Positions 1 to 64,000 of a stretch of 64,000 nt of DNA are shown here, piece after piece. Position numbers and translations under genes: made by a program. This DNA is from Sphingopyxis sp. YR583 (GTDB lineage Bacteria > Pseudomonadota > Alphaproteobacteria > Sphingomonadales > Sphingomonadaceae). The notes below the pieces were generated by a model. It saw nothing but the letters and a program-made list of their open reading frames with translations. It made no database searches and was not told where the DNA came from. Within the stretch, counting starts at the first letter, position 1. Every line of letters begins with the position of its first letter. Location of the stretch: the NCBI RefSeq assembly GCF_900108295.1, contig NZ_FNWK01000002.1, positions 558,001-622,000 on the forward strand, read 5' to 3'.

Positions 1-1365
1 GTCGAGAGTGGCGAAACGCGCGGGCGCTATAGCCTGCTCGGGCTCGATCCCGATCTGATGTTCGAAGTCACCGGCGATGCCGCGCGCATCAACCGCGATT
101 GGCGCAGCGACCGCGATGCGTTCCAGCCGCTCGCGACCCCCGCGTTGCAGGCGCTGCGCGACCTCGTCGCCGAATGCCGCTTCGACGTGCCCGACGGCCT
201 GCCCAAGGCGCTCGCAACGCTCGTCGGCTTCTTCGCTTATGAAACCATCGGCCTCGTCGAGCGCATTCCGCGTGCGCCAGGCGCCGGGCTCGGCCTGCCC
301 GACATGATATTCGTGCGCCCGACGACAATCCTCGTCTTCGACCGCCTTGCCGACGAACTGTTCCTGATCGCGCCGATCTGGCCGGACAAAACCGGCGCCA
401 TCGACCGGATGATCGAAGCGGCGCAGGACCGGCTCGACACCATCGCCGCGCGTCTGTCGAGCGTCAGCGCCCACACCGAGCGCGCCGCAACCGACGCGCT
501 GCCGACCGATATTGCGGCGAACCCCGCAACCCCGCCCGCGCGTTTCGCCGAAATGGTGGCGACCGCGAAGGATTATATCGCGGCGGGTGACATTTTTCAG
601 GTCGTGCTGTCGCAGCGTTTCTCGACCCCGTTCGACCTGCCGCCCTTCGACCTCTATCGCGCGCTTCGCCGCATCAACCCCTCGCCCTTTCTCTATTTCC
701 TCGACCTGCCGGGCTTTGCGCTGATCGGTTCGTCCCCCGAGATCCTCGTCCGGGTGCGCGACCACGAAATCACCATTCGCCCGATCGCCGGCACCCGCCC
801 GCGCGGCCGCACGAGTGCAGAGGATGCCGAGAATCGCGAAAGCCTGCTCGCCGATCCCAAAGAACGCGCCGAACATCTGATGCTGCTCGACCTCGGCCGC
901 AACGACGTCGGCCGCGCGGCGGTTGGCGGCAGCGTGACCGTCACCGACAGCTATACCGTCGAATTCTACAGCCATGTCATGCACATCGTATCCAATGTGA
1001 TCGGCCGCATCGCACCCGACAAGGATGCGATCGACGCGCTGTTCGCGGGCTTCCCCGCGGGCACGGTCAGCGGCGCCCCGAAAGTCCGCGCGTGCCAGAT
1101 CATCGCCGAACTCGAAGCCGACGCGCGCGGGCCCTACGCAGGTGGCGTCGGCTATTTCGCGCCCGACGGCAATATGGACAGCTGCATCGTGCTGCGCACC
1201 GCAATCGTCAAGGACGGCGAAATGCATGTCCAGGCGGGCGCGGGCATCGTCGCGGACAGCGATCCCGCTTATGAACAGCGCGAATGCGAAGCGAAGGCCG
1301 GCGCGCTGTTCGCTGCGGCGCGCGAGGCGGTGCGGCTCGCGGGCACGCCGGGTTACGGGCAGTAG
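1..1365 (+). CDS. trpE: anthranilate synthase component I (5'-truncated by window edge)
   Basis: TrpE makes anthranilate from chorismate, with ammonia supplied by TrpG, in the first committed step of tryptophan synthesis. The reading frame is open from base 1, reading ESGETRGRYSLLG, so the true start and the N-terminal tryptophan-feedback region lie upstream; the ATG at 58 is internal. The chorismate-binding domain is intact, with GDIFQVVLSQRF, a GRNDVGR segment, AGTVSGAPKVRA and GGVGYF near the C-terminus. It heads a trpE-G-D-C cluster but is separated from trpG by about 170 bases holding a palindromic repeat, so the two may not be tightly co-translated. The aminodeoxychorismate synthase PabB is the only close alternative, and the neighbours argue against it. 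Confidence 0.96.
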   Translation, partial: VESGETRGRYSLLGLDPDLMFEVTGDAARINRDWRSDRDAFQPLATPALQALRDLVAECRFDVPDGLPKALATLVGFFAYETIGLVERIPRAPGAGLGLPDMIFVRPTTILVFDRLADELFLIAPIWPDKTGAIDRMIEAAQDRLDTIAARLSSVSAHTERAATDALPTDIAANPATPPARFAEMVATAKDYIAAGDIFQVVLSQRFSTPFDLPPFDLYRALRRINPSPFLYFLDLPGFALIGSSPEILVRVRDHEITIRPIAGTRPRGRTSAEDAENRESLLADPKERAEHLMLLDLGRNDVGRAAVGGSVTVTDSYTVEFYSHVMHIVSNVIGRIAPDKDAIDALFAGFPAGTVSGAPKVRACQIIAELEADARGPYAGGVGYFAPDGNMDSCIVLRTAIVKDGEMHVQAGAGIVADSDPAYEQRECEAKAGALFAAAREAVRLAGTPGYGQ

Positions 1366-1392
1366 TTGGGGCTACGGTAACCTCTCCTCCCT

Positions 1393-1464
1393 CGTCATTC
1401 CCGTAAAAGCGGGAACCCAGCGAGCCACCGTCGCAACTGGGTTCCCGCTTTCGCGGGAATGACG
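1393..1464. repeat. REP-like palindromic repeat between trpE and trpG
   Basis: Two 28-base arms (1393-1420 and 1437-1464) are inverted copies matching at 26 of 28 positions, around a 16-base centre. Each arm starts CGTCATTCCCG and is itself a small hairpin (TTCCCG/CGGGAA). The core resembles the ATTCCCGCGAAAGCGGGAAT type of dispersed repeat seen in many proteobacteria. In RNA it would fold into a very stable structure that could terminate, attenuate or stabilise the trpE transcript. No adjacent REP-associated transposase is present in the window. Confidence 0.85.
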
Positions 1465-1534
1465 AAGTTGGGATTGCAACGTCGAAAGCTACTTGTCCTT
1501 TCCCCACCGCCGCAAAAACGTTAGGGCCGCCGCC

Positions 1535-2125
1535 ATGATCCTCGTCATCGACAATTATGACAGCTTCACCTTCAACCTCGTTCATTATCTGATCGAGCTG
1601 GGTGTCGACGTGCGCGTCGAGCGCAACGATGCGTTGAGCGCGGCGGACGCACTCGCGACCGGCGCCGACGCGATCCTGATCTCGCCCGGCCCCTGCACGC
1701 CGAACGAGGCGGGCATCAGCCTCGACCTCGTCGCCGCCTGCGCCGACGCGCGCCGCCCGCTGCTCGGCGTCTGCCTCGGCCATCAGGCGATCGGCCAGCA
1801 TTTCGGCGGCACCGTGCAGCGCGGCCATCTGATGCACGGCAAGACGTCGCCCGTATGCCATGACAATAGCGGGCTTTACGCCGGTCTGCCCTCACCCTTT
1901 CAGGCGACCCGTTATCACAGCCTCGAGGTCGTCGATATTCCAGCCAGCCTCGTGATCAACGCGACGAGCGACGATGGCGCGGTGATGGGTTTCCGCCACA
2001 CCGACCTGCCTATCCACGGCGTCCAGTTCCATCCCGAGAGCATTGCGACCGAACATGGTCATGCGATGCTCGCCAATTTCCTGAAAATTGCGGGGTTGCC
2101 AGTCGGCGAGCGGAAGGCCGCATGA
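1535..2125 (+). CDS. trpG: anthranilate synthase component II, glutamine amidotransferase
   Basis: TrpG releases ammonia from glutamine and channels it to TrpE. It is a class I glutamine amidotransferase of 196 residues, the usual length. The nucleophile elbow GVCLGHQ places Cys at about residue 80, and HPES places the His/Glu pair at about 166 and 168. A TTG at 1493 would add 14 atypical residues. The ATG at 1535 starts directly on the conserved MILVIDNYDSFT and is preferred. The stop overlaps the trpD start (ATGA), indicating translational coupling. In many bacteria the same subunit also serves folate synthesis (PabA role); no pabB is visible here. Confidence 0.95.
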   Translation: MILVIDNYDSFTFNLVHYLIELGVDVRVERNDALSAADALATGADAILISPGPCTPNEAGISLDLVAACADARRPLLGVCLGHQAIGQHFGGTVQRGHLMHGKTSPVCHDNSGLYAGLPSPFQATRYHSLEVVDIPASLVINATSDDGAVMGFRHTDLPIHGVQFHPESIATEHGHAMLANFLKIAGLPVGERKAA

Positions 2126-3120
2126 GCCGCTTCGGTCCGTTTCCCGACCCCGCGGGGCTGCTCGAGCATGATGAGGCGGCCGACGCCTTTGCGACGATGC
2201 TCGACGGCGGCGCCAGTGACGAGAATATCGTCGAGTTCCTGAACGCGCTGTCCGATCGCGGCGAAACGATGGTCGAAATCGCCGCTGCCGCGCAGGCGAT
2301 GCGCGACCGGCTGATCCCCATCGCCGCCCCTGCGAACGCGATCGACGTTTGCGGCACCGGCGGCGACGGCCACCACACCCTCAATGTCTCGACCGCGGTG
2401 TCGATTGTGGTCGCGGCATGCGAGGTTCCGGTTGCAAAGCACGGAAATCGTGCGGCTTCTTCAAAATCCGGCGCGGCTGACACGTTGGAGGCACTCGGCC
2501 TCGACATGGAGCGCGCGGACCGGCAGGCCGAGGAACAGCTCGCCGACCTTGGTATCTGTTTTCTTTTTGCCGGCACGCGCCACCCCGCGATGAAGCGCAT
2601 CATGCCGATCCGCAAGGCGATCGGGCGGCGGACGATCTTCAACCTGATGGGGCCGCTCGCGAACCCCGCGCGCGTCACGCGCCAACTCGTCGGCATCGCG
2701 CGCCCGGCCTATGTCCCCGTCTATGCCGAGGCGCTCCACCGGCTCGGCACCGAACATTCACGGGTCATATCGGGCGACGAAGGGCTCGACGAGCTTTCGC
2801 TCGCGGGCGGTAACGAGGTCGCGGTGGTGACCCCCGAAGGCGTGCGCATGCAGCGCAGCGTCGCGGCCGACGCCGGTCTTCCGACGCGCGCATTGTCCGA
2901 AATCCGCGGCGGCGACGCCGAATATAACGCCAGGGCGCTGCGCCGCCTGCTCGAAGGCGAACCCGGCGCCTATCGCGACGCGGTGCTTTACAATGCCGCC
3001 GAGGCGCTCGTCGTCGCCGGGGCGGCCGATACGCTGGCCGAAGGGGTCGAGGAGGCCGCCGAGGCAATCGACAAGGGCCTTGCCAACGCGCTGCTCAATT
3101 GCTGGATCGCCTATAAATGA
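2122..3120 (+). CDS. trpD: anthranilate phosphoribosyltransferase
   Basis: TrpD transfers the phosphoribosyl group of PRPP to anthranilate, the second step of the tryptophan pathway. The 332-residue protein has the CGTGGDG pyrophosphate-binding loop, the [15 protein letters not shown] anthranilate/PRPP segment and [11 protein letters not shown], all characteristic of the type III phosphoribosyltransferase fold of TrpD. It overlaps trpG and trpC by 4 bases each (ATGA), so trpG-D-C forms a coupled unit. Confidence 0.97.
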
Positions 3121-3902
3121 ACAAGCTCACGCAAATCCTTGCCACCAAGGCCGACGAAGTCGCCGAACGGCGCGCAGCGCGCTCGCTCTCCGCCCTCGAT
3201 GCGATCGACGCCGGTCCGGTGCGCGGTTTCGCCGCCGCGCTCCAGGCAAAGATTGACGCGGGCTCATTCGGCCTGATCGCGGAGATCAAGAAGGCTTCGC
3301 CGTCCAAGGGTTTGATAAGAGAAGATTTTAACCCGGAAGATCACGCGCGCGCCTATGCCGCCGGCGGCGCCGCCTGCCTGTCGGTCCTGACCGATGCCCC
3401 CTATTTTCAGGGACATGAAGATTATCTCGTCGCAGCGCGCGCGGCATGCTCCCTCCCCGCGCTGCGCAAGGACTTCATGGTCGATCCCTGGCAGGTCGCC
3501 GAGGCGCGCGCGATCGGCGCCGATGCGATCCTGATCATCGTCGCCGCGCTCGAAGACGGCATGATGCGCGAGATCGAGGCTGCGGCGTTCGAGCGCGGCA
3601 TGGACGTTCTTGTCGAGGTCCACGACGAAACCGAGCTCGACCGCGCACTGACGCAGCTCAAATCGCGCCTGATCGGCGTCAACAACCGCGACCTTCGCAC
3701 TTTCGAAACCGATCTTGCCGTCACCGAACGGCTCGCAAAGCTGGTCCCGCCCGGAACGCTGCTCGTCGGCGAAAGCGGCATCGCCATCCACGCCGACTGC
3801 CAGCGACTGGCAAAAAGCGGCGTCAAAGCGTTCCTTGTCGGCGAAAGCCTGATGCGCCAGCCTGACGTCACGACGGCAACCAAGGCGCTGCTGGAGGGCT
3901 GA
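3117..3902 (+). CDS. trpC: indole-3-glycerol phosphate synthase
   Basis: TrpC converts carboxyphenylaminodeoxyribulose phosphate to indole-3-glycerol phosphate. The 261-residue TIM barrel is monofunctional, with no TrpF domain. Recognisable elements are [13 protein letters not shown] near residue 55, the strand with [25 protein letters not shown], and the phosphate-binding end GESGI...FLVGESLMR. The start overlaps the trpD stop. No trpF, trpB or trpA follows, so the rest of the pathway must be elsewhere in the genome. Confidence 0.97.
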
Positions 3903-3950
3903 CGTCCGCTTTGGGGTGGTTAGCTGCCGTTATTCCTCGCGCGCGCTAAG

Positions 3951-4280
3951 TCAGCGTCTGATCGCATCGAACATGTCGATCACACTCAGAAGACCTTTCC
4001 GCTCGTCGTCGAAAAGATCCTCGTACTTCAGCGCCTCATGACATTTTTCGACAAGAATGCTGTCTAGGTGTCTGGCTCGAAAATGCATGAACACAAAATG
4101 GGCACGCCACTGGAGAAATTCAGAAAAAGCTCTAGTTTCGTCGGCATTCTGGCGCTTGAGAACGGGCCATAGTGCAGCAAAAGCCGAATTGGATACCGCC
4201 ATCGTCGCCGCGACTGAGTTCGGGACAAGTTCTTCAGTGCTCAAAGTCGCCATCCTTCGGCCGCCGCCCAATTTTGGCAC
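3951..4280 (-). CDS. hypothetical protein, low-GC orphan ORF
   Basis: An ORF of up to 109 residues reads against the flanking trpC and moaC genes. The GTG at 4280 has an AGG a few bases upstream; an ATG at 4253 would give a 100-residue protein. The sequence is mostly helical-looking and charged, with [16 protein letters not shown] and a C-terminal [13 protein letters not shown]. It has no signal peptide, no membrane segment and no motif I recognise. Base composition over the ORF is visibly more AT-rich than both neighbours, and it separates genes often adjacent in sphingomonads, which suggests a recent acquisition. It could be non-coding. Confidence 0.45.
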
Positions 4281-4454
4281 TTAGCCTACGTCGGCGCGGC
4301 AATGTCCGCAACCGGTCGTCAGCTGCCTTTCCCCATCCGCGATCCCTACCTACACCAAAACTGCCCCGCAAAAGCGGCCACAGCTTGGCGCCTATCATTT
4401 CCGCTCGGTCATCCCCCTTGCCTTTCCCGCCCCGCGTTGCTTGGCTGCGAACAC

Positions 4455-4924
<470 letters not shown>

Positions 4925-4928
<4 letters not shown>

Positions 4929-6115
4929 GCGGCCTGCTTCCGGTCGAGGAAGCACAGGCGCGGCTCCTGGCGCTGTGCGCGCCGCTCGGCAGCGAAAATA
5001 TCGCCTTTTCCGAATCGCTTGGCCGCTATCTCTCGCATGATGTGAACGCGCTGCGCGATCAGCCCGCGGCGCCGCTGTCGGCGATGGACGGCTATGCGAT
5101 CCGCTTCGACGATCTTCCGGGTCCGTGGACCGTCATCGGCGAAACCGCCGCGGGCGCCGCGCCGGACCTTGCGGTCGGGCCCGGCGAAGCGATGCGGATC
5201 TTCACCGGCGCGATGCTCCCGGCGGGCGCCGACACGGTGATCGTGCAGGAAGACGTCGTGCGCGAAGACGACAGGCTGCGGTCGACCGGTGACGGCCCCG
5301 GCGCGCGCGGGCGCCATATCCGCTCGCAAGCCGCCGACTTCGCTGCCGGCGACTGCCTGCTTCCCGCCGGCACGCGCCTGACCCCCGGCGCGATCGCCGC
5401 CGCGGCGATGAGCGGTGCGGGCGAACTTGCCGTCGGGCGCCGCGCGCGCGTCGCGATCCTCACCACCGGCGACGAGCTGGTCCAGCCCGGGCGCACTCTT
5501 GCCCCGGGGCAGATCCCCGACAGCAATGGCGTGATGCTCGCGGCAATGCTGTCGGGCGAGGTCGACGGGGTCATCCTGCCGCACCATGTCCGCGACGACC
5601 GCGAGACACTTGCCAAGGTTCTGAAAGAGTTGGCGCGACGTCACGACGTCATCGTGACCGTCGGGGGCGCATCGGTCGGCGACCACGACCATGTTCGCGG
5701 CGCGCTGGGCGACGCAGGCGGGCAGCTCGATTTCTGGAAAATCGCGATGCGCCCCGGCAAGCCGCTGATCGCCGGAACGCTGGGCGACGCGATCCTGCTT
5801 GGCCTGCCCGGCAACCCCTCCTCGGCCTTCGTCACCGCGACGCTCTTTCTCCTGCCGCTCGTCCGCCACCTTGCCGGGGCGGCCGATCCGCTGCCGCCCG
5901 TCCATCAGGCCCCGCTCGCCGCCGCCCTTGCCGAAGGCGGCACACGCCGCGACTATCTGCGCGCGCGACTCGAAAACGGGCGCCTGACGCCGTTGATCGG
6001 GCAGGAAAGCGGCCGCACCCTTCCCCTCGCCTCGGCGAACGCGCTGCTGATCCGCGACATCGGCGCCCCGGCACGCGATGCGGGCGACCTCGCGGATTAT
6101 CTTGTCATCGCTTGA
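4925..6115 (+). CDS. moeA: molybdopterin molybdotransferase MoeA
   Basis: MoeA inserts molybdate into adenylylated molybdopterin, the last common step of Moco synthesis. The 396-residue protein carries the N-terminal SAMDGYAIR segment, ILTTGDEL at the start of the MoCF-like domain, [14 protein letters not shown], and the PGNPSS loop near residue 300. It is coupled to moaC by a 4-base overlap. Its stop codon lies inside the -35 element of the lexA promoter. The partner genes moaD and moaE are about 22 kb away in the same window. Confidence 0.96.
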
Positions 6116-6143
6116 CAAATTCCGCTTTGTTCCACTATCGTTC
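6112..6143 (+). promoter_or_regulatory. lexA promoter with overlapping LexA (SOS) box
   Basis: A consensus -35 TTGACA (6112-6117) is followed after 18 bases by TATCGT (6136-6141) as a plausible -10. The direct repeat GTTC-N7-GTTC at 6129-6143 matches the alphaproteobacterial LexA operator and covers the -10. Binding there would exclude polymerase, so this is a classic autorepression arrangement. The lexA ATG is 38 bases downstream of the box. Confidence 0.85.
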
Positions 6144-6180
6144 TCAATATGTCCGGAATTGGCATCATGGAGAACGAACG

Positions 6181-6864
6181 ATGTTGACCGCGAAGCAGCA
6201 TGAACTGCTCCACTTCATCCAGGAACGCCTTGATTCGAGCGGCATTTCGCCGTCGTTCGAGGAGATGAAGGAAGCGCTTGGTCTCAAATCGAAATCGGGC
6301 ATACACCGGCTGATAAGCGCCTTGGAAGAAAGAGGTTTTCTCCGCCGCCTGCCCAACCGGGCCCGCGCGCTCGAGGTTCTCAAGGTGCCCGAGGCTGTGA
6401 AGCCCGCGGTGCGTGAGCGTAGCGACAATGTGGTTCCGCTCCGCAAGCCCGCCCCGGCGCTCAAGCCGATCGCCGCGAACGACGTCATCGAGATCCCGCT
6501 CCACGGCAAGATCGCGGCGGGCGTCCCGATCGAGGCCTTCGAGGATCACAATAATCTGGCCGTTCCCGCCGCACTGCTCGGCTCGGGCGAACATTATGCG
6601 CTCGAAATCTCCGGCGACTCGATGGTCGAAGCGGGGATTTTCGACGGCGATTATGCTCTGATCCAGAAAGCGAGCACCGCGCGCGAAGGCGACATCGTCG
6701 TCGCGCTCGTCGACGGGCAGGACGCGACGCTCAAATATTTTCGCCGCGAAGGGCAGATGATCCGTCTCGACCCCGCGAACAGCGCCTATGAGCCGCAGCG
6801 CTACCCCGCCGATCGCGTCATCGTGCAGGGTCGTCTGTCGGGATTGCTTCGTCGTTACCACTAA
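6181..6864 (+). CDS. lexA: LexA SOS repressor / autoprotease
   Basis: LexA represses DNA-damage genes until RecA-ssDNA filaments trigger its self-cleavage. The 227-residue protein has an N-terminal winged helix (about residues 1-65), a linker, and an S24 peptidase domain. The scissile Ala-Gly is at about 113-114 (KIAAGVP), the catalytic Ser at about 147 (SGDSMVEAG) and the Lys at about 185 (DATLKYF). The ATG at 6181 has GGAG 8 bases upstream; the earlier start at 6112 would lie within the promoter. The 3' end overlaps the convergent comEC gene by 47 bases. Confidence 0.97.
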
Positions 6865-8977
6865 GCTGCTGCGGCAGCCGCCAGGGATGCCCGTCGCCCG
6901 CCTTGAGCGTGGCGACGGCCTTGGGCGTTTCACCGAGGTAGAGCGCTAGGCCGCCGCTGGCCGCAAGGCTGTCGCGATCGATCGTCATCCAGCGCCCGGC
7001 GCACTCGCGCGGTAACCAGCGATCGCTGATCACGACATCAGCCGCCGCGCAGGCGGCCGCCATATCGGCGCCCTCGATCCGGTCGCGCCCGCGCGATGCA
7101 AGAATGACATATTGCGCTCTGCCCCGCCCCTGCTTCCAGCGGCAGAAATCGCGATTGCATTCGACATGGCCGAGACCTGCCAACGCCGCCAGCGGCATGT
7201 CGGTCCCCGCCGCTTCCGCCATCGTATCGCGGATATAGTCGCCCGCCCGGTCGCGCAGCAACGCGTAGCTGCCATCGGGCAGCGCCGCGGCGATGTGGCG
7301 GCCATCGCCGGTGACGAGCAGGTCGGGGCGCGGCTGAAAAAGCAATGTTGCCGCGCCGATCGCCAGCGGAACGAACCCTGCATGGCGCCAGCGCGTTTGC
7401 CAAAGCAATATCCACAGCCCGCCGAAAACCGCGAGGCCAAAACCCCATGGAGGAAAGCTCGGCAGCGTTGCCACCGCACCTGGTGCGTCGGCGACGGCAT
7501 GTGCGAGCCACAACAGGAGCCGCAACGCCTGTTCGGTGATCCACCAGAAGGGCGCCCCCGCCCCGATCGTATCAAACAGGAGCGCCAGCGCCTCGAACGG
7601 CATGATGACAAAGGTTGTGAGCGGAATCGCGACCACATTGGCGAGCGCGCCGTAGAGACCCGCCTTGTGGAAATGGAACAGCGCGATCGGCGCCAGCGCC
7701 ACTTCGACAATCAGCCCGGTAATCAGCAGCCCGGCGACGCCGCGCCCCAGCCGAAACAGCCACGTCTCATCGCGCCGTGCGAGAAACGCTCGCATCGGCC
7801 GACTCTCGTGCAATGCGATGATAGCGGTGACGGCGGCGAAGCTCAGTTGGAAACTCGGTCCCGCGAGCGACTCGGGGCGCCAGACGAGGGCGATCAACGC
7901 ACCGGCGGCGACGAGCCGCAGCGTCAGCGCCTCACGCCCCATAAGGAACGCGACGAGGACAAGCAGGGCGGCGATAAATGAGCGCAGCGTCGGCACCTCG
8001 GCACCCGCGAGCAATGTGTATCCGCCACCCGCCAGTGCCCCTGCGGCGGCGGCAAGCGACAGGACATAGCCCGCGAGCGCGAGCCGCCGGTTCAGCGCCA
8101 GCAGCCGCAGCGTCAGGAACATCGCAAATCCGACGACGGCGGTCACATGCAGCCCGCTGATCGACAGGAGATGCGCCAATCCGCTCCGCCGCATCGCCTC
8201 CTCGTCGGCTTCGCTGATCGCGCCGCGGTCGCCCGTGACCAGCGCGGCGGCGATTCCCCCGGGCGAGCCTTCTATCCGATCGTGAATATGCGCGCTGAGC
8301 CGCGCGCGCAGTGGCGGCGTCGCGCCCCTTTGCGCTGGTGCCCGGGAAATATCGCCGAGCACCGTCCCGACCGCCCCGATCCGGTCGAACCATGCCCGCT
8401 GGGCAAAATCATACCCCCCCGGCAGGCTTGCCGTAGGCGGCGGCATCAATCGCGCGCGGACGCCGATCGTTTCGCCATCGGTGAGGTCAGCGGCCTGTTC
8501 GCTGCGCAACGTCAACCGCACCCGCGGCGGCAGATCGCTGCGCTGCTGGGGCAGAGCGAGAATGCGAATCTGTCCCTTGGCCGGCAAGGGCTCGGCGCGC
8601 TCGACGATTGCGGAAAACTCGGTCACCACGGGCGCCGCGAGCACCGGCGCCGCGACCCATATGGCGCGCGCCCAGATCAACAACACGCCCGCCGCCATAA
8701 CGCCGCATCCCACGACGACCATCCGCCCGGAGCGGTTGTTCCAGCCGATCAGCGCGCCTGCGCACATGCCGCCCGCCATTAGCAGAAGGAACCCGATCCA
8801 ATGCGTCTCGGCAGGTAAGGCGAACCAGGCGGCGATGCCGGCGCCCAGCGCAACGGGCAACCAGAGCCCGATCCGCTCGCGCTCCGCCTCGAGCCGAGCT
8901 TCGAGCGCGGGACCGATCCGATGCAGGATAGTTGCCCAGCGAGCCGCAATGGGCGTTTGAAGCAGCCTTGTCGCCAT
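6818..8977 (-). CDS. comEC: ComEC/Rec2-type competence membrane channel
   Basis: ComEC proteins form the inner-membrane channel that takes up single-stranded DNA in natural transformation. The 719-residue protein has a soluble N-terminal OB-like region, then a multi-pass competence domain including [20 protein letters not shown] and a second block with [21 protein letters not shown]-terminal MBL-like part is short: it contains [20 protein letters not shown] but no clear HxHxDH motif, as in many alphaproteobacterial members. Start set at the ATG 8977; the frame remains open to 9103, which would overlap gltX. It is convergent with lexA and divergent from gltX. Other competence genes are not in the window, so activity is unproven. 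Confidence 0.9.
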
Positions 8978-9035
8978 GCTAGGGGCTCCCCCGATCCCCG
9001 CCCAGAGGGCGGCAAATTGAGTGAAAGAGGCCGGA

Positions 9036-10502
9036 GTGGCAACCGAAAACGAGACCAAAGTGGCAGAAGCGATCTCCGAAGCGACCGGCGCCGATGTCGT
9101 CACGCGCTTTGCGCCATCGCCGACCGGCTATCTGCATATCGGCGGCGCGCGCACTGCCCTGTTTAACTGGCTGTTTGCCCGCCACCACGGCGGCAAATTC
9201 CTGCTTCGCATCGAGGATACCGACCGCGCGCGCTCGACCGATGCCGCAATCGACGCGATTATCGACGGGATGCAGTGGCTCGATTTGGACTGGGACGGCG
9301 AGACCGTGTTCCAGTTCGCCCGTGCGCCCCGCCATGCCGAGGTCGCGCACGACCTGCTCGCAAAGGGTGAAGCCTATCGCTGTTATCTGACGCAGGACGA
9401 ACTCGCCGCGATGCGCGCAGAGGCGCAGGAAAAGCGCCTGCCTTTCCGCGTCCGCAGCCCTTGGCGCGACCGTAACGACGGCGATCCGTCGATCCCGCAT
9501 GTCATCCGGCTGCGCGCGCCGCAGGAGGGCGCGGTGACCATTGCCGACAAGGTTCAGGGCGAAGTCACCGTCCAGAACGCCGAACTCGACGATTTCGTCC
9601 TGCTGCGCAGCGACGGGACGCCGACCTATATGCTGAGCGTCGTCGTCGACGACAATGACATGGGCGTCACGCATGTGATCCGCGGCGACGACCATCTGAA
9701 CAATGCTTTCCGCCAGCTAGCGCTCATCCGCTCGATGAACTGGCGCGAACCGGTTTACGCGCATGTGCCGCTGATCCACGGCGCCGACGGCGCGAAGCTG
9801 TCGAAGCGCCACGGCGCGCTCGGCGTCGACGCCTATCGCGACGCAATGGGTTATCTCCCCGAGGCGGTGAACAATTACCTCCTGCGCCTTGGCTGGGGTC
9901 ATGGTGATGATGAGATCATCAGCCGTGCGCAGGCGACCGAGTGGTTCGACCTCGACCATGTCGGTCGCTCGCCCTCGCGCTTCGACTTCAAGAAACTGGA
10001 AAATCTGAACGGCCATTATCTGCGCGAAGCCGACGACGCCCGGCTCGCCGGTCTGATCGCGCCGCGGGTCGAGAAACTCGTCGGCCGCACTCTCGACGGC
10101 GCCGACCGCGACCTGCTGACGCGCGCGATGGAATCGCTGAAACCGCGTGCCAAGACGCTCGACGAAATCGCCGATGGCGCGATCTTCCTGTTCCAGCCGG
10201 ACCCGTTGCCGGTGGACGAAAAGGCGGGCGAGGTGCTGAAGGCCGCGCCCGAAGGCCTGCTTGCTGCCGTGACGGAGCGACTGCGCGGGCTGAACGATTG
10301 GACGACAGAAGAGCTGGATGCCGCCGTGCGTGCCGAAGCCGAAGCCGCCGAACTGGGGCTGGGCAAATTGGCGCAACCGCTACGCGCAGCACTAACCGGC
10401 CGAACCGTTTCCCCGGGAATTTTCGACGTGCTGCTGTTGCTCGGACGCGAAGTAAGTCTGGCGCGACTTGACGCAGCGCAACATTATCCGGCAGGGGCGT
10501 AG
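9036..10502 (+). CDS. gltX: glutamyl-tRNA synthetase
   Basis: This class Ic synthetase charges tRNA-Glu (and possibly tRNA-Gln, in organisms using the amidotransferase route). The HIGH-type motif is [13 protein letters not shown], and the KMSKS-type motif is LSKRHG at about residue 250. The C-terminal anticodon-binding region is full length. Two in-frame GTG starts are possible: 9036, with AGAGG 5 bases upstream (chosen), and 9021, with AGAGGG at a longer spacing. Only 58 bases separate it from the divergent comEC start at 8977. gltA follows after 39 bases. Confidence 0.95.
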
Positions 10503-10541
10503 CCACTCTCTCTCCCCGCCGTCAGTACAGGGAAAAAATAT

Positions 10542-11825
10542 ATGACCGACACCGCGAAAATCACGCTGGGCGACAAGACCGTCGACAGCCCTGTCCTGTC
10601 GGGCACCGTTGGCCCGGACGTCGTCGACATCCGCAAATTCTACGCGCAAACTGGCGCTTTCACTTACGACCCCGGCTTCACTTCGACCGCGAGCTGCGAA
10701 TCGCAGATCACCTATATCGACGGCGATGAAGGCGTCCTGCTGCACCGCGGTTATGCGATCGGCGACCTCGCCGAACATTCGAGCTTCATGGAAACCTGCT
10801 ACTTGCTGCTGAACGGCGAGCTGCCGAACGCGCAGGAACTGTCCGATTTCGACAATACGATCACGCGTCACACGATGCTGCACGAACAGCTCGCGACCTT
10901 CTATCGCGGCTTCCGCCGTGATGCGCACCCGATGGCCGTCATGTGCGGCGTCGTCGGCGCACTCAGCGCTTTCTATCACGATTCGACCGAGATCCACGAT
11001 CCGCACCAGCGGATGATCGCCAGCCACCGCCTGATCGCGAAAATGCCGACGATCGCCGCGATGGCCTATAAATATTCGGTCGGCCAGCCGTTCGTCTACC
11101 CCGACAACAAGCTGAGCTACACCGGCAATTTCCTGCGCATGACCTTCGGCGTTCCCGCCGAGGAATATGAGGTCGTTCCCGCCGTCGAGCGCGCTCTCGA
11201 TCGCATCTTCATCCTGCACGCCGATCACGAGCAGAATGCGTCGACCTCGACCGTTCGCCTCGCGGGTTCGTCGGGTGCCAATCCCTTTGCATGCATCGCG
11301 GCGGGCATCGCCTGCCTTTGGGGTCCGGCGCATGGCGGCGCGAACGAAGCCGCGCTCAACATGCTGCGCGAAATCGGCCGTCCGGAACGCATCCCCGAAT
11401 ATATCGCGCGCGCCAAGGACAAGGACGATCCGTTCCGCCTGATGGGCTTCGGTCACCGCGTCTACAAAAACTATGACCCGCGCGCGACGGTCATGCAGAA
11501 GACGGTGCGCGAAGTGTTCGACGCGCTGAAGGTCAACGACCCGGTCTTCGAAGTCGCGCTGCAGCTTGAGGAAATGGCACTCAACGACCCCTATTTCGTC
11601 GAGAAGAAGCTGTTCCCGAACGTCGATTTCTATTCGGGTGTCATCCTGTCGGCGATCGGTTTCCCGACGACGATGTTCACCGCGCTCTTCGCGCTCGCCC
11701 GCACCGTCGGCTGGGTCGCGCAGTGGAACGAAATGATCTCGGATCCCGCGCAGAAGATCGGCCGCCCGCGCCAGCTCTACACCGGCCCGACGCATCGTCC
11801 GTTTGTTCCGGTCGACAAGCGCTAA
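10542..11825 (+). CDS. gltA: citrate synthase
   Basis: Citrate synthase condenses oxaloacetate and acetyl-CoA at the entry of the TCA cycle. The 427-residue protein is of the Gram-negative hexameric type, with an N-terminal extension containing a beta-sheet domain. Catalytic segments are visible: [11 protein letters not shown] and [11 protein letters not shown] hold the two His, and PNVDFYSG holds the Asp. [14 protein letters not shown] binds substrate. An AGGGA lies upstream of the ATG at 10542. A strong hairpin follows the stop. Confidence 0.98.
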
Positions 11826-11850
11826 GCGCCCGATATCTGGAAATTCGCAG

Positions 11851-11876
11851 CGGCGGTGCAGGGAACTGCGCCGCCG
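11851..11876 (+). terminator. rho-independent-type terminator after gltA
   Basis: An 11-bp stem beginning CGGCGG and ending CCGCCG, with one G-T pair and a GGAA tetraloop, is followed by TTTCGATT. It lies 25 bases past the gltA stop. The T-tract is short. It may also limit read-through from the convergent kinase-like gene. Confidence 0.6.
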
Positions 11877-11897
11877 TTTCGATTCGAGCCCTTCGGT

Positions 11898-13265
11898 TCA
11901 GGCCTCGCGCGCCGGCAGGCTCAGCGTGAAGCGCGCGCCCTGCCCCGGCGCGCTGTCGACGGTGAGGTCGCCGTCCATCGCCCGCGCCAGGCGGCGCGCG
12001 ATGTAAAGGCCGAGCCCCGACCCGCCGCTATCGGTGCGGCCGAGGCGCTCGAATTTCTCGAACACCACCGCCTGCTGGTCGGCGTCGATCCCCTGCCCCT
12101 GATCGGCCACCGTCACCATTGCGCGATCGCCCTCGCGATCAACGCGAATCCAGATTTGCGAATTTTCGGGCGAATAGCGGATCGCATTGCCGAGCAGGTT
12201 GAGCAGAACTTGCAAAACGCGGCGAAACTCACCCGTGGCAGGTGCCTTGTCGTCGGTGCGCGGTGCATCGATGCGAATGCCCTTTTCCTCGGCCTTCATG
12301 CCAAGCAGGCCGACGGCACGGCGCGCAAGATCGCCAAGGTCGATCTCGTCGCGCGCGGTCTTGAAGCCGGGGCGCTCGATATTCTGCAGATCGGCCAGAT
12401 CGTCGACGAGGCCGAGCAGGTGACGTCCGGCGTGCGCAATATCGCCCGCATAGCGCGCATAGTCGGCGCGGATAGGGCCGTCGAACTGGCCCGAGATCGT
12501 CTCGGCGGTCGCGATGATGCGGCTGAGCGGCCCGCGCAGCGCGCCGTCGATACGGCGGCCGAACTGCGGATCGGACAGCGGCAGCGACCCGAACGCCGGA
12601 TCAACCAGCGCGGCGGCGGCCTTCGGTTCGGCAGCGACTTCGCCCTCGGCCACGATCGCAAGCCCGCGAAATCCGGTAAAATGCCCCGTCGCGTCGAACA
12701 GTGCTTCGCCCGACAAATTCATCGCCATGCCCGCCACTTGAACGCGCTGGCCCTCGAAGCGCGATTGCCGTGCCAGCGCGCGCAGCACGGGAAAGCGTCC
12801 ATCCTCGTCGGGCTGCAACTCGAACAATTCCGACAGCGAACGCCCTTCCCAGCCTTCCGGTATGGCGGGCGCGTCGAGGGCCGCACGCAACGCGACCAGC
12901 CGGAGCTGGGGGTCGCATTCCCATGTCCAGCTTTGTGGCACGGCGGCGGCATCGGCGATCGCCGGCACTTGCGGCAGCGTCACCGGGCGCGTGCGCCAGT
13001 CGCTGATCTCGAGATTCGCGCCGTCGGCATCGGGCACGATGCGGATGAGCGCATGGATGTCGCTATGATCGTCAGCGGCGTAGAGAGGTCGGCTGATATC
13101 GCGGTGAAGACGCTGCGCGAGCGCGACGAGCCGCGCGAGATGCGGCAGTGCGAGCGGCTTGTCGAGCCCGGAGCCCGCACGTTGCTGCAGACGGAGCAAC
13201 GGCGCATCGGCGCTGATCAAGGCCCCCGCCCGATCGACCCGCCCCCGGATGATGCGTTCGCTCAT
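11898..13265 (-). CDS. PAS/HATPase histidine-kinase-like protein lacking the phosphoacceptor His
   Basis: The 455-residue cytoplasmic protein has a PAS-like region (about 110-210), a dimerisation helix pair (about 235-300) and a C-terminal HATPase_c domain. The ATPase domain looks intact: LLNLLGNAIRYSPEN (N box), VADQGQGI (G1), FEKFER (F box) and GGSGLGLYIARRLA (G2). The H-box, normally HELRTPL, reads GALRGPL at about 241-247, so Gly replaces the His. It may be a pseudokinase, a phosphatase, or a DivL-like signalling adaptor; that role is inference. Its start overlaps the upstream hypothetical gene (ATGA). No response regulator is adjacent. Confidence 0.85.
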   Translation of the reverse strand: MSERIIRGRVDRAGALISADAPLLRLQQRAGSGLDKPLALPHLARLVALAQRLHRDISRPLYAADDHSDIHALIRIVPDADGANLEISDWRTRPVTLPQVPAIADAAAVPQSWTWECDPQLRLVALRAALDAPAIPEGWEGRSLSELFELQPDEDGRFPVLRALARQSRFEGQRVQVAGMAMNLSGEALFDATGHFTGFRGLAIVAEGEVAAEPKAAAALVDPAFGSLPLSDPQFGRRIDGALRGPLSRIIATAETISGQFDGPIRADYARYAGDIAHAGRHLLGLVDDLADLQNIERPGFKTARDEIDLGDLARRAVGLLGMKAEEKGIRIDAPRTDDKAPATGEFRRVLQVLLNLLGNAIRYSPENSQIWIRVDREGDRAMVTVADQGQGIDADQQAVVFEKFERLGRTDSGGSGLGLYIARRLARAMDGDLTVDSAPGQGARFTLSLPAREA

Positions 13266-14170
13266 CGCGCCGCTTCTCCAGAACTTGCGATCGCACGCGC
13301 GGGCAGCATCGCCAGAGAGGCTTCGAGCGGTGCGATCGCTGCATGGTCGAGGCGCAGCGGCGCGAGGAGCGACGGCAGCGCGGCACTCTCGGCCGTCAGC
13401 AGCGTCATCGCCATATCGTCATAGGTAGAGCCGTTCGCCGATGCGGCGAGCGCGATCACCATCGGCCAATTGTGCCGCGCAATCGCCGCAGCCGCGGCGT
13501 CGGGCCGTGCCGTGCCCAGAATTTCGGAATAGACCCGCCCCGCGTGCGTCATGCCGGTTTCACTGGCCTGCTGCTCGGTCGCGTCACGCACGGCATCGCC
13601 CAGCCGGGCAGCACGGCGTTTGTCGCCGCTCAGTTCGGCCAGCCGCCAGGCGGCGATATCTAGCAACAAGGCGCGAAAAATATCGCGATCCACGTCGGCG
13701 AGCGCCAGCGCGGGATTGCCAAGCGCATCGAAGCGGCGGCGGTCGGCGATCTGAAGCGCAAGGTAGGCACGGCCGACCTCCGTCAAGGGCGCACCGACCG
13801 TGGGAGCTTCGCCATTCGCTGCGTCGGGCTCGGACAGGATCGGCGGCGGGCTGGTGCGCAGCGCCGATTGTTCGCGCCAGCGATGCTCCTCGGCACGAGC
13901 GAAGCAGATGCCCGCAAGGCGTGTCGCGCAGGGCAATCCGCCGCGCAGCCATTCCTCCCACAAGCTGCCGGGATCTATTGCGGGATCGAGCCGCGCCGCG
14001 ACATCGACAACCAGCCGCCGCGCAATGCCCAGCGACAGCGCGCGCTGCTCCTCGGTCAGTCGTCCGGCAGCCGGCGCGGCCAGATAACCCGCCAGCTCGC
14101 GCAGGCGCGCCGACAGCGTCGGCGACGGCGTGTCGATGCCGGGAGGGGAGACGGATTCACTCATGCGCAT
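13262..14170 (-). CDS. conserved-looking hypothetical protein, partner of the kinase-like gene
   Basis: A 302-residue soluble, Ala/Arg/Leu-rich and apparently all-helical protein, without a signal peptide or membrane segment. I do not recognise the family with certainty; the helical architecture vaguely recalls DUF2336-type alphaproteobacterial proteins. It is translated just upstream of, and coupled by ATGA to, the kinase-like protein, so the two probably act together. Starts at 14170 or two codons later are equivalent. A TTAA repeat lies 21-34 bases before the start. Confidence 0.75.
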   Translation of the reverse strand: MRMSESVSPPGIDTPSPTLSARLRELAGYLAAPAAGRLTEEQRALSLGIARRLVVDVAARLDPAIDPGSLWEEWLRGGLPCATRLAGICFARAEEHRWREQSALRTSPPPILSEPDAANGEAPTVGAPLTEVGRAYLALQIADRRRFDALGNPALALADVDRDIFRALLLDIAAWRLAELSGDKRRAARLGDAVRDATEQQASETGMTHAGRVYSEILGTARPDAAAAAIARHNWPMVIALAASANGSTYDDMAMTLLTAESAALPSLLAPLRLDHAAIAPLEASLAMLPARAIASSGEAAR

Positions 14171-14223
14171 CCGCCAATAACAGCATAGCGTTAATAGGCG
14201 TTAAACCTTCAAGCGCATAAGTT

Positions 14224-15438
14224 TCAACGCGTTTCCGGGCGCCGCGCGAGCCGCAGCCAGAGCAATATCTGGAACAGGGCAAGGAGCGGAAGGATCGCAA
14301 ACATGAGGGGTGCGAAACCGAAAAGCAGGGCGGGTGCGAGCAATATCCACGCCTGATCGGCATCGGGCAGCAGCCAGTGGAACCGCCGACGCTCGCCCGA
14401 ATCCTCGTAAAGTGCGCGTGCGAGCAGGATCGTTGCGGCAAGGCATGGCGCCAGCGCCGCTTCCGAAAATGGCGGCATCCGATGCCCGGGGCCCGCAAGC
14501 GACAAAAGCCACGGAAAGAGCGCGAGAAGCACCCAGGCGAAAGTGCGGATGATGTCGCGCGTGCGGTCCTGCGCCGCACTTTCCGCGCGGAAGGCCGAAA
14601 GAAAGCGCATCGCCGCGAGCCCCAGCCCGCCAAGGGTGGCGACCAGCGCCCCGGCGGCGGCAAGCCCGCTCGCTGCCAAGAGCGCCACGATCACCCATAG
14701 CAGCGCCGTGACATAGGGCAGATATCTCGCGGTCGTCGGCGATTTTACAAGCAGCGGCCCCGCCAGCCGGATCAGCGGCATCATGATCGCCGAACGACCG
14801 AAGCCCATGCCGCCATATTCGACCTGCTGCAGGCTCGATTGCTCGATCAGCGCCGCCGTCGGACGGTCGGTGACGATCGCAATCTCGCCCTGCTCGAACA
14901 ATGCGGGTTCGCAATAGAGCCGCCGCGCGCCCGATTGCACCGCGAGCCGCAGCAGCGTGAGCATCATGTCCCATTCGCCCGGCATCGCCGCAAGCTCGGC
15001 GGCCATCGGCTGCGAGATCGAGGCGAGCCCGCCCCATCGCCGCGTCGCGTCGATCCTCTCGAACCCCTGCGTCAGCATCGTGTCGCCGGTGACGAGGATC
15101 GCGGGCGACCCCGGTTTGGCGATCGCCGCATAATGTGTGCCGCCTGCCCGCAACCCGTCGGCGACGAGGATGATACGATCGTCGGCTTCGACCAGCGGTA
15201 CCAGATCGCTCGCCTCACGCACCGGCGTAACCTTGATGCCGCGACGGCGAATGCGGTCGCAGGTCGCGAGCAGTTCGGCGGGGACCGCCGCGACCGCAAC
15301 GGCAATATGCGTCACCCCGACATCTGCAAGCCGCGCCGCCTGCCGCTCGATCAGCGTCTCGCCCGCCACGGTGACGAGCGCGCGCAGCGACCCGTCGGGC
15401 AGCGTTTCGCTGGCGCCGACCAGCGCAATCAGCGCCAT
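14224..15438 (-). CDS. nucleotidyltransferase-like protein fused to a degenerate CDP-alcohol-transferase-like membrane domain
   Basis: The 404-residue protein begins with a Rossmann-like region (about 1-215) whose opening resembles sugar-nucleotide transferases (LVGASETLPDGSLRALV). From about 218 there are several hydrophobic segments. The junction LLVKSPTTARYLPYVTALL resembles the entry of CDP-alcohol phosphatidyltransferases fused to inositol-phosphate cytidylyltransferases, but the catalytic DGxxAR...GxxxDxxxD signature is not seen. The biochemical role is therefore unknown. It lies 53 bases upstream of the hypothetical/kinase-like pair on the same strand and may share its transcript. Confidence 0.7.
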   Translation of the reverse strand: MALIALVGASETLPDGSLRALVTVAGETLIERQAARLADVGVTHIAVAVAAVPAELLATCDRIRRRGIKVTPVREASDLVPLVEADDRIILVADGLRAGGTHYAAIAKPGSPAILVTGDTMLTQGFERIDATRRWGGLASISQPMAAELAAMPGEWDMMLTLLRLAVQSGARRLYCEPALFEQGEIAIVTDRPTAALIEQSSLQQVEYGGMGFGRSAIMMPLIRLAGPLLVKSPTTARYLPYVTALLWVIVALLAASGLAAAGALVATLGGLGLAAMRFLSAFRAESAAQDRTRDIIRTFAWVLLALFPWLLSLAGPGHRMPPFSEAALAPCLAATILLARALYEDSGERRRFHWLLPDADQAWILLAPALLFGFAPLMFAILPLLALFQILLWLRLARRPETR

Positions 15439-15674
15439 CGGCGCCGTCGGGTTTCAGCAGCGGTCATCGATGCGCAGCTTTAGGGCCGGTGAAGCGATTG
15501 GCAAGCCCCCGCAAGGGCGCGCGGTGACGTCACGCCTTCACCCGATTTTTCAGCGCTTTCCCGGCCATTTTCGTACGCAAAAAAAAGCCCGGAAAAGGAC
15601 CGAATCGCTGGCCTTTGCCACCGCCATCGGCTAGGCAGAATCCATCTCCCGATAAGCAGAAAAAAGGCCGGGTC

Positions 15675-18395
15675 TTGACCGAAGAAAATACGTCTATGCC
15701 GCCGTCGGACGATGGCGTTTCGTCGATCAACATCGTCGACGAAATGAAGACTTCATACCTCGATTACGCGATGAGCGTGATCGTCAGCCGCGCGCTTCCG
15801 GACGTGCGCGACGGGCTGAAACCGGTGCACCGCCGCATCCTCTATTCGGCGTTCGAAAGCGGATATGTCGCCGGGCGCCCCTATCGCAAGTCGGCGCGCA
15901 TCGTCGGCGACGTCATGGGTAAATATCACCCGCACGGCGACAGCTCGATTTACGAGGCCCTCGCGCGCATGACGCAGGACTGGTCGATGAGCGTCCCGCT
16001 TGTCGACGGTCAGGGCAATTTCGGTTCGATGGACCCCGACCCGCCGGCGGCGATGCGTTACACGGAATCGCGCCTCGCAAAGGTCGCGAACACGCTGCTC
16101 GGCGATCTCGACAAGGATACCGTCGACTTCCAGCCGAACTATGACGGCTCGGAATCCGAACCGACCGTTCTTCCTGCGCGCTACCCCAACCTGCTCGTCA
16201 ATGGCGCCGGGGGCATCGCGGTCGGCATGGCGACCAACATTCCGCCGCACAACCTCGGCGAAGTGATCAACGCGACGCTCGCGACGATCGACAATCCCGA
16301 AATCACCCTCGACGATTTAATGGCGATCATTCCCGGCCCCGATTTCCCGACCGGCGCGATGATGCTGGGTCAGGGCGGCGCCCGCAACGCCTATGCCACG
16401 GGCCGCGGCTCGATCATGATGCGCTCGACCCATGTGATCGAAGAGGGCCGAAACGACCGGCAATCGATTGTTTTAACGTCGATTCCTTTCCAGGTCGGCA
16501 AGTCGGGCCTGGTCGAGAAGATCGCCGAAGCCGCCCGCGATAAGCGCATCGAAGGCGTCGCCGACATCCGCGACGAATCGAACCGTGAGGGCGTCCGCGT
16601 CGTCATCGAACTGAAGCGTGACGCGACCGCCGAGGTCGTGCTCAACCAGCTCTGGCGCCATACCCCGGCGCAGTCGAGCTTCCCCGCCAACATGCTCGCG
16701 ATCCGCGGCGGCCGCCCCGAAATGATGGGTCTGAAGACGATCCTCGAGGCATTCATCGCCTTCCGCGAGGAAGTGATCACCCGCCGCTGCAAGTTCGAAC
16801 TGGCCAAGGCACGCGACCGCGCGCACATCTTGCTCGGTCTCGTCGTCGCGGTCAGCAATCTCGACGAAGTCGTCCGCATCATCCGCGGTTCGTCGAGCCC
16901 GGCGGCGGCGCGCGACGCGCTGCTCGCCCGCGAATGGCCGATCGGCGACATCGCCCCCTATATTCGCCTCGTCGAAGCCATCGACGGCGAGATGGACGAG
17001 AGCTCGAGCTATCGCCTGTCCGAAGTTCAAGTGAAGGCGATCCTCGACCTCCGCCTGCACCGCCTGACCGCGCTCGGACGCGACGATATCGGGAATGAAC
17101 TCAAGGAGCTGGCGAGCGAAATTGAGGGATTGCTTGAAATCCTAGCCGACCGCGAGAAACTCTATCTCGTGATGCGCGAAGAGCTGATTGCGGTGCGCGA
17201 CGAATTTGCCAAGCCGCGCCGGACCCAGCTCGCCCCCGCCGCCGACGGTATCGACGATGAAGACCTGATCGAGCGCGAGGAGATGGTCGTGACCGTCACC
17301 CTCGACGGCTATATCAAGCGCACCCCGCTCGAGACCTTCCGCGCCCAGCGCCGCGGCGGCAAGGGTCGTGCGGGCATGGCGACCAAGGACGAGGATGTCG
17401 TCACCAATTTGTTCGTCACCTCGACGCACACGCCGGTGCTCTTCTTCTCGACCGTGGGCAAGGTCTACCGCATGAAGGTGTGGCGCCTGCCCGAGGGCGG
17501 GCCCGCGACGCGCGGCCGTCCGATGATCAACCTGCTGCCGCTCGCGCAGGGCGAGACGATCTCGACCGTCTTGCCGCTGCCCGAGGATGAGGGCGAATGG
17601 GGCAAGCTGCACGTCATGTTTGCAACCGCAAAGGGCAATGTGCGTCGTAACAGCATGGACGCCTTCACCAACGTGCCCTCGAACGGCAAGATCGCGATGA
17701 AATTCGAGGGCGAGGACGAGGATGATCGCCTGATCGGCGTGGCGCTGCTCGACGAAAGCGACGATGTGCTGCTCGCCACCCGCCAGGGCAAGGCGATCCG
17801 CTTCGCCGGTGACGACGTCCGCGAGTTCCAGAGCCGCAACTCGACCGGTGTGCGCGGGATGCGCCTCGCCGACGGTGACGAGGTGATCTCGCTCTCGATT
17901 CTTCACAAGGTCGGCACGACCAGCGACGAACGCGAAGCCTATCTCCGCGCCGCGCCGTGGAAGGATAATGAGAACGAGCCCACGCTGCCCGCCGACCGCA
18001 TGGAAGAACTGGCCGCGCGCGAGGAATTCATCCTCACCGTCTGCGCCAACGGCTATGGAAAGCTGTCGTCGGCCTATGAATATCGGCGCACGGGCCGCGG
18101 CGGTCAGGGGATCACCAACATCGACAATATCGCCCGCAACGGCCTTGTCGTCGCAAGCTTCCCCGCCACCAAGGTGCATCAGCTGATGCTCGTCACCGAT
18201 CAGGCGAAACTGATCCGCATGGGCCTCGATTCGATGCGCGTCATCGGTCGCGGCTCGGCGGGCGTCCGCTTGTTCGACGTCGCCAAGGACGAGCATGTCG
18301 TCTCGGCCGCGCTGATCGAGGACAGCGACGAGGAAGAGGTCGAAGCCGCCGAAACCGCAACCGAAGAGCCCGCGAGCGGGGCGCCGTCCGAATGA
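15675..18395 (+). CDS. gyrA: DNA gyrase subunit A
   Basis: GyrA is the DNA breakage-reunion subunit of gyrase. The N-terminal topoisomerase domain, with the catalytic Tyr in AMRYTESRL at about residue 129, is followed by a C-terminal beta-pinwheel containing the GyrA-box-type QRRGGKG and an acidic tail. The quinolone-determining region reads [12 protein letters not shown], so the codon-87 equivalent is Glu, a natural variant in many bacteria. Starts are ambiguous: a TTG at 15675 has AAAAGG 7 bases upstream, giving 906 residues; an ATG at 15696 is 7 codons later, and the frame opens at a TTG at 15615. The stop overlaps the DUF952 gene (ATGA). Confidence 0.97.
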
Positions 18396-18703
18396 CGATG
18401 CCCGCAACGGCCTTCAAGGTGCTCACCGCACAGCAATGGGCCGATTTCGAGCGTGAACGCGTGTTCCGCGGCGCACCGGTGGATATTGCCGACGGCTATA
18501 TCCACCTGTCGACAGCGGAGCAGCTCGAGACGACGATCGCGAAATATTTCGCCGGCCAAAGCGGGCTGATGATCGCAGAGGTCGACCTTGTCTGCCTCGG
18601 CGACAAGGTCCGCTGGGAACCGGCACGCGGCGGCGATCTTTTTCCGCATATCTATGCCGAACTACCGATCCATGCGGTCGTCAGCCTGCAAAGGCGCGAC
18701 TGA
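18392..18703 (+). CDS. DUF952 family protein
   Basis: A 103-residue protein with the DUF952 signature: [11 protein letters not shown] near the middle, a [20 protein letters not shown] block and a short C-terminal strand. Family members are small cytosolic proteins of unknown function, with a fold related to ADP-ribosyltransferase-like proteins. It starts inside the gyrA stop (ATGA) and is co-translated with gyrA. Confidence 0.88.
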
Positions 18704-18824
18704 CCCCGCACATTCGGCGCGTTGATCGAATGCTCGTCGCCTTTGGTCGCATCTTGCTTCGTCCGAGCAATCTCCCCTACCACCGTCGGACATCGCGACG
18801 TCCGCGCTCAGGGGAGATTATCGA

Positions 18825-20894
18825 ATGCGCCGTTTCTTGATTGCCGCCTTGCTGGCTTCCGCCGCGCCGCTCACTGCGCACGCGCATGAGGCGCCCGCCC
18901 CCGTCGCGGCATCGAAACCCGTCCCCAAGGAAGAGTTGCTAAAGGCCCCTGCCGACGCGGCGCATTATGTCGTGGTGTCCGAGGCCGGAAAGCATGGCGA
19001 CCAGTGGCGTTGGCAGCTTCCCGACGGCCGCACCGCCTATCGCTGGTCGCAGGAACTGCGCGGCTGGATCACCGAGATGGATCAGGTGACGGCCTTCGCA
19101 CCCGACGGCACGATCGCCGCACTGACCGTGCGCGGCGTGACCATGTCGGGCGACGCTGCCGAGGATTATCGGGTCGCGAACGGACGCGCGACCTGGAAGA
19201 CCGCGACCGATCAGGGCGAAGCACCCGCCAGCGGCTGGTATATCCCCGCCGGCGGCGTCGGCATTGCCAGCGCCCCGCTGATCGACGCGCTCGCGGCGGC
19301 GGGTGACGCGGGGATCGATTTCCTGCCCAGCGGCAAGGGTCGCATGACCTTTGGCCCGACGCAGGTTATCCAGGGGCCGACCGGTCCCAAAACCGTCCAG
19401 CTTGCCTTCGTCAGCGGCATCCTGCCGTCGCCATATCTCGTCTGGCTGGACGAGAATAAGCGCTATTTCGCCGACATCAGCTTCATCTCGGTCATCCCTG
19501 CGGGCTATGAAGGCGCGCTGAGGCAATTGCGCGATGCGCAGGAAAAAGCGACGGCCGAGGCGGTCGCGAGCGTCGCCAAGCGCTTCCTGACCCCCGCCGC
19601 CAAGGCCCCCGTCCTGTTCGACAATGTCCGGCTGTTCGACGCCGACAAGGGCGAATTCCAGACCGCACGCGCGGTGCTCGCACAGGATGGCAAGATCACC
19701 GCGATCGGCGCCGCCGGATCGCTGAAGGCGCCCGCGGGAACGCAGCGGATCGACGGCAGCGGCAAGACGCTGGTCCCCGGCATCTGGGACAGCCACCTTC
19801 ATATCGGCGACGATTGGGATGTGCTGTCGAACATGGCGAACGGAATCACCAGCTTCCGCAGCCCGGGCACGACCTTCGACCGCGCGGTCGATGCGACCAA
19901 GCGCCGCGCCGACGGCACCCTGCTGATGGGCGAACCCTTCATCTCGGTCATCGTCGACAAGAAGGATCCGCTCGCGGCGCAGGGGTCCGAAGTCGTCAGC
20001 AGCGCCGAAGAGGCGATCGCCGCGGTGCGCCGCGTCAAGGACGCCGGCCTGTGGGGTGTTAAATTCTACACCTCGATGAACCCGGCGTGGATCGCCCCCG
20101 CTGCCGCCGAAGCGCACAAGCTTGGCCTTCACGTCCACGGCCATGTCCCCGCGGGCATGAAGCCGAGCGAGGCGGTCGCGGCCGGCTATGACGAACTCAC
20201 CCACCTCAATTTCGTCGTCATGGAATCGATGCCGCGCGAAGTGATCGACAAGGCGAACACGCGGATGCGGATGGAAGGACCAGCGCGCTTCTTCAAGGAC
20301 GTCGACCTCGACGCGCCGTTGATGAAGGGCTTCGTCGCCGACCTCGCCAAGACAAAAACCATCGTCGATCCGACGATCGTGATCTTCGAAGGCATGCTGA
20401 CGCAGGACGGCGGCAAGCCCCAGCCCGCCTATGCCCCCTATATGGGCATCATCTCGCCCGTCATCGAACGCTCGGCCTTTACCAGCGCTGGCTATCCGCT
20501 CGTCGAGGGGCTGACGCGCGACGATTACCGCAAAAGCTATGCGAAGATGGTCGATCTCGTTGGCCGACTGCACAAGGCGGGCGTGCCGATCGTCGCGGGC
20601 ACCGACGGCTGGGGCATCGAACTGATCCGCGAGCTCGAAATCTATCGCCAAGCGGGTTTCACCCCTGCCGAGGCGATCCAGAGCGCGACGATCGTCCCCG
20701 CGCGCATCGTTGGCGCCGACAAGCGCACCGGATCGATCGCAGTCGGCAAGGAAGCCGACATGGTCCTCGTCGACGGCGACCCCTCGACCGACCTTGGCGC
20801 ACTACGCCGCGTCGTGACGGTGGTCAGCGACGGCTATGTCATGGACGCCGACGCGCTGCGCAAGGCGGCGGGGTATAGCGGGCGGCCGAAATAA
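18825..20894 (+). CDS. secreted amidohydrolase-family metalloenzyme
   Basis: The 689-residue protein has an N-terminal signal peptide (MRRFLIAALLASAAPL, cleavage near TAHAH). About 240 residues without recognised motifs precede a TIM-barrel amidohydrolase domain. Metal-binding elements are DSHLHIGDDWD (HxH), the GVKFYTS strand, LHVHGHVPAG, ELTHLNFVV and IVAGTDGWG. The ending EADMVLVDGDP is typical of the family's composite beta-sandwich. The substrate cannot be deduced; periplasmic dipeptidase or imidazolonepropionase-like activities are common in these paralogs. GGGGAG lies before the start. Confidence 0.88.
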   Translation: MRRFLIAALLASAAPLTAHAHEAPAPVAASKPVPKEELLKAPADAAHYVVVSEAGKHGDQWRWQLPDGRTAYRWSQELRGWITEMDQVTAFAPDGTIAALTVRGVTMSGDAAEDYRVANGRATWKTATDQGEAPASGWYIPAGGVGIASAPLIDALAAAGDAGIDFLPSGKGRMTFGPTQVIQGPTGPKTVQLAFVSGILPSPYLVWLDENKRYFADISFISVIPAGYEGALRQLRDAQEKATAEAVASVAKRFLTPAAKAPVLFDNVRLFDADKGEFQTARAVLAQDGKITAIGAAGSLKAPAGTQRIDGSGKTLVPGIWDSHLHIGDDWDVLSNMANGITSFRSPGTTFDRAVDATKRRADGTLLMGEPFISVIVDKKDPLAAQGSEVVSSAEEAIAAVRRVKDAGLWGVKFYTSMNPAWIAPAAAEAHKLGLHVHGHVPAGMKPSEAVAAGYDELTHLNFVVMESMPREVIDKANTRMRMEGPARFFKDVDLDAPLMKGFVADLAKTKTIVDPTIVIFEGMLTQDGGKPQPAYAPYMGIISPVIERSAFTSAGYPLVEGLTRDDYRKSYAKMVDLVGRLHKAGVPIVAGTDGWGIELIRELEIYRQAGFTPAEAIQSATIVPARIVGADKRTGSIAVGKEADMVLVDGDPSTDLGALRRVVTVVSDGYVMDADALRKAAGYSGRPK

Positions 20895-20899
20895 GCCCG

Positions 20900-21886
20900 T
20901 CAGCCGCCGAAATCGGCAACATCGGCGGGGCGCATCGCAACGAAGCGCGCGGGATCCATTCCGCGCGCCGCGAGCGCCGCCGTCAGCCGGTTCGCGGGAT
21001 CGTCGCGCGCCTCATCGGTCAGTTTGAAGGTGCCCCAATGCATTCCGACGGCCGCCCTGGCGCCGACGTCCTCGAATATCCGGACGGCTTCCCCGGGATC
21101 GCAATGCTGCGCCGCCATGAACCAGCGCGGATCATAAGCGCCGATCGGCAGGATCGCGAGATCGATCGCGCCGAAACGCTGCCCGATCGCGCGGAAGATA
21201 TTTCCGGTGCCATAGCCCGTGTCGCCCGCAAAATAGATGAGCCTTCCGTCCACCTCGACCACGAAACCGCCCCACAGCGCCATGCGACGATCGCGCGGCC
21301 CCCGCGACGACCAGTGCAGCGCGGGCACGATATGCGCTTTTGCGCCGGGCGCGATTTCTATCGCGTCGCCCCAGTCGCCGGTTTCGACGCGCGCGGTCGA
21401 TATGCTGCCGTGGATGATCGCATCGTTACCCAGCGGCGTAACGACCAGCGGATTGTGCCGGGCGTGCAACGTGCGCAGCGATGCCAAGTCCAGATGGTCA
21501 TAATGATTGTGCGACAGCAGGATGACGTCGATCTGCGGCAAGTCGTCCAGCCGGACGCCGGGCATGGTGACCCGCCGTGGCCCTGCGAAGGACAGGGGAC
21601 TGGCGCGATCGGACCATACCGGGTCGGTCAGGATATTGAGCCCGCCTGCCTGAATCAGAAGCGTCGCATGACCGACCATTGTCACGCGCAATCCATCCAC
21701 CCGCGCGTCCGGGATGACCGGCACGACGTCGACCGATGACGGCCAGCGATTGTCGGGTGCCGAGCGGCGCCAACGCAGGAGGTCTCCGAAAGACCGGTCG
21801 GTTTCGGGCTCCCCCGCCGGATTGAGAAACCGCGTGCCGTCGAAATGGTCCGATGACGGGCCCTGATAATATCGATTGCGCGTCAT
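20900..21886 (-). CDS. MBL-fold hydrolase (RomA / NAPE-PLD-like)
   Basis: A 328-residue metallo-beta-lactamase-fold protein. The motif LLSHNHYDHLD at about residue 125 supplies the metal ligands. HWSSRG, YFAGDTGYG and a late MHWGTF supply the remaining conserved His/Asp positions. The N-terminal RYYQGPSSDHFDGTRF is typical of the RomA/NAPE-PLD-like branch. Substrates in bacteria are mostly unknown. It is convergent with the amidohydrolase, with stops 5 bases apart. Confidence 0.88.
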   Translation of the reverse strand: MTRNRYYQGPSSDHFDGTRFLNPAGEPETDRSFGDLLRWRRSAPDNRWPSSVDVVPVIPDARVDGLRVTMVGHATLLIQAGGLNILTDPVWSDRASPLSFAGPRRVTMPGVRLDDLPQIDVILLSHNHYDHLDLASLRTLHARHNPLVVTPLGNDAIIHGSISTARVETGDWGDAIEIAPGAKAHIVPALHWSSRGPRDRRMALWGGFVVEVDGRLIYFAGDTGYGTGNIFRAIGQRFGAIDLAILPIGAYDPRWFMAAQHCDPGEAVRIFEDVGARAAVGMHWGTFKLTDEARDDPANRLTAALAARGMDPARFVAMRPADVADFGG

Positions 21887-22012
21887 GGTCGAAGGCCTGG
21901 TCCATTGAAGCTCGGATCAAGCCGATGTGGCCCCTCGCCGCCGCTCCGCAAGAGACATCCGCAAAGCAAAAAGAAGGCGCTGCAGGCGATCGGCAAGGCG
22001 CCTACCCTTTCG

Positions 22013-22570
22013 TCAGCGCCGCGCCTTCCAGGCCCGCACCGCCGCCAGCGTCTTTTCGATATGTGCCTGCGGTTTGCTGTCGGTGTAGCTCAGCAGGATC
22101 GTCCCGTTCGGCGCGACGACATAGGATGTCCGGTTCGATAGCGGCTTGCCGTCGGAGCCCTGCATTGTCGCGTCATATTGCGCGGCGACCTTCGCGCCCG
22201 GATCGGCGGCGACGGCAAATTTATCGCGACATTCGGAGCGAGAAAATTCGGCGACGCGGTGGATATTCCCCGCCGTCACGCCAACAACGCGCGCACCCAA
22301 CTGGTTGAACTGGCCATTGGCTTCGGCGAACAGATGCGCTTCCATCGTACAGCCGGGCGTAAAGGCGGCCGGAAAGAAATAGAGCACGACCGGCCCGTTC
22401 CGCAGCGTCTGCTTCAGCGACAGGCTGAACTCCTTGCCCGCCTGCGCCGCAGTCAGCGTAAAATCGGGGGCCTTCGTGCCCTGATTGAGCGCGGCGATGC
22501 CCTGCACAGACAACACCGAAAGCGGCAGGCCGAGGCCAACCGCCAAAGCGAATTTGGTCAGCATTTTCAT
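22013..22570 (-). CDS. exported peroxiredoxin (AhpC/TSA, BCP-like)
   Basis: A thiol peroxidase-type protein with an N-terminal hydrophobic export signal (about residues 1-27), so probably periplasmic. The peroxidatic motif is FFPAAFTPGCTMEA; a further Cys in SECRDKF could be the resolving residue. The start at 22570 has GGGGAGG 6 bases upstream and beats the frame-opening position at 22585. It probably reduces peroxides in the envelope. oxyR is about 4 kb away, but no link between them is visible. Confidence 0.88.
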   Translation of the reverse strand: MKMLTKFALAVGLGLPLSVLSVQGIAALNQGTKAPDFTLTAAQAGKEFSLSLKQTLRNGPVVLYFFPAAFTPGCTMEAHLFAEANGQFNQLGARVVGVTAGNIHRVAEFSRSECRDKFAVAADPGAKVAAQYDATMQGSDGKPLSNRTSYVVAPNGTILLSYTDSKPQAHIEKTLAAVRAWKARR

Positions 22571-22701
22571 AAGCGGCCTCCCCAAAGGGCAGAGAAACCC
22601 TCCGCCGAGATATCCACTTTATCGCCATATTCGGCCGCTGCAAACGGCATCTCGCGTCGCACGCTCCGACGGAACGCGCGACGCGAACGCCCAGACCCCG
22701 G

Positions 22702-23091
22702 TCAGCAGCGGCGACCGCCGCGATCAACCTCGCGTCCGATCAGCGCACCAGCAGCGCCACCGATGATCGTGCCGGGCAGGCGATCACCATAGCGATCGAC
22801 CTCACGGCCGAGCAGCGCGCCCGCCGCGCCGCCGACGATCAAGCCGGTCGTTCCGCTGCCGCGCCGGCAATAATGGCGGCGGTCGCCACGATAATGGTTC
22901 CGACGGTAGTCGCGGCGATAATCACGGCGGTAATCGCGCCGATAGTCGCGTCTGTAATCGCGATAATCGCCGCGGTCGCCATAATAGCCGTGACGATGAT
23001 GCCGGTCGCGCGCATCGGCTTCGACCGGCATCGCGGCAAACGCGCTGGCCCCGATCAGCGCCGTCAGCGCCAGTTTCTTGAGCAGGAACAT
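22702..23091 (-). CDS. glycine-zipper protein with RDYR repeats
   Basis: A 129-residue exported protein: a signal peptide (MFLLKKLALTALIGASAFAA), then a His/Arg/Tyr-rich stretch with about five repeats of a four-residue RDYR unit. Two glycine-zipper segments follow (GLIVGGAAGALLGREVD and TIIGGAAGALIGREVD). Glycine-zipper 2TM proteins sit in the outer membrane or envelope, often in stress-associated roles. The repeats appear at DNA level as a 12-base tandem (about 22893-22970). A C-terminal Cys is present. Confidence 0.85.
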   Translation of the reverse strand: MFLLKKLALTALIGASAFAAMPVEADARDRHHRHGYYGDRGDYRDYRRDYRRDYRRDYRRDYRRNHYRGDRRHYCRRGSGTTGLIVGGAAGALLGREVDRYGDRLPGTIIGGAAGALIGREVDRGGRRC

Positions 23092-23257
23092 CTGTCTTCT
23101 CCGTCCTTGCCCCCCATGAGCAGATTAGGAAGCGAAACATGGCGCCCGGCTGAACTGCGAAGCCTCTCCCCTCGGCATCGCCCTCGGTTCGGCGATCTTT
23201 CGGGGCGCCCTGCCGCGCCCGATTGACCATACGCCGCAATCGGCGCAGCATCGCCAT

Positions 23258-24103
23258 ATGACCTTGACCATCACCCCCAGCGGCCAGTCCTGCGGCGCGC
23301 GCGTCACCGGTGCCGACCTGACGCAGCCGCTCGATGCCGGAACCATCGCCGCGATCCGCGCCGCATGGCTCGACCATCATGTGCTGTCCTTCCCGGACCA
23401 GAAGATGAGCGAGGATGATCTCGAACGTTTCACCGGCTATTTCGGCGGCTTCGGCGACGATCCCTTCATTCGCCCCATCCCGGGCCGCGAGCATATCATC
23501 GCGGTCAAGCGCAAGGCCGACGAGACCGCGCCGCTCTTTGCCGAAAACTGGCATAGCGACTGGAGCTTTCAGGCGCGCCCGCCCGCTGGCACCTGCCTCT
23601 TCGGCATCACCATCCCGCCGGTCGGCGGCAACACCGAATTTTCGAACCAGCACGACGCGCTCGACGCGATGCCGGCGGAGCTACGGGCCCGCGTCGACGG
23701 CTTGCAAGCGATCCACAGCGCGCGCGCCGGATATGCTCCCACCGGCATGTATGGCGCAAACGATCGCGGCCGCAGCATGGATATCAGATCGGACGACGAA
23801 GCGCTCGACACGCAGCTTCATCCGTTCGTTCGCGTGCATCCCGAGACGGGCCGGAGGGGCCTGTTCGGATGCGCCGGCTATATCATCGGCTTCGACGGCG
23901 TCGACGACAGCGAAGCCCTGCCCCTGCTCTACGAGCTGATCCAGTGGCAGGGCCGCGAAGAGTTTCGTTACGCCCACATATGGGAGCCCGACATGCTGAT
24001 CATGTGGGACAATCGATCGGTCCTGCATCGCGCGACGGGCGGCTATGACGGCTATGACCGCCTGCTTCACCGCACGACCATCGCCGCATGGGACGGCGCC
24101 TAG
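23258..24103 (+). CDS. TauD/TfdA-family Fe(II)/2-oxoglutarate dioxygenase
   Basis: A 281-residue dioxygenase with the HxD...H iron triad: NWHSDWSF near residue 97 and SVLHRATGGYDGYDR near the C-terminus, where the following Arg would bind 2-oxoglutarate. The opening MTLTITPSGQSCGARVTGAD is typical of taurine dioxygenase relatives. The substrate is unknown; no sulfonate transporter or linked operon is adjacent, so assignment as TauD proper is not supported. Its stop overlaps the convergent YhhN-family gene by 4 bases (CTAG). Confidence 0.88.
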   Translation: MTLTITPSGQSCGARVTGADLTQPLDAGTIAAIRAAWLDHHVLSFPDQKMSEDDLERFTGYFGGFGDDPFIRPIPGREHIIAVKRKADETAPLFAENWHSDWSFQARPPAGTCLFGITIPPVGGNTEFSNQHDALDAMPAELRARVDGLQAIHSARAGYAPTGMYGANDRGRSMDIRSDDEALDTQLHPFVRVHPETGRRGLFGCAGYIIGFDGVDDSEALPLLYELIQWQGREEFRYAHIWEPDMLIMWDNRSVLHRATGGYDGYDRLLHRTTIAAWDGA

Positions 24104-24765
24104 GCTTTTGCTTCCTTCGACAAGGTGCTGACGACGCCCCACGCAATCAGCGCTTGCCCGGCAAAATAGAGCGGCCATACGAGCCACAGCCTGACGTCCC
24201 TGGATATCACCCCACCCTCGCCCGCAAAGATGAAGAGATCGCTTGCGAGGAAGATCATTGCGCCAATACCCGTGCGATAGCGCGGGAAGCGGCTGGTCCA
24301 GGCCGCCGCGGCCATCGCGGCGACGAACAGCGAATAGACGGCGGCATGCCACCAGCCCGGCGCGGGGCTCAGCATGCCCCACACGATCACAAGCGTCGCC
24401 GGCATCGCCAGCCAGCCGAGCAGGCGCTGCGATGGCGTCATCTGCGCGCGCCGGTTCGCCAGATAGAGGATGATCGCGATGACATGCCCCACCACAAACG
24501 CGACCGCGCCCGTCTCGAGCCCCTTCGCATCGAGCAGATAATCGCCGAGCGCCCCAAAGCCGAGCGCCGCCGCGATCAACCAACCATTCTTCCCGCGCGC
24601 ATTCGCCGCGGCCCAAACCGCCAGCAGGCCGACGCCGCTCGTCTTCCATGCCCATATGGCCGGACCATCGAGCCGCAAATACACGGCGGCGAAAAAACTG
24701 ATCCCGCCGGCCAGCGCCAGCCACCACAGCCACCGCGCCCGATCCCAACCCTGTTCGCCGCTCAT
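24100..24765 (-). CDS. YhhN/TMEM86-family lysoplasmalogenase-like membrane protein
   Basis: A polytopic membrane protein with about eight hydrophobic helices and the family signatures GALGDYLL and GAVAFVVGHVIAIILYL. Characterised members hydrolyse the vinyl-ether bond of lysoplasmalogens; bacterial roles are less certain. The ATG at 24765 has AAAGGGGG 6 bases upstream and gives 221 residues. The reading frame extends to 24816, but without better support. Confidence 0.85.
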   Translation of the reverse strand: MSGEQGWDRARWLWWLALAGGISFFAAVYLRLDGPAIWAWKTSGVGLLAVWAAANARGKNGWLIAAALGFGALGDYLLDAKGLETGAVAFVVGHVIAIILYLANRRAQMTPSQRLLGWLAMPATLVIVWGMLSPAPGWWHAAVYSLFVAAMAAAAWTSRFPRYRTGIGAMIFLASDLFIFAGEGGVISRDVRLWLVWPLYFAGQALIAWGVVSTLSKEAKA

Positions 24766-24841
24766 CGACCGCCCCCTTTGCATCTTGCTTTCAATGGGCC
24801 TAGTGCGCGGCTCCACAAGTGCAAGTCAACGGATAGCGTAA

Positions 24842-26188
24842 ATGAGCCACGACATTCACATCATCGGCGGCGGCCTCGCGGGCTCCGAAGCGGCCTGGCA
24901 GCTCGCCGAGGCAGGCTATCGCGTGCGCCTGTCCGAAATGCGCGGCGGCGGCGACATGACCCCGGCGCATCAGGGCGACACGCTCGCCGAGATGGTGTGC
25001 TCGAACAGCTTTCGCAGCGACGACGGCGACAGCAACGCCGTCGGCCTGCTCCACCGCGAGATGCGTTCGCTCGGCTCGATCATCATGCGCGAAGCCGACG
25101 CGACGAAAGTCCCCGCCGGTTCGGCGCTTGCGGTCGACCGCGACCTCTTTTCGGGCGGTGTAACGTCGGCCCTCTCCGAGCATCCGAACATCACCATCGT
25201 CCGCGAACGCGTCGACACGCTGCCGTCGGAAGGTCTCGCCATCGTCGCGACCGGCCCGCTCACCGCTGCCTCGCTTGCCGAAAGCATCGGCGCCGCGACC
25301 GGCAAGGATGCCCTCGCCTTTTTCGACGCGATCGCCCCCATCGTCTATCGCGACAGCGTCGACATGGACGTGGCCTGGATGGCGAGCCGCTGGGACAAGG
25401 TCGGGCCGATCGGCGACGGGAAGGATTATATCAACTGCCCGATGGACAAGGAGCAATATTACGCCTTCGTCCAGGGACTGATCGACGGCGACAAGACCGA
25501 CTTCAAGGACTGGGAAAAGGACACGCCTTACTTCGAGGGCTGCATGCCGATCGAGGTGATGGCCGAACGCGGCATCGAAACCTTGCGCTTCGGCCCGATG
25601 AAAGGCGTCGGCCTCGACAATCCGCGCACCGGCCGCTGGCCCTATGCGGTCGTCCAGCTCCGTCAGGACAATGCGCTCGGCACGCTGTGGAACATGGTCG
25701 GTTTCCAGACCAAGCTGAAGCATGCGGCGCAGGTCGAACTCTTCCGCACCATCCCCGGGCTCGAAAAGGCCGAGTTCGCGCGCCTCGGCGGCCTCCACCG
25801 CAACAGCTTCATACGCTCGCCCGAACTGCTCGACGGCCAGCTTCGCCTGAAATCGGCGCCGCATATCCGCTTCGCGGGCCAGATCACCGGTTGCGAGGGC
25901 TATGTCGAAAGCGCCGCGATCGGCCTCGTCGCCGCGCGCTTCGCAATCGCCGAGCTTGGCGGCCGCACCCTGCCCCCGCCGCCGCCCGAAACCGCACTCG
26001 GCGCGCTGCTCGGCCACATCACCGGCGGCGCCGACGCCTCATCCTATCAGCCGATGAACGTCAATTTCGGCCTCTTCCCGCCGCTTGCCGACGATGTGCG
26101 CAAGAAGGACCGCAAGCTCGGCTACACACAGCGCGCCGGAACTGCGCTTGCCGAATGGATGAAGCAGGCCGACGGCGTCCCCGCCTAG
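24842..26188 (+). CDS. trmFO: tRNA (uracil-54-C5)-methyltransferase, folate/FAD-dependent
   Basis: TrmFO methylates U54 in the T-loop of tRNA, using methylenetetrahydrofolate and FADH2. The 448-residue protein opens with the dinucleotide-binding [17 protein letters not shown]. Other family blocks are [22 protein letters not shown], the Cys-containing [14 protein letters not shown] and NFGLFPPL. It resembles GidA (MnmG), but its length and internal motifs are TrmFO. The stop overlaps the convergent EF-hand gene. Confidence 0.96.
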
Positions 26189-26652
26189 CAGCTACACTTG
26201 GGCTTCGCTGCCGCCTTCGGCGCCGTCGTCGCAAACTCGGCGCGGGTCAGGTCACCTGACTTGTCCGCATCGGCTCCGGCAAAACGCTGCCCCGTCGCTG
26301 CGGCCCATTCCTCGAAGGTCAGCAGATTATTGCCGTCCTTGTCGAGCTTGCGGAACGCCGCAGTCCGCGATGACATCAGCTCGACGCGGCTGATCCGGTC
26401 GTTACGATCACGATCAAAGCGGTTGAAGCGCCGTTCCTCGCGCGAGGCTTCCTTGGCGGCGGGCAGCGCCGGCGGTGCCGGGCCGCGCTTCGGCGCATTC
26501 GCCGCCGCGACCGGGATCGCGGGCAAGGTGGGCGGCGGATCGGGCAACACCTCTTCTTCGGCGATCTGCGTATAGCCCTTCCACATGAAGAGGCCGCCGG
26601 TGAGCAGCAGCGCGCTCGCCACGCCGCCGATCAGGAACCGCGAAACCGCCAT
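26185..26652 (-). CDS. membrane-anchored EF-hand protein
   Basis: A 155-residue protein with an N-terminal hydrophobic anchor or signal (about 5-25), a Pro/Ala-rich linker, and three EF-hand-like calcium loops: [12 protein letters not shown] (about 80), [12 protein letters not shown] (about 104) and [12 protein letters not shown] (about 128). The C-terminus ends KPKCSC. The start at 26652 has GGGAG upstream; the open frame reaches 26784 but would run across the oxyR promoter. It is probably a periplasmic calcium-binding protein; partner unknown. Confidence 0.85.
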
Positions 26653-26697
26653 AGCTCTCTCCCGCAATTTCGGATGAGCTATCATGCCGCGCGCCAC

Positions 26698-26727
26698 GAC
26701 GCCAACAGACGCCACCATTTTGGCGTC
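26698..26727. promoter_or_regulatory. operator-like repeat cluster between EF-hand gene and oxyR
   Basis: GACGCCA occurs at 26698-26704 and 26708-26714. Its exact inverse TGGCGTC lies at 26721-26727, making a 7-bp dyad with a 6-base spacer plus one extra half-site. It is 57 bases before the oxyR start and 46 bases before the divergent EF-hand gene. It could bind OxyR itself or another dimeric regulator; there is no direct evidence. Confidence 0.4.
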
Positions 26728-26783
26728 GAATTTCAATCGACAAACTTGTTCAAAATTTCTTGGGTCATAGCTATATTCGATCA

Positions 26784-27689
26784 ATGCATAATTACCTCCC
26801 CTCGCTCAAACAGATGCAATATCTCGTCGCGCTGCACGAGCACGGCCATTTTGGCCGCGCCGCCGACGCATGCAATGTCACCCAGTCGACGCTGTCGGCG
26901 GGTATCCGCGAGCTTGAGACCTTGCTCGGCCAGACGCTTGTCGAACGCACGCGCCGCGTCGTCCGCTTCACCGCGCTCGGCAACGCAATCGTCGAAAAGG
27001 CGCACCGCGTGCTGCGCGAAGCCGAGGAACTTGCCGACATGGCAGCGGCGGCCGCCGCGCCGCTCGTCGGCGAACTGCGCATGAGCGTCATCCCCACAAT
27101 CGCGCCTTTCCTGCTACCGGGTCTGCTGCCGCGCCTGCGCAAGGAACGCCCGTCGCTCAAACTGTTCCTTCGCGAAGAGCCGAGCGCGCAGGCGTGCGAA
27201 TCGCTGCACCACGGCACGGTCGATTGCGTCCTGCTCGCGCTCCCTTACGCCTGCGGCGATGTCGAGAGCGAAGCCTTGTTCGACGACGCCCTGTTCGTCG
27301 CATTCCCCGGCGACCAGAGCGAAGACCTTCCCGCCATGGTCAGCGCCGACCAGATCGACCCGTCACAAATGCTGATGCTCGAAGACGGCCACTGCCTGAA
27401 GGATCATGTGCTCGCCGCGTGCAATCGCCCCGAACTCCGCGCCGGCGCGCGGATGATGGGAACGTCGCTGCACACGCTGGTCCAGATGGTCGACAACGGC
27501 CTCGGCATCACGATGCTCCCCCAGATGGCGATCGAGGCAGGCATCCTAGACCACACCGACATCGACACCCGCCCGCTCGATTCGGACCATGACTGGCGCA
27601 CGATCGCGCTCGTCTGGCGCAAGGGCAGCCCGCGCGCCGACGAATTTCGCATGCTCGCCGATATCTTTCGCAAGCATCAGGTGAATTAG
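26784..27689 (+). CDS. oxyR: OxyR-type LysR regulator
   Basis: The 302-residue LysR-family regulator (E. coli OxyR is 305) has an N-terminal winged HTH, with GHFGRAADACNVTQSTLS as the recognition part. The redox pair is preserved: EDGHCLKDHVLAAC places Cys at about 204 and 213, nine residues apart as in OxyR C199/C208. A third Cys in the HTH and several others are present. It is expected to activate peroxide defence genes on disulfide formation. The ATG at 26784 was chosen; the frame opens at 26760 with no benefit. It diverges from the EF-hand gene across about 130 AT-richer bases. Confidence 0.92.
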   Translation: MHNYLPSLKQMQYLVALHEHGHFGRAADACNVTQSTLSAGIRELETLLGQTLVERTRRVVRFTALGNAIVEKAHRVLREAEELADMAAAAAAPLVGELRMSVIPTIAPFLLPGLLPRLRKERPSLKLFLREEPSAQACESLHHGTVDCVLLALPYACGDVESEALFDDALFVAFPGDQSEDLPAMVSADQIDPSQMLMLEDGHCLKDHVLAACNRPELRAGARMMGTSLHTLVQMVDNGLGITMLPQMAIEAGILDHTDIDTRPLDSDHDWRTIALVWRKGSPRADEFRMLADIFRKHQVN

Positions 27690-28129
27690 GCGCTCCAGCG
27701 TTCGGCGCGCGTGTCGTCATCCGCGCGCTGTTCGACCCACGCCACCCGCCCGTCGCCGAACGTCTCGCGCTTCCACAGCATCACGTCGGTTTTCAGCCGG
27801 TCGATCAGAAACTCACACGCTGCCAATGCCTCGGCGCGATGCGGGCTGCTCGCCAGGACGAGCACGATCGTCTCGCCCGGTGCCATCGCCCCGACGCGAT
27901 GAACCAGCGTCAGCGCCGACAGCCGCCAGCGGTCGGCCGCGGCATGGGCGAGGTCGGCGAGGCCCGCTTCGGTCATCGCGGGATGATGCTCGAGGAACAG
28001 CTCGGTCAGACCGTCGTCGCCGCGCACGCGCCCGATAAAGCTCGCGCTCGCGCCATGGCCTCCGGCATCGTGCAGGTCGAATTCGGCGGTGACATCGATG
28101 ACCGCCGGATGCGCCAGCACCCGGATCAT
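27686..28129 (-). CDS. moaE: molybdopterin synthase catalytic subunit MoaE
   Basis: MoaE, with thiocarboxylated MoaD, inserts the dithiolene sulfurs into precursor Z. The 147-residue protein has GASASFIGRVR at the start of the fold, LFLEHHPAMTE, the conserved HRVGAMAPGE block, SPHRAEALAACEFLID and LKTDVMLWKRE. The latter carries the conserved catalytic Lys region. Its start overlaps the moaD stop (ATGA), as expected for subunits made in fixed ratio. Confidence 0.95.
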   Translation of the reverse strand: MIRVLAHPAVIDVTAEFDLHDAGGHGASASFIGRVRGDDGLTELFLEHHPAMTEAGLADLAHAAADRWRLSALTLVHRVGAMAPGETIVLVLASSPHRAEALAACEFLIDRLKTDVMLWKRETFGDGRVAWVEQRADDDTRAERWSA

Positions 28130-28383
28130 CCGCCGGTCACCGGCGGAAACAGTGCGACCTCGCGCGCGCCGCCGAGTGGCGCATCGGGGCCCATCATCAC
28201 CCCGTCGACCGCGGCGCGAATCCGCTGCGGCTCGGCAAAAGCCAGCGCGCCGCGCTCGTCGCGCGCGGCCAGCCATGCGACCAACGCGCCGACGTCGGCG
28301 ACGCCGGTCGGAATTTCGACCATCTCGTCGGCCATTCCCATCCGTTCGCGGACCCAGGCAAAATAGGCGATCTGCAGCGCCAT
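28126..28383 (-). CDS. moaD: molybdopterin synthase sulfur-carrier subunit MoaD
   Basis: An 85-residue ubiquitin-like protein ending in the diagnostic Gly-Gly (LFPPVTGG), which is adenylated and thiocarboxylated before donating sulfur. The N-terminal IAYFAWVRERMG is typical. It lies 4 bases downstream of pgsA and is coupled to moaE, so Moco synthesis and phospholipid synthesis share a transcript here. Confidence 0.95.
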   Translation of the reverse strand: MALQIAYFAWVRERMGMADEMVEIPTGVADVGALVAWLAARDERGALAFAEPQRIRAAVDGVMMGPDAPLGGAREVALFPPVTGG

Positions 28384-28387
28384 CGCG

Positions 28388-28960
28388 CTAATCCATATGC
28401 TTCAGGCCAACGCGCAGATAATCCCAGCCGGTGATCAGCGTCAGCACAGCCGCGCCCCACAATGAGATAAGCCCGACGGTCTTGATCCACACCATCGCCG
28501 GCAATGCGCCCGCCAGGATCAGCGCGCCGAACGCGATGAGCTGGAACGTCGTCTTCCATTTGGCGAGCTGGGTCACCGGCATCGACACCTGCAACGTCGC
28601 GAGGAATTCGCGAAGGCCCGATACGATGATCTCGCGGAGCAGGATCATCAGCGCGGCGATGACATGATAGCCCGAAATGTCGCGCGTAAAGACAAGCAAC
28701 AAGATGACCGCCGCGATCATGATCTTGTCGGCGATCGGATCCAGAAAGGCCCCCAGCCGCGACACGATCCCGCGCGAGCGTGCAACATAGCCGTCAAAAT
28801 AATCTGTAATGCCCATCAGGCAATAAAGGACGAAAGCCAGAGCATAGTCGATCGGCTTGGGCTGATGCGACCCTTCGACCACCCCCGGCCACAACAGGAA
28901 AAGCAGGATGGGCACCGCCAGGATGCGCGACAATGTCAGGATGTTCGGAAGGCTCAGCAT
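28388..28960 (-). CDS. pgsA: CDP-diacylglycerol-glycerol-3-phosphate 3-phosphatidyltransferase
   Basis: PgsA makes phosphatidylglycerophosphate, the committed step to phosphatidylglycerol and cardiolipin. The 190-residue inner-membrane protein begins LPNILTLSRI. It has the complete CDP-alcohol phosphotransferase signature from DGYVAR to DPIADK (D-G-x2-A-R-x8-G-x3-D-x3-D). It is the first gene of the pgsA-moaD-moaE unit. Confidence 0.96.
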   Translation of the reverse strand: MLSLPNILTLSRILAVPILLFLLWPGVVEGSHQPKPIDYALAFVLYCLMGITDYFDGYVARSRGIVSRLGAFLDPIADKIMIAAVILLLVFTRDISGYHVIAALMILLREIIVSGLREFLATLQVSMPVTQLAKWKTTFQLIAFGALILAGALPAMVWIKTVGLISLWGAAVLTLITGWDYLRVGLKHMD

Positions 28961-29092
28961 GATCCCTGTCGATATGTCCGTTCGAAAATGGGCCCCAAAA
29001 TCGGCTTTGACCCCGCCAGCCCTAACCGATAAGCCGCCCGTGCGACAACAATATTGCCTCCGGAAAGCTCGGACGGCATCGGCGTTGTCGGG

Positions 29093-30391
29093 ATGTCGGA
29101 TGATAAAAGTGGATTTTCAATGACCGGTTCTTTTGCGCTGATGAAGCAACGCCGGTTCCTGCCCCTTTTCGCGACGCAGTTCCTCAACGCCTTCAACGAC
29201 AATTTCTACAAGATGGCGATGGTGATTCTCGTCACCTTCACCATCTACAAGGACCCGGCGACCGAAGCGTGGTTCAACGCCCTCGCCGGCGGCCTCTTCA
29301 TCCTGCCCTTCTTCCTCTTTTCGGCGCTCGCGGGACAACTCGCCGACAGTACCGACAAGACGCGGATGATCCGCCTGATCAAGACGGCCGAGATTTTCAT
29401 CATGATCGTCGGCGCGATCGGTATCTGGTTCCATCTGGTTCCGGTCATGCTCCTCGCGCTGTTCGCGATGGGAATGCACTCGACCTTTTTTGGCCCGATC
29501 AAATATGCAATTCTGCCCCAGCATCTCGAGGAGGACGAGGTTCTCGCCGGCACCGGCTGGGTCGAGGCCGGCACCTATATCGCCATCCTCGGCGGTACGA
29601 TCGTCGGCGGGCTGACCCCGCCGCATTTTGCCATCCCCGGGATCATCGTCGTCGCCGTAATTGGCCGCCTGACCGCCAATTACGTCCCCGCCGCACCGCC
29701 CGAAAAGGATGCCGAGGGGCTGGTCGTCGACCACAATGTGTTGCGCTCGTCCTGGCAGCTCGTCAACGGCACCATGCATATCCCGCGGCTATTCCTCGCG
29801 ATCATTTCGATCAGCTTTTTCTGGGCGATCGGCGCGATCCTCGCAGCGCAATTCCCGCCACTGGTCAAAAATGCGCTTGGCGCCGACAAGACCGTCGCGA
29901 CGCTCTTTACCGCCATCTTCTCGGTCGGGGTCGCGATCGGCTCGATCGTGGTCAACCGCTTGCTGAAGGGGCATGTCTCCGCACGCTATTCCCCTGGTTC
30001 GGTGATCGTGATGGGCCTGTTCGTGCTCGATCTCTGGTGGAATGTGAAGGGCTGGGAACATATCGACGGCAGCCTGATGGACTGGCGCGAGTTCCTCTCG
30101 CTGACCGCGGGCGACCGCATCATCTTTGACCTGCTCGGCATCGCGATCGCCGGGGGCATGTTCGTCGTGCCGCTCTACGCCTTCCTGACGACGACCGTGC
30201 CCAAGTCACAGACCGCGCGCACCGTCGCCGCAAACAATATCGTCAATTCGGGCTTCATGGTCGCCGCGACACTGCTTCTCAGCGTACTGATCGGCATGGG
30301 CCTGACCATCGACGATACGCTGCTGATGGTCGCGGCCATGTGCCTCTTGTCGTCCCTGCTGGCGTGGCGCCTGCACAAGGCATGCGATTAG
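29093..30391 (+). CDS. MFS transporter, LplT-like
   Basis: A major-facilitator protein with about 12 hydrophobic segments. FATQFLNAFNDNFYKMAMV in the first helix and GMHSTFFGPIKYAILPQHL are shared with LplT and with the N-terminal domain of acyl-ACP-synthetase fusions, which flip lysophospholipids. Here it stands alone, without the acyltransferase or AMP-ligase domains. Lysophospholipid transport is a family-based inference that fits the divergent pgsA. Start choice is uncertain: TTG 29054, ATG 29093 or ATG 29120; none has a strong ribosome site. Confidence 0.82.
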   Translation: MSDDKSGFSMTGSFALMKQRRFLPLFATQFLNAFNDNFYKMAMVILVTFTIYKDPATEAWFNALAGGLFILPFFLFSALAGQLADSTDKTRMIRLIKTAEIFIMIVGAIGIWFHLVPVMLLALFAMGMHSTFFGPIKYAILPQHLEEDEVLAGTGWVEAGTYIAILGGTIVGGLTPPHFAIPGIIVVAVIGRLTANYVPAAPPEKDAEGLVVDHNVLRSSWQLVNGTMHIPRLFLAIISISFFWAIGAILAAQFPPLVKNALGADKTVATLFTAIFSVGVAIGSIVVNRLLKGHVSARYSPGSVIVMGLFVLDLWWNVKGWEHIDGSLMDWREFLSLTAGDRIIFDLLGIAIAGGMFVVPLYAFLTTTVPKSQTARTVAANNIVNSGFMVAATLLLSVLIGMGLTIDDTLLMVAAMCLLSSLLAWRLHKACD

Positions 30392-30399
30392 GATTTCCG

Positions 30400-30624
30400 T
30401 CAGATCAGGAACATCATCGCGGCAGTAAAGAAGATCGCGAAGCTCTGAAGAAACAGCCGGAAGTCATTGTTCGAAAAAATCGTCGCCGGCTCGCGGTGCG
30501 CGGCAAGCGCAGTCCGCAGCTCATTCTGCCAGTCCGCCGGCGCGCTGAGCCGCGCGATGACGAGCTGCCGTGCGCCATGCTCGCGGATACGGCCGCGAAT
30601 ATCGACATGATTGTCCGAGTCCAT
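30400..30624 (-). CDS. small C-terminally anchored membrane protein
   Basis: A 74-residue protein with a charged N-terminal two-thirds (MDSDNHVDIRGRIREHGARQ) and one hydrophobic helix at the very C-terminus (FLQSFAIFFTAAMMFLI), giving a tail-anchored topology. I do not recognise the family. The shift from charged to hydrophobic, the start context and the consensus CtrA box just upstream support a real gene. It could act in the cell cycle or envelope; this is inferred only from the promoter. Confidence 0.6.
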   Translation of the reverse strand: MDSDNHVDIRGRIREHGARQLVIARLSAPADWQNELRTALAAHREPATIFSNNDFRLFLQSFAIFFTAAMMFLI

Positions 30625-30662
30625 GAACTCGAAGCTAGGACGACGTTAACGAGTCGGTAAGG

Positions 30663-30678
30663 TTAAAAGAGTGTTAAC
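30663..30678. promoter_or_regulatory. CtrA-type box (TTAA-N7-TTAAC)
   Basis: TTAA at 30663-30666 and TTAAC at 30674-30678, separated by exactly 7 bases, match the alphaproteobacterial CtrA consensus. It lies 39 bases upstream of the 74-aa gene (minus strand) and just past the RNase T2 stop. Another GTTAAC lies at 30645-30650. Such AT-rich spaced motifs are rare by chance in this GC-rich DNA. Confidence 0.6.
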
Positions 30679-30718
30679 GCGCGGATGTCCCGGCATGATA
30701 CGCTTTGCGGTATCGCCG

Positions 30719-31435
30719 TTAACGCACGGGCATCGGGCGGACACGAATCTGGCGTGCATCCTTTGCGCCCGACTGGAACGCCTTGCAGCGCGCGGGCTTC
30801 ATCCGCGGGCCGAGGCAAAAGCGTATTTCATCGAGCCAGCCTTGTTTGTCGGCCGAGACGGCAATCATCTGAGCGCTCACTCCGGGATTGACCGCAGCAA
30901 AGGCACGGCGGACGCTCGCCGCAGTCTGGGGCTTCGCCGCGAGCGCTTTCATATCGGGAAAGCGCACCGCGCGGAAAAGCAGTTCGGCCGATCGGAAATA
31001 GGCCGCAGGGTGCGGACTCATGCACGTCCCGTGCTTCGCCCACTCGTGCTGGAGAAGCTGCGCGGAGGGCGTCATGCACATGTGACGCTTCAAAACGGGC
31101 TGCGGCACGATCTTCGCCGGGCGGCACCATTGCGGATAGGCCGGATTGTCGGTTTCGGGCCACAGCCCGTGCAGCACCCACCCGAAACGCCCGTTCGCGC
31201 CCGAACATTGGAAACGGTCACGCGCATCCGTGGGGTTGCGCACGTCGGCGCAATGCTGCGGCGACCAGCTCATCGCCAACAGATAGCCGGTGATTGCCGG
31301 ATCGCGGACGGGCTCGCCGCGTTTCGGCTGTTCGAGGCGGGGCACCGGGATGCGGTCGGGCAACGAACAGGCGAGCGATTGCGCCTGCGCCGCGACCGGC
31401 AGCAACGACAGCGCGGCGGCGCTAAGCCAGCGCAA
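30719..31435 (-). CDS. secreted ribonuclease T2
   Basis: A 238-residue RNase T2-family endonuclease with an N-terminal signal peptide (cleavage near AQAQS). Both catalytic segments are present: CAS I as GWVLHGLWPE (His at about 89) and CAS II as HEWAKHGTC (about 130-138). Several Cys residues could form periplasmic disulfides. It would degrade RNA in the periplasm, like E. coli RNase I. Its start overlaps the nadC coding end by 14 bases, so the two are likely co-transcribed. Confidence 0.93.
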   Translation of the reverse strand: MRWLSAAALSLLPVAAQAQSLACSLPDRIPVPRLEQPKRGEPVRDPAITGYLLAMSWSPQHCADVRNPTDARDRFQCSGANGRFGWVLHGLWPETDNPAYPQWCRPAKIVPQPVLKRHMCMTPSAQLLQHEWAKHGTCMSPHPAAYFRSAELLFRAVRFPDMKALAAKPQTAASVRRAFAAVNPGVSAQMIAVSADKQGWLDEIRFCLGPRMKPARCKAFQSGAKDARQIRVRPMPVR

Positions 31436-32270
31436 AATCGAGCCCGATGTCCGCGGCAGGCGCCGACTGCGTCAGCCGTCCGACCGACACATAGGTCACG
31501 CCCGTCGCCCCGATATCGCGGATGGTATCGAGCCGGACGCCGCCCGACGCTTCGGTCGGCACTTTGCCGCCGACCAGCGCAACGCACTCGCGCAATTCGG
31601 CGAGGGTCATATTGTCGAGCAGCAGGTGCGTTGCCCCGGCGTTCAGCGCGGGTTCGACCTGCGCCACACGGTCGACCTCGACAATGATATCGGCAATTCC
31701 TGCAGCGACCGCGCGGCGCACTGCTTCTTCGACCGAACCCGCGACGGCGACATGATTGTCCTTGATCATCGCGGCGTCCCACAGGCCCATGCGGTGATTC
31801 TTGGCGCCGCCCATGCGCGTCGCATATTTCTCGAGCACGCGCAGGCCGGGGATCGTCTTGCGTGTGTCGAGCAAGGTCGCGCCCGTTCCGGCCAGCGCAT
31901 CGACATATTGCCGCGTCATCGTCGCGATGCCCGACAGATGCTGAACGGTGTTGAGCGCCGATCGCTCGGCGGTGAGCATCGCGCGCGCATTGCCTGACAG
32001 GCGCATCAGGTCACTGCCCGCCGGCACCTGCGCGCCTTCTTCGACCAAGATCTCGGTTTCCATCGCCGGCTCGAGCGCCCGAAAGAATCGCTCGGCGATC
32101 GGCAGCCCGGCGACGGTGATCGCGTCGCGGCTGTCCATCACGCCGCCGAAACGCGCATCGGCGGGAATCGTCGCCGCCGAGGTGATATCGCCCCCTGCCC
32201 CCAAATCTTCGGCCAAAGTGGCGCGGACAAAGGCATCGAGGTCGAAATCGGGCAAGGAAAATTGGGTCAT
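31422..32270 (-). CDS. nadC: nicotinate-nucleotide pyrophosphorylase (carboxylating)
   Basis: NadC converts quinolinate and PRPP to nicotinate mononucleotide in de novo NAD synthesis. The 282-residue protein shows EDLGAGGDITSAATIP, LSGIATMTRQYVDA, the substrate-binding LDTRKTIPGLRVLEKYA, IKDNHVAVAG and LLLDNM. nadA and nadB are not nearby. It is divergent from the nitronate monooxygenase across 94 bases. Confidence 0.96.
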   Translation of the reverse strand: MTQFSLPDFDLDAFVRATLAEDLGAGGDITSAATIPADARFGGVMDSRDAITVAGLPIAERFFRALEPAMETEILVEEGAQVPAGSDLMRLSGNARAMLTAERSALNTVQHLSGIATMTRQYVDALAGTGATLLDTRKTIPGLRVLEKYATRMGGAKNHRMGLWDAAMIKDNHVAVAGSVEEAVRRAVAAGIADIIVEVDRVAQVEPALNAGATHLLLDNMTLAELRECVALVGGKVPTEASGGVRLDTIRDIGATGVTYVSVGRLTQSAPAADIGLDFALA

Positions 32271-32305
32271 GGCTCTGCGATAATCGGCCCGCCGAGCAAA
32301 TCAAC

Positions 32306-32327
32306 TTGACGTTTACGTCAACTGACG
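32306..32327. promoter_or_regulatory. palindromic operator before the nitronate monooxygenase gene
   Basis: TTGACGTTTACGTCAA (32306-32321) is a perfect 6-bp dyad around TTTA. The overlapping CGTCA-AC-TGACG (32316-32327) adds a third half-site. The pattern resembles sites of MerR-family LiuR/AcuR-type regulators of fatty-acid and branched-chain acid catabolism in proteobacteria. It is 38 bases before the monooxygenase ATG and 36 bases before the divergent nadC. Confidence 0.6.
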
Positions 32328-32364
32328 CTGACATAGGTGCAAATAAGGAAAATGGAGAGGCCCC

Positions 32365-33495
32365 ATGCAATCACCCATCTGCACGATGCTCGACATCGAA
32401 TTCCCGCTGCTCGCCTTCTCGCACTGTCGCGACGTCGTTGTCGCGGTATCGAAGGCGGGGGGCATGGGCGTTTTTGGGGCGGCATCGCTGCCACCCGAGC
32501 GGCTTGAAGAAGAGCTTGCGTGGATCGACGCCCATATCGGTGGCCGCCCCTACGGCGTCGACCTGATCGTTCCCAACAGCTTTGCCGGCAAGGGCGAAGC
32601 GAGAAGCGAACTTCCCCCGATCCCCGCCGAGCATAAGGCGTTCGTCGCCGACCTGTTGGTCAAACATGGCGTCGACGAGGGGAATCTCGCGCTTCCCAGC
32701 GTCGGCGGAGGTCTCGGCGAGAATATGACGGACGATGGCGCGGCGCGCCTGCTCGAAGTCGCCTTCCGCCACCCGATCGCACTCATCGCCAACGCCCTTG
32801 GCGTGCCGCCGCCGCTGATGCTCGAACTCGGCAAGCGTCACAATGTCCCCGTCGCTGCCCTCGTCGGCACGCGCGACCATGCGCTGGCTCAGGTGCATGC
32901 GGGCGTCGACATTCTGGTCGTGGCGGGCGGCGAAGCCGGTGGTCACTGCGGCGAGGTCGCGACAATGGTGCTCGTGCCCGAAGTCGCCGCTGCGGTCGAA
33001 GCCGTGGGAGCAACCACCCCGATCCTCGCCGCGGGCGGCATCGTCACCGGGCGCCAGATGGCAGCCGCAATGGCGATGGGCGCACATGGTGCATGGACCG
33101 GATCGGTATGGCTGACCACCGCAGAGGCAGAGACCAATCCCGTCGTGAAGGACAAGATGCTCGCCGCATCGTCGCGCGACACCGTCCGGTCGAAGAGCCG
33201 CACGGGCAAGCCGTCGCGTCAGCTCCGCTCGCCATGGACCGATGCGTGGGAGGCCGAAGGTGCGCCGAAACCGCTACCGATGCCATTGCAGTCGCTGGTC
33301 AGCGAACCCGCGCTGCGCAAGGTCGATAAGTTGTCCGAGGGCGGCCATGAAGGAGCAAAAGCGCTCGCGACCTATTGGGTCGGACAGGGCGTCGGCCTGA
33401 TGAACGAGGCGATGGGCGCGGGCCAGGTCGTTCAGGAGTTCAAGACCGACTGGATTGCCGCGTGCGAACGCCTCAACGGCTTTATTGGCGACTAG
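32365..33495 (+). CDS. nitronate monooxygenase / 2-nitropropane-dioxygenase-family flavoprotein
   Basis: A 376-residue FMN TIM barrel of the NMO family. Typical parts are the N-terminal FPLLAFSHCRDVVVAVSKAGGMG, VVAGGEAGGHCGEVATMVLV, ILAAGGIVTGRQMAAAMAMGA and the C-terminal YWVGQGVGLMNEAM. Members oxidise alkyl nitronates such as propionate-3-nitronate; some relatives are enoyl-ACP reductases (FabK), but the length and C-terminus favour NMO. GGAGAGG precedes the ATG. A palindromic operator suggests specific control. A perfect bidirectional terminator follows. Confidence 0.88.
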   Translation: MQSPICTMLDIEFPLLAFSHCRDVVVAVSKAGGMGVFGAASLPPERLEEELAWIDAHIGGRPYGVDLIVPNSFAGKGEARSELPPIPAEHKAFVADLLVKHGVDEGNLALPSVGGGLGENMTDDGAARLLEVAFRHPIALIANALGVPPPLMLELGKRHNVPVAALVGTRDHALAQVHAGVDILVVAGGEAGGHCGEVATMVLVPEVAAAVEAVGATTPILAAGGIVTGRQMAAAMAMGAHGAWTGSVWLTTAEAETNPVVKDKMLAASSRDTVRSKSRTGKPSRQLRSPWTDAWEAEGAPKPLPMPLQSLVSEPALRKVDKLSEGGHEGAKALATYWVGQGVGLMNEAMGAGQVVQEFKTDWIAACERLNGFIGD

Positions 33496-33500
33496 GCAAA

Positions 33501-33526
33501 AAAATCCCCGCCGAAGCGGGGATTTT
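33501..33526. terminator. bidirectional rho-independent terminator
   Basis: A perfect 11-bp inverted repeat, AAAATCCCCGC / GCGGGGATTTT, with a CGAA tetraloop. T-runs lie on both strands, so it serves both the monooxygenase gene and the convergent cyclophilin gene, which end on either side. Confidence 0.93.
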
Positions 33527-33533
33527 CTCAAAA

Positions 33534-33980
33534 TCAGCTGACGGTCGCCTTGACGATCTTGCCGGGTTCGCGCGGCGGCTCGCCCTTGGGCAGCGCGTCG
33601 ACATTGTCCATGCCTTCGGTCACTTCGCCCCAGACGGTGTACTGGTTGTCGAGGAAGCGTGCGTCGTCGAAGCAGATGAAGAACTGGCTGTTCGCGCTGT
33701 TCGGGTTCTGCGCGCGCGCCATCGAGCAAACGCCGCGGACGTGCGGCTCGCTGCTGAACTCCTGCGGCAAGTCGGGCAGATCGCTGCCCCCCATGCCGGT
33801 GCCCGTCGGGTCGCCGCCCTGCGCCATGAAGCCCGGGATCACGCGGTGGAACACGACGCCGTCGTAAAAGCCGTCCTTCGCGAGGCCGGTGATGCGCTCG
33901 ACATGCTGCGGTGCCAGGTCGGGGCGAAGGCGGATGACAACATCGCCGGTCGACAGCGAAAGGGTGAGAGTGTCGGACAT
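33534..33980 (-). CDS. cyclophilin-type peptidyl-prolyl isomerase
   Basis: A 148-residue single-domain cyclophilin. VVFHRVIPGFMAQGGDP holds the catalytic Arg/Phe region, followed by SMARAQNPNSANSQFFI and FLDNQYTVWGEVTEGMD. There is no signal peptide, so it is the cytoplasmic (PpiB-like) form. The ATG at 33980 has CAGGAG 8 bases upstream; the frame opens at 34076, which would overlap the divergent mgtE leader. Confidence 0.95.
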   Translation of the reverse strand: MSDTLTLSLSTGDVVIRLRPDLAPQHVERITGLAKDGFYDGVVFHRVIPGFMAQGGDPTGTGMGGSDLPDLPQEFSSEPHVRGVCSMARAQNPNSANSQFFICFDDARFLDNQYTVWGEVTEGMDNVDALPKGEPPREPGKIVKATVS

Positions 33981-34135
33981 GATGGAACTCCTGCGGTCTA
34001 TGTTGGCGGTCCCATAGCCGGACGAGCCGCCAAAGCCACGCATTAAATCGCGAAACGGCGCTCGCGGCGTTGCCATCGGCGGGCGGCAGCACTAGGGGAA
34101 GGCTAAACGCCGCAACCGTCAGGGAGGACTGCGCG

Positions 34136-35587
34136 ATGGACAAACGCGAAGATTCCCTGCCGCCCGAAGATGTCGTCATCACCGACGACCGTGACCGCGA
34201 ACAACCGGCGCGCGAAACCGACACCGAGCTCGATAAGGACGACCGGCTGAAACCCGAATTCGTTCGCGACGTGATCGAATTGGCGGAAGCTGGCGAAAGC
34301 GAAGCCGCGCGCGAACGCATCGGCCGCCTGCACCCCGCCGACATCGCCGACCTTTTCGAACTCGCGCGCGCCGACGAGCGGCCGATGCTTGCGGCGGTGC
34401 TCGGCGACATGCTCTCCGCCGACGTGCTGGCGGAAATGAACGATTATGTTCGCGAGGAACTGATCGACCTTCTCGCACCCGAGCAAGTCGCCGAACTCGC
34501 GTCCGAACTCGATACCGACGACGCCGTCGCCATCATCGAGGATATGGAGGAGGACGAGCAGCAGGCGGTCCTCCAGGCGATGGAACCCGAAGATCGCGCC
34601 GCGATCGAGGACGCCCTCTCCTTCCCCGAGGAATCCGCCGGGCGCCTGATGCAGCGCGATCTGGTCGCTGTGCCCGAGCATGTGACCGTCGGCGACGTCA
34701 TCGACCGGCTGCGCGAAGACACCGACCTCGCAAGCGATTTCTGGGAAATTTTCGTTGTCGACCCGATGCACAAGCCGGTCGGCACCTGCCAGCTGAGCTG
34801 GATCCTCCGCACGCCGCGCGACATCGCGATCAGCGATGTGATGAAGCGCGAACAGACGCTGATCCCGGTCGACATGGACCAGGAAGAGGTCGCGCTGCGC
34901 TTTCAGAAATATGCGCTGATTTCGGCGGCCGTCGTCGACAAGAGCGGACGGCTGGTCGGCATGATCACGGTCGACGACATCGTCCACATCATTCAGGAAG
35001 AGGCCGGCGAGGATATCCTGCGCCTCTCCGGCGCCGGCGACGGCGACATCAACGAACCGATCCGCGAAACATATAGCGCACGCGTCCGCTGGCTGATCGC
35101 CAATCTGGGCACCGCTCTCGTCGCCTCGACGATTGTAGGCATCTTCGGCGGCGCGATCGAACATATGGTCGCGCTCGCCGCGCTGATGCCGATCGTGGCG
35201 GGGGTGGGCGGCAATGCCGGGACGCAGACGCTCGCGGTTACGGTGCGTGCGCTCGCGATGAACCAGCTCACCGATTCGAACAGCTGGCGCGCGATCTGGC
35301 GCGAAATGAAGATTGCGCTGCTCAATGGCGGCACCATCGCGCTGATCGCGGGAACCGCCACGGCCTTGTGGTTCGCCAATCCGCAGCTCGGCATGGTGAT
35401 CGCGGCAGCGATGATCGTGAACATCTTTGTGGCGGGCGTGGCCGGGGTAGCGATCCCGCTGATGCTCGACCGGCTCGATCAGGATCCCGCCGTCGCGAGT
35501 TCGATTTTCGTCACGATGACGACCGATTCCATGGGATTTCTCGCCTTTCTCGGCCTCGCGGTACTCAGCGGACTGACGACGCTCTGA
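34136..35587 (+). CDS. mgtE: MgtE magnesium transporter
   Basis: A 483-residue MgtE channel: an N-terminal helical magnesium-sensing domain (HPADIADLFE, a tract of acidic residues), two CBS domains (about 165-290, with GTCQLSWILRTP and VGMITVDDIVHIIQEE), and five C-terminal membrane helices. The pore signature PIVAGVGGNAGTQTLAV is present. The acidic cytosolic domain gates the channel by magnesium in characterised members. GGGAGG lies 8 bases before the ATG at 34136; upstream in-frame codons lack support. Confidence 0.96.
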   Translation: MDKREDSLPPEDVVITDDRDREQPARETDTELDKDDRLKPEFVRDVIELAEAGESEAARERIGRLHPADIADLFELARADERPMLAAVLGDMLSADVLAEMNDYVREELIDLLAPEQVAELASELDTDDAVAIIEDMEEDEQQAVLQAMEPEDRAAIEDALSFPEESAGRLMQRDLVAVPEHVTVGDVIDRLREDTDLASDFWEIFVVDPMHKPVGTCQLSWILRTPRDIAISDVMKREQTLIPVDMDQEEVALRFQKYALISAAVVDKSGRLVGMITVDDIVHIIQEEAGEDILRLSGAGDGDINEPIRETYSARVRWLIANLGTALVASTIVGIFGGAIEHMVALAALMPIVAGVGGNAGTQTLAVTVRALAMNQLTDSNSWRAIWREMKIALLNGGTIALIAGTATALWFANPQLGMVIAAAMIVNIFVAGVAGVAIPLMLDRLDQDPAVASSIFVTMTTDSMGFLAFLGLAVLSGLTTL

Positions 35588-35656
35588 GAGCAAACCTCTG
35601 GAATCCAAGCGATTCAAAAATTTCCGAAAAATATTTCATCCGTGCGATTTTTTTCG

Positions 35657-35682
35657 GGAACTTATTGGCTGCATCGGTCGTT
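35657..35682 (+). promoter_or_regulatory. EcfG-type general-stress promoter
   Basis: GGAAC (35657-35661), 17 bases, then CGTT (35679-35682) match the alphaproteobacterial EcfG/sigma-T consensus GGAAC-N16/17-CGTT. Transcription would begin near 35688-35691, about 120 bases before the entericidin ATG. An AT-rich stretch lies just upstream. Confidence 0.75.
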
Positions 35683-35688
35683 TCCCCT

Positions 35689-35782
35689 TCGAGCAGCGGT
35701 CATCGCCCCCCCGCAGCGCTGCTCAGCAACATTGGCCCGGCCCGCATTCCCTCCCCCCCCTCGAAGCGTGCCGGGCCATTTT
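35689..35782 (+). ncRNA. candidate stress small RNA or structured leader with two C-rich loops
   Basis: Hairpin 1 pairs GAGCAGCG (35691-35698) with CGCTGCTC (35717-35724), exposing an 18-base loop with seven consecutive C. Hairpin 2 pairs TGGCCCGGC (35733-35741) with GCCGGGCCA (35770-35778), extended by CGC/GCG after one mismatch. It exposes a 20-base loop containing CCCT and then eight C, and is followed by TTTTG. Promoter, paired C-rich loops and a terminator-like end resemble sigma-T-driven sRNAs such as Caulobacter GsrN; homology is not shown. It could instead be the entericidin leader, or both by partial termination. Confidence 0.5.
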
Positions 35783-35808
35783 GCGTCAACTCCTGAGAGG
35801 TTAGAAAA

Positions 35809-35937
35809 ATGACGAGTTTCCGAGCAATCCTTCTCGCCCTGATGGCAAGCTTTCTGGTCACTGGTTGCAACACGGTGAAGGGTGCTGGCCGCGACATCGA
35901 GTCGGTCGGTCAGGCAGGCAGCGACGCCATCAACTGA
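35809..35937 (+). CDS. entericidin A/B-family small lipoprotein
   Basis: A 42-residue ORF: MTSFRAILLALMASF, then lipobox LVTGC (Cys at about 20), then NTVKGAGRDIESVGQAG. The Cys-N-T-x-x-G-x-G-x-D-I arrangement is the entericidin signature. GAGAGG lies 8 bases before the ATG. Entericidins are stationary-phase envelope lipoproteins (EcnB promotes lysis, EcnA antagonises it in E. coli). The upstream EcfG promoter fits stress induction. It is followed by two hairpins inside the convergent tatC end. Confidence 0.88.
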   Translation: MTSFRAILLALMASFLVTGCNTVKGAGRDIESVGQAGSDAIN

Positions 35938-35953
35938 TCTTGAGTAACTTACC

Positions 35954-36760
35954 CTAAGCCTCTTCGAGAGGCTCGACAGGCGCCGCTTCGGCGCCTGTTT
36001 TGCGTCGGCGCTGGGTAAACCAGATCGCGAGCAGCGACATTTCGTACAGAAACACCAAAGGCACCGCGAGCAGAAGCTGGCTCAGGATATCGGGCGGCGT
36101 AAAAACCGCAGCGATCGCGAACGCCGCGACGATCATGTAACGACGCGCCGAGACGAGCTGCTCGCGTGTCACCAGCCCCGAACGCTCGATCAGCATCAGC
36201 AGGATCGGCAGCAGGAAAGCGATGCCGAACGCCATGATGAACTGCATCGTGAAGCTTAGATAATTGCCAACCGACGGCAGCGCTTCCTGCGTGATACCGC
36301 CGACATTGCCCTGATAACCGAGCAGGAATTTAAGCGCGATCGGGATGGTGATGAAATAGGCAAAGCTGGCGCCGATCGCGAACAGCACGGGCGTTGCGAT
36401 CAGGAACGGCAGCAATGCGCGCTTTTCCTGCTTGAACAGACCGGGCGCGACGAATTTCCAGAGCTGGTTGGCGATTACAGGAAAGGCGATCATCATCGCC
36501 GCAAACAGCGCTACCTTGATCTCGACGAAAAAGGCCTCGAACAACTGGGTATAGATCAACTTACCCTGCCCCGCGCGGACGAGCGGCTGCACCAGTATCC
36601 CGAAAATCGGTTTGGCGTAATAGAGGCACACGCCAAAGGCGAGGCCGATCGCCAGCAAGGATTTCAGCAGGCGCGAGCGCAGTTCGATCAAATGGTCGAG
36701 AAGCGGCATCTTGCCACCGGCGCCATCCTCATCTGCCGAGACTGGAGCTTCGCCGCTCAT
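35954..36760 (-). CDS. tatC: Sec-independent translocase TatC
   Basis: TatC is the multi-span receptor that recognises twin-arginine signal peptides together with TatB. The 268-residue protein has the conserved N-terminal PLLDHLIELRSRLLKS, six predicted helices, FVAPGLFKQEKR in the first periplasmic region, and FGIAFLLPILL. It overlaps tatB by 4 bases and is the last gene of the argS-to-tatC run. Confidence 0.97.
   Translation of the reverse strand: MSGEAPVSADEDGAGGKMPLLDHLIELRSRLLKSLLAIGLAFGVCLYYAKPIFGILVQPLVRAGQGKLIYTQLFEAFFVEIKVALFAAMMIAFPVIANQLWKFVAPGLFKQEKRALLPFLIATPVLFAIGASFAYFITIPIALKFLLGYQGNVGGITQEALPSVGNYLSFTMQFIMAFGIAFLLPILLMLIERSGLVTREQLVSARRYMIVAAFAIAAVFTPPDILSQLLLAVPLVFLYEMSLLAIWFTQRRRKTGAEAAPVEPLEEA
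35958..35997 (+). terminator. tandem hairpins after the entericidin gene
   Basis: GCCTC-TTCGA-GAGGC (35958-35972), then CAGGCGCCG-CTT-CGGCGCCTG (35977-35997), followed by TTTTGCG. The second stem is 9 bp and looks like a rho-independent terminator for the entericidin transcript. Both lie within the last codons of convergent tatC, so sequence constraints are shared. Confidence 0.65.
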
Positions 36761-37152
36761 GGCAGGGGGCCATCCTTTGGCGGCACGCTATGCGTTTCCG
36801 GTGGATTGGCGGCCGCAGCCTCATCGATTGCGGTTTCTGTCGCAGCCTCCGCATCGGTGGCTTCGGCCCGCGTTTTGTTCGCAGGCGTTGCCGGCGATGC
36901 GTTCACATCGTCGATCCGCGGAAACTCCCGCATGATCGCCTCATTCTGTTCACGCCACTGCTTTTCGAGTTCCTCGAGTTCGGCTTCGCGCATCATCGTA
37001 TCGAGCCCCGACCGGAAATGCCGCGCCATACCGCGCGCCTTTCCCATCCATTTGCCGACAAAGCGCATCGCTTTGGGCAAATCCTTCGGGCCGATAACCA
37101 CCAAGGCCACCACCACGACGAGCAGCAACTCGGTGGGCGCAACATCGAACAT
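36757..37152 (-). CDS. tatB: Sec-independent translocase TatB
   Basis: A 131-residue protein with an N-terminal membrane helix (FDVAPTELLLVVVVALVVIGP, hinge at the GP), an amphipathic helix (PKAMRFVGKWMGKARGM) and a charged cytoplasmic tail. The MFD start and E at position 8 favour TatB over TatA. It forms the receptor complex with TatC, whose gene overlaps its stop. Confidence 0.95.
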   Translation of the reverse strand: MFDVAPTELLLVVVVALVVIGPKDLPKAMRFVGKWMGKARGMARHFRSGLDTMMREAELEELEKQWREQNEAIMREFPRIDDVNASPATPANKTRAEATDAEAATETAIDEAAAANPPETHSVPPKDGPLP

Positions 37153-37184
37153 CGCTTAAAAAATCCCCCGCCGGCGACTGGCGA

Positions 37185-37418
37185 TCAGAGCTTGTCGTGC
37201 TCGGCGGTCGGGGTCGACATCGGCGCGGCGTCCGGTGCGCGCTGGCCTTCGATCTGCTTCGGTGCAGGCGTAGGCGCGTCATCGTCGGCCATGCCCTTCT
37301 TGAAGCTTTTGATGCCCTTGGCGACATCGCCCATCATATCGGAAAAACGGCCCTTGCCGAACAGCAGCAGGACAAGAATCCCGACCACGAGCCAGTGCCA
37401 GATGCTGAAGCTACCCAT
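37185..37418 (-). CDS. tatA: Sec-independent translocase TatA
   Basis: A 77-residue protein with [21 protein letters not shown] as the membrane helix ending in the FGKG hinge, then an amphipathic helix ([16 protein letters not shown]) and a polar tail. TatA oligomers form the protein-conducting assembly. It lies 32 bases upstream of tatB and 25 bases downstream of scpB. Confidence 0.95.
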
Positions 37419-37443
37419 CTTGAATTCTCCTTGAAGGGCCCAT

Positions 37444-38037
37444 CTAGGCCTCTTCGCCGTCTTTTACTAGGTCCAGTTCGCCCATCGCTTCGTCGAAAGC
37501 GAGATCGACCGGGTCGAGCAGGCCCGCCGCACGCAAATCTTCGATTCCCGGCAGGTCCTTGCGGCTCGTGAGGCCGAAATGTTGCAGGAACGCGTCGGTC
37601 GTCTTGTAGATCAGCGGGCGCCCGGGAACCTCGCGGCGTCCGGCGGGCGCGATCCATTCGGCTTCCATCAGCACGTCGAGCGTGCCCTTTGACGTCTGAA
37701 CCCCGCGGATCGCCTCGATCTCGGCGCGGCTGACGGGTTCGTGATAAGCGACGATCGCGAGAACCTCGGCAGCGGCGCGCGACAGTTTGCGTGGATCGTC
37801 GCGCTCGCGGCGAAGCAGATGCGCCAGATCGGCGGGCGTCTGGAAATGCCAGTTCCCGCCGCGCTCGACGAGTTCGATCCCGCTTCCGGCATGACGTGCC
37901 GCGATCGTCTGGATGATCGCCCGAACCTCGCCCGGGGTCATCTCGTCGCCCATACGCCCGGCGACCTGCCGCGCATCGAGCGGCTGATCGCTCGCGAACA
38001 GCATCGCCTCTATCGCGCGTTCCAGATCGTCGATCAT
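37444..38037 (-). CDS. scpB: segregation and condensation protein B
   Basis: ScpB, with ScpA and SMC, forms the bacterial condensin. The 197-residue protein has tandem winged-helix domains, with [15 protein letters not shown] at the start, [22 protein letters not shown] in the middle, [17 protein letters not shown], and an acidic C-terminal tail. It overlaps scpA by 4 bases. Confidence 0.96.
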
Positions 38038-38807
38038 GCTTGTGCGGCCTTCAGATAGAGGGGTTCGAACGCGCCGTCCTGCCTGAGATCGACGCGGCCC
38101 TGCCGCGCGAGTTCGAGCGCGGCGACGAAGCTCGACGCGATCGCCGAGCGGCGAAGCGGCCCGTCATAATCCGCAGGCAGAAAATCCGAGAGTTCGGCCC
38201 AGTCGAGTTTCACCCCGAGCAGGCGCTGGAGATGATGGAGTGCCGCATCGAGCGTGACGACCGGCCGCCGCGAAACCATATGCACGACGGGTTCGGAGCG
38301 CAGCTTGACCTGCCCATAGGCCGAAAGAAGGTCGTAGAGGCTGGCGTCCCAGCGCCGGACCTTAATGTCTCGCAGCCCCTCGGGTTTTTCGCGCAGGAAG
38401 ACGTCGCGCCCGACGCGGTCGCGCGCCAGCAGCCGCGCCGCCGCATCGCGCATCGCCGCGAGCCGTTGCAGCCGAAGTTGCAGCCGCAACGCGAGCTCGT
38501 CGGGCGACGGATCTTCCAGCGGATCCTTGGGCAGCAGCAGCGCCGATTTGAGATAGGCTAGCCACGCCGCCATCACCAGATAATCGGCCGCAACCTCGAG
38601 CTTCAGCTCGCGCGCCTCCGCGATGAAGGTCAGATATTGCTCGACGAGCGCGAGGATCGAAATCTGTTTGAGGTCGACCTTTTGGCCGCGCGCGAGCGTC
38701 AGCAGCAGATCGAGCGGCCCTTCCCAGCTTTCAAACGAAAGCTGGAGCGCATCCTCACGCTCGGGTGCTGCCGGTACGATCTCGAAATCGAGCGGCAGTT
38801 CCTCCAT
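38034..38807 (-). CDS. scpA: segregation and condensation protein A
   Basis: ScpA is the kleisin that bridges SMC heads. The 257-residue protein shows FEGPLDLL-type entry as SWEGPLDLLLTLARGQKVDL, YLVMAAWLAYLKSALLLP, and a C-terminal winged helix (VAALELARQGRVDLRQDG). It starts 6 bases after nagZ ends and overlaps scpB. No smc gene is in the window. Confidence 0.96.
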   Translation of the reverse strand: MEELPLDFEIVPAAPEREDALQLSFESWEGPLDLLLTLARGQKVDLKQISILALVEQYLTFIAEARELKLEVAADYLVMAAWLAYLKSALLLPKDPLEDPSPDELALRLQLRLQRLAAMRDAAARLLARDRVGRDVFLREKPEGLRDIKVRRWDASLYDLLSAYGQVKLRSEPVVHMVSRRPVVTLDAALHHLQRLLGVKLDWAELSDFLPADYDGPLRRSAIASSFVAALELARQGRVDLRQDGAFEPLYLKAAQA

Positions 38808-38813
38808 CGACGA

Positions 38814-39821
38814 TCAGGCCGTTGCCAGCAGCGCGTCGCGCTGATCGACCAGCGTTGCGAATTCGCGGCCGTCGCTGTCACCCGAAATCCGGTCCATCGC
38901 GCCCTCAAGACGTGCGCGGGACACCGTGCTGATCGGGTCGAGCGCGTTCGCGATCCCGATCATATCATCCATCTTCGCCCAGCAATTGAGCGCAATGTCG
39001 CAGCCCGCAGCGATCGCGTCGGCGGCGCGCGAGGGCACGTCGCCCGATAGCGCCTTCATGTCGAGATCGTCGGTCATCAGCAGGCCGTGAAAGCCGATCC
39101 GCTGGCGAATGACGCTGTCGATGACGACGGGCGACAGCGTTGCGGGCCGGTCGGGATCCCATGCTTCAAAAATGACATGGCAGGTCATCGCCATCGCCGC
39201 GTCGCGCAGCGCGGCAAAAGGCGCGAGGTCTGTCTGCAGATCACGGTCGGGCGCGGTGACGGTCGGCAGGGCTTCGTGCGTATCGAGCAGCGCCCGACCG
39301 TGGCCGGGAATATGCTTGACGATCCCGACGACGCCGCCGGCCTGCAATCCGCCGAGGATCGCGCGGCCGAGCGCGGCGACGCGCATCGGCTCGCTGCCGA
39401 GCGCGCGATCGCCGATCACATCGCTGGCGCCGGGTTGGCGGACGTCGAGCAGCGGCAGGCAGTCCACCGTTATTCCGACCTCCGACAACATGGCCGCAAG
39501 CGCCATCGCGTTGAGCCGCGCCGCCTCGATCGCGCTCGCCGGCGCGCGCTCATAGAGCGCATCGAATGCAGCGCCGCTTGGGAAAAGCGGCCATTCGGGC
39601 GATCGCATGCGCGCCACACGGCCGCCCTCCTGATCGATCAGGATCGGCAGATTCGCCCGTCCATCGAGATCGCGCAGCTCGTCGGTCAGGCGCCGCAATT
39701 GCTCGCGATTTTCGATATTGCGCCCGAACAGGATATATCCCGCAGGGTCGCTGTCGCGAAAGAAAGCGCGCTCATCGTCGGTGAGGGTCAGGCCCGACAG
39801 GCCGAAAATTGCCGGTATCAT
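38814..39821 (-). CDS. nagZ: beta-N-acetylglucosaminidase NagZ (GH3)
   Basis: NagZ removes GlcNAc from anhydromuropeptides in peptidoglycan recycling; its products influence AmpC induction where AmpR exists. The 335-residue single-domain GH3 enzyme shows IDQEGGRVARM, the KHIPGHG...DTHEALP loop carrying the NagZ-specific Asp/His dyad, and MTDDLDMKAL with the nucleophile Asp. It lies between a SPOR-domain gene and scpA, 107 bases after the former. Confidence 0.95.
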   Translation of the reverse strand: MIPAIFGLSGLTLTDDERAFFRDSDPAGYILFGRNIENREQLRRLTDELRDLDGRANLPILIDQEGGRVARMRSPEWPLFPSGAAFDALYERAPASAIEAARLNAMALAAMLSEVGITVDCLPLLDVRQPGASDVIGDRALGSEPMRVAALGRAILGGLQAGGVVGIVKHIPGHGRALLDTHEALPTVTAPDRDLQTDLAPFAALRDAAMAMTCHVIFEAWDPDRPATLSPVVIDSVIRQRIGFHGLLMTDDLDMKALSGDVPSRAADAIAAGCDIALNCWAKMDDMIGIANALDPISTVSRARLEGAMDRISGDSDGREFATLVDQRDALLATA

Positions 39822-39928
39822 CGTGCATCAAACTCCATCGATCGCCGCCCCCTCAGGCGATGACCAAGCTGCAATCATGCCATGACCGCACGTTTGCACC
39901 AACAGAGTCTGCGGCCAAACGGGCCGAA

Positions 39929-40699
39929 TCAGCGAACGACGACGCAATTTTCACCCGCAACGCGCAATTTCCCGCACAAATTCGCGGCATTAGCCGCCGT
40001 TCCCGCTGCCACGCGGAGGCGATAGACCGTGCTGTCGCCGACTTTTGCCGGCGACACCGACTTGTTGAGTTCAGCGAGATACGCGAAGCGTTTCGACAGG
40101 TTCGTCCACGCCTTGGCCGCCGCCGCATCGCTGCTGAACGCGCCCAGCTGGATCATTGCGCCCCCCGATGCCGGAGCGGCCTTGGCCGGGGCCTCCGCGG
40201 TCTTTGCCGGTGCGGCGGCCGTTTTGGCCTTGTCGACCGGCGCCGTCTTGGCAACCGCAGCCTGCGTTGCAGCAGCCTTGTCGGCCGCCGCCTTCTTTGC
40301 GGCGGCTTCGCGTTCGGCGGGCGTCACCGCCGGCTCCTCGGGCATGCGCGTCGGGTCGACCTTGCCTGCGGGCTCGGCGCCTTCGCTGGCCGAGAAGCTG
40401 GCATCGCCCTCGCCTTCGAACGTCTTGGCACCGTCGGTCTTGGGCGCGACCTTATAGTCGCCCTGCTGCGCCGCGATCAGTTCGCCATTACCGCGCGCGC
40501 CGCCGTTCTGGATCCACCACAGGCCGCCCAGAACCGCACCAATCAAAAGCAAACCGCCCAGCACCATTACAAGCAGCCGTGCGGGCGAGACTTCGCCGTC
40601 TTCCTCGAACCCGTCGGCCGCCTCGAGCCAGGGCAGACGATCTTCGTCGTCGAGCCCGAGGCCCGCATCGCCCTGTTCCGCATTCTTGTCCCCGGCCAT
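39929..40699 (-). CDS. membrane-anchored SPOR-domain protein
   Basis: A 256-residue bitopic protein with an acidic cytoplasmic N-terminus, one membrane helix (LLVMVLGGLLLIGAVLGGLWW, about 42-62), a long Ala/Lys/Pro linker and a C-terminal SPOR domain (IQLGAFSSDAAAAKAW to the end). SPOR domains bind glycan strands lacking stem peptides at division septa, so a role in cell division is likely. Its ATG shares a base with the argS stop (TGATG). Confidence 0.9.
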   Translation of the reverse strand: MAGDKNAEQGDAGLGLDDEDRLPWLEAADGFEEDGEVSPARLLVMVLGGLLLIGAVLGGLWWIQNGGARGNGELIAAQQGDYKVAPKTDGAKTFEGEGDASFSASEGAEPAGKVDPTRMPEEPAVTPAEREAAAKKAAADKAAATQAAVAKTAPVDKAKTAAAPAKTAEAPAKAAPASGGAMIQLGAFSSDAAAAKAWTNLSKRFAYLAELNKSVSPAKVGDSTVYRLRVAAGTAANAANLCGKLRVAGENCVVVR

Positions 40700-42426
40700 C
40701 AGTTCATCTCCTCGATCGCCTCGACCCCCATCAGGGACAGCCCGTTGCGGATAACCTGCCCGATTCCGTCGGCCAAATAAAGCCGCGTCGCGGTCAATTC
40801 GGGGTCATTGTCGAGAACGATCCGAAGACCGGGGTCGTCGTTGCCGAGGTTATACCAGGCATGGAAGGCGGCCGCGACGTCGGCGAGGTAGAAAGCGATC
40901 CGATGCGGTTCGCGTGCCGATGCCGCCGCCTCTACGGTGCGCGGAAACTGGGCAAGCAGCTTGATCAGCCGCAATTCATGCTCGTTCAGGCGCGCCGGCG
41001 CGGGTGCCGGCAGGTCGATCCCCGCATCGGCGGCCTTTTTGCGCAACCGCGCGATACGGGCATTGGCATATTGCAGATACCAGACGGGGTTGTCCCGCGA
41101 AGCCTCGACCACCTTTGCGAAGTCGAAATCCATCTGCGCGTCGGCTTTGCGCGTCAGCATCGTGAAACGGACGGCATCCTTGCCGACTTCGTCGACGACA
41201 TCGGCAAGCGTCACGAAATTGCCCGCACGCTTCGACATTTTGAACGGCTCACCATTTTTGAGCAGCCGCACCATCTGCACCAGTTTGACATCGAAACGCG
41301 TCTTGCCGCCCGTGAGCGCAGCAACAGCAGCCTTGATCCGCTTGACCGTTCCGGCGTGGTCGGCACCCCAGATGTCGATCAGTTCGTCGGCATTCTGGCT
41401 CTTCTGGAAATGATAGGCGAGGTCGGCACCGAAATAGGTCCAGCTGCCATCCGACTTCTTGATCGGACGGTCCTGATCGTCGCCGAATTGCGTCGAACGG
41501 AACAGCGGCAGTTCGACCGGCTCCCAATCTTCGGGCGTCTCGCCCTTCGGCGCTTCGAGCTGGCCATCATAGACAAGATCGTGATCGCGCAGCCATTTCT
41601 CGGCCGCGGCGGGTTTACCTTCCGCCTGCAATTCGGCTTCCGACGAGAAGAGGTCGTGATGGATGCCAAGCTTGCCGAGATCGGCGCGGATCATGTCCAT
41701 CATCGCGCTGACCGCCTCGGCACGGAACAGGCCGAGCCATGCGCTTTCGGGTGCGCCGACGAAGCGGTCGCCATATTCGGTTGCCAGCTTGTCGCCGACG
41801 GGCATCAGATAGTCGCCGGGATAAAGCCCCTCGGGGATCGCACCAATGTCTTCGCCAAGTGCCTCGCGGTAGCGCATATGCACCGACCGCGCGAGGACAT
41901 CGACCTGCGCGCCAGCATCGTTGACATAATATTCGCGGATCACCTCGTGCCCCGCATATTCGAGCAGTGCCGCGAGCGCATCGCCGACGACCGCGCCGCG
42001 GCAGTGGCCGACATGCATTGGGCCAGTCGGGTTCGCCGAGACATATTCGACATTGACGCGCCGCCCCTGCCCCATCGTCGAACGGCCATAATCGCCACCC
42101 TCGCTGAAGATCAGCGCGAGTTCGTCGCGCCAACTGTCGCTGGCAACGCGCAGGTTGATGAAACCGGGGCCGGCAACGCTCGCCTCGGTCACTTCGTCGA
42201 GCGCGCCGAGTTCGGCAACGAGCAGGTCGGCGAGCGCGCGCGGGTTCATGCCCGCAGGCTTCGCGAGCACCATCGCGGCATTGGTCGCGACATCCCCATG
42301 CGAGGGATCGCGCGGCGGCTCGACGCTGATGGCTGAGCGGTCGAGCCCAGCAGGCAAGGCATCGCGAGCGACAAGCGCATCGAGCGCGGTGCCGATATGG
42401 TCGGAAAAACGGCTGAACAGGGTCAC
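40699..42426 (-). CDS. argS: arginyl-tRNA synthetase
   Basis: A class I synthetase of 575 residues. The HIGH-type motif is PTGPMHVGHCRGA. The KMSKS loop reads KMSKRAG, as in many proteobacterial enzymes. An N-terminal additional domain (about 1-110) and a C-terminal DALR anticodon-binding domain are present. It heads the run argS-SPOR-nagZ-scpA-scpB-tatA-tatB-tatC, whose spacing suggests one long transcript. Confidence 0.97.
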   Translation of the reverse strand: MTLFSRFSDHIGTALDALVARDALPAGLDRSAISVEPPRDPSHGDVATNAAMVLAKPAGMNPRALADLLVAELGALDEVTEASVAGPGFINLRVASDSWRDELALIFSEGGDYGRSTMGQGRRVNVEYVSANPTGPMHVGHCRGAVVGDALAALLEYAGHEVIREYYVNDAGAQVDVLARSVHMRYREALGEDIGAIPEGLYPGDYLMPVGDKLATEYGDRFVGAPESAWLGLFRAEAVSAMMDMIRADLGKLGIHHDLFSSEAELQAEGKPAAAEKWLRDHDLVYDGQLEAPKGETPEDWEPVELPLFRSTQFGDDQDRPIKKSDGSWTYFGADLAYHFQKSQNADELIDIWGADHAGTVKRIKAAVAALTGGKTRFDVKLVQMVRLLKNGEPFKMSKRAGNFVTLADVVDEVGKDAVRFTMLTRKADAQMDFDFAKVVEASRDNPVWYLQYANARIARLRKKAADAGIDLPAPAPARLNEHELRLIKLLAQFPRTVEAAASAREPHRIAFYLADVAAAFHAWYNLGNDDPGLRIVLDNDPELTATRLYLADGIGQVIRNGLSLMGVEAIEEMN

Positions 42427-42561
42427 GGGACTGGCCTATCTTCGATCGGAGAAAGTCTTGCGCGCGCCCTATAACAGCTTGGCGCACGCGAAAAGCCCTG
42501 CGTCACCCGATGGCGCGCAGGGCGTAAGCAGGCGAACGGCGCCGGGGCGCCGCCGCACATC

Positions 42562-43233
42562 CTATCGTCGGACGTTATATTCGAGCTGTTCCTGCGTCAG
42601 CTGGAAGCCGACGAGCAGCTCGAAACTGGCGCGTTGCACAGCGGCGCGGACTTCGGGAAGGCTGAGCGGATCGACCGCGGCGTCCTGATCGCCCGCCTTG
42701 CGCTTGCGGGTAATGCGTTCCTGAATATCGGCGGGCAGCGTCGAGGCGGCGCGATCGACATAGGCCGAAGCCTGCCCGCGCCCGGTGCCGCGCACCTGTC
42801 CTTCGGCGAAATTCACCGTGACGTTGCCGAGCCGCTTTGCAACGACCGCGGTACCGCCCTGCAGGACGGTCGCGTAATAAGGCAAGGTGACCGTGCGCGC
42901 CGGCCCCGCGTCGCGGCGCGTCGCGACGACGTCGAAGCTGGCCTGCTGATAGACTTTCTCACCCGTATCGTTGCACTGCGGCGTCACGTTGGTGATCGCG
43001 GCGACAACATCGACAGCGCTCGCATCGCGGCTCGTCGCCGGGTCGAACAGCGTGATATCGCCGGTGTGCAGCGGAATCGCTACCGCGGGGCAGGCGCTGC
43101 GGGTCGCAGTGATGCCGACGCCGCCGGCGAGGTCGATTTCATTGTCCTTCGCGCAGCCCGCGACCGTCGCCATGGCTGCCGTACCGCACAGCACAGTCAG
43201 GAACTTACGGGACGGAAACGAAATGGACATCAT
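42562..43233 (-). CDS. putative lipoprotein of unknown function
   Basis: A protein of about 223 residues with a lipoprotein signal peptide ending ATVAGCAKD (Cys at about 27). The mature part is beta-rich and Val/Thr/Ala-rich with no motif I recognise, except a charged stretch ERITRKRKAGDQDAAVDP near the C-terminus. Several ATG codons (43233, 43230) are possible, and the frame opens at a TTG at 43251. It is divergent from ispH. Confidence 0.75.
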   Translation of the reverse strand: MMSISFPSRKFLTVLCGTAAMATVAGCAKDNEIDLAGGVGITATRSACPAVAIPLHTGDITLFDPATSRDASAVDVVAAITNVTPQCNDTGEKVYQQASFDVVATRRDAGPARTVTLPYYATVLQGGTAVVAKRLGNVTVNFAEGQVRGTGRGQASAYVDRAASTLPADIQERITRKRKAGDQDAAVDPLSLPEVRAAVQRASFELLVGFQLTQEQLEYNVRR

Positions 43234-43406
43234 GATAATCGGGCTTTCCAAACAGGCGCGCTGACAGGCGTCGGGACGATTGATCCCGCTTCATGCGCGC
43301 CGCTTCTTATCGGTGCGATGAACGCGGCGCAACAAAGAGAACAAGAATGAGGACGGGATGAAGCGGCTTTACCGCGGACGGCTTGCTGCGCTAGAGCGCC
43401 CCCACC

Positions 43407-44387
43407 ATGGACGCTCCCCATCCGATGACGCCCGCGCGAGGCAGCGAAGCGGCAGAACTCAGGGTTTTGATCGCGGCGCCGCGCGGTTTTTGCGCCGGCG
43501 TCGATCGCGCGATCCGCATCGTCGAGCTCGCGCTGCTGAAATATGGCGCGCCGGTCTATGTCCGCCACGAGATCGTCCATAACCGCTATGTCGTGGACTC
43601 GTTGAAGGCCAAGGGCGCGATTTTTGTCGAATCGCTCGATCAGGTTCCCGATGGCGTGCCCGTCGTATTCAGCGCGCACGGTGTACCCAAGGCGGTCCCG
43701 GCCAAGGCCGAAATGCGCGGGCTCGATTATATCGACGCCACCTGCCCGCTGGTGTCGAAAGTGCATCGGCAGGCCGAGCGCGCGCACGAGGTCGGGCGCC
43801 ACATCGTTTTTGTCGGACACGCCGGCCATCCCGAAGTCATCGGGACGCTGGGGCAGCTTCCCGAAGGCGCGATGACGCTGGTCGAATCGGTCGACGACGT
43901 CGCCGCGCTGGCGCCCACCGATCCCGAAAAATTGTCCTTCCTGACGCAGACGACGCTGTCGGTCGACGATACGCGCGATATCATCGCCGCACTTCAGCAT
44001 CGGTTCCCGGCGATCACCGGGCCGCGCGGCGAAGACATCTGCTATGCGACGTCGAACCGGCAGGACGCCGTCAAGGCGATCGCCGGGGAATGCGATCGCA
44101 TGATCGTGATCGGCGCGCCGAACAGCTCGAACAGCCTGCGCCTTGTCGAGGTTGCCGAACGGCTCGGAACACCCGCGCACCTGGTCCAGCGCGGTACGGA
44201 CATCGATCCGGCCTGGCTCGACGATATCGGGACGCTCGGGATCACCGCCGGTGCGAGTGCGCCGGAGACATTGGTCCGCGAAGTCATCGACGCCGTCGCT
44301 TCGGTTCGCCCCATCGTCGAAGACGTCGTGATCACCGCCGAAGAGAATATGGTCTTCAAGCTGCCGCGCGGGCTCGAACCCGCCTGA
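43407..44387 (+). CDS. ispH: 4-hydroxy-3-methylbut-2-enyl diphosphate reductase
   Basis: IspH performs the last step of the MEP isoprenoid pathway with a 4Fe-4S cluster. The three ligand Cys are visible in [23 protein letters not shown] and [27 protein letters not shown] and [10 protein letters not shown] are other conserved blocks. The ATG at 43407 and that at 43425 are both possible starts; the first few residues are not conserved. The stop and thrB start overlap as TGATG. Confidence 0.96.
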
Positions 44388-45349
44388 TGGCCGTCTATAC
44401 GCACGTCGAGCCCGACGATCTTGCCGCGCTGGTCGCCCGATATGACATCGGGACCGTCGTGTCGTGCAAGGGCATTGCCGAGGGTGTCGAGAACAGCAAC
44501 TTCCTGCTCGAAACCACGGGCGGGCGCTTCATCCTGACGCTCTACGAAAAACGGGTCAGCGAGGGCGATCTTCCCTTCTTCGTTGATCTCCTCAGCCACC
44601 TCGCCAACCAGAACCGCCCCGTCCCGGCGATGATCCGCGATCGCAGCGGTGTCGCGATCCAGCAGATATCGGGCCGCGCGGCGTGCGTGATCCAGTTCCT
44701 GCCCGGCATTTCGCTGACCCACCCGACCCCGGCCCAGTGCGAAGCGGCGGGCGCGGCGCTTGGCGCGATGCACCGCGCTCTCGAAGGTTACTCCGGTGCG
44801 CGCACGAACAGCATGGGTCACGATCACTGGCGCAGCGTCGCAGAGGCAACCGGCGACCTCGACGTAGTACTGCCCGGACTCCAGTCGACCGTCGACGAAG
44901 AGCTGGCCTATCTCGATGCGCACTGGCCGACCGACCTGCCCGCGCACGTTATCCATGCCGATCTGTTCCCCGACAATGTGCTGATGCTCGGCGACCGGGT
45001 CACCGGGCTCATCGACTTCTATTTCGCCGCGACCGACTTCCGCGCCTACGACCTCGTCATCACGCACGCGTCCTGGGTCTTTTCGACCGATGGGAAAGTT
45101 TGCGATCCTGCGCGCGCCGAGGCGTTGATGCGCGGCTATGCCAGCGAAATTGCGTTATCCGACGCCGAAGTTGCCGCGTTGCCGCTGCTTGCGCGCGGCG
45201 CGTCGCTACGCTTTCTGCTGACGCGCGCGCACGACTGGGTCCATACCCCCGCCGACGCCCTCGTCACGCGCAAGGATCCCTCGCCATTCCTTGCCCGCCT
45301 GCGACGCTATAGCGCGCCCGACGCCGCCAGCCTGTTTACCGTCGCATGA
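44387..45349 (+). CDS. thrB: homoserine kinase (APH-fold, ThrB type II)
   Basis: The enzyme phosphorylates homoserine on the way to threonine. The 320-residue protein has the aminoglycoside-phosphotransferase-like fold found in alphaproteobacterial and pseudomonad Thr[21 protein letters not shown] forms the N-lobe. [12 protein letters not shown] carries the catalytic Asp, and [15 protein letters not shown] the metal-binding Asp. It is coupled to ispH upstream and rnhA downstream by stop/start overlaps. Confidence 0.94.
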
Positions 45350-45804
45350 CCGACGGAACGGGCAAGACCGTGATCGTCGCCACCGACGGCGCGTGCAAGG
45401 GCAACCCCGGCCCCGGCGGCTGGGGCGCCGTGCTGCGCTGGGGCGATGTGGTGAAGACCCTTTCGGGCGGCGAACCCGACACGACGAACAACCGCATGGA
45501 ACTGATGGCCGCGATCGAAGCGCTCGCCGCGCTCAAGCGCGCCTGCAACGTCGAACTGTCGACCGACAGCGTCTATGTCCGCGACGGGATCACCAAATGG
45601 ATTTTCGGCTGGCAGAAGAACGGCTGGAAGACCGCGGCGAAAAAGCCCGTCGCCAATGCCGACCTGTGGCAGCGTCTCGTCAAGGAAAATTCGCGGCACA
45701 AGGTTGAATGGATCTGGGTCAAAGGCCATGCAGGCCACGGCGACAATGAACTCGCCGACCAGCTCGCGAGCGATGCAGCGTTGAAGGTCGCGCGGGCGCG
45801 TTGA
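45346..45804 (+). CDS. rnhA: ribonuclease HI
   Basis: RNase HI cleaves RNA in RNA-DNA hybrids. The 152-residue enzyme shows all catalytic residues: [16 protein letters not shown] (Asp), [12 protein letters not shown] (Glu), [11 protein letters not shown] (Asp) and the [15 protein letters not shown] handle with His and Asp. The basic handle [12 protein letters not shown] is present. A 9-bp stem (45790-45814) spans its stop codon and may help end the ispH-thrB-rnhA transcript, although no T-tract follows. Confidence 0.97.
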
Positions 45805-45823
45805 ACGCCCGCGCGCTTCGGTC

Positions 45824-46000
45824 TCAGTCGGTTTCGCGTACTTCCGCGGTCGGTCCGTTCTTCAAAATCGACTCGATGGCATTTTTCGCGGAGGCCTTGC
45901 TGCTATAGCCTTCGGTCCAGAAGATGGATTCGCTATTATATTTGAAATAGGCGACAAATTCGCCGGCCTTGTTCTTCTTGATCTCGAAATAATGGGCCAT
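45824..46000 (-). CDS. DUF1508 (YegP-like) small protein
   Basis: A 58-residue single-copy DUF1508 domain, with MAHYFEIKKNKAGEFVAYF followed by GYSSKASAKNAIESI. YegP of E. coli has two copies of this unit. Function is unknown; the fold is a small beta-beta-alpha unit. The ATG at 46000 has GGAGG a few bases upstream, better than the frame-opening codon at 46012. Confidence 0.85.
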   Translation of the reverse strand: MAHYFEIKKNKAGEFVAYFKYNSESIFWTEGYSSKASAKNAIESILKNGPTAEVRETD

Positions 46001-46089
46001 GCCATCCTCCACAGCTCGGGCCGCGCCGGGGGTGGCGCGACCAAACCCATGTTAATCCAGTTGTTTCGCCGTGCAAGCGGTCAGAATGC

Positions 46090-47232
46090 TCACGCAAAGC
46101 GCGATGGAGCGAAAGGTGCGGGATCGACGCCGCCGATCGCCCCGTCAGGCGCGGGAGCGCCAAGCTCGGCCGCGAGCAACGCTGCGATCGCAGGCGAGGT
46201 CTGGATGCCGACACCGCCCTGTCCCGCGCACCAGATGAAGTGTGGTTCGTGCCGGTCGGCGCCAAACACGGGGATGCGGTCGGGCGCGAAGCTGCGCAAT
46301 CCCGCCCATTTGCGCTCGACCGCCGCAACGGGCCAGTCCACCACCGATTGCATCCGGTCGATCGCCAGCGCGACATCGATCTCCTCGGGCGCGGCATCGT
46401 GCGGAGCCGTCGGCGTCTCGTCATGGGGGGTCAGCCAGACGCGCCCCTCGCTCTGCCCCTTGAAATAGAATTCGCCGCCGACGTGGACGACCAACGGAAA
46501 GTCGGCGGGGACCGGCACGCCCAGCCGAACCTGCATCACCGTGCGGCGATAGGGCTGAATACCGACCGGCGCGATGCCGCAAGCAACCGCGACCTCATCC
46601 GCCCATGCCCCGGCGGCATTGACGATCAGCGCCGCGCGAACGCGATCTCCGCCCAACTCGACATCCCAGCCTTCGCCGACGCGCCGCGCCCGCCGGAGCG
46701 GAGCACGCGTGATCAGCGCCGCGCCGGCGCGCTTCGCCGCGCGAAGATAGGCGGCATGCAGGCTGCCGACGTCGATGTCGCAGCACGCCGCTTCATATGC
46801 GGCTTCGCTCCATTCGGTACGAAGGCCGGGGATCCGGCGTGAGACCTCGTCGCCCGATATCCGCATGACGTCGACACCCTGCGCGGCGAACTCGGCGGCG
46901 AAGGCATCGATCGCTGCGGCGTCGGACCGCCGGCCCAGCGTCAACGCCCCGCGCGGCGAGAGGAAACCATGATCCGAAAACCCGGGCGCCGGATTATTCA
47001 GCATCTCGAGGGATGCGCGGGTCAAGGGCTGCACCCCCGCCCCGCCATAGCTTTCATGCCAGAAGGCGGCCGATCGGCCCGTTGCATGATAGCCGGGCGC
47101 CTCCTCGGCTTCCACCAGCATGACGCGGCGCCAGGGGGCCAGCGCGGCAGCAAGGCTCGCACCCGCGATCCCCGCGCCGACGATCAGCACATCGGTATGG
47201 GAAGGCGGCGCGGCGGTCATGTCCCGCCGCAT
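46090..47232 (-). CDS. FAD-dependent oxidoreductase (DAO family)
   Basis: A protein of up to 380 residues with an N-terminal FAD-binding Rossmann motif (DVLIVGAGIAGASLAAALA) and a DAO-type fold. YHATGRSAAFWHESYG, VNAAGAWADEVA and GLRSFAPDRIPVFG fit the D-amino-acid/glycine/sarcosine oxidase group. The substrate is not deducible. An ATG four codons in (47220) is an alternative start. It diverges from the pilus operon and is not obviously linked to it. Confidence 0.88.
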   Translation of the reverse strand: MRRDMTAAPPSHTDVLIVGAGIAGASLAAALAPWRRVMLVEAEEAPGYHATGRSAAFWHESYGGAGVQPLTRASLEMLNNPAPGFSDHGFLSPRGALTLGRRSDAAAIDAFAAEFAAQGVDVMRISGDEVSRRIPGLRTEWSEAAYEAACCDIDVGSLHAAYLRAAKRAGAALITRAPLRRARRVGEGWDVELGGDRVRAALIVNAAGAWADEVAVACGIAPVGIQPYRRTVMQVRLGVPVPADFPLVVHVGGEFYFKGQSEGRVWLTPHDETPTAPHDAAPEEIDVALAIDRMQSVVDWPVAAVERKWAGLRSFAPDRIPVFGADRHEPHFIWCAGQGGVGIQTSPAIAALLAAELGAPAPDGAIGGVDPAPFAPSRFA

Positions 47233-47316
47233 ATCGGTTGACCCACGGAATGCAAGCCGTGCGTGCCGGGAGGCATGGTTACTCTTTGGTAAGCCATGTT
47301 CCCTATTAGGGCGCCT

Positions 47317-47799
47317 ATGGAAAGCGGCATGATCTCTGTGGGACTGATGATCCTGCTCGGCGCGTTGATGATTGCAGCGGCAATCAGCGACCTGCGCTCA
47401 AGGACCATTTCCAATGAACTCAACGCGGCGATCGCCTTGCTCGCGATCCCCTTCTGGGTCGCGACGGGCCTTGCCCTGTGGCCCGACATCCCGATCCAGT
47501 TCGGCGCCGCATTCGGCATCTTCCTGATCTTCGCCGGGCTGTTCGCCGTCGGTGCGATGGGCGGCGGCGACGTCAAAATGATCGGCGCCGTGATGCTGTG
47601 GATCCCGCTGCCCCTGTTCATGCCCATGCTCACGATCATGGCTATCGGTGGCGGCATCCTCTCGGCGGTCATGCTTATCCATATGAAATTGCGTCCTTCG
47701 GACAAACCGGTTGAGGTTCCCTATGGGGTCGCCATCGCCGCCGCAGGCCTGTGGGCGCTTCACCAACACTATCTTAACCAGTTTCAGGTTATCGGATGA
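47317..47799 (+). CDS. cpaA: A24-family prepilin peptidase (CpaA/TadV)
   Basis: An integral membrane aspartic peptidase that trims Flp-type prepilins. AISDLRSRTISN contains the first catalytic Asp, and AMGGGDVKMIGA the GxGD motif with the second. About five membrane helices are present. Starts at 47296, 47317 (AGGG 6 bases before; chosen) or 47329 are possible. It is the first gene of the tad/cpa operon. No flp pilin gene is adjacent. Confidence 0.9.
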   Translation: MESGMISVGLMILLGALMIAAAISDLRSRTISNELNAAIALLAIPFWVATGLALWPDIPIQFGAAFGIFLIFAGLFAVGAMGGGDVKMIGAVMLWIPLPLFMPMLTIMAIGGGILSAVMLIHMKLRPSDKPVEVPYGVAIAAAGLWALHQHYLNQFQVIG

Positions 47800-47853
47800 C
47801 CTGAGGGAAAAGCACGACCGTCTCTGGTGGGTGCAGGAGGGCGACAAATCGTC

Positions 47854-48894
47854 ATGGATACGCGAAAGATTATGCTGATCGTCGGCGCGCTGGTGATTGC
47901 CATCGGCGCAGCGTTCGGGGTCAACCAGATGATGCGCGGAGCGGCGGCGCCACAGGCCCGTGCAGCCGCGGCACCGGAAATTACCGGTCCGATGATCCTC
48001 GTTGCGACGCGGCAGCTGCCCGTCGGCACGATCGTCGGCCCGGACAGCTTCCGCTTTCAGCCCTGGCCGAAGGAGCTGGTCGAGAAAGCCTATTTCATGA
48101 AGGACAAGACCGACGTGAACACGTTGGTCGGGACCGTCGTGCGCTATCCGATCACCGCAGGCCAGCCGCTGACGCAAGGCGCGCTGGTCCATCCTGACGA
48201 CCGCGGTTTCCTCGCGGCGGCGCTTGGCCCGGGCATGCGTGCCGTCACGGTCAAGGTCAGCCAGGAACAGGGTGTCGCCGGGTTCGTCTTTCCGGGTGAC
48301 CGCGTCGACGTGGTTCTCGCGCAGCGTATCTCGGTCGATTCGGACACGTCGAGCTATCCCGACAAGGAATTGTTCACGGCCGAAACGATCGTCCGCAATG
48401 TCCGCATTTTGGCGACCGACCAGCGCTACGATGCCGAAGATGAAACGGGCAAGACCCCGGTTCGCACCTTCGGTTCGGTGACGCTCGAAGCGACGCCCGA
48501 AATCGCCGAGAAGATCGCCGTCGCGCAGGACATGGGCAAATTGTCGCTCGCACTGCGTCCGCTGGCCGAAAGCGCCGGCGAACTCGACGCTGCCATCGCA
48601 TCGGGCGAAGTCAATGTTCCGGCCACCGGCGGCGCCAGCGCCGAACGGAAGATGCTGGCCGAAGCCGCCGCGCGTCCAACCGCAAGCCGCTCGTCGGCGA
48701 CCACCGGCGGCGACGTCTCGCGCTTCTGGATCCCGGTACGCGGCCGTGTTCAGGCTCCGCGGGCGCAGCCCGCTGCGAACAACAGCGGTTCCACACAATC
48801 CTATGGGGGGCGCCCCGTGTCCGTTCCGACCGGCCCGGTCGTGCGCGTGACCCGCGGCGACAAAGTGACCGAAGTTCCGGTCGGGGGTAAGTAA
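47854..48894 (+). CDS. cpaB: Flp pilus assembly protein CpaB/RcpC
   Basis: A 346-residue protein with an N-terminal membrane anchor (IMLIVGALVIAIGAAFGVN), a SAF domain (TRQLPVGTIVGPDSF to PLTQGALV), and the RcpC-type region (VKVSQEQGVAGFVFPGDRVDVVL). The low-complexity C-terminus ends VTEVPVGGK. CpaB stabilises the secretin in the periplasm. The ATG at 47854 is chosen. It lies 1 base upstream of the secretin gene. Confidence 0.93.
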   Translation: MDTRKIMLIVGALVIAIGAAFGVNQMMRGAAAPQARAAAAPEITGPMILVATRQLPVGTIVGPDSFRFQPWPKELVEKAYFMKDKTDVNTLVGTVVRYPITAGQPLTQGALVHPDDRGFLAAALGPGMRAVTVKVSQEQGVAGFVFPGDRVDVVLAQRISVDSDTSSYPDKELFTAETIVRNVRILATDQRYDAEDETGKTPVRTFGSVTLEATPEIAEKIAVAQDMGKLSLALRPLAESAGELDAAIASGEVNVPATGGASAERKMLAEAAARPTASRSSATTGGDVSRFWIPVRGRVQAPRAQPAANNSGSTQSYGGRPVSVPTGPVVRVTRGDKVTEVPVGGK

Positions 48895-48895
48895 G

Positions 48896-50374
48896 ATGAA
48901 CAGCACAGCCAAACTCAAGGCGACCGCCTTGGCTCGCACCCTGGCCATCGGCCTCGTGGCAGCCACGCTGGTAGCGGCTCCTTCGGCGCCCGTCACCGCA
49001 CAGGCCGTCCAGAACGCCAGCAGCAGCATCGAACTTTCGGTGGGCCGCGGCCGCCTGGTCAGCCTTCCCGCCTCGATGTCGGACATCTTCGTCGCTGACG
49101 ACGCGGTCGCCGACGTCCAGGTGCGGTCGAACCGCCAGCTCTACATCTTTGGCAAGAAGCCGGGTGAAACCAGCATCTATGCCACCGACGCCAGCGGCCG
49201 GGTCGTCTTCTCGACCGTCGCCCGCGTCGGCAACAATATCGAGACGATCGACCAGATGCTGTCGCTCGCGATGCCCGACGCCAGCATTGCGGCCAACCCG
49301 ATGAACGGCTTCGTGCTGCTCACGGGAACGGTGAAATCGCCCGACGACGCTGCCGAAGCCGAACGGCTGGTGCAGGCGTTTGTCGGCGAAGATACCAAGG
49401 TGCTGTCGCGCCTGCGCACGGCAACGCCGCTGCAGGTCAATCTCCAGGTCCGCATCGCCGAAGTGAACCGTTCGCTGGTCAAGGAAATCAGCGGCAATAT
49501 CCTGACCCGCGACACCGACGGTCCGCTCGGAAACGGTTTCCTCGGCGGCGTCTTTGGCGGCCGTCAGGCCGGTACGATCACGACCGACAGCAATGGCAAC
49601 ACGACCTATACCTTCACGAACCCGGCCGGAACGCGAAGCCTTGCCGGCGCCGGGCGCCTGTTCGGGCTCGACCTGATGGCGTCGCTCGATATCGGCGAAC
49701 GTTCGGGTCTGGTCGCCACGCTGGCGCAGCCCAATCTGACGGCGATTTCCGGCGAAACGGCCGATTTCCTTGCGGGCGGCGAATTCCCGGTTCCGATCCC
49801 CGGCAACTTCGCCGGCACGACGATCGAATATCGCAAATATGGTGTCAGCCTCGCCTATACGCCGACGGTGCTGTCGAACGGCCGGATCAGCCTGCGCGTT
49901 CGTCCCGAAGTGTCGGAACTGTCGACCGAAGGCGCGATCGAGATGCAGGGCTTCCAGGTTCCCGCACTGACGATCCGCCGCGCCGAAACGACGGTTGAAC
50001 TCGGCTCGGGCGAAAGCTTCATGATCGCCGGCCTGCTCAACAACCGCTCGATCGGCGCGATCGACAAGATGCCCGGGCTCGGCGACGTTCCCCTGCTCGG
50101 CCTGCTGTTCAAGTCGGACAGCTTCCGTCGCGGCGAAACCGAGCTGGTGATCGTCGTCACGCCTTATCTGGTGCAACCGGTATCGGCGAACGACATCAAG
50201 CTGCCGACCGACGCCTATCAGGACGCGAACGACATCCAGCGCCTACTGCTCAACCAGACGAGCAACGGCGTGACCGGTGGCGATCGTCCCAAGCCGCGGC
50301 TCGACACCAGCGTCGGCGATGCCGACCGTCCGCGGGGCAGCGGCGACGCGTCGCCCGGTTTCAGCATCAAGTGA
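48896..50374 (+). CDS. cpaC: Flp pilus outer-membrane secretin CpaC/RcpA
   Basis: A 492-residue secretin with a signal peptide (about residues 1-36), an N-terminal pilus-secretin domain (IELSVGRGRLVSLPA, SDIFVADDAVADV, IFGKKPGETSIYATDA), a BON-like segment, and the C-terminal secretin domain. That domain shows VATLAQPNLTAISGETADFL, GGEFPVP and the MPGLGDVPLLGLLF hallmark. It forms the outer-membrane channel for the pilus. A long C-terminal tail is polar. Confidence 0.95.
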   Translation: MNSTAKLKATALARTLAIGLVAATLVAAPSAPVTAQAVQNASSSIELSVGRGRLVSLPASMSDIFVADDAVADVQVRSNRQLYIFGKKPGETSIYATDASGRVVFSTVARVGNNIETIDQMLSLAMPDASIAANPMNGFVLLTGTVKSPDDAAEAERLVQAFVGEDTKVLSRLRTATPLQVNLQVRIAEVNRSLVKEISGNILTRDTDGPLGNGFLGGVFGGRQAGTITTDSNGNTTYTFTNPAGTRSLAGAGRLFGLDLMASLDIGERSGLVATLAQPNLTAISGETADFLAGGEFPVPIPGNFAGTTIEYRKYGVSLAYTPTVLSNGRISLRVRPEVSELSTEGAIEMQGFQVPALTIRRAETTVELGSGESFMIAGLLNNRSIGAIDKMPGLGDVPLLGLLFKSDSFRRGETELVIVVTPYLVQPVSANDIKLPTDAYQDANDIQRLLLNQTSNGVTGGDRPKPRLDTSVGDADRPRGSGDASPGFSIK

Positions 50375-50399
50375 AGCGCCGGATTTCAGGAGCAAAGTG

Positions 50400-51041
50400 A
50401 TGAAAAAAATCGCAACTTGGACGGTCCTGGCTCTGGCGACGTCGCTCGCCGGCTGCACCGGCGCCGCCTACAGCAACCATAGCCTGGAATCGGTGCATCA
50501 GCCGGTCGTGCGCAATAGCATCTATCAGTTCGATGTTGCCGCCACCAATGGCGAGCTTCCTCCCAGCGAACAGGGCCGCCTGCAGGGCTGGCTCGACGCG
50601 ATGGGCGTTCGCTACGGCGACCGCGTCGCGATCGAAGATTCGTCGATTTACGGCGCGACCGCGGCGCAGGCCACCGTCCGTTCGATGGTCGAACGCCGCG
50701 GCCTGCTGCTCAGCACCGACGTTCCGGTCACGACGGGCGCGGTACCTGACGGCCATGTGCGCGTCGTGGTGACGCGCGCCTCGGCTTCGGTGCCGGGCTG
50801 CCCTAATTGGGAAAGCAAATCGTCGCTCAACCCGACCAATGCGACGTCGTCGAATTATGGCTGCGCGACGAACAGCAATCTCGCCGCGATGGTCGCGGAC
50901 CCGAACGACCTGATCAAGGGCGCCAGCAACACCGGTAGTGATCCGGCGGCGGCGACGCGGGCGATCCAGACCTATCGCACGAAACCCCAGACCGGGGCCG
51001 GCGAACTGACCAAGACACCCACCAGCGGAGGCAGCCAGTGA
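50400..51041 (+). CDS. cpaD: Flp pilus lipoprotein CpaD
   Basis: A 213-residue lipoprotein with signal peptide MKKIATWTVLALATSLAGC (Cys at about 19). It contains the CpaD-type region GDRVAIEDSS to VRVVVTRASASVPGCPNWE and CATNSNLAAMVADPNDLI. CpaD is required for correct assembly of the secretin in Caulobacter. The ATG at 50400 has CAGGAG upstream; the frame opens at 50277 inside the cpaC end. The stop overlaps the cpaE GTG. Confidence 0.93.
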   Translation: MKKIATWTVLALATSLAGCTGAAYSNHSLESVHQPVVRNSIYQFDVAATNGELPPSEQGRLQGWLDAMGVRYGDRVAIEDSSIYGATAAQATVRSMVERRGLLLSTDVPVTTGAVPDGHVRVVVTRASASVPGCPNWESKSSLNPTNATSSNYGCATNSNLAAMVADPNDLIKGASNTGSDPAAATRAIQTYRTKPQTGAGELTKTPTSGGSQ

Positions 51042-52309
51042 ACGCTCCTTTCAAATCAGCAGGATTGCGCGATCCCTTCAATGCATTCGTCTGCGACGAC
51101 GATACGCTTGAGCTGATCCGCGCGGCAGCCGGCGACATGGGCTGGCCGACCGAGAAGTGCAACAAGGGCGGCCTGCGCAATGCGGTGCAGTCCCTGTCGG
51201 TGTCGGCGAGCCCGAACATCCTGTTCGTCGACATGTCGGAATCGGGTGACCCGATCAACGATATCAACGCGCTGGCCGAAGTCTGCGAGCCCGGCACCGT
51301 CGTGATCGCGGCGGGCCAGGTGAACGACGTTCGCCTGTACCGCGACCTGCTGTCCAGCGGCATCCAGGACTATCTGCTGAAGCCGCTGTCGCTTGAACAG
51401 GTTCGCGAATCGCTCACCATGGCGCAGGCCATGCTGTCGGCGCCGAAACATGCCGATATGCACGACGACAAGCCGCACCATATGATGGGCGTCGTCGGGG
51501 TGCGCGGCGGTGTCGGTGCGTCGCTGGTCGCGACGTCGCTGGCCTGGGCAATCAGCGAGCAGGCCGGTCGCCAGACCGCATTGCTCGATCTCGACGTTCA
51601 TTTCGGCACCGGCGCGCTGACCCTCGACCTCGAACCGGGGCGCGGTCTCATCGATGCGATCGACAACCCCAGCCGTATCGACGGTCTTTTCATCGAACGC
51701 GCGATGGTGCGCGCGTCGGACAAGTTGAGCCTGCTGTCGGCGGAAGCGCCGATCCATCAGCCGGTGATGACCGACGGCTCCGCCTTCTTCCAGCTGGAAG
51801 AGGAGCTTCGTTCGGCGTTCGAGATGACGATCGTCGATATCCCGCGACAGGTTCTGATCCCCTTCCCGCACCTCGTGTCGGAAGCGGGCACGATCCTGCT
51901 CGTCAGCGATGTCACGCTCGCCGCGGCACGCGACACGATCCGGCTCCTGTCCTGGTTCAAACAGAATATCCCGGGGGCACGCGTCGTACTTGTCGCGAAC
52001 AAGTTCCAGAACGCCATCGGCGAGCTGTCACGCAAGGAATTCGAATCGTCGATCGAACGTCCGATCGACATCGTCATTCCGTTCGACCCGAAGCTGGTCG
52101 CCCAGTCAGCGAAGCTTGGCAAATCCTATGCGGAAACCTGCAAGGGCACCAAGGCGGCGCAGGTTTGGAACAATCTGATGCGCCTCATCCTCGACGGCGC
52201 CGACGTCGAAGCCGAGGAAGCACAGGCCGCTCCGGCAAAGAGCAAATCGGGCGGTTCGCTGCTCGGCAAGCTCGGGCTCGCCAAAAAGGGCGTGAAGCAG
52301 GCGGCGTGA
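51038..52309 (+). CDS. cpaE: pilus assembly ATPase-like protein CpaE
   Basis: A 423-residue protein with a receiver-like N-terminal domain (about 15-130, lacking a clear phospho-Asp environment) and a ParA/MinD-type domain. The Walker-like loop reads GVRGGVGASLVATSLAWA, followed by TALLDLDVHFGTGALTLDL. In Caulobacter CpaE directs polar localisation of the pilus. It starts at a GTG overlapping the cpaD stop. Its stop overlaps a 16-codon ORF where cpaF would be expected. Confidence 0.93.
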   Translation: MNAPFKSAGLRDPFNAFVCDDDTLELIRAAAGDMGWPTEKCNKGGLRNAVQSLSVSASPNILFVDMSESGDPINDINALAEVCEPGTVVIAAGQVNDVRLYRDLLSSGIQDYLLKPLSLEQVRESLTMAQAMLSAPKHADMHDDKPHHMMGVVGVRGGVGASLVATSLAWAISEQAGRQTALLDLDVHFGTGALTLDLEPGRGLIDAIDNPSRIDGLFIERAMVRASDKLSLLSAEAPIHQPVMTDGSAFFQLEEELRSAFEMTIVDIPRQVLIPFPHLVSEAGTILLVSDVTLAAARDTIRLLSWFKQNIPGARVVLVANKFQNAIGELSRKEFESSIERPIDIVIPFDPKLVAQSAKLGKSYAETCKGTKAAQVWNNLMRLILDGADVEAEEAQAAPAKSKSGGSLLGKLGLAKKGVKQAA

Positions 52310-52359
52310 TGGCGGCCTTTGGGCCGTCGCCACGTCCAACGATAGAAGCGGACAGCTGA
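52309..52359 (+). pseudogene. 16-codon ORF at the cpaF position, possible cpaF remnant
   Basis: The ATG at 52309 overlaps the cpaE stop (TGATG), and the ORF reads MAAFGPSPRPTIEADS before a TGA 2 bases upstream of the tadB ATG. In related operons the large secretion ATPase cpaF begins here, often with an M-x-A-F-G start. The position, coupling and opening residues suggest that all but the start of cpaF has been lost. It may instead be a coincidental leader. Confidence 0.4.
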
Positions 52360-52361
52360 CC

Positions 52362-53330
52362 ATGAATTTGCCAGTCATCCTTATCATCGCAGGGGCCTTC
52401 CTGGCCTTTTCGCTCCTCGTCATCCTGCTTGGCGGACCGTCGTCGGGCAAGGCCAAGACGCGGCGGCTGGCGATGGTCAAGGACCGCCACGCGAACTCGA
52501 CCGAGGCCGTGGTCGCGGCGCAGATGCGCAAGACCATCCAGTCGGGTCGCAAGGGCGATTCCTCGCTGGTAGCTCTGCTGCCGCGCCGCGAAGAGCTGGA
52601 AAAGCGGCTGCGCCGGACCGGAAAAGGATGGACGCTGACGCAATATGTCTTTGCGTCGATGATGGTGTTCGTCGTGGTAACCGGCGGCATGCTGATCGTC
52701 CGGGCGCCCATCCTGATGGCCGGGCTGGTCGGCTTGTTCCTTGCGCTGGGTTTGCCCTATTTCGTGGTCGGCATGGCGATCAAGCGGCGGCTGGCGCAGT
52801 TCAACGCGCGCTTTCCCGACGCAATCGATCTTCTGGTACGCGGCCTGAAGTCGGGCTTGCCGGTCACCGAAACATTTCAGGTGGTGAGCCACGAACTGCC
52901 GGGTCCGGTGGGCGAGGAATTCAAGGGCATCGTCGAACGCATCCGCATCGGTAATACTATGGAGGCGGCGTTGCAGGAATCGGCCGACATGCTCGGCACG
53001 CCCGAATTCCAGTTCTTCTGCATCACCATCCAGATTCAGCGCGAAACCGGCGGCAACTTGGCCGAAACGCTCGCCAACCTGTCGGACGTGCTGCGCAAAC
53101 GCGCGCAGATGAAACTGAAGATCCGCGCAATGTCGTCGGAAGCCAAGGCCTCGGCCTATATCGTCGGCTCGCTGCCCTTCTTCGTGTTCGGCGTCGTCTG
53201 GTCGATGAACCCCAGCTATCTGGCGGGCTTCTTCTACGAGGAACGGCTCATCATCGCCGGGCTCGGCGGGCTTGTCTGGATGAGCATCGGCGCCGGCATC
53301 ATGGCCAAGATGGTCAACTTCGAAATCTGA
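52362..53330 (+). CDS. tadB: Flp pilus inner-membrane platform protein TadB
   Basis: A 322-residue T2SF-type platform protein. One N-terminal helix and two central helices precede the T2SF domain (FNARFPDAIDLLVRGLKSGL, FQFFCITIQIQRETGGNLAE, RIRAMSSEAKASA-like KIRAMSSEAKASA), and a C-terminal membrane region follows. It forms a pair with TadC. Its usual ATPase partner CpaF is not encoded in the operon. Confidence 0.94.
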   Translation: MNLPVILIIAGAFLAFSLLVILLGGPSSGKAKTRRLAMVKDRHANSTEAVVAAQMRKTIQSGRKGDSSLVALLPRREELEKRLRRTGKGWTLTQYVFASMMVFVVVTGGMLIVRAPILMAGLVGLFLALGLPYFVVGMAIKRRLAQFNARFPDAIDLLVRGLKSGLPVTETFQVVSHELPGPVGEEFKGIVERIRIGNTMEAALQESADMLGTPEFQFFCITIQIQRETGGNLAETLANLSDVLRKRAQMKLKIRAMSSEAKASAYIVGSLPFFVFGVVWSMNPSYLAGFFYEERLIIAGLGGLVWMSIGAGIMAKMVNFEI

Positions 53331-53342
53331 GAAGGCATAGAC

Positions 53343-54380
53343 ATGAACAGCAGCCTCCTTCTCTCTTCGGCCTTCTCCGGCGCACAGGCAGGACCGAAAA
53401 TCCTCGGCATCGACGTCATATGGGCGGGCACGATGCTGGCGGCGGTCGGCGTCTTTGCGGTCCTGTTCGCGATCTACAACGCGTTGACGGTCCGCAATCC
53501 GATGACGAAGCGCGTCAAGGCGCTCAACGATCGCCGCGAACAGTTGAAGGCGGGCATTACCGCCTCGACCGCAAAACGCCGCGCCCGACTGGTTCGCAAG
53601 AACCAGACCGCGGATCGCATGCGCACCTTCCTCGGCCGGCTTCAGGTGCTGCAGGAAGGGCAGATCAAGGACGTCCAGCAAAAGCTGGCCCAGGCCGGTA
53701 TCCGGTCGAAGGATCTGGCCGTCGCGGTCATTTTCGGCCGCATGGTTCTCCCGATCCTGTTCGGCGGTCTTGCGCTGTTCCTGATCTATTGGGTCGACAT
53801 GTGGCCCGATCTGACGTCGTTCAAACGCTCCATGTACACGATGGGTGCGCTGATCCTTGGCTATAAGGCGCCCGACCTGTTCGTGAACAATATGCGCCAG
53901 AAGCGGACCGACGCGATCCGCAAGGGCCTTCCCGACGCGCTCGACCTGCTCGTGATCTGCGCCGAGGCTGGCCTGACCGTGGACTCCGCCTTTGCCCGCG
54001 TGTCGAAGGAACTGGGCAGGGCCTATCCCGAACTCGGCGAGGAATTCGCGCTGACCTCGATCGAACTCGGCTTTTTGACCGAGCGTCGTCAGGCTTTCGA
54101 GAATTTCGCTTACCGCGTGAATCTGGAATCGGTGAAGGGCGTCGTCACGACGATGATCCAGACCGAGAAATATGGCACGCCGCTCGCCAGCGCGCTGCGC
54201 GTCCTGTCGGCCGAATTCCGCAACGAACGCATGATGCGTGCGGAGGAAAAGGCCGCGCGTCTGCCTGCGATCATGACCGTGCCGCTCATTCTGTTCATTC
54301 TGCCGGTGCTGTTCATCGTCATTCTCGGCCCGGCGGCCTGTTCGCTCAGCGACGCGATGTCGGGCGGCAGCTTCGGCTAA
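53343..54380 (+). CDS. tadC: Flp pilus inner-membrane platform protein TadC
   Basis: A 345-residue second T2SF platform protein with an N-terminal membrane helix, a basic cytoplasmic stretch, and the T2SF domain (IRKGLPDALDLLVICAEAGL, LELGFLTERRQAFENFA-like IELGFLTERRQAFENFA, MMRAEEKAARLPAIMTVPLI). It lies 12 bases after tadB and ends the operon; a strong hairpin follows. No TPR/TadD or tadE/F/G genes follow. Confidence 0.94.
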   Translation: MNSSLLLSSAFSGAQAGPKILGIDVIWAGTMLAAVGVFAVLFAIYNALTVRNPMTKRVKALNDRREQLKAGITASTAKRRARLVRKNQTADRMRTFLGRLQVLQEGQIKDVQQKLAQAGIRSKDLAVAVIFGRMVLPILFGGLALFLIYWVDMWPDLTSFKRSMYTMGALILGYKAPDLFVNNMRQKRTDAIRKGLPDALDLLVICAEAGLTVDSAFARVSKELGRAYPELGEEFALTSIELGFLTERRQAFENFAYRVNLESVKGVVTTMIQTEKYGTPLASALRVLSAEFRNERMMRAEEKAARLPAIMTVPLILFILPVLFIVILGPAACSLSDAMSGGSFG

Positions 54381-54408
54381 CCGAGCGGAAGCATCAGCAT
54401 CATATCGG

Positions 54409-54441
54409 GAGAGGGCGGAAGCGATTCCGTCCTCTCTTGCC
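54409..54441 (+). terminator. terminator after the tad/cpa operon
   Basis: An approximately 12-bp stem (GAGAGGGCGGAA with TTCCGTCCTCTC, one G-T pair) around a GCGA tetraloop is followed by TTGCCTTT. It lies 29 bases after the tadC stop and just before the convergent FAH-family gene ends. Confidence 0.7.
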
Positions 54442-54442
54442 T

Positions 54443-55444
54443 TTAACCGACGCTTTGCTCGATCGCGCCGAAAATACTGTGGTGGCGGTCGTCGTCCATC
54501 CAGATGCGAACCGTGTCGCCCTTCTGCATGAACGGAGTCTTCGGCTCGCCCTGCTGGATCGTTTCGACCGTGCGCACTTCGGCGAGGCAGCTATAACCAA
54601 GGCCGCCCTCGGCGATCGGCCTGCCCGGCCCGCCGTCGGCGTCGCGGTTCGAAACGGTGCCCGACCCGATGATCGTGCCGGCGCCAAGGTCGCGCGTCTT
54701 TGCCGCATGGGCGATCAGCGCGCCGAAATCGAAGGTCATGTCGACGCCCGCATTGGCGCGCCCGAGCGGTTGACCGTTGAGGTCGACCGACAGCGTACCA
54801 TGCAGCTTGCCGTCCTTCCAGCGCTCGCCAAGCGCATCGGGTGTCACGAACACCGGCGACATCGCGCTCGACGGCTTCGACTGGAAGAAACCGAAACCCT
54901 TGGCGAGTTCCGCCGGGATGAGCCCGCGCAGCGACACGTCATTGGTCAACCCTACGAGCAAAATCGTCTCGCGCGCCGCGACCGCATCGATCCCCTTGGG
55001 GACATCGCCCGTCACGACGACGACTTCGGCTTCCATGTCACAGCCCCACGCCGGATCGCCGAGCGGAATCGCATCGCGCGGTCCCAGAAAGGCGTCGCTG
55101 CCCCCCTGGTACATTAGCGGATCGTGCCAGAAGCTGTCGGGCATCTCGGCGCCGCGCGCCTGCCTGACCAGCGCGACATGGTTCACATAGGCGCTGCCGT
55201 CCGCCCACTGATACGCGCGCGGGAGCGGCGAAGCCGCGTCATGCTCGTGAAAACGATCCTTCGGAATCGCATCGTGATTGAGATCCTCGGCCAGTGCCGC
55301 GAGCCGCGGCGCGGCATAGGCCCAATTGTCGAGCGCCGCCTGCATCGTCGGCACGATCTGACCCGCGTCGGCATACCAGGCGAGATCGTCCGACACGACG
55401 ACGAGGCGCCCGTCGCGACCCTTTTTGAGCGAAGCTAGTTTCAC
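54443..55444 (-). CDS. fumarylacetoacetate hydrolase-family protein
   Basis: A 333-residue FAH-fold enzyme. An N-terminal domain of about 90 residues (MKLASLKKGRDGRLVVVSDD) is followed by the catalytic core, with metal ligands in the GCDMEAEVVVVTGD segment and GLTNDVSLRGL. LGAGTIIGSGTVSN and GDTVRIWMDD are further family blocks. Full-length FAH in tyrosine degradation, or a related 2-keto-acid hydrolase, are both possible. No maiA or hmgA is adjacent. Confidence 0.88.
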   Translation of the reverse strand: MKLASLKKGRDGRLVVVSDDLAWYADAGQIVPTMQAALDNWAYAAPRLAALAEDLNHDAIPKDRFHEHDAASPLPRAYQWADGSAYVNHVALVRQARGAEMPDSFWHDPLMYQGGSDAFLGPRDAIPLGDPAWGCDMEAEVVVVTGDVPKGIDAVAARETILLVGLTNDVSLRGLIPAELAKGFGFFQSKPSSAMSPVFVTPDALGERWKDGKLHGTLSVDLNGQPLGRANAGVDMTFDFGALIAHAAKTRDLGAGTIIGSGTVSNRDADGGPGRPIAEGGLGYSCLAEVRTVETIQQGEPKTPFMQKGDTVRIWMDDDRHHSIFGAIEQSVG

Positions 55445-55501
55445 GAAAATTCCTTTGATTGGCGACGCCGTTGAACCGACATCGCCTCAAAGAAACGAAA
55501 A

Positions 55502-55915
55502 TCAGCGCGTCGTCGTGATCGATGCGAAACAGGTAAAGCCGCTCTGTCCCGCCTGCAAGCGCCGGATATACTGAAGATAGGCCTGCGACTGATTATAGGT
55601 CGTCCCCGGCAGCGTCTGCCCCCGAAATGCGCGCTTCACTTGCTCGCCCGTGAAGGGACGCGGCGACCCCGGAAACGCACCCTTGGTACCCGGCGGAACC
55701 AGCTTCCCCGCCGCATCGATATATTTGCCGGCACCAGTCGGGCCGGGAATTGGAATCTCGCAGTTCATCACCGACACCGCGGTCTGGGCAAATGCGGGAC
55801 GGATCGTCAGCGCAGCGGACACACCGACAGCGCCGAGCGCCAGCATTTTGCGCCGCGAAGGGATGCTTTCGTCCGTCCCTGCGGCGTTTTCGTCGGGAAT
55901 ATCGCTGTTTTGCAT
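55502..55915 (-). CDS. Tat-exported hypothetical protein
   Basis: A protein of about 137 residues with a twin-arginine-like signal SRRKMLALGAVGVSAALTI and a cleavage site near AFAQT. The mature part of about 95 residues contains CEIPIPGPTGAGKYIDAAG, PFTGEQVKRAF and a second Cys near the C-terminus. I do not recognise the family. The window also encodes tatABC, so export by Tat is plausible. The frame opens at 55993; 55915 is chosen because it gives a normal Tat N-region. Confidence 0.65.
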   Translation of the reverse strand: MQNSDIPDENAAGTDESIPSRRKMLALGAVGVSAALTIRPAFAQTAVSVMNCEIPIPGPTGAGKYIDAAGKLVPPGTKGAFPGSPRPFTGEQVKRAFRGQTLPGTTYNQSQAYLQYIRRLQAGQSGFTCFASITTTR

Positions 55916-56064
55916 GTCGCGCGCATAACCCAATGCGCTGCCAAGGAAAAGTAAAAGACGGCCCACCTTCGCGCCCTTCCCGCTTTGGGACATTCGCCGT
56001 CAGGACATTAATTCGCGTAAACATCCTTGCACATGATCCCCGCTTCGTGCGAGGCGCAGCGACG

Positions 56065-57297
56065 ATGTTCGATCGCCTCTCCAGCCTGGTCATCGCTCTC
56101 ACGCTTGTCGCCATCGCGGCGATTTTGGCTACGCTGGCCGGGGGCGATCCGCTGTCGATCGCCATCATGGTGATCGCGGGCTTTCTTGCCGCCGCCACGG
56201 TTTACAGCGCACTCCCGGTGCCCTTGCCGGATACAACGGACGCTGGCGCAGTCCCCGCCGCCGCTCCGCCTCTCTCCCTGCTCCGTCATCCCGACTTTGC
56301 CCATTGGGTCGATCAGGAAAAGGAGCCACTGATCGGAACCGCCGACAATATCGTGACCATCGCCAACGATGCCGCAATCCGTTTGCTCGGACGGCATATC
56401 GTTGGGGCGGATGTCCGCACCGCGATCCGTCACCCGGCGGCAATCGACTGGCTGTCGCAAATCAATACGGACGTTCCGCTGGAAACGGTCAATTTGATCG
56501 ACTTTCCGCGTCCCGGCCAACGGTGGACGATGCGGATAGCGGCGCTATCGGGCAGCGAGAATATCATCTTCCTGTCCGACCGCTCTGCCATCGATGCCGC
56601 GGACCGGATGCGATCCGACTTCGTCGCCAACGCCAGCCACGAATTGCGGACGCCGCTTGCCGCGATCCTCGGCTATGTCGAAACGCTCCTCGACATGAAT
56701 GGCGACACCGACGGCCCAACGCGCAGCCGTTTCCTGTCGATCATCCACCGCGAGGCCGGGCGGATGCAACAACTCGTGATCGACCTTCTCTCGATCTCGC
56801 GCGTCGAGGCCGACCGCTTTCGTCGTCCGACGACGCCGGTCGATCTGACCGCAATCGTCAAAACGACGATCGCGCAGCTACGCGACAGCGAGCAGGCGCG
56901 CGCGAAAGACATCGTCGCAAAGCTAGGTGACGAACCGCAACCGATGTTCGGCGATGAAGCGCAGCTCGGCCAGCTTGCGCACAATATCATCTCGAACGCG
57001 ATGAAATACGGCCACGCCGGAACCCCAGTGACGGTCGAGCTGATACGTGAGGGCCGACGCGTGCGCTTGTCGGTCAGCGACGAGGGCGACGGCATCGCTC
57101 CCGATCATCTGCCCCGCCTGACCGAACGCTTCTATCGCGTCGACGAAGCCCGCAGCCGGTCGGTCGGCGGAACCGGCCTCGGCCTGGCGATCGTCAAGCA
57201 CATCAGCGAGCGCCATCAGGGGCGGCTCGATATCGAAAGCGAGCTTGGCAAGGGAACCCGGGTTTCGGTGACTTTCCCGCTCCGCGTCGAAAGCTAG
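56065..57297 (+). CDS. PhoR-like membrane sensor histidine kinase
   Basis: A 410-residue kinase: two N-terminal membrane helices (about 9-26 and 31-50), a PAS-like region, then HisKA with intact H-box ANASHELRTPLAAILGY (His at about 192). The HATPase domain has HNIISNAMKYG, SDEGDGIAPD and GGTGLGLAIVKHI. Layout resembles PhoR of the phosphate regulon, but no phoB, pst genes or any response regulator is adjacent, so the signal is unknown. The ATG at 56065 is chosen; the upstream frame overlaps the divergent Tat-exported gene. Confidence 0.88.
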   Translation: MFDRLSSLVIALTLVAIAAILATLAGGDPLSIAIMVIAGFLAAATVYSALPVPLPDTTDAGAVPAAAPPLSLLRHPDFAHWVDQEKEPLIGTADNIVTIANDAAIRLLGRHIVGADVRTAIRHPAAIDWLSQINTDVPLETVNLIDFPRPGQRWTMRIAALSGSENIIFLSDRSAIDAADRMRSDFVANASHELRTPLAAILGYVETLLDMNGDTDGPTRSRFLSIIHREAGRMQQLVIDLLSISRVEADRFRRPTTPVDLTAIVKTTIAQLRDSEQARAKDIVAKLGDEPQPMFGDEAQLGQLAHNIISNAMKYGHAGTPVTVELIREGRRVRLSVSDEGDGIAPDHLPRLTERFYRVDEARSRSVGGTGLGLAIVKHISERHQGRLDIESELGKGTRVSVTFPLRVES

Positions 57298-57333
57298 GAC
57301 CGACGCCGCGACAAGCTTCCATTGCAGCGCGGC

Positions 57334-58650
57334 TCATTCGATAGCGCGAAGCAATTCTCCGATCTTCCCGAACATCTCATCGATCTGCACCTTTTCGACG
57401 ATCAGCGGCGGCGACAGCGCAATGATGTCGCCGGTCGCGCGAACGAGCAGGCCGTTATCGAAACAGGCATGAAACAGCTCCATCGCGCGCGCCGTCGGCG
57501 CGCCCGCACGCGGTTCGAGTTCGATCCCGGCAACAAGGCCGATAGTGCGGATATCGATGACATGGCGCGCGCCCTTCAGGCTGTGCGCCGCATCTTCCCA
57601 ATAGGACGCAAGCTCGTTCGCCCGGTCGAACAGGCCATCCCGGGCATAAAGATCGAGCGTCGCGAGCCCCGCCGCGCTCGCCAGCGGATGCCCCGAATAG
57701 GTATAACCGTGGAACAGCTCGATCCCGCCGGGCACGCTGTCGATCACCGCATCATGCAACTCACGTTTCACCGCGACCGCGCCCATCGGGACCGCAGCGT
57801 TAGTCAGCCCCTTCGCCATCGTGATGATATCGGGCGTCACGCCCCATTGCCCGGCGGCGGTTGCCCCACCAACGCGGCCGAAGGCGGTGATCACCTCGTC
57901 GAAGATCAGGATTATGCCGTGCCGGTCGCAAATCTCGCGCAGCCGCTGCAAATAGCCGACCGGCGGCACCAGCACACCGGTCGACCCTGCCATCGGCTCG
58001 ACGATCACCGCCGCGATCGTGTCGGCACCGTGCAGGTCGACGAGTCGCTGCAGATCGTCGGCCAGTTCGGCACCATGTTTCGGAAACCCGCGCGTGAAGG
58101 CGTTACGTTCGATATCGTGCGTGTGGCGAAGATGATCGACGCCGGGCAGCCCTCCGCCAAACGCGCGGCGATTGTTAACGAGTCCGCCGACGCTGATCCC
58201 GCCGAAACCCGTGCCATGATAGCCGCGCTCGCGTCCGATCAATCGCGTCCGCGTCCCCTGCCCCTTGGCGCGCTGTATGTTGAGCGCGATCTTGAGCGCG
58301 GTATCGACCGATTCCGACCCGCTGTTGGTGAAGAATATCCGGTCGAGCCCTTCGGGCATCAGAGCCGCAAGCCGCTGCGCCAGTTCGAACGGCAGCGGGT
58401 GCCCGAGCTGGAACGTCGGCGCGAAATCGAGCGTCGCCGCGGCCTTTGCAATCGCTTCGGTGATCTCGGGGCGGCAATGGCCGGCATTACTGCACCATAG
58501 CCCCGAGGTGCCGTCGAGGATCGCCCGGCCGTCGCCCGACTGATAGTGCATTCCGCTCGCCGCAACGAGCTGGCGCGGGTGCGCCTTGAAGGATTTGTTG
58601 GCGGTGAACGGCATCCAGAAGGACGCCAGTTGGTCGTTGTCGCCGCGCAT
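57334..58650 (-). CDS. class III aminotransferase, beta-alanine/omega-amino acid:pyruvate type
   Basis: A 438-residue PLP enzyme closely resembling omega-amino acid-pyruvate transaminases: FWMPFTANKSFKAHPRQLV, LDGTSGLWCSNAGH, NSGSESVDTALKIAL, GRERGYHGTGFGG, ILIFDEVITAFGR and the PLP-lysine segment ITMAKGLTNAAVPMGA. A role with beta-alanine, GABA or polyamine-derived amines fits the divergent polyamine-type locus. The ATG at 58650 has AAGGAG 6 bases upstream, better than the codons at 58656 and 58665. Confidence 0.88.
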   Translation of the reverse strand: MRGDNDQLASFWMPFTANKSFKAHPRQLVAASGMHYQSGDGRAILDGTSGLWCSNAGHCRPEITEAIAKAAATLDFAPTFQLGHPLPFELAQRLAALMPEGLDRIFFTNSGSESVDTALKIALNIQRAKGQGTRTRLIGRERGYHGTGFGGISVGGLVNNRRAFGGGLPGVDHLRHTHDIERNAFTRGFPKHGAELADDLQRLVDLHGADTIAAVIVEPMAGSTGVLVPPVGYLQRLREICDRHGIILIFDEVITAFGRVGGATAAGQWGVTPDIITMAKGLTNAAVPMGAVAVKRELHDAVIDSVPGGIELFHGYTYSGHPLASAAGLATLDLYARDGLFDRANELASYWEDAAHSLKGARHVIDIRTIGLVAGIELEPRAGAPTARAMELFHACFDNGLLVRATGDIIALSPPLIVEKVQIDEMFGKIGELLRAIE

Positions 58651-58674
58651 CGCCATCTCCTTCAAGTTCGGGCT

Positions 58675-58710
58675 GCGCGAGATTGCTTCGCTTCGCCCGG
58701 AATGACAACG
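58675..58710. repeat. degenerate REP-like dispersed repeat
   Basis: GCGCGAGATTGCTTCGCTTC followed by GCCCGGAATGACAAC is a diverged copy of the widespread bacterial repeat whose other strand reads CGTCATTGCGAGCGAAGCGA. It lies in the intergenic region between the divergent aminotransferase and glutamine-synthetase genes, 25 bases before the aminotransferase start. Only one copy is seen in the window. Confidence 0.55.
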
Positions 58711-58731
58711 GACATTTGCCCGGACAACGAA

Positions 58732-58753
58732 TCCGGCATGTATTCATGCCGGA
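58732..58753. promoter_or_regulatory. perfect dyad upstream of the polyamine-type locus
   Basis: TCCGGCATG (58732-58740) and CATGCCGGA (58745-58753) form a perfect 9-bp inverted repeat around TATT. It is 97 bases before the glutamine-synthetase ATG and 82 bases before the divergent aminotransferase start. It suits a dimeric repressor acting on both sides; no T-tract follows, so a terminator is less likely. Confidence 0.45.
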
Positions 58754-58849
58754 AACGGCCCGATAGCGGCCCCCTCTGGCGCTTCGCCCAAGCTTGCGAT
58801 ACGCTGAGCTTCCACAAACGGGCCGGCTCCTCGGCCCAATCGGGGGCGC

Positions 58850-60196
58850 ATGTCAGTCAATCTGGAACAATGGATCAGCGACCATAAAATCGACGAAGTC
58901 GAATGTATCGTCCCCGACATCAACGGGGTCCAGCGCGGCAAGGTGCTGCCCGCCAAGAAGTTTCTGTCATCGGTGAAGGACAAGTCGCTGCGCATTCCGG
59001 GCAGCGTCTTCATCTGCACGATCGACGGCCACTACCCCGACGATATCGACGATATCTGGGACAAGGATCCCGACAAATATCTGATCGCCGATCCAGACAC
59101 GATCTGCGTCGCTCCGGGCTTCACCTCGCCGACCGCCTTCGTGATCGCCGACGCATTCAACGGCGACGGCAGCGAGGTCGACATCGCCCCGCGCACGATC
59201 CTCAAGAAAGTGCTCGGCCTCTATGCCGAGAAAGGCTGGAAACCGATCATCGCGCCCGAGGTCGAATTCTATCTCGTCTCGCAGAACGCCGACCCCGATT
59301 TTCCGCTGACCCCGCCGGTCGGCCAATCGGGGCGCAGCGAGACCGCGAGCCAGCCCTATGGGCTGGAGGCGATGAACGAATATGAGGATATCATCGATCA
59401 TATCTATGACGATTGCGAGATGATGGGGCTCGATATCGACACGATGATTCATGAAATGGGTGCCGCGCAGCTTGAGGTCAATTTCGAGCATGGCGACCCA
59501 CTGCGCCTCGCTGACGAAGTGTTTCTGTTCAAACGCGTCGTGCGCAATGTCGCGAAGCAGCACAATGTCTACGCGACTTTCATGGCGAACCCGATGGCGG
59601 GCCAGCCGGGCAGCGCGATGCATATCCATCAGTCGGTGGTCGACGCCGCGACGGGCAAGAACCTTTTCTCCACCGCGAACGGTCGCGATAGCGCGATGTT
59701 CCGCAGCTACATTGCTGGCCTCGTTCGCTACATGCCGCAAATCTCGCCCTTATGGGCGCCCAATGTGAACAGCTTTCGCCGCATGCGTCCCGACAGCGCC
59801 GCGCCGATCAACGTCCAGTGGGGCGAGGACAATCGCTCGTGCGGATTCCGCGTGCCGATCTCCGACAAGGCGAACCGCCGCGTCGAGAACCGCCTTCCGG
59901 GCGCCGACAGCAATCCCTATCTCGCTATCGCGGCGTCGCTCATCTGCGGCTATATCGGCATGGTCGACCGCATGGTCCCCGCCAAGCCGATCACCGGCAG
60001 CGCCTATAATCGCGCGCGCACCCTGCCCCGCACATTGGAAGCGGCGCTCGACCGCTTCGCCTCGTGCAAGAAGGTGCGCAACCTGCTCGGCGATGATTTC
60101 TTCGAAATCTTCTTCGCGGTGAAGGATCACGAGCTGTTCAACTATCAATCGGTGGTGTCGAGCTGGGAACGCGAACATCTTTTGATGCGCGTCTGA
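58850..60196 (+). CDS. glutamine synthetase-family gamma-glutamylpolyamine synthetase-like
   Basis: A 448-residue GS-family ligase of the PuuA-like group. VECIVPDINGVQRGKVLP opens the beta-grasp domain, APEVEFYLVS holds a metal-binding Glu, HEMGAAQLEVNF and GSAMHIHQSV form the active site, and NRRVENRLPGADSNPYLA the C-terminal part. PuuA-type enzymes join glutamate to putrescine or other amines. The following PuuB-like oxidase and aminotransferase support polyamine catabolism. The exact amine is unknown. It starts 14 codons into a region of overlapping frames; the ATG at 58850 is the natural start. Confidence 0.88.
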   Translation: MSVNLEQWISDHKIDEVECIVPDINGVQRGKVLPAKKFLSSVKDKSLRIPGSVFICTIDGHYPDDIDDIWDKDPDKYLIADPDTICVAPGFTSPTAFVIADAFNGDGSEVDIAPRTILKKVLGLYAEKGWKPIIAPEVEFYLVSQNADPDFPLTPPVGQSGRSETASQPYGLEAMNEYEDIIDHIYDDCEMMGLDIDTMIHEMGAAQLEVNFEHGDPLRLADEVFLFKRVVRNVAKQHNVYATFMANPMAGQPGSAMHIHQSVVDAATGKNLFSTANGRDSAMFRSYIAGLVRYMPQISPLWAPNVNSFRRMRPDSAAPINVQWGEDNRSCGFRVPISDKANRRVENRLPGADSNPYLAIAASLICGYIGMVDRMVPAKPITGSAYNRARTLPRTLEAALDRFASCKKVRNLLGDDFFEIFFAVKDHELFNYQSVVSSWEREHLLMRV

Positions 60197-60210
60197 CCCG
60201 CACCGCTGCC

Positions 60211-61482
60211 ATGACCGATACGCTCGCCAACAGCTATTATGCCGCGACCGCGCATCCGTGGCGGGAATTAGGCGATATCGACGGCGACCTGGAATGCGAC
60301 GTCGCGGTAATCGGTGGCGGTTTCACAGGCCTGTCGGCGGCGCTGGCGTGCGCCGAGCGCGGCTTCTCGGTCATTCTCGTCGAGCGCGAGCATATCGGTT
60401 TTGGGGCCTCGGGCCGTAACGGTGGACAGCTCATACCGGGGCTTCGCTGGACGGCCTCGGAGTTGGAGGAAGAGTTCGGCAGCGAACGCGCCGATGCGCT
60501 GTTCGACCTCTGCTGGCGCGCAAACCCGGTCAAGGCACGCATCGAAAAACACGGCATCGATTGCGACCTCAAGACCGGGCATCTCGAGGCGGCATGGACC
60601 CCCACCGACTTCGACACGATGCAGCGCGAAGCTGAATATCTGGACAAGCGCTTCAATTATCGAACCGACGTCATCGCAAAAACCAGGATGGCGGAGCACA
60701 TCGCAAGCCCCCTTTATCATGGCGGAATCCACGATCTTCAGGGCGGTCATTTCCATCCGCTCAATTATGCGATCGCACTGGCGAAGGCGGCAGAGGCAGC
60801 CGGTGTGCGCATTTGGGAGGGTGAGCGCGTCAACCGGATCGTCGAATTCAGCGACGGGTCAAGCGAGTTGATCACAAACCGGGCAATCATAGGCGCGCGC
60901 TATGTCATCGACGCGACCGATAGCTGGATCGGCGACGTCGAGCCCGACCTCGGCCGCTACACCGTCCCGATCATGAACTATAATATCGCGACGGCTCCGC
61001 TCGCGAACGCCGACGAGCTGCTCCCGACCGACGCCGCGGTCGCCGACAGCCGTTTCGTGCTCAACTATTTCCGCCTGTCCGCCGACAAGCGGCTGATCTT
61101 CGGAGGCGGCGAGCGCTATTCGCAGACGCCGCCACGCGACATCGCAGCCTTCGTCCGCCCGTTCGTGGCAGAGGTCTTTCCGCAGGTCGCCGACGCGCCG
61201 ATCGACTATGGCTGGGGCGGCGCCGTCGCGGTGACGATGAACCGGCTGCCGCATATCGGGCGGCGCAGGAATGTCTTTTTCGCACATGGCTTCTCGGGCC
61301 ACGGCGCGCTGGTGACGACGCTTGCCGGCGAACTCGTCGCCGAAGCCATGGCGGAGACCGCCGAACGCTTCGACGTGCTGGCAAATCTTCCGTCAAAGCC
61401 CTTCCCCGGCGGCAAATGGCTGCGGCGGCCGCTCGCGACGCTCGGGCTGCTCTATTACGCGATGAAGGACAAGCTCGGATGA
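60211..61482 (+). CDS. FAD-dependent oxidase, gamma-glutamylputrescine oxidase-like (PuuB)
   Basis: A 423-residue DAO-family flavoprotein. NSYYAATAHPWRELGDIDGD followed by AVIGGGFTGLSAALACAERG and GFGASGRNGGQLIPGLRW is the PuuB-type opening. DATDSWIGDVEPDLGRY and HGFSGHGALVTTLAGELVAE are later blocks. It would oxidise gamma-glutamylated amines to the aldehyde. It lies 14 bases after the glutamine-synthetase gene and is coupled by ATGA to the aminotransferase. Confidence 0.88.
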   Translation: MTDTLANSYYAATAHPWRELGDIDGDLECDVAVIGGGFTGLSAALACAERGFSVILVEREHIGFGASGRNGGQLIPGLRWTASELEEEFGSERADALFDLCWRANPVKARIEKHGIDCDLKTGHLEAAWTPTDFDTMQREAEYLDKRFNYRTDVIAKTRMAEHIASPLYHGGIHDLQGGHFHPLNYAIALAKAAEAAGVRIWEGERVNRIVEFSDGSSELITNRAIIGARYVIDATDSWIGDVEPDLGRYTVPIMNYNIATAPLANADELLPTDAAVADSRFVLNYFRLSADKRLIFGGGERYSQTPPRDIAAFVRPFVAEVFPQVADAPIDYGWGGAVAVTMNRLPHIGRRRNVFFAHGFSGHGALVTTLAGELVAEAMAETAERFDVLANLPSKPFPGGKWLRRPLATLGLLYYAMKDKLG

Positions 61483-62822
61483 TCGCCGACGCCGCCATCG
61501 CGCGCGTTGCGGCACGCGAAGCCGACCGCTTTCGTACAGCGAACCCGCGCGCCTTCGCCCATCATGCGGCGGCGACCGGCTGGTTCCAGTCGGTGCCCTT
61601 TCACTGGATGACGGACTGGCCCAGCCCGGTGCCGATCGTCGCGGCCGCGGCGAAAGATGCGACGCTGACCAGTATCGACGGCCAAGCTTACGACGATTTC
61701 TGCCTCGGCGACACTGCCAGCCTCTTTGGCCATTCGCCGCCCGCGCTCGCTGCCGCGCTGGAAAAACAGGCTAGCGAAGGCCTGAGCTATATGCTTCCCA
61801 CCGAGCGCGGCGCGGCGCTCTCCGAAAAGCTCGCCGCGATGTTCGGCCTGCCGCAATGGCAGGTCACGACGACCGCCAGCGAGGCCAATCGCGCCGTCAT
61901 CCGCTGGTGTCGCGGGATCAGCGGGCGCGCGAAAATCCTGACCTTCAACGGTGCCTATCATGGTGCGGTCGACGACGCATTTGTCGACTTGAAGAACGAC
62001 ACACCGGTGATGCGCGCTAGCCTGGTCGGCCAGGTCCATGACCTGCGCGACACCACGACCGTCATCGAGTTCAACGACGAGGAAGCGCTCGCCGCAGCGC
62101 TGCGCGGCGGCGATATCGCCTGCGTGCTTGCCGAACCGGTCATGACCAACGTCGGCATGGTGCGCGATGCACCGGGTTTCCTGACGATGCTGCGCAGGCT
62201 CTGCGACGAGACCGGAACGCTACTGGTGTTCGATGAAACCCACACCATTTCGTCGGGCTATGGCGGCCATGGCGTCACCCACGGTCCTGCGCCCGACCTG
62301 ATGGTCGTCGGCAAGTCGATCGGCGGCGGCGTTCCATGTGCGGTCTATGGTTTCAGCGCTGAGGTCGCCAAACGCATGGCCGCACTCAACGCGTCGCGCC
62401 CTGCCGGCCACAGCGGTATCGGCACAACGCTCTCCGCCAACGCCCTCGCAATCACCGCGATGGACGCGATGCTGTCCGATGTCATCACGCCCGATGCCTA
62501 TGACAGGATGCTGCACGGCGCCGCGCGCCTGGTCTCCGGGCTCGAACAGGAAATCACCGCAGCCGGTTTCGATTGGCACGTCACCCAGGTCGGCGCCCGC
62601 GTCGAGTTCCTCACCTGCCCTACTCCGCCGCGCAACGGCGCCGGGGCAAAGGCGGCGATGCATCCCGAACTCGAGGCTGCGATCCACCTCTTCCTTGCCA
62701 ATCGCGGGATTTTGCTGGCGCCGTTTCACAATATGATGTTGGTGAGCCCGGTTACGTCGGACGATCAGATCGACCGGCTCGTCGGCGCATTTGCCGGCTG
62801 CGCGCGTGCATTGAAGGAGTAG
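61479..62822 (+). CDS. class III aminotransferase (GSAM-like) of the polyamine-type locus
   Basis: A 447-residue PLP enzyme. TTTASEANRAVIRWCRG, LTFNGAYHGAVDD, LLVFDETHTISSGYGG and the PLP-lysine segment VVGKSIGGGVPCAVYG resemble glutamate-1-semialdehyde aminomutase relatives, but the context points to a catabolic amine or amino-aldehyde substrate. It starts at 61479 overlapping the upstream stop; the frame is open to 61416. A second glutamine synthetase begins 7 bases later. Confidence 0.86.
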   Translation: MIADAAIARVAAREADRFRTANPRAFAHHAAATGWFQSVPFHWMTDWPSPVPIVAAAAKDATLTSIDGQAYDDFCLGDTASLFGHSPPALAAALEKQASEGLSYMLPTERGAALSEKLAAMFGLPQWQVTTTASEANRAVIRWCRGISGRAKILTFNGAYHGAVDDAFVDLKNDTPVMRASLVGQVHDLRDTTTVIEFNDEEALAAALRGGDIACVLAEPVMTNVGMVRDAPGFLTMLRRLCDETGTLLVFDETHTISSGYGGHGVTHGPAPDLMVVGKSIGGGVPCAVYGFSAEVAKRMAALNASRPAGHSGIGTTLSANALAITAMDAMLSDVITPDAYDRMLHGAARLVSGLEQEITAAGFDWHVTQVGARVEFLTCPTPPRNGAGAKAAMHPELEAAIHLFLANRGILLAPFHNMMLVSPVTSDDQIDRLVGAFAGCARALKE

Positions 62823-62829
62823 AGGGGCC

Positions 62830-64000
62830 ATGTCGAAATCATCGGGCGTGATCGCGGGCCGTGCAGAGGCCGAGGCCTTTTTCAAGGCGAACCCCGACGT
62901 CGATTCGATCGAGATGATCTACACCGATTTCGGTGGCGTTCCGCGCGGCAAGCGCCTCCGCCAGCATGAGGTGATGGCCGTCTATGAAAGCGGCCGCATG
63001 TTCCCCGGCTCGATCACCGTCGTCGACATCACGGGGCAGGACACGGTCGAGACGGGCCTCGTCTGGGAAGATGGAGACGCCGACCGCTCGATGAAGCCGA
63101 TCCCCGGCACGCTCGTCCGCACCCCGTGGGGCGGCGAGAATGCTGCGCAATTCCTCGTCGACTTCTACGAACTCGACGGCACGCCGCACGACCTCGACCC
63201 GCGCCATGTGCTGGGCCGCGTCGTCGACCGCTTCGCCGCCGATGGCCTGACGCCCGCGCTTGCGGTCGAGCTGGAATTCTACCTCGTCGATCCGCGCCGC
63301 GCACGCGACGGTGGCATCCGTCCCGCGCGCCCCGGCTATAGCCGCGACACACCGCGCAATGTCGAAGTCTATGGCCTGCGCGAGCTGGAAGACTTCCGGC
63401 CGTTCTTCGACGCGCTCTACGCCGCGACCGAAGTGCAGGGCCTGCCACTTGAAAGCGCGATCTCCGAATTCGCGCCGGGCCAGTTCGAGCTGACCCTGTG
63501 CTACAAACCCGACACGCTGCGCGCCTGCGACGATGCCATCATGTACAAGCGCCTCGTCAAGGCGATCGCGCAGCAACAAGGGCTGGAGGCGACCTTCATG
63601 GCCAAGCCCTTCGCCGACCAGGCGGGCAGCGGGATGCATATCCATGTCTCGGTCAACGACGACAAGGGCAGCAATATCTTCGCCAGCGACGACCCCGAAG
63701 GCACCCCGGCGCTGCGCCATGCGATCGGCGGGATGATCGGCAGCGTCGGCGACGGTTTCGCGCTCTTCGCCCCGCATGCGAACAGCTATCGCCGCTTCAA
63801 GGCGAACAGCTATGCCCCCGTCGCTCCGACCTGGGGCGTCAACAACCGCACCGTATCGTTCCGCATCCCCGCCGGCCCACCGCCGAGCCGCCATGTCGAG
63901 CATCGCGCGTGCGGCGCCGACGCCAACCCCTATCTCGCGGTCGCGGCGGTGCTGGCCGGCATGCATCACGGCATGACGAACAAGGTCGATCCGGGCACAG
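62830..64000 (+). CDS. second glutamine synthetase-family gene (3' end beyond window)
   Basis: At least 390 residues of a PuuA-like ligase paralogous to the one at 58850: IEMIYTDFGGVPRGKRLRQ, AVELEFYLVDPRR, ESAISEFAPGQFELTL, GSGMHIHVSVND and NNRTVSFRIPAGPPPSRHVE. AAGGAG and AGAGGGG precede the ATG. The frame is open to the window edge, so perhaps 50-60 residues are missing. Two ligases in one operon could act on different amines, such as putrescine, spermidine or ethanolamine. Confidence 0.88.
   Translation, partial: MSKSSGVIAGRAEAEAFFKANPDVDSIEMIYTDFGGVPRGKRLRQHEVMAVYESGRMFPGSITVVDITGQDTVETGLVWEDGDADRSMKPIPGTLVRTPWGGENAAQFLVDFYELDGTPHDLDPRHVLGRVVDRFAADGLTPALAVELEFYLVDPRRARDGGIRPARPGYSRDTPRNVEVYGLRELEDFRPFFDALYAATEVQGLPLESAISEFAPGQFELTLCYKPDTLRACDDAIMYKRLVKAIAQQQGLEATFMAKPFADQAGSGMHIHVSVNDDKGSNIFASDDPEGTPALRHAIGGMIGSVGDGFALFAPHANSYRRFKANSYAPVAPTWGVNNRTVSFRIPAGPPPSRHVEHRACGADANPYLAVAAVLAGMHHGMTNKVDPGT

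Follow-up and report, generated by a model that had tools for sequence, protein, structure and literature searches.

The stretch of Sphingopyxis DNA analysed here, 64 kb long and hereafter called the window, carries on its plus strand, in this order, mgtE (34070-35587), the element described in this study, and ecn (35809-35937), which codes for an entericidin-type small lipoprotein of 42 aa; tatC and two TatA/B-type genes follow on the minus strand. Both the TatC protein and the DNA of the element have their nearest named relatives in Sphingopyxis. A reading made beforehand from the sequence alone (the sequence-only reading) had placed the element just before a lipoprotein gene, and the Ecn protein indeed matches the entericidin family PF08085 at 26.5 bits, for a Pfam cut-off of 23.3. 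Against the NCBIfam entericidin A model it scored 37.9 bits, under the cut-off of 86. The motif AGAGG (35796-35800), from its sequence probably the ecn Shine-Dalgarno, is mostly retained amid a variable spacer. Past ecn, a ACAGGCGCCG stem with a T-tract (35976-36001) is probably the terminator of the gene; it was recognized by eye, the terminator scan did not call it, and it overlaps the 3' end of the opposite-strand tatC. The letters TTTTGCG stand after it, as after hairpin 2 of the element.

All parts of the element lie on the plus strand. It begins with an EcfG-type promoter sequence, read directly from the DNA as a -35 box GGAAC (35657-35661), a spacer of 17 nt and a -10 box CGTT (35679-35682). 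The predicted small RNA of about 95 nt (35689-35784) has sharp conservation edges, and our covariance model matches 35688-35788; its probable 5' end was placed by its spacing from the -10 box, and its 3' end by the T-tract. Hairpin 1 (35691-35724) consists of an 8-bp stem, GAGCAGCG (35691-35698) paired with CGCTGCTC (35717-35724), closing a loop with a run of seven Cs (35706-35712). The linker AGCAACAT (35725-35732) leads to hairpin 2 (35733-35778), in which an outer stem of 9 bp (35733-35741 with 35770-35778) is followed by a C/U mismatch, an inner stem of 3 bp (35743-35745 with 35766-35768), weak UUC/GAA pairs, and the loop CCCTCCCCCCCC with its eight Cs (35753-35760). Hairpin 2 doubles as a terminator-like stem, and TTTTGC (35779-35784; TTTT at 35779-35782, then GC), conserved genus-wide, is the presumed 3' end, 24 nt ahead of the ecn start. 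On re-reading, the earlier description of this geometry (GGAAC-N17-CGTT, the 9+3 count, the loop lengths and the ends) proved correct throughout; the inner UUC/GAA pairs are an addition.

Upon folding of 35685-35808 with RNAfold, both stems were recovered (-47.3 kcal/mol, z -3.85), and 1 of 200 shuffles folded equally well. Two of the three runs of at least seven Cs or seven Gs in the window lie inside the element, as does one of its two GGAAC-N16/17-CGTT sites. A simple scan of 35560-36060 called no terminator, under a rule (loop of 3-8, at least 5 T) that leaves hairpin 2 outside; this result and the shortness of the T-tract weigh against the small RNA reading given below. A coding role was also considered: all three frames of the element are open in the window, but the length of the C-runs varies among species, so that no frame is kept, and this role was rejected.

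Conservation and covariation of the element

The element is found almost throughout its genus, with a DNA match at E <= 0.01 in 77 of 80 genomes, 75 of them convincing and two (G210, G255) short and weak. Among the three genomes that gave none, completeness is only 68% and 76% in two; in the third, G181, the covariance model finds a match that lacks the box. We aligned the window with 46 of 51 loci (L034-L084), mostly Sphingopyxis-titled, a few being placed only to family or phylum. Of the five loci left out, L079 carries the element, and L044, L060, L068 and L076 are cut off by the end of a contig, inside the element or ahead of it. Identities were counted on 46 rows, i.e. the window and 45 Sphingopyxis-type loci, L061 being omitted for its inverted hairpin-2 loop.

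In these rows, the -35 box and the linker are identical in 46 of 46, the -10 box has a mean identity of 96.8% against 55.6% for the promoter spacer, and stems, loops, linker and TTTTGC reach 92-100%. The flanks are less conserved (spacer 56%, stretch from TTTTGC to ecn 47%, first ecn codons 80%). A conserved block with such sharp ends indicates that the element is a unit.

Two observations were made on individual assemblies. In L061 (Sphingopyxis sp. H073, 3971-4072), the hairpin-2 loop is inverted, turning the C-run into a G-run, and the outer stem is intact; the seven Cs of hairpin 1 could then pair with the G-run, and this single case is either real or an assembly fault. In several Sphingopyxis assemblies (L044, L060, L076, L094; G226, G235, G237, G238, some possibly from the same genomes), contigs break inside or at hairpin 2, which suggests that this C-run hairpin poses difficulties for sequencing or assembly.

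Other genera show the same layout built on stems of very different sequence. Two-sided changes were found in 14 of 24 pairs among 14 non-Sphingopyxis sequences, and in 23 of 24 among 60 sequences placed on model R1, where 95.6% of the cells are paired, against 77.5% in shuffles; this 60-sequence alignment was fitted to the structure and is therefore biased towards pairing (alignment A2 is a plain MAFFT one). The covariation score was 0.498, for 0.167 in shuffled alignments, and none of 500 shuffles matched any of five measures. When partner columns were slid by 1-3 positions, pairing fell to 32-44%. Both hairpins contribute: two-sided changes affect 9 of 9 modelled pairs in hairpin 1 (98.2% of cells paired) and 14 of 15 in hairpin 2 (94.0%), over the 60 sequences.

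A C-run of at least six is present in both loops at 60 of 60 loci, a count that is partly circular, like that of the promoter box below, since both GCCCCC and an EcfG box formed part of the pattern used to choose the model seeds. In later-fetched loci, e.g. L179, L188 and L189, the C-rich loops are interrupted by T. The element is thus no chance fold, and both the covarying stems and the conserved C-runs, which the sequence-only reading had set beforehand as its test, are found in related genomes.

Promoter sequence and spread among sphingomonads

The proposal of an EcfG-type promoter held up well. A GGAAC-N16/17-NGTT box, ending 4-9 nt ahead of the model start, precedes 59 of 60 loci (the exception is L089), as compared with 57 of 9685 random segments of the same loci. 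It was present at 30 of 30 loci (L114-L143) that came from the model alone, with the promoter ignored, at least four of which duplicate named loci. Twenty further family loci gave a box in 13 and none in 7 (L182, L183, L184, L185, L186, L187 and L199); a 21st match, at 20 bits, was dropped. By eye, 27 genera have both model match and box. NepR and PhyR are the usual partners of EcfG, and the source genome has two NepR matches above cut-off, one with PhyR beside it in a Pfam scan. The box also agrees with the EcfG consensus of S. granuli TFA, given as GGAAC-N16-CGTT with the -10 variants TGTT, CATT and GGTT (PMC7083833). This promoter sequence suggests that transcription of the element depends on EcfG.

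At E <= 0.01 the model matched in 82 of 199 family genomes and 45 of 96 genera, in keeping with the earlier suggestion of a sphingomonad RNA; by eye, 72 genomes match at E <= 1e-6. The other 117 genomes gave no model match in a search of limited sensitivity, in which at most 10-27 candidate stretches were scored per genome, so that some copies may have been missed. Wider searches, own family included, gave E <= 0.01 matches in 9 of 385 genomes of the class and 42 of 147 of the order. We re-read 28 of the 34 matches from 27 of these class and order loci, six at 12-19 bits having been dropped. A box was present in one of the 28, L179, which belongs to the family and stands before ecn, and in none of the re-read matches outside the family; by eye, most of those other than L179 resemble terminator stems whose loops are rich in C.

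Some of the matches deserve mention on their own account. Outside Sphingomonadaceae, L148 (1501-1599, minus strand; 39.4 bits) and L149 (1501-1597; 36.8 bits) form two hairpins with C-runs in both loops and no box; their kinship with the element may be distant or only apparent. Six loci of another family of the same order, f177 (L160, L161, L162, L165, L166, L169), have mutually similar terminator-like hairpins with very C-rich loops, a small hairpin upstream and no box, perhaps a separate C-loop RNA. In genus g6, L180 (625-739) and L181 (678-786), from genomes G099 and G005, are second, diverged copies with a box and C-run loops; by eye, they precede an FAD/NAD-oxidoreductase-like frame, not ecn.

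Relation to ecn and possible modes of action

Since no leader of ecn other than the one containing the element is visible in the window, the element might act in cis, as a 5' leader or attenuator whose hairpins set the stability of the mRNA or the fraction of polymerases reaching ecn, with no target in trans. The distance of 24 nt speaks for this in Sphingopyxis, as does the lack of a second box between RNA and ecn at all 14 Sphingopyxis-type loci, L089 included. So do expression values for an ecnAB gene, SGRAN_1922, in S. granuli TFA: 0.03 of the wild-type level in the ecfG2 mutant and 0.00 in the double mutant (PMC7083833, Table 1). SGRAN_1922 is likely but not certain to be the ecn behind the element, because two entericidin genes exceed the cut-off in S. 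granuli NBRC 100800, one behind the element and the other with GGAAC in its leader region.

Other loci tell against a leader. Among the 54 with ecn at most 500 nt away, 40 remain once Sphingopyxis and its MAG L089 are set aside, and 33 of these 40 have a second GGAAC-type box between RNA and ecn, for 46 of 5795 length-matched control segments. At four further loci (L127, L130, L131, L133) a search of both strands near the RNA turned up no ecn; an opposite-strand tatC-like frame adjoins it or, in L131, lies some 370 nt on. An entericidin search in the genomes of these four loci (G145, G197, G077 and G010) likewise gave nothing above cut-off beside the RNA; only G077 has one such gene, which lies elsewhere, and G197 has two just under cut-off. 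An ecn with its own box at 33 of 40 loci, and an RNA without neighbouring ecn at four, make the RNA a gene of its own, of which ecn is a frequent neighbour and not a part. Moreover, the stretch past TTTTGC is unconserved, and C-runs are retained in both loops, where a terminator has no need of them. We therefore regard a purely cis-acting element, with no trans targets, as unlikely.

The Sphingopyxis ecn itself seems to have no box of its own and would then depend on read-through. A weaker terminator in Sphingopyxis was considered and rejected, the first 8 bases holding 4.43 T on average at 14 Sphingopyxis loci and 4.46 at 46 others. In L127, L130 and L133 the convergent tatC-like frame extends into hairpin 2, which might be a two-way terminator. 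The source genome also has two more entericidin-like genes under the Pfam cut-off (L145, C3:228000; L146, C1:714930), with GGAAC 73-76 nt before the start.

The reading that we consider rather likely is that the element encodes a general-stress small RNA of Sphingomonadaceae, of about 95 nt, acting in trans through its two C-run loops in the manner of GsrN and of 6C/B11. Under stress, PhyR would release EcfG, which would initiate the transcript at about 35689, and transcription would end at hairpin 2 and its T-tract, near 35783. The clamp stems would expose two C-run loops, GCCCCCCCGC and CCCUCCCCCCCC, and either loop could base-pair with runs rich in G, chiefly those at ribosome-binding sites. 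Such pairing would block the translation of several mRNAs or, as GsrN does on katG, raise it. In Sphingopyxis, read-through from the element promoter would in addition supply ecn.

C-runs exposed on clamp stems are characteristic of small RNAs that pair with G-rich ribosome-binding regions. As computed by RNAduplex, loop 2 could pair at -20.0 kcal/mol with GGGGAGGG, -18.9 with G7, -9.0 with a plain AAGGAGGU and -6.3 with the ecn leader. The pattern GGGGRGG-N3-11-ATG occurs 94 times in the source genome, as compared with 18 for a reversed-pattern control, the pattern itself containing an ordinary Shine-Dalgarno sequence. We fetched 13 G7 sites, among which the kdpA start was judged the best candidate. 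As a conserved target kdpA was rejected: G7 is present at 1 of 25 readable starts, from 30 loci of the 51 among 80 genus genomes that have KdpA (one locus, L272, is probably false). Action in trans is the best reading of this loop anatomy, and any targets are putative.

The C-runs might instead hold a protein or soak up G-rich RNA as a sponge, with no regulation of mRNAs. Two near-identical C-run loops could form a binding repeat, and the one candidate checked, kdpA, gave no conserved mRNA target; on the other side, the accounts of both mechanistic relatives, GsrN and B11/6C, describe pairing with mRNAs, and we hold this explanation to be improbable.

Comparison with known small RNAs

No Rfam family matched the window at gathering thresholds. 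Below them, the element scored 28.2 bits with ar14, 18.7 with 6C and 24.7 with Scr3202, for gathering scores of 58.8, 47 and 52, and these candidates were set aside, the matches not being repeated in 10 other loci. Our search of the open-access literature found no report of the element; it may already be annotated as a TSS or small RNA in S. granuli. We class it as a new RNA family of a known kind, set apart from ar14, 6C and Scr3202 by model scores and differing from GsrN, as described, in its locus and its second C-run hairpin.

Among the closest known systems is GsrN of Caulobacter crescentus, which depends on sigma-T/EcfG and shares with the element an EcfG-type promoter, a length of about 100 nt, an exposed C-run on the 5' hairpin and a terminator hairpin (PMC5869019). 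G-run targets are expected for both: in the model proposed for GsrN, targets are selected by six tandem Cs of the 5' loop, the target strings listed include GGGGGCG and CGGGGGGC, and hairpin 1 of the element, with CGCCCCCCCGC, includes complements of such strings, e.g. GGGGGCG and GGGGGGC (PMC5869019). These likenesses could be taken to mean that the element is the true orthologue of GsrN, a kinship that the sequence-only reading had raised and left unestablished. Against it, GsrN acts through its 5' half, whereas here both hairpins carry C-runs, GsrN having been compared by description (PMC5869019). Cleavage of GsrN yields a stable 5' isoform (PMC5869019). The BLASTn relatives reported for GsrN are in Caulobacteraceae only, and its authors searched for relatives among genes adjoining the GSR locus (PMC5869019). 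In Erythrobacter litoralis, the out-group of that study, they reportedly saw no gsrN-like gene (PMC5869019).

The locus differs too: the element lies on contig C2 at 593688 and the nepR matches on C1 (893282, 876429), away from the nepR-phyR locus. Genes like gsrN are typically near ecfG-nepR-phyR, C. crescentus itself being the exception. With no box-bearing match beyond the family among 385 class-wide genomes, in a search of limited sensitivity, homology with GsrN is not supported, and orthology appears very improbable. The observation reported by the sequence-only reading is confirmed, and its interpretation partly supported.

Membership in ar14, the NfeR1 family of Sinorhizobium (RF02344), is hardly credible: common to both are the alphaproteobacterial host, repeated C-rich anti-Shine-Dalgarno loops and variable stems with fixed loops (PMC10746234), and the sub-threshold match is full-length (E 0.00066 for 161 bases), but its alignment takes the promoter sequence as first stem, none of 10 loci from other genera matched at E <= 0.5, and ar14 has three CCUCCUCCC hairpins, its founding member NfeR1 being described with a sigma-70 promoter (PMC10746234).

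If the stress small RNA reading is true, sphingomonads, a group familiar as plant-surface dwellers and degraders of pollutants, have a conserved stress small RNA, usually near tatC, which a search based on the GSR locus would miss. In the literature compared here, GsrN is the one EcfG-controlled small RNA described with a worked-out role. The covariance model, the 27 genera and the S. granuli TFA ecfG mutants make the claim testable.

To our knowledge there is no EcfG in the mycobacterial 6C/B11 system. The 6C RNA (RF01066), or B11, belongs to another phylum, and shares with the element the two C-run loops, which are redundant in B11, where they act on a leader containing six Gs (PMC10470900). 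The three anti-Shine-Dalgarno loops of NfeR1 are likewise redundant in action (PMC10746234), and Bsr6 of Brucella, an RpoE1-dependent small RNA, has in common with the element a general-stress sigma box (PMC12772402). That the element works like GsrN and 6C is a supported but unproved analogy. With somewhat less than even confidence, we suggest that Sphingomonadaceae possess a widespread post-transcriptional branch of the general stress response peculiar to them, through an RNA that arose independently of GsrN, ar14 and 6C and converged with them on a poly-C/poly-G code, the terminator hairpin itself bearing one of the seed loops, and that in Sphingopyxis its gene was also made into the stress-driven leader of ecn, a single unit then yielding both a small RNA and an mRNA.
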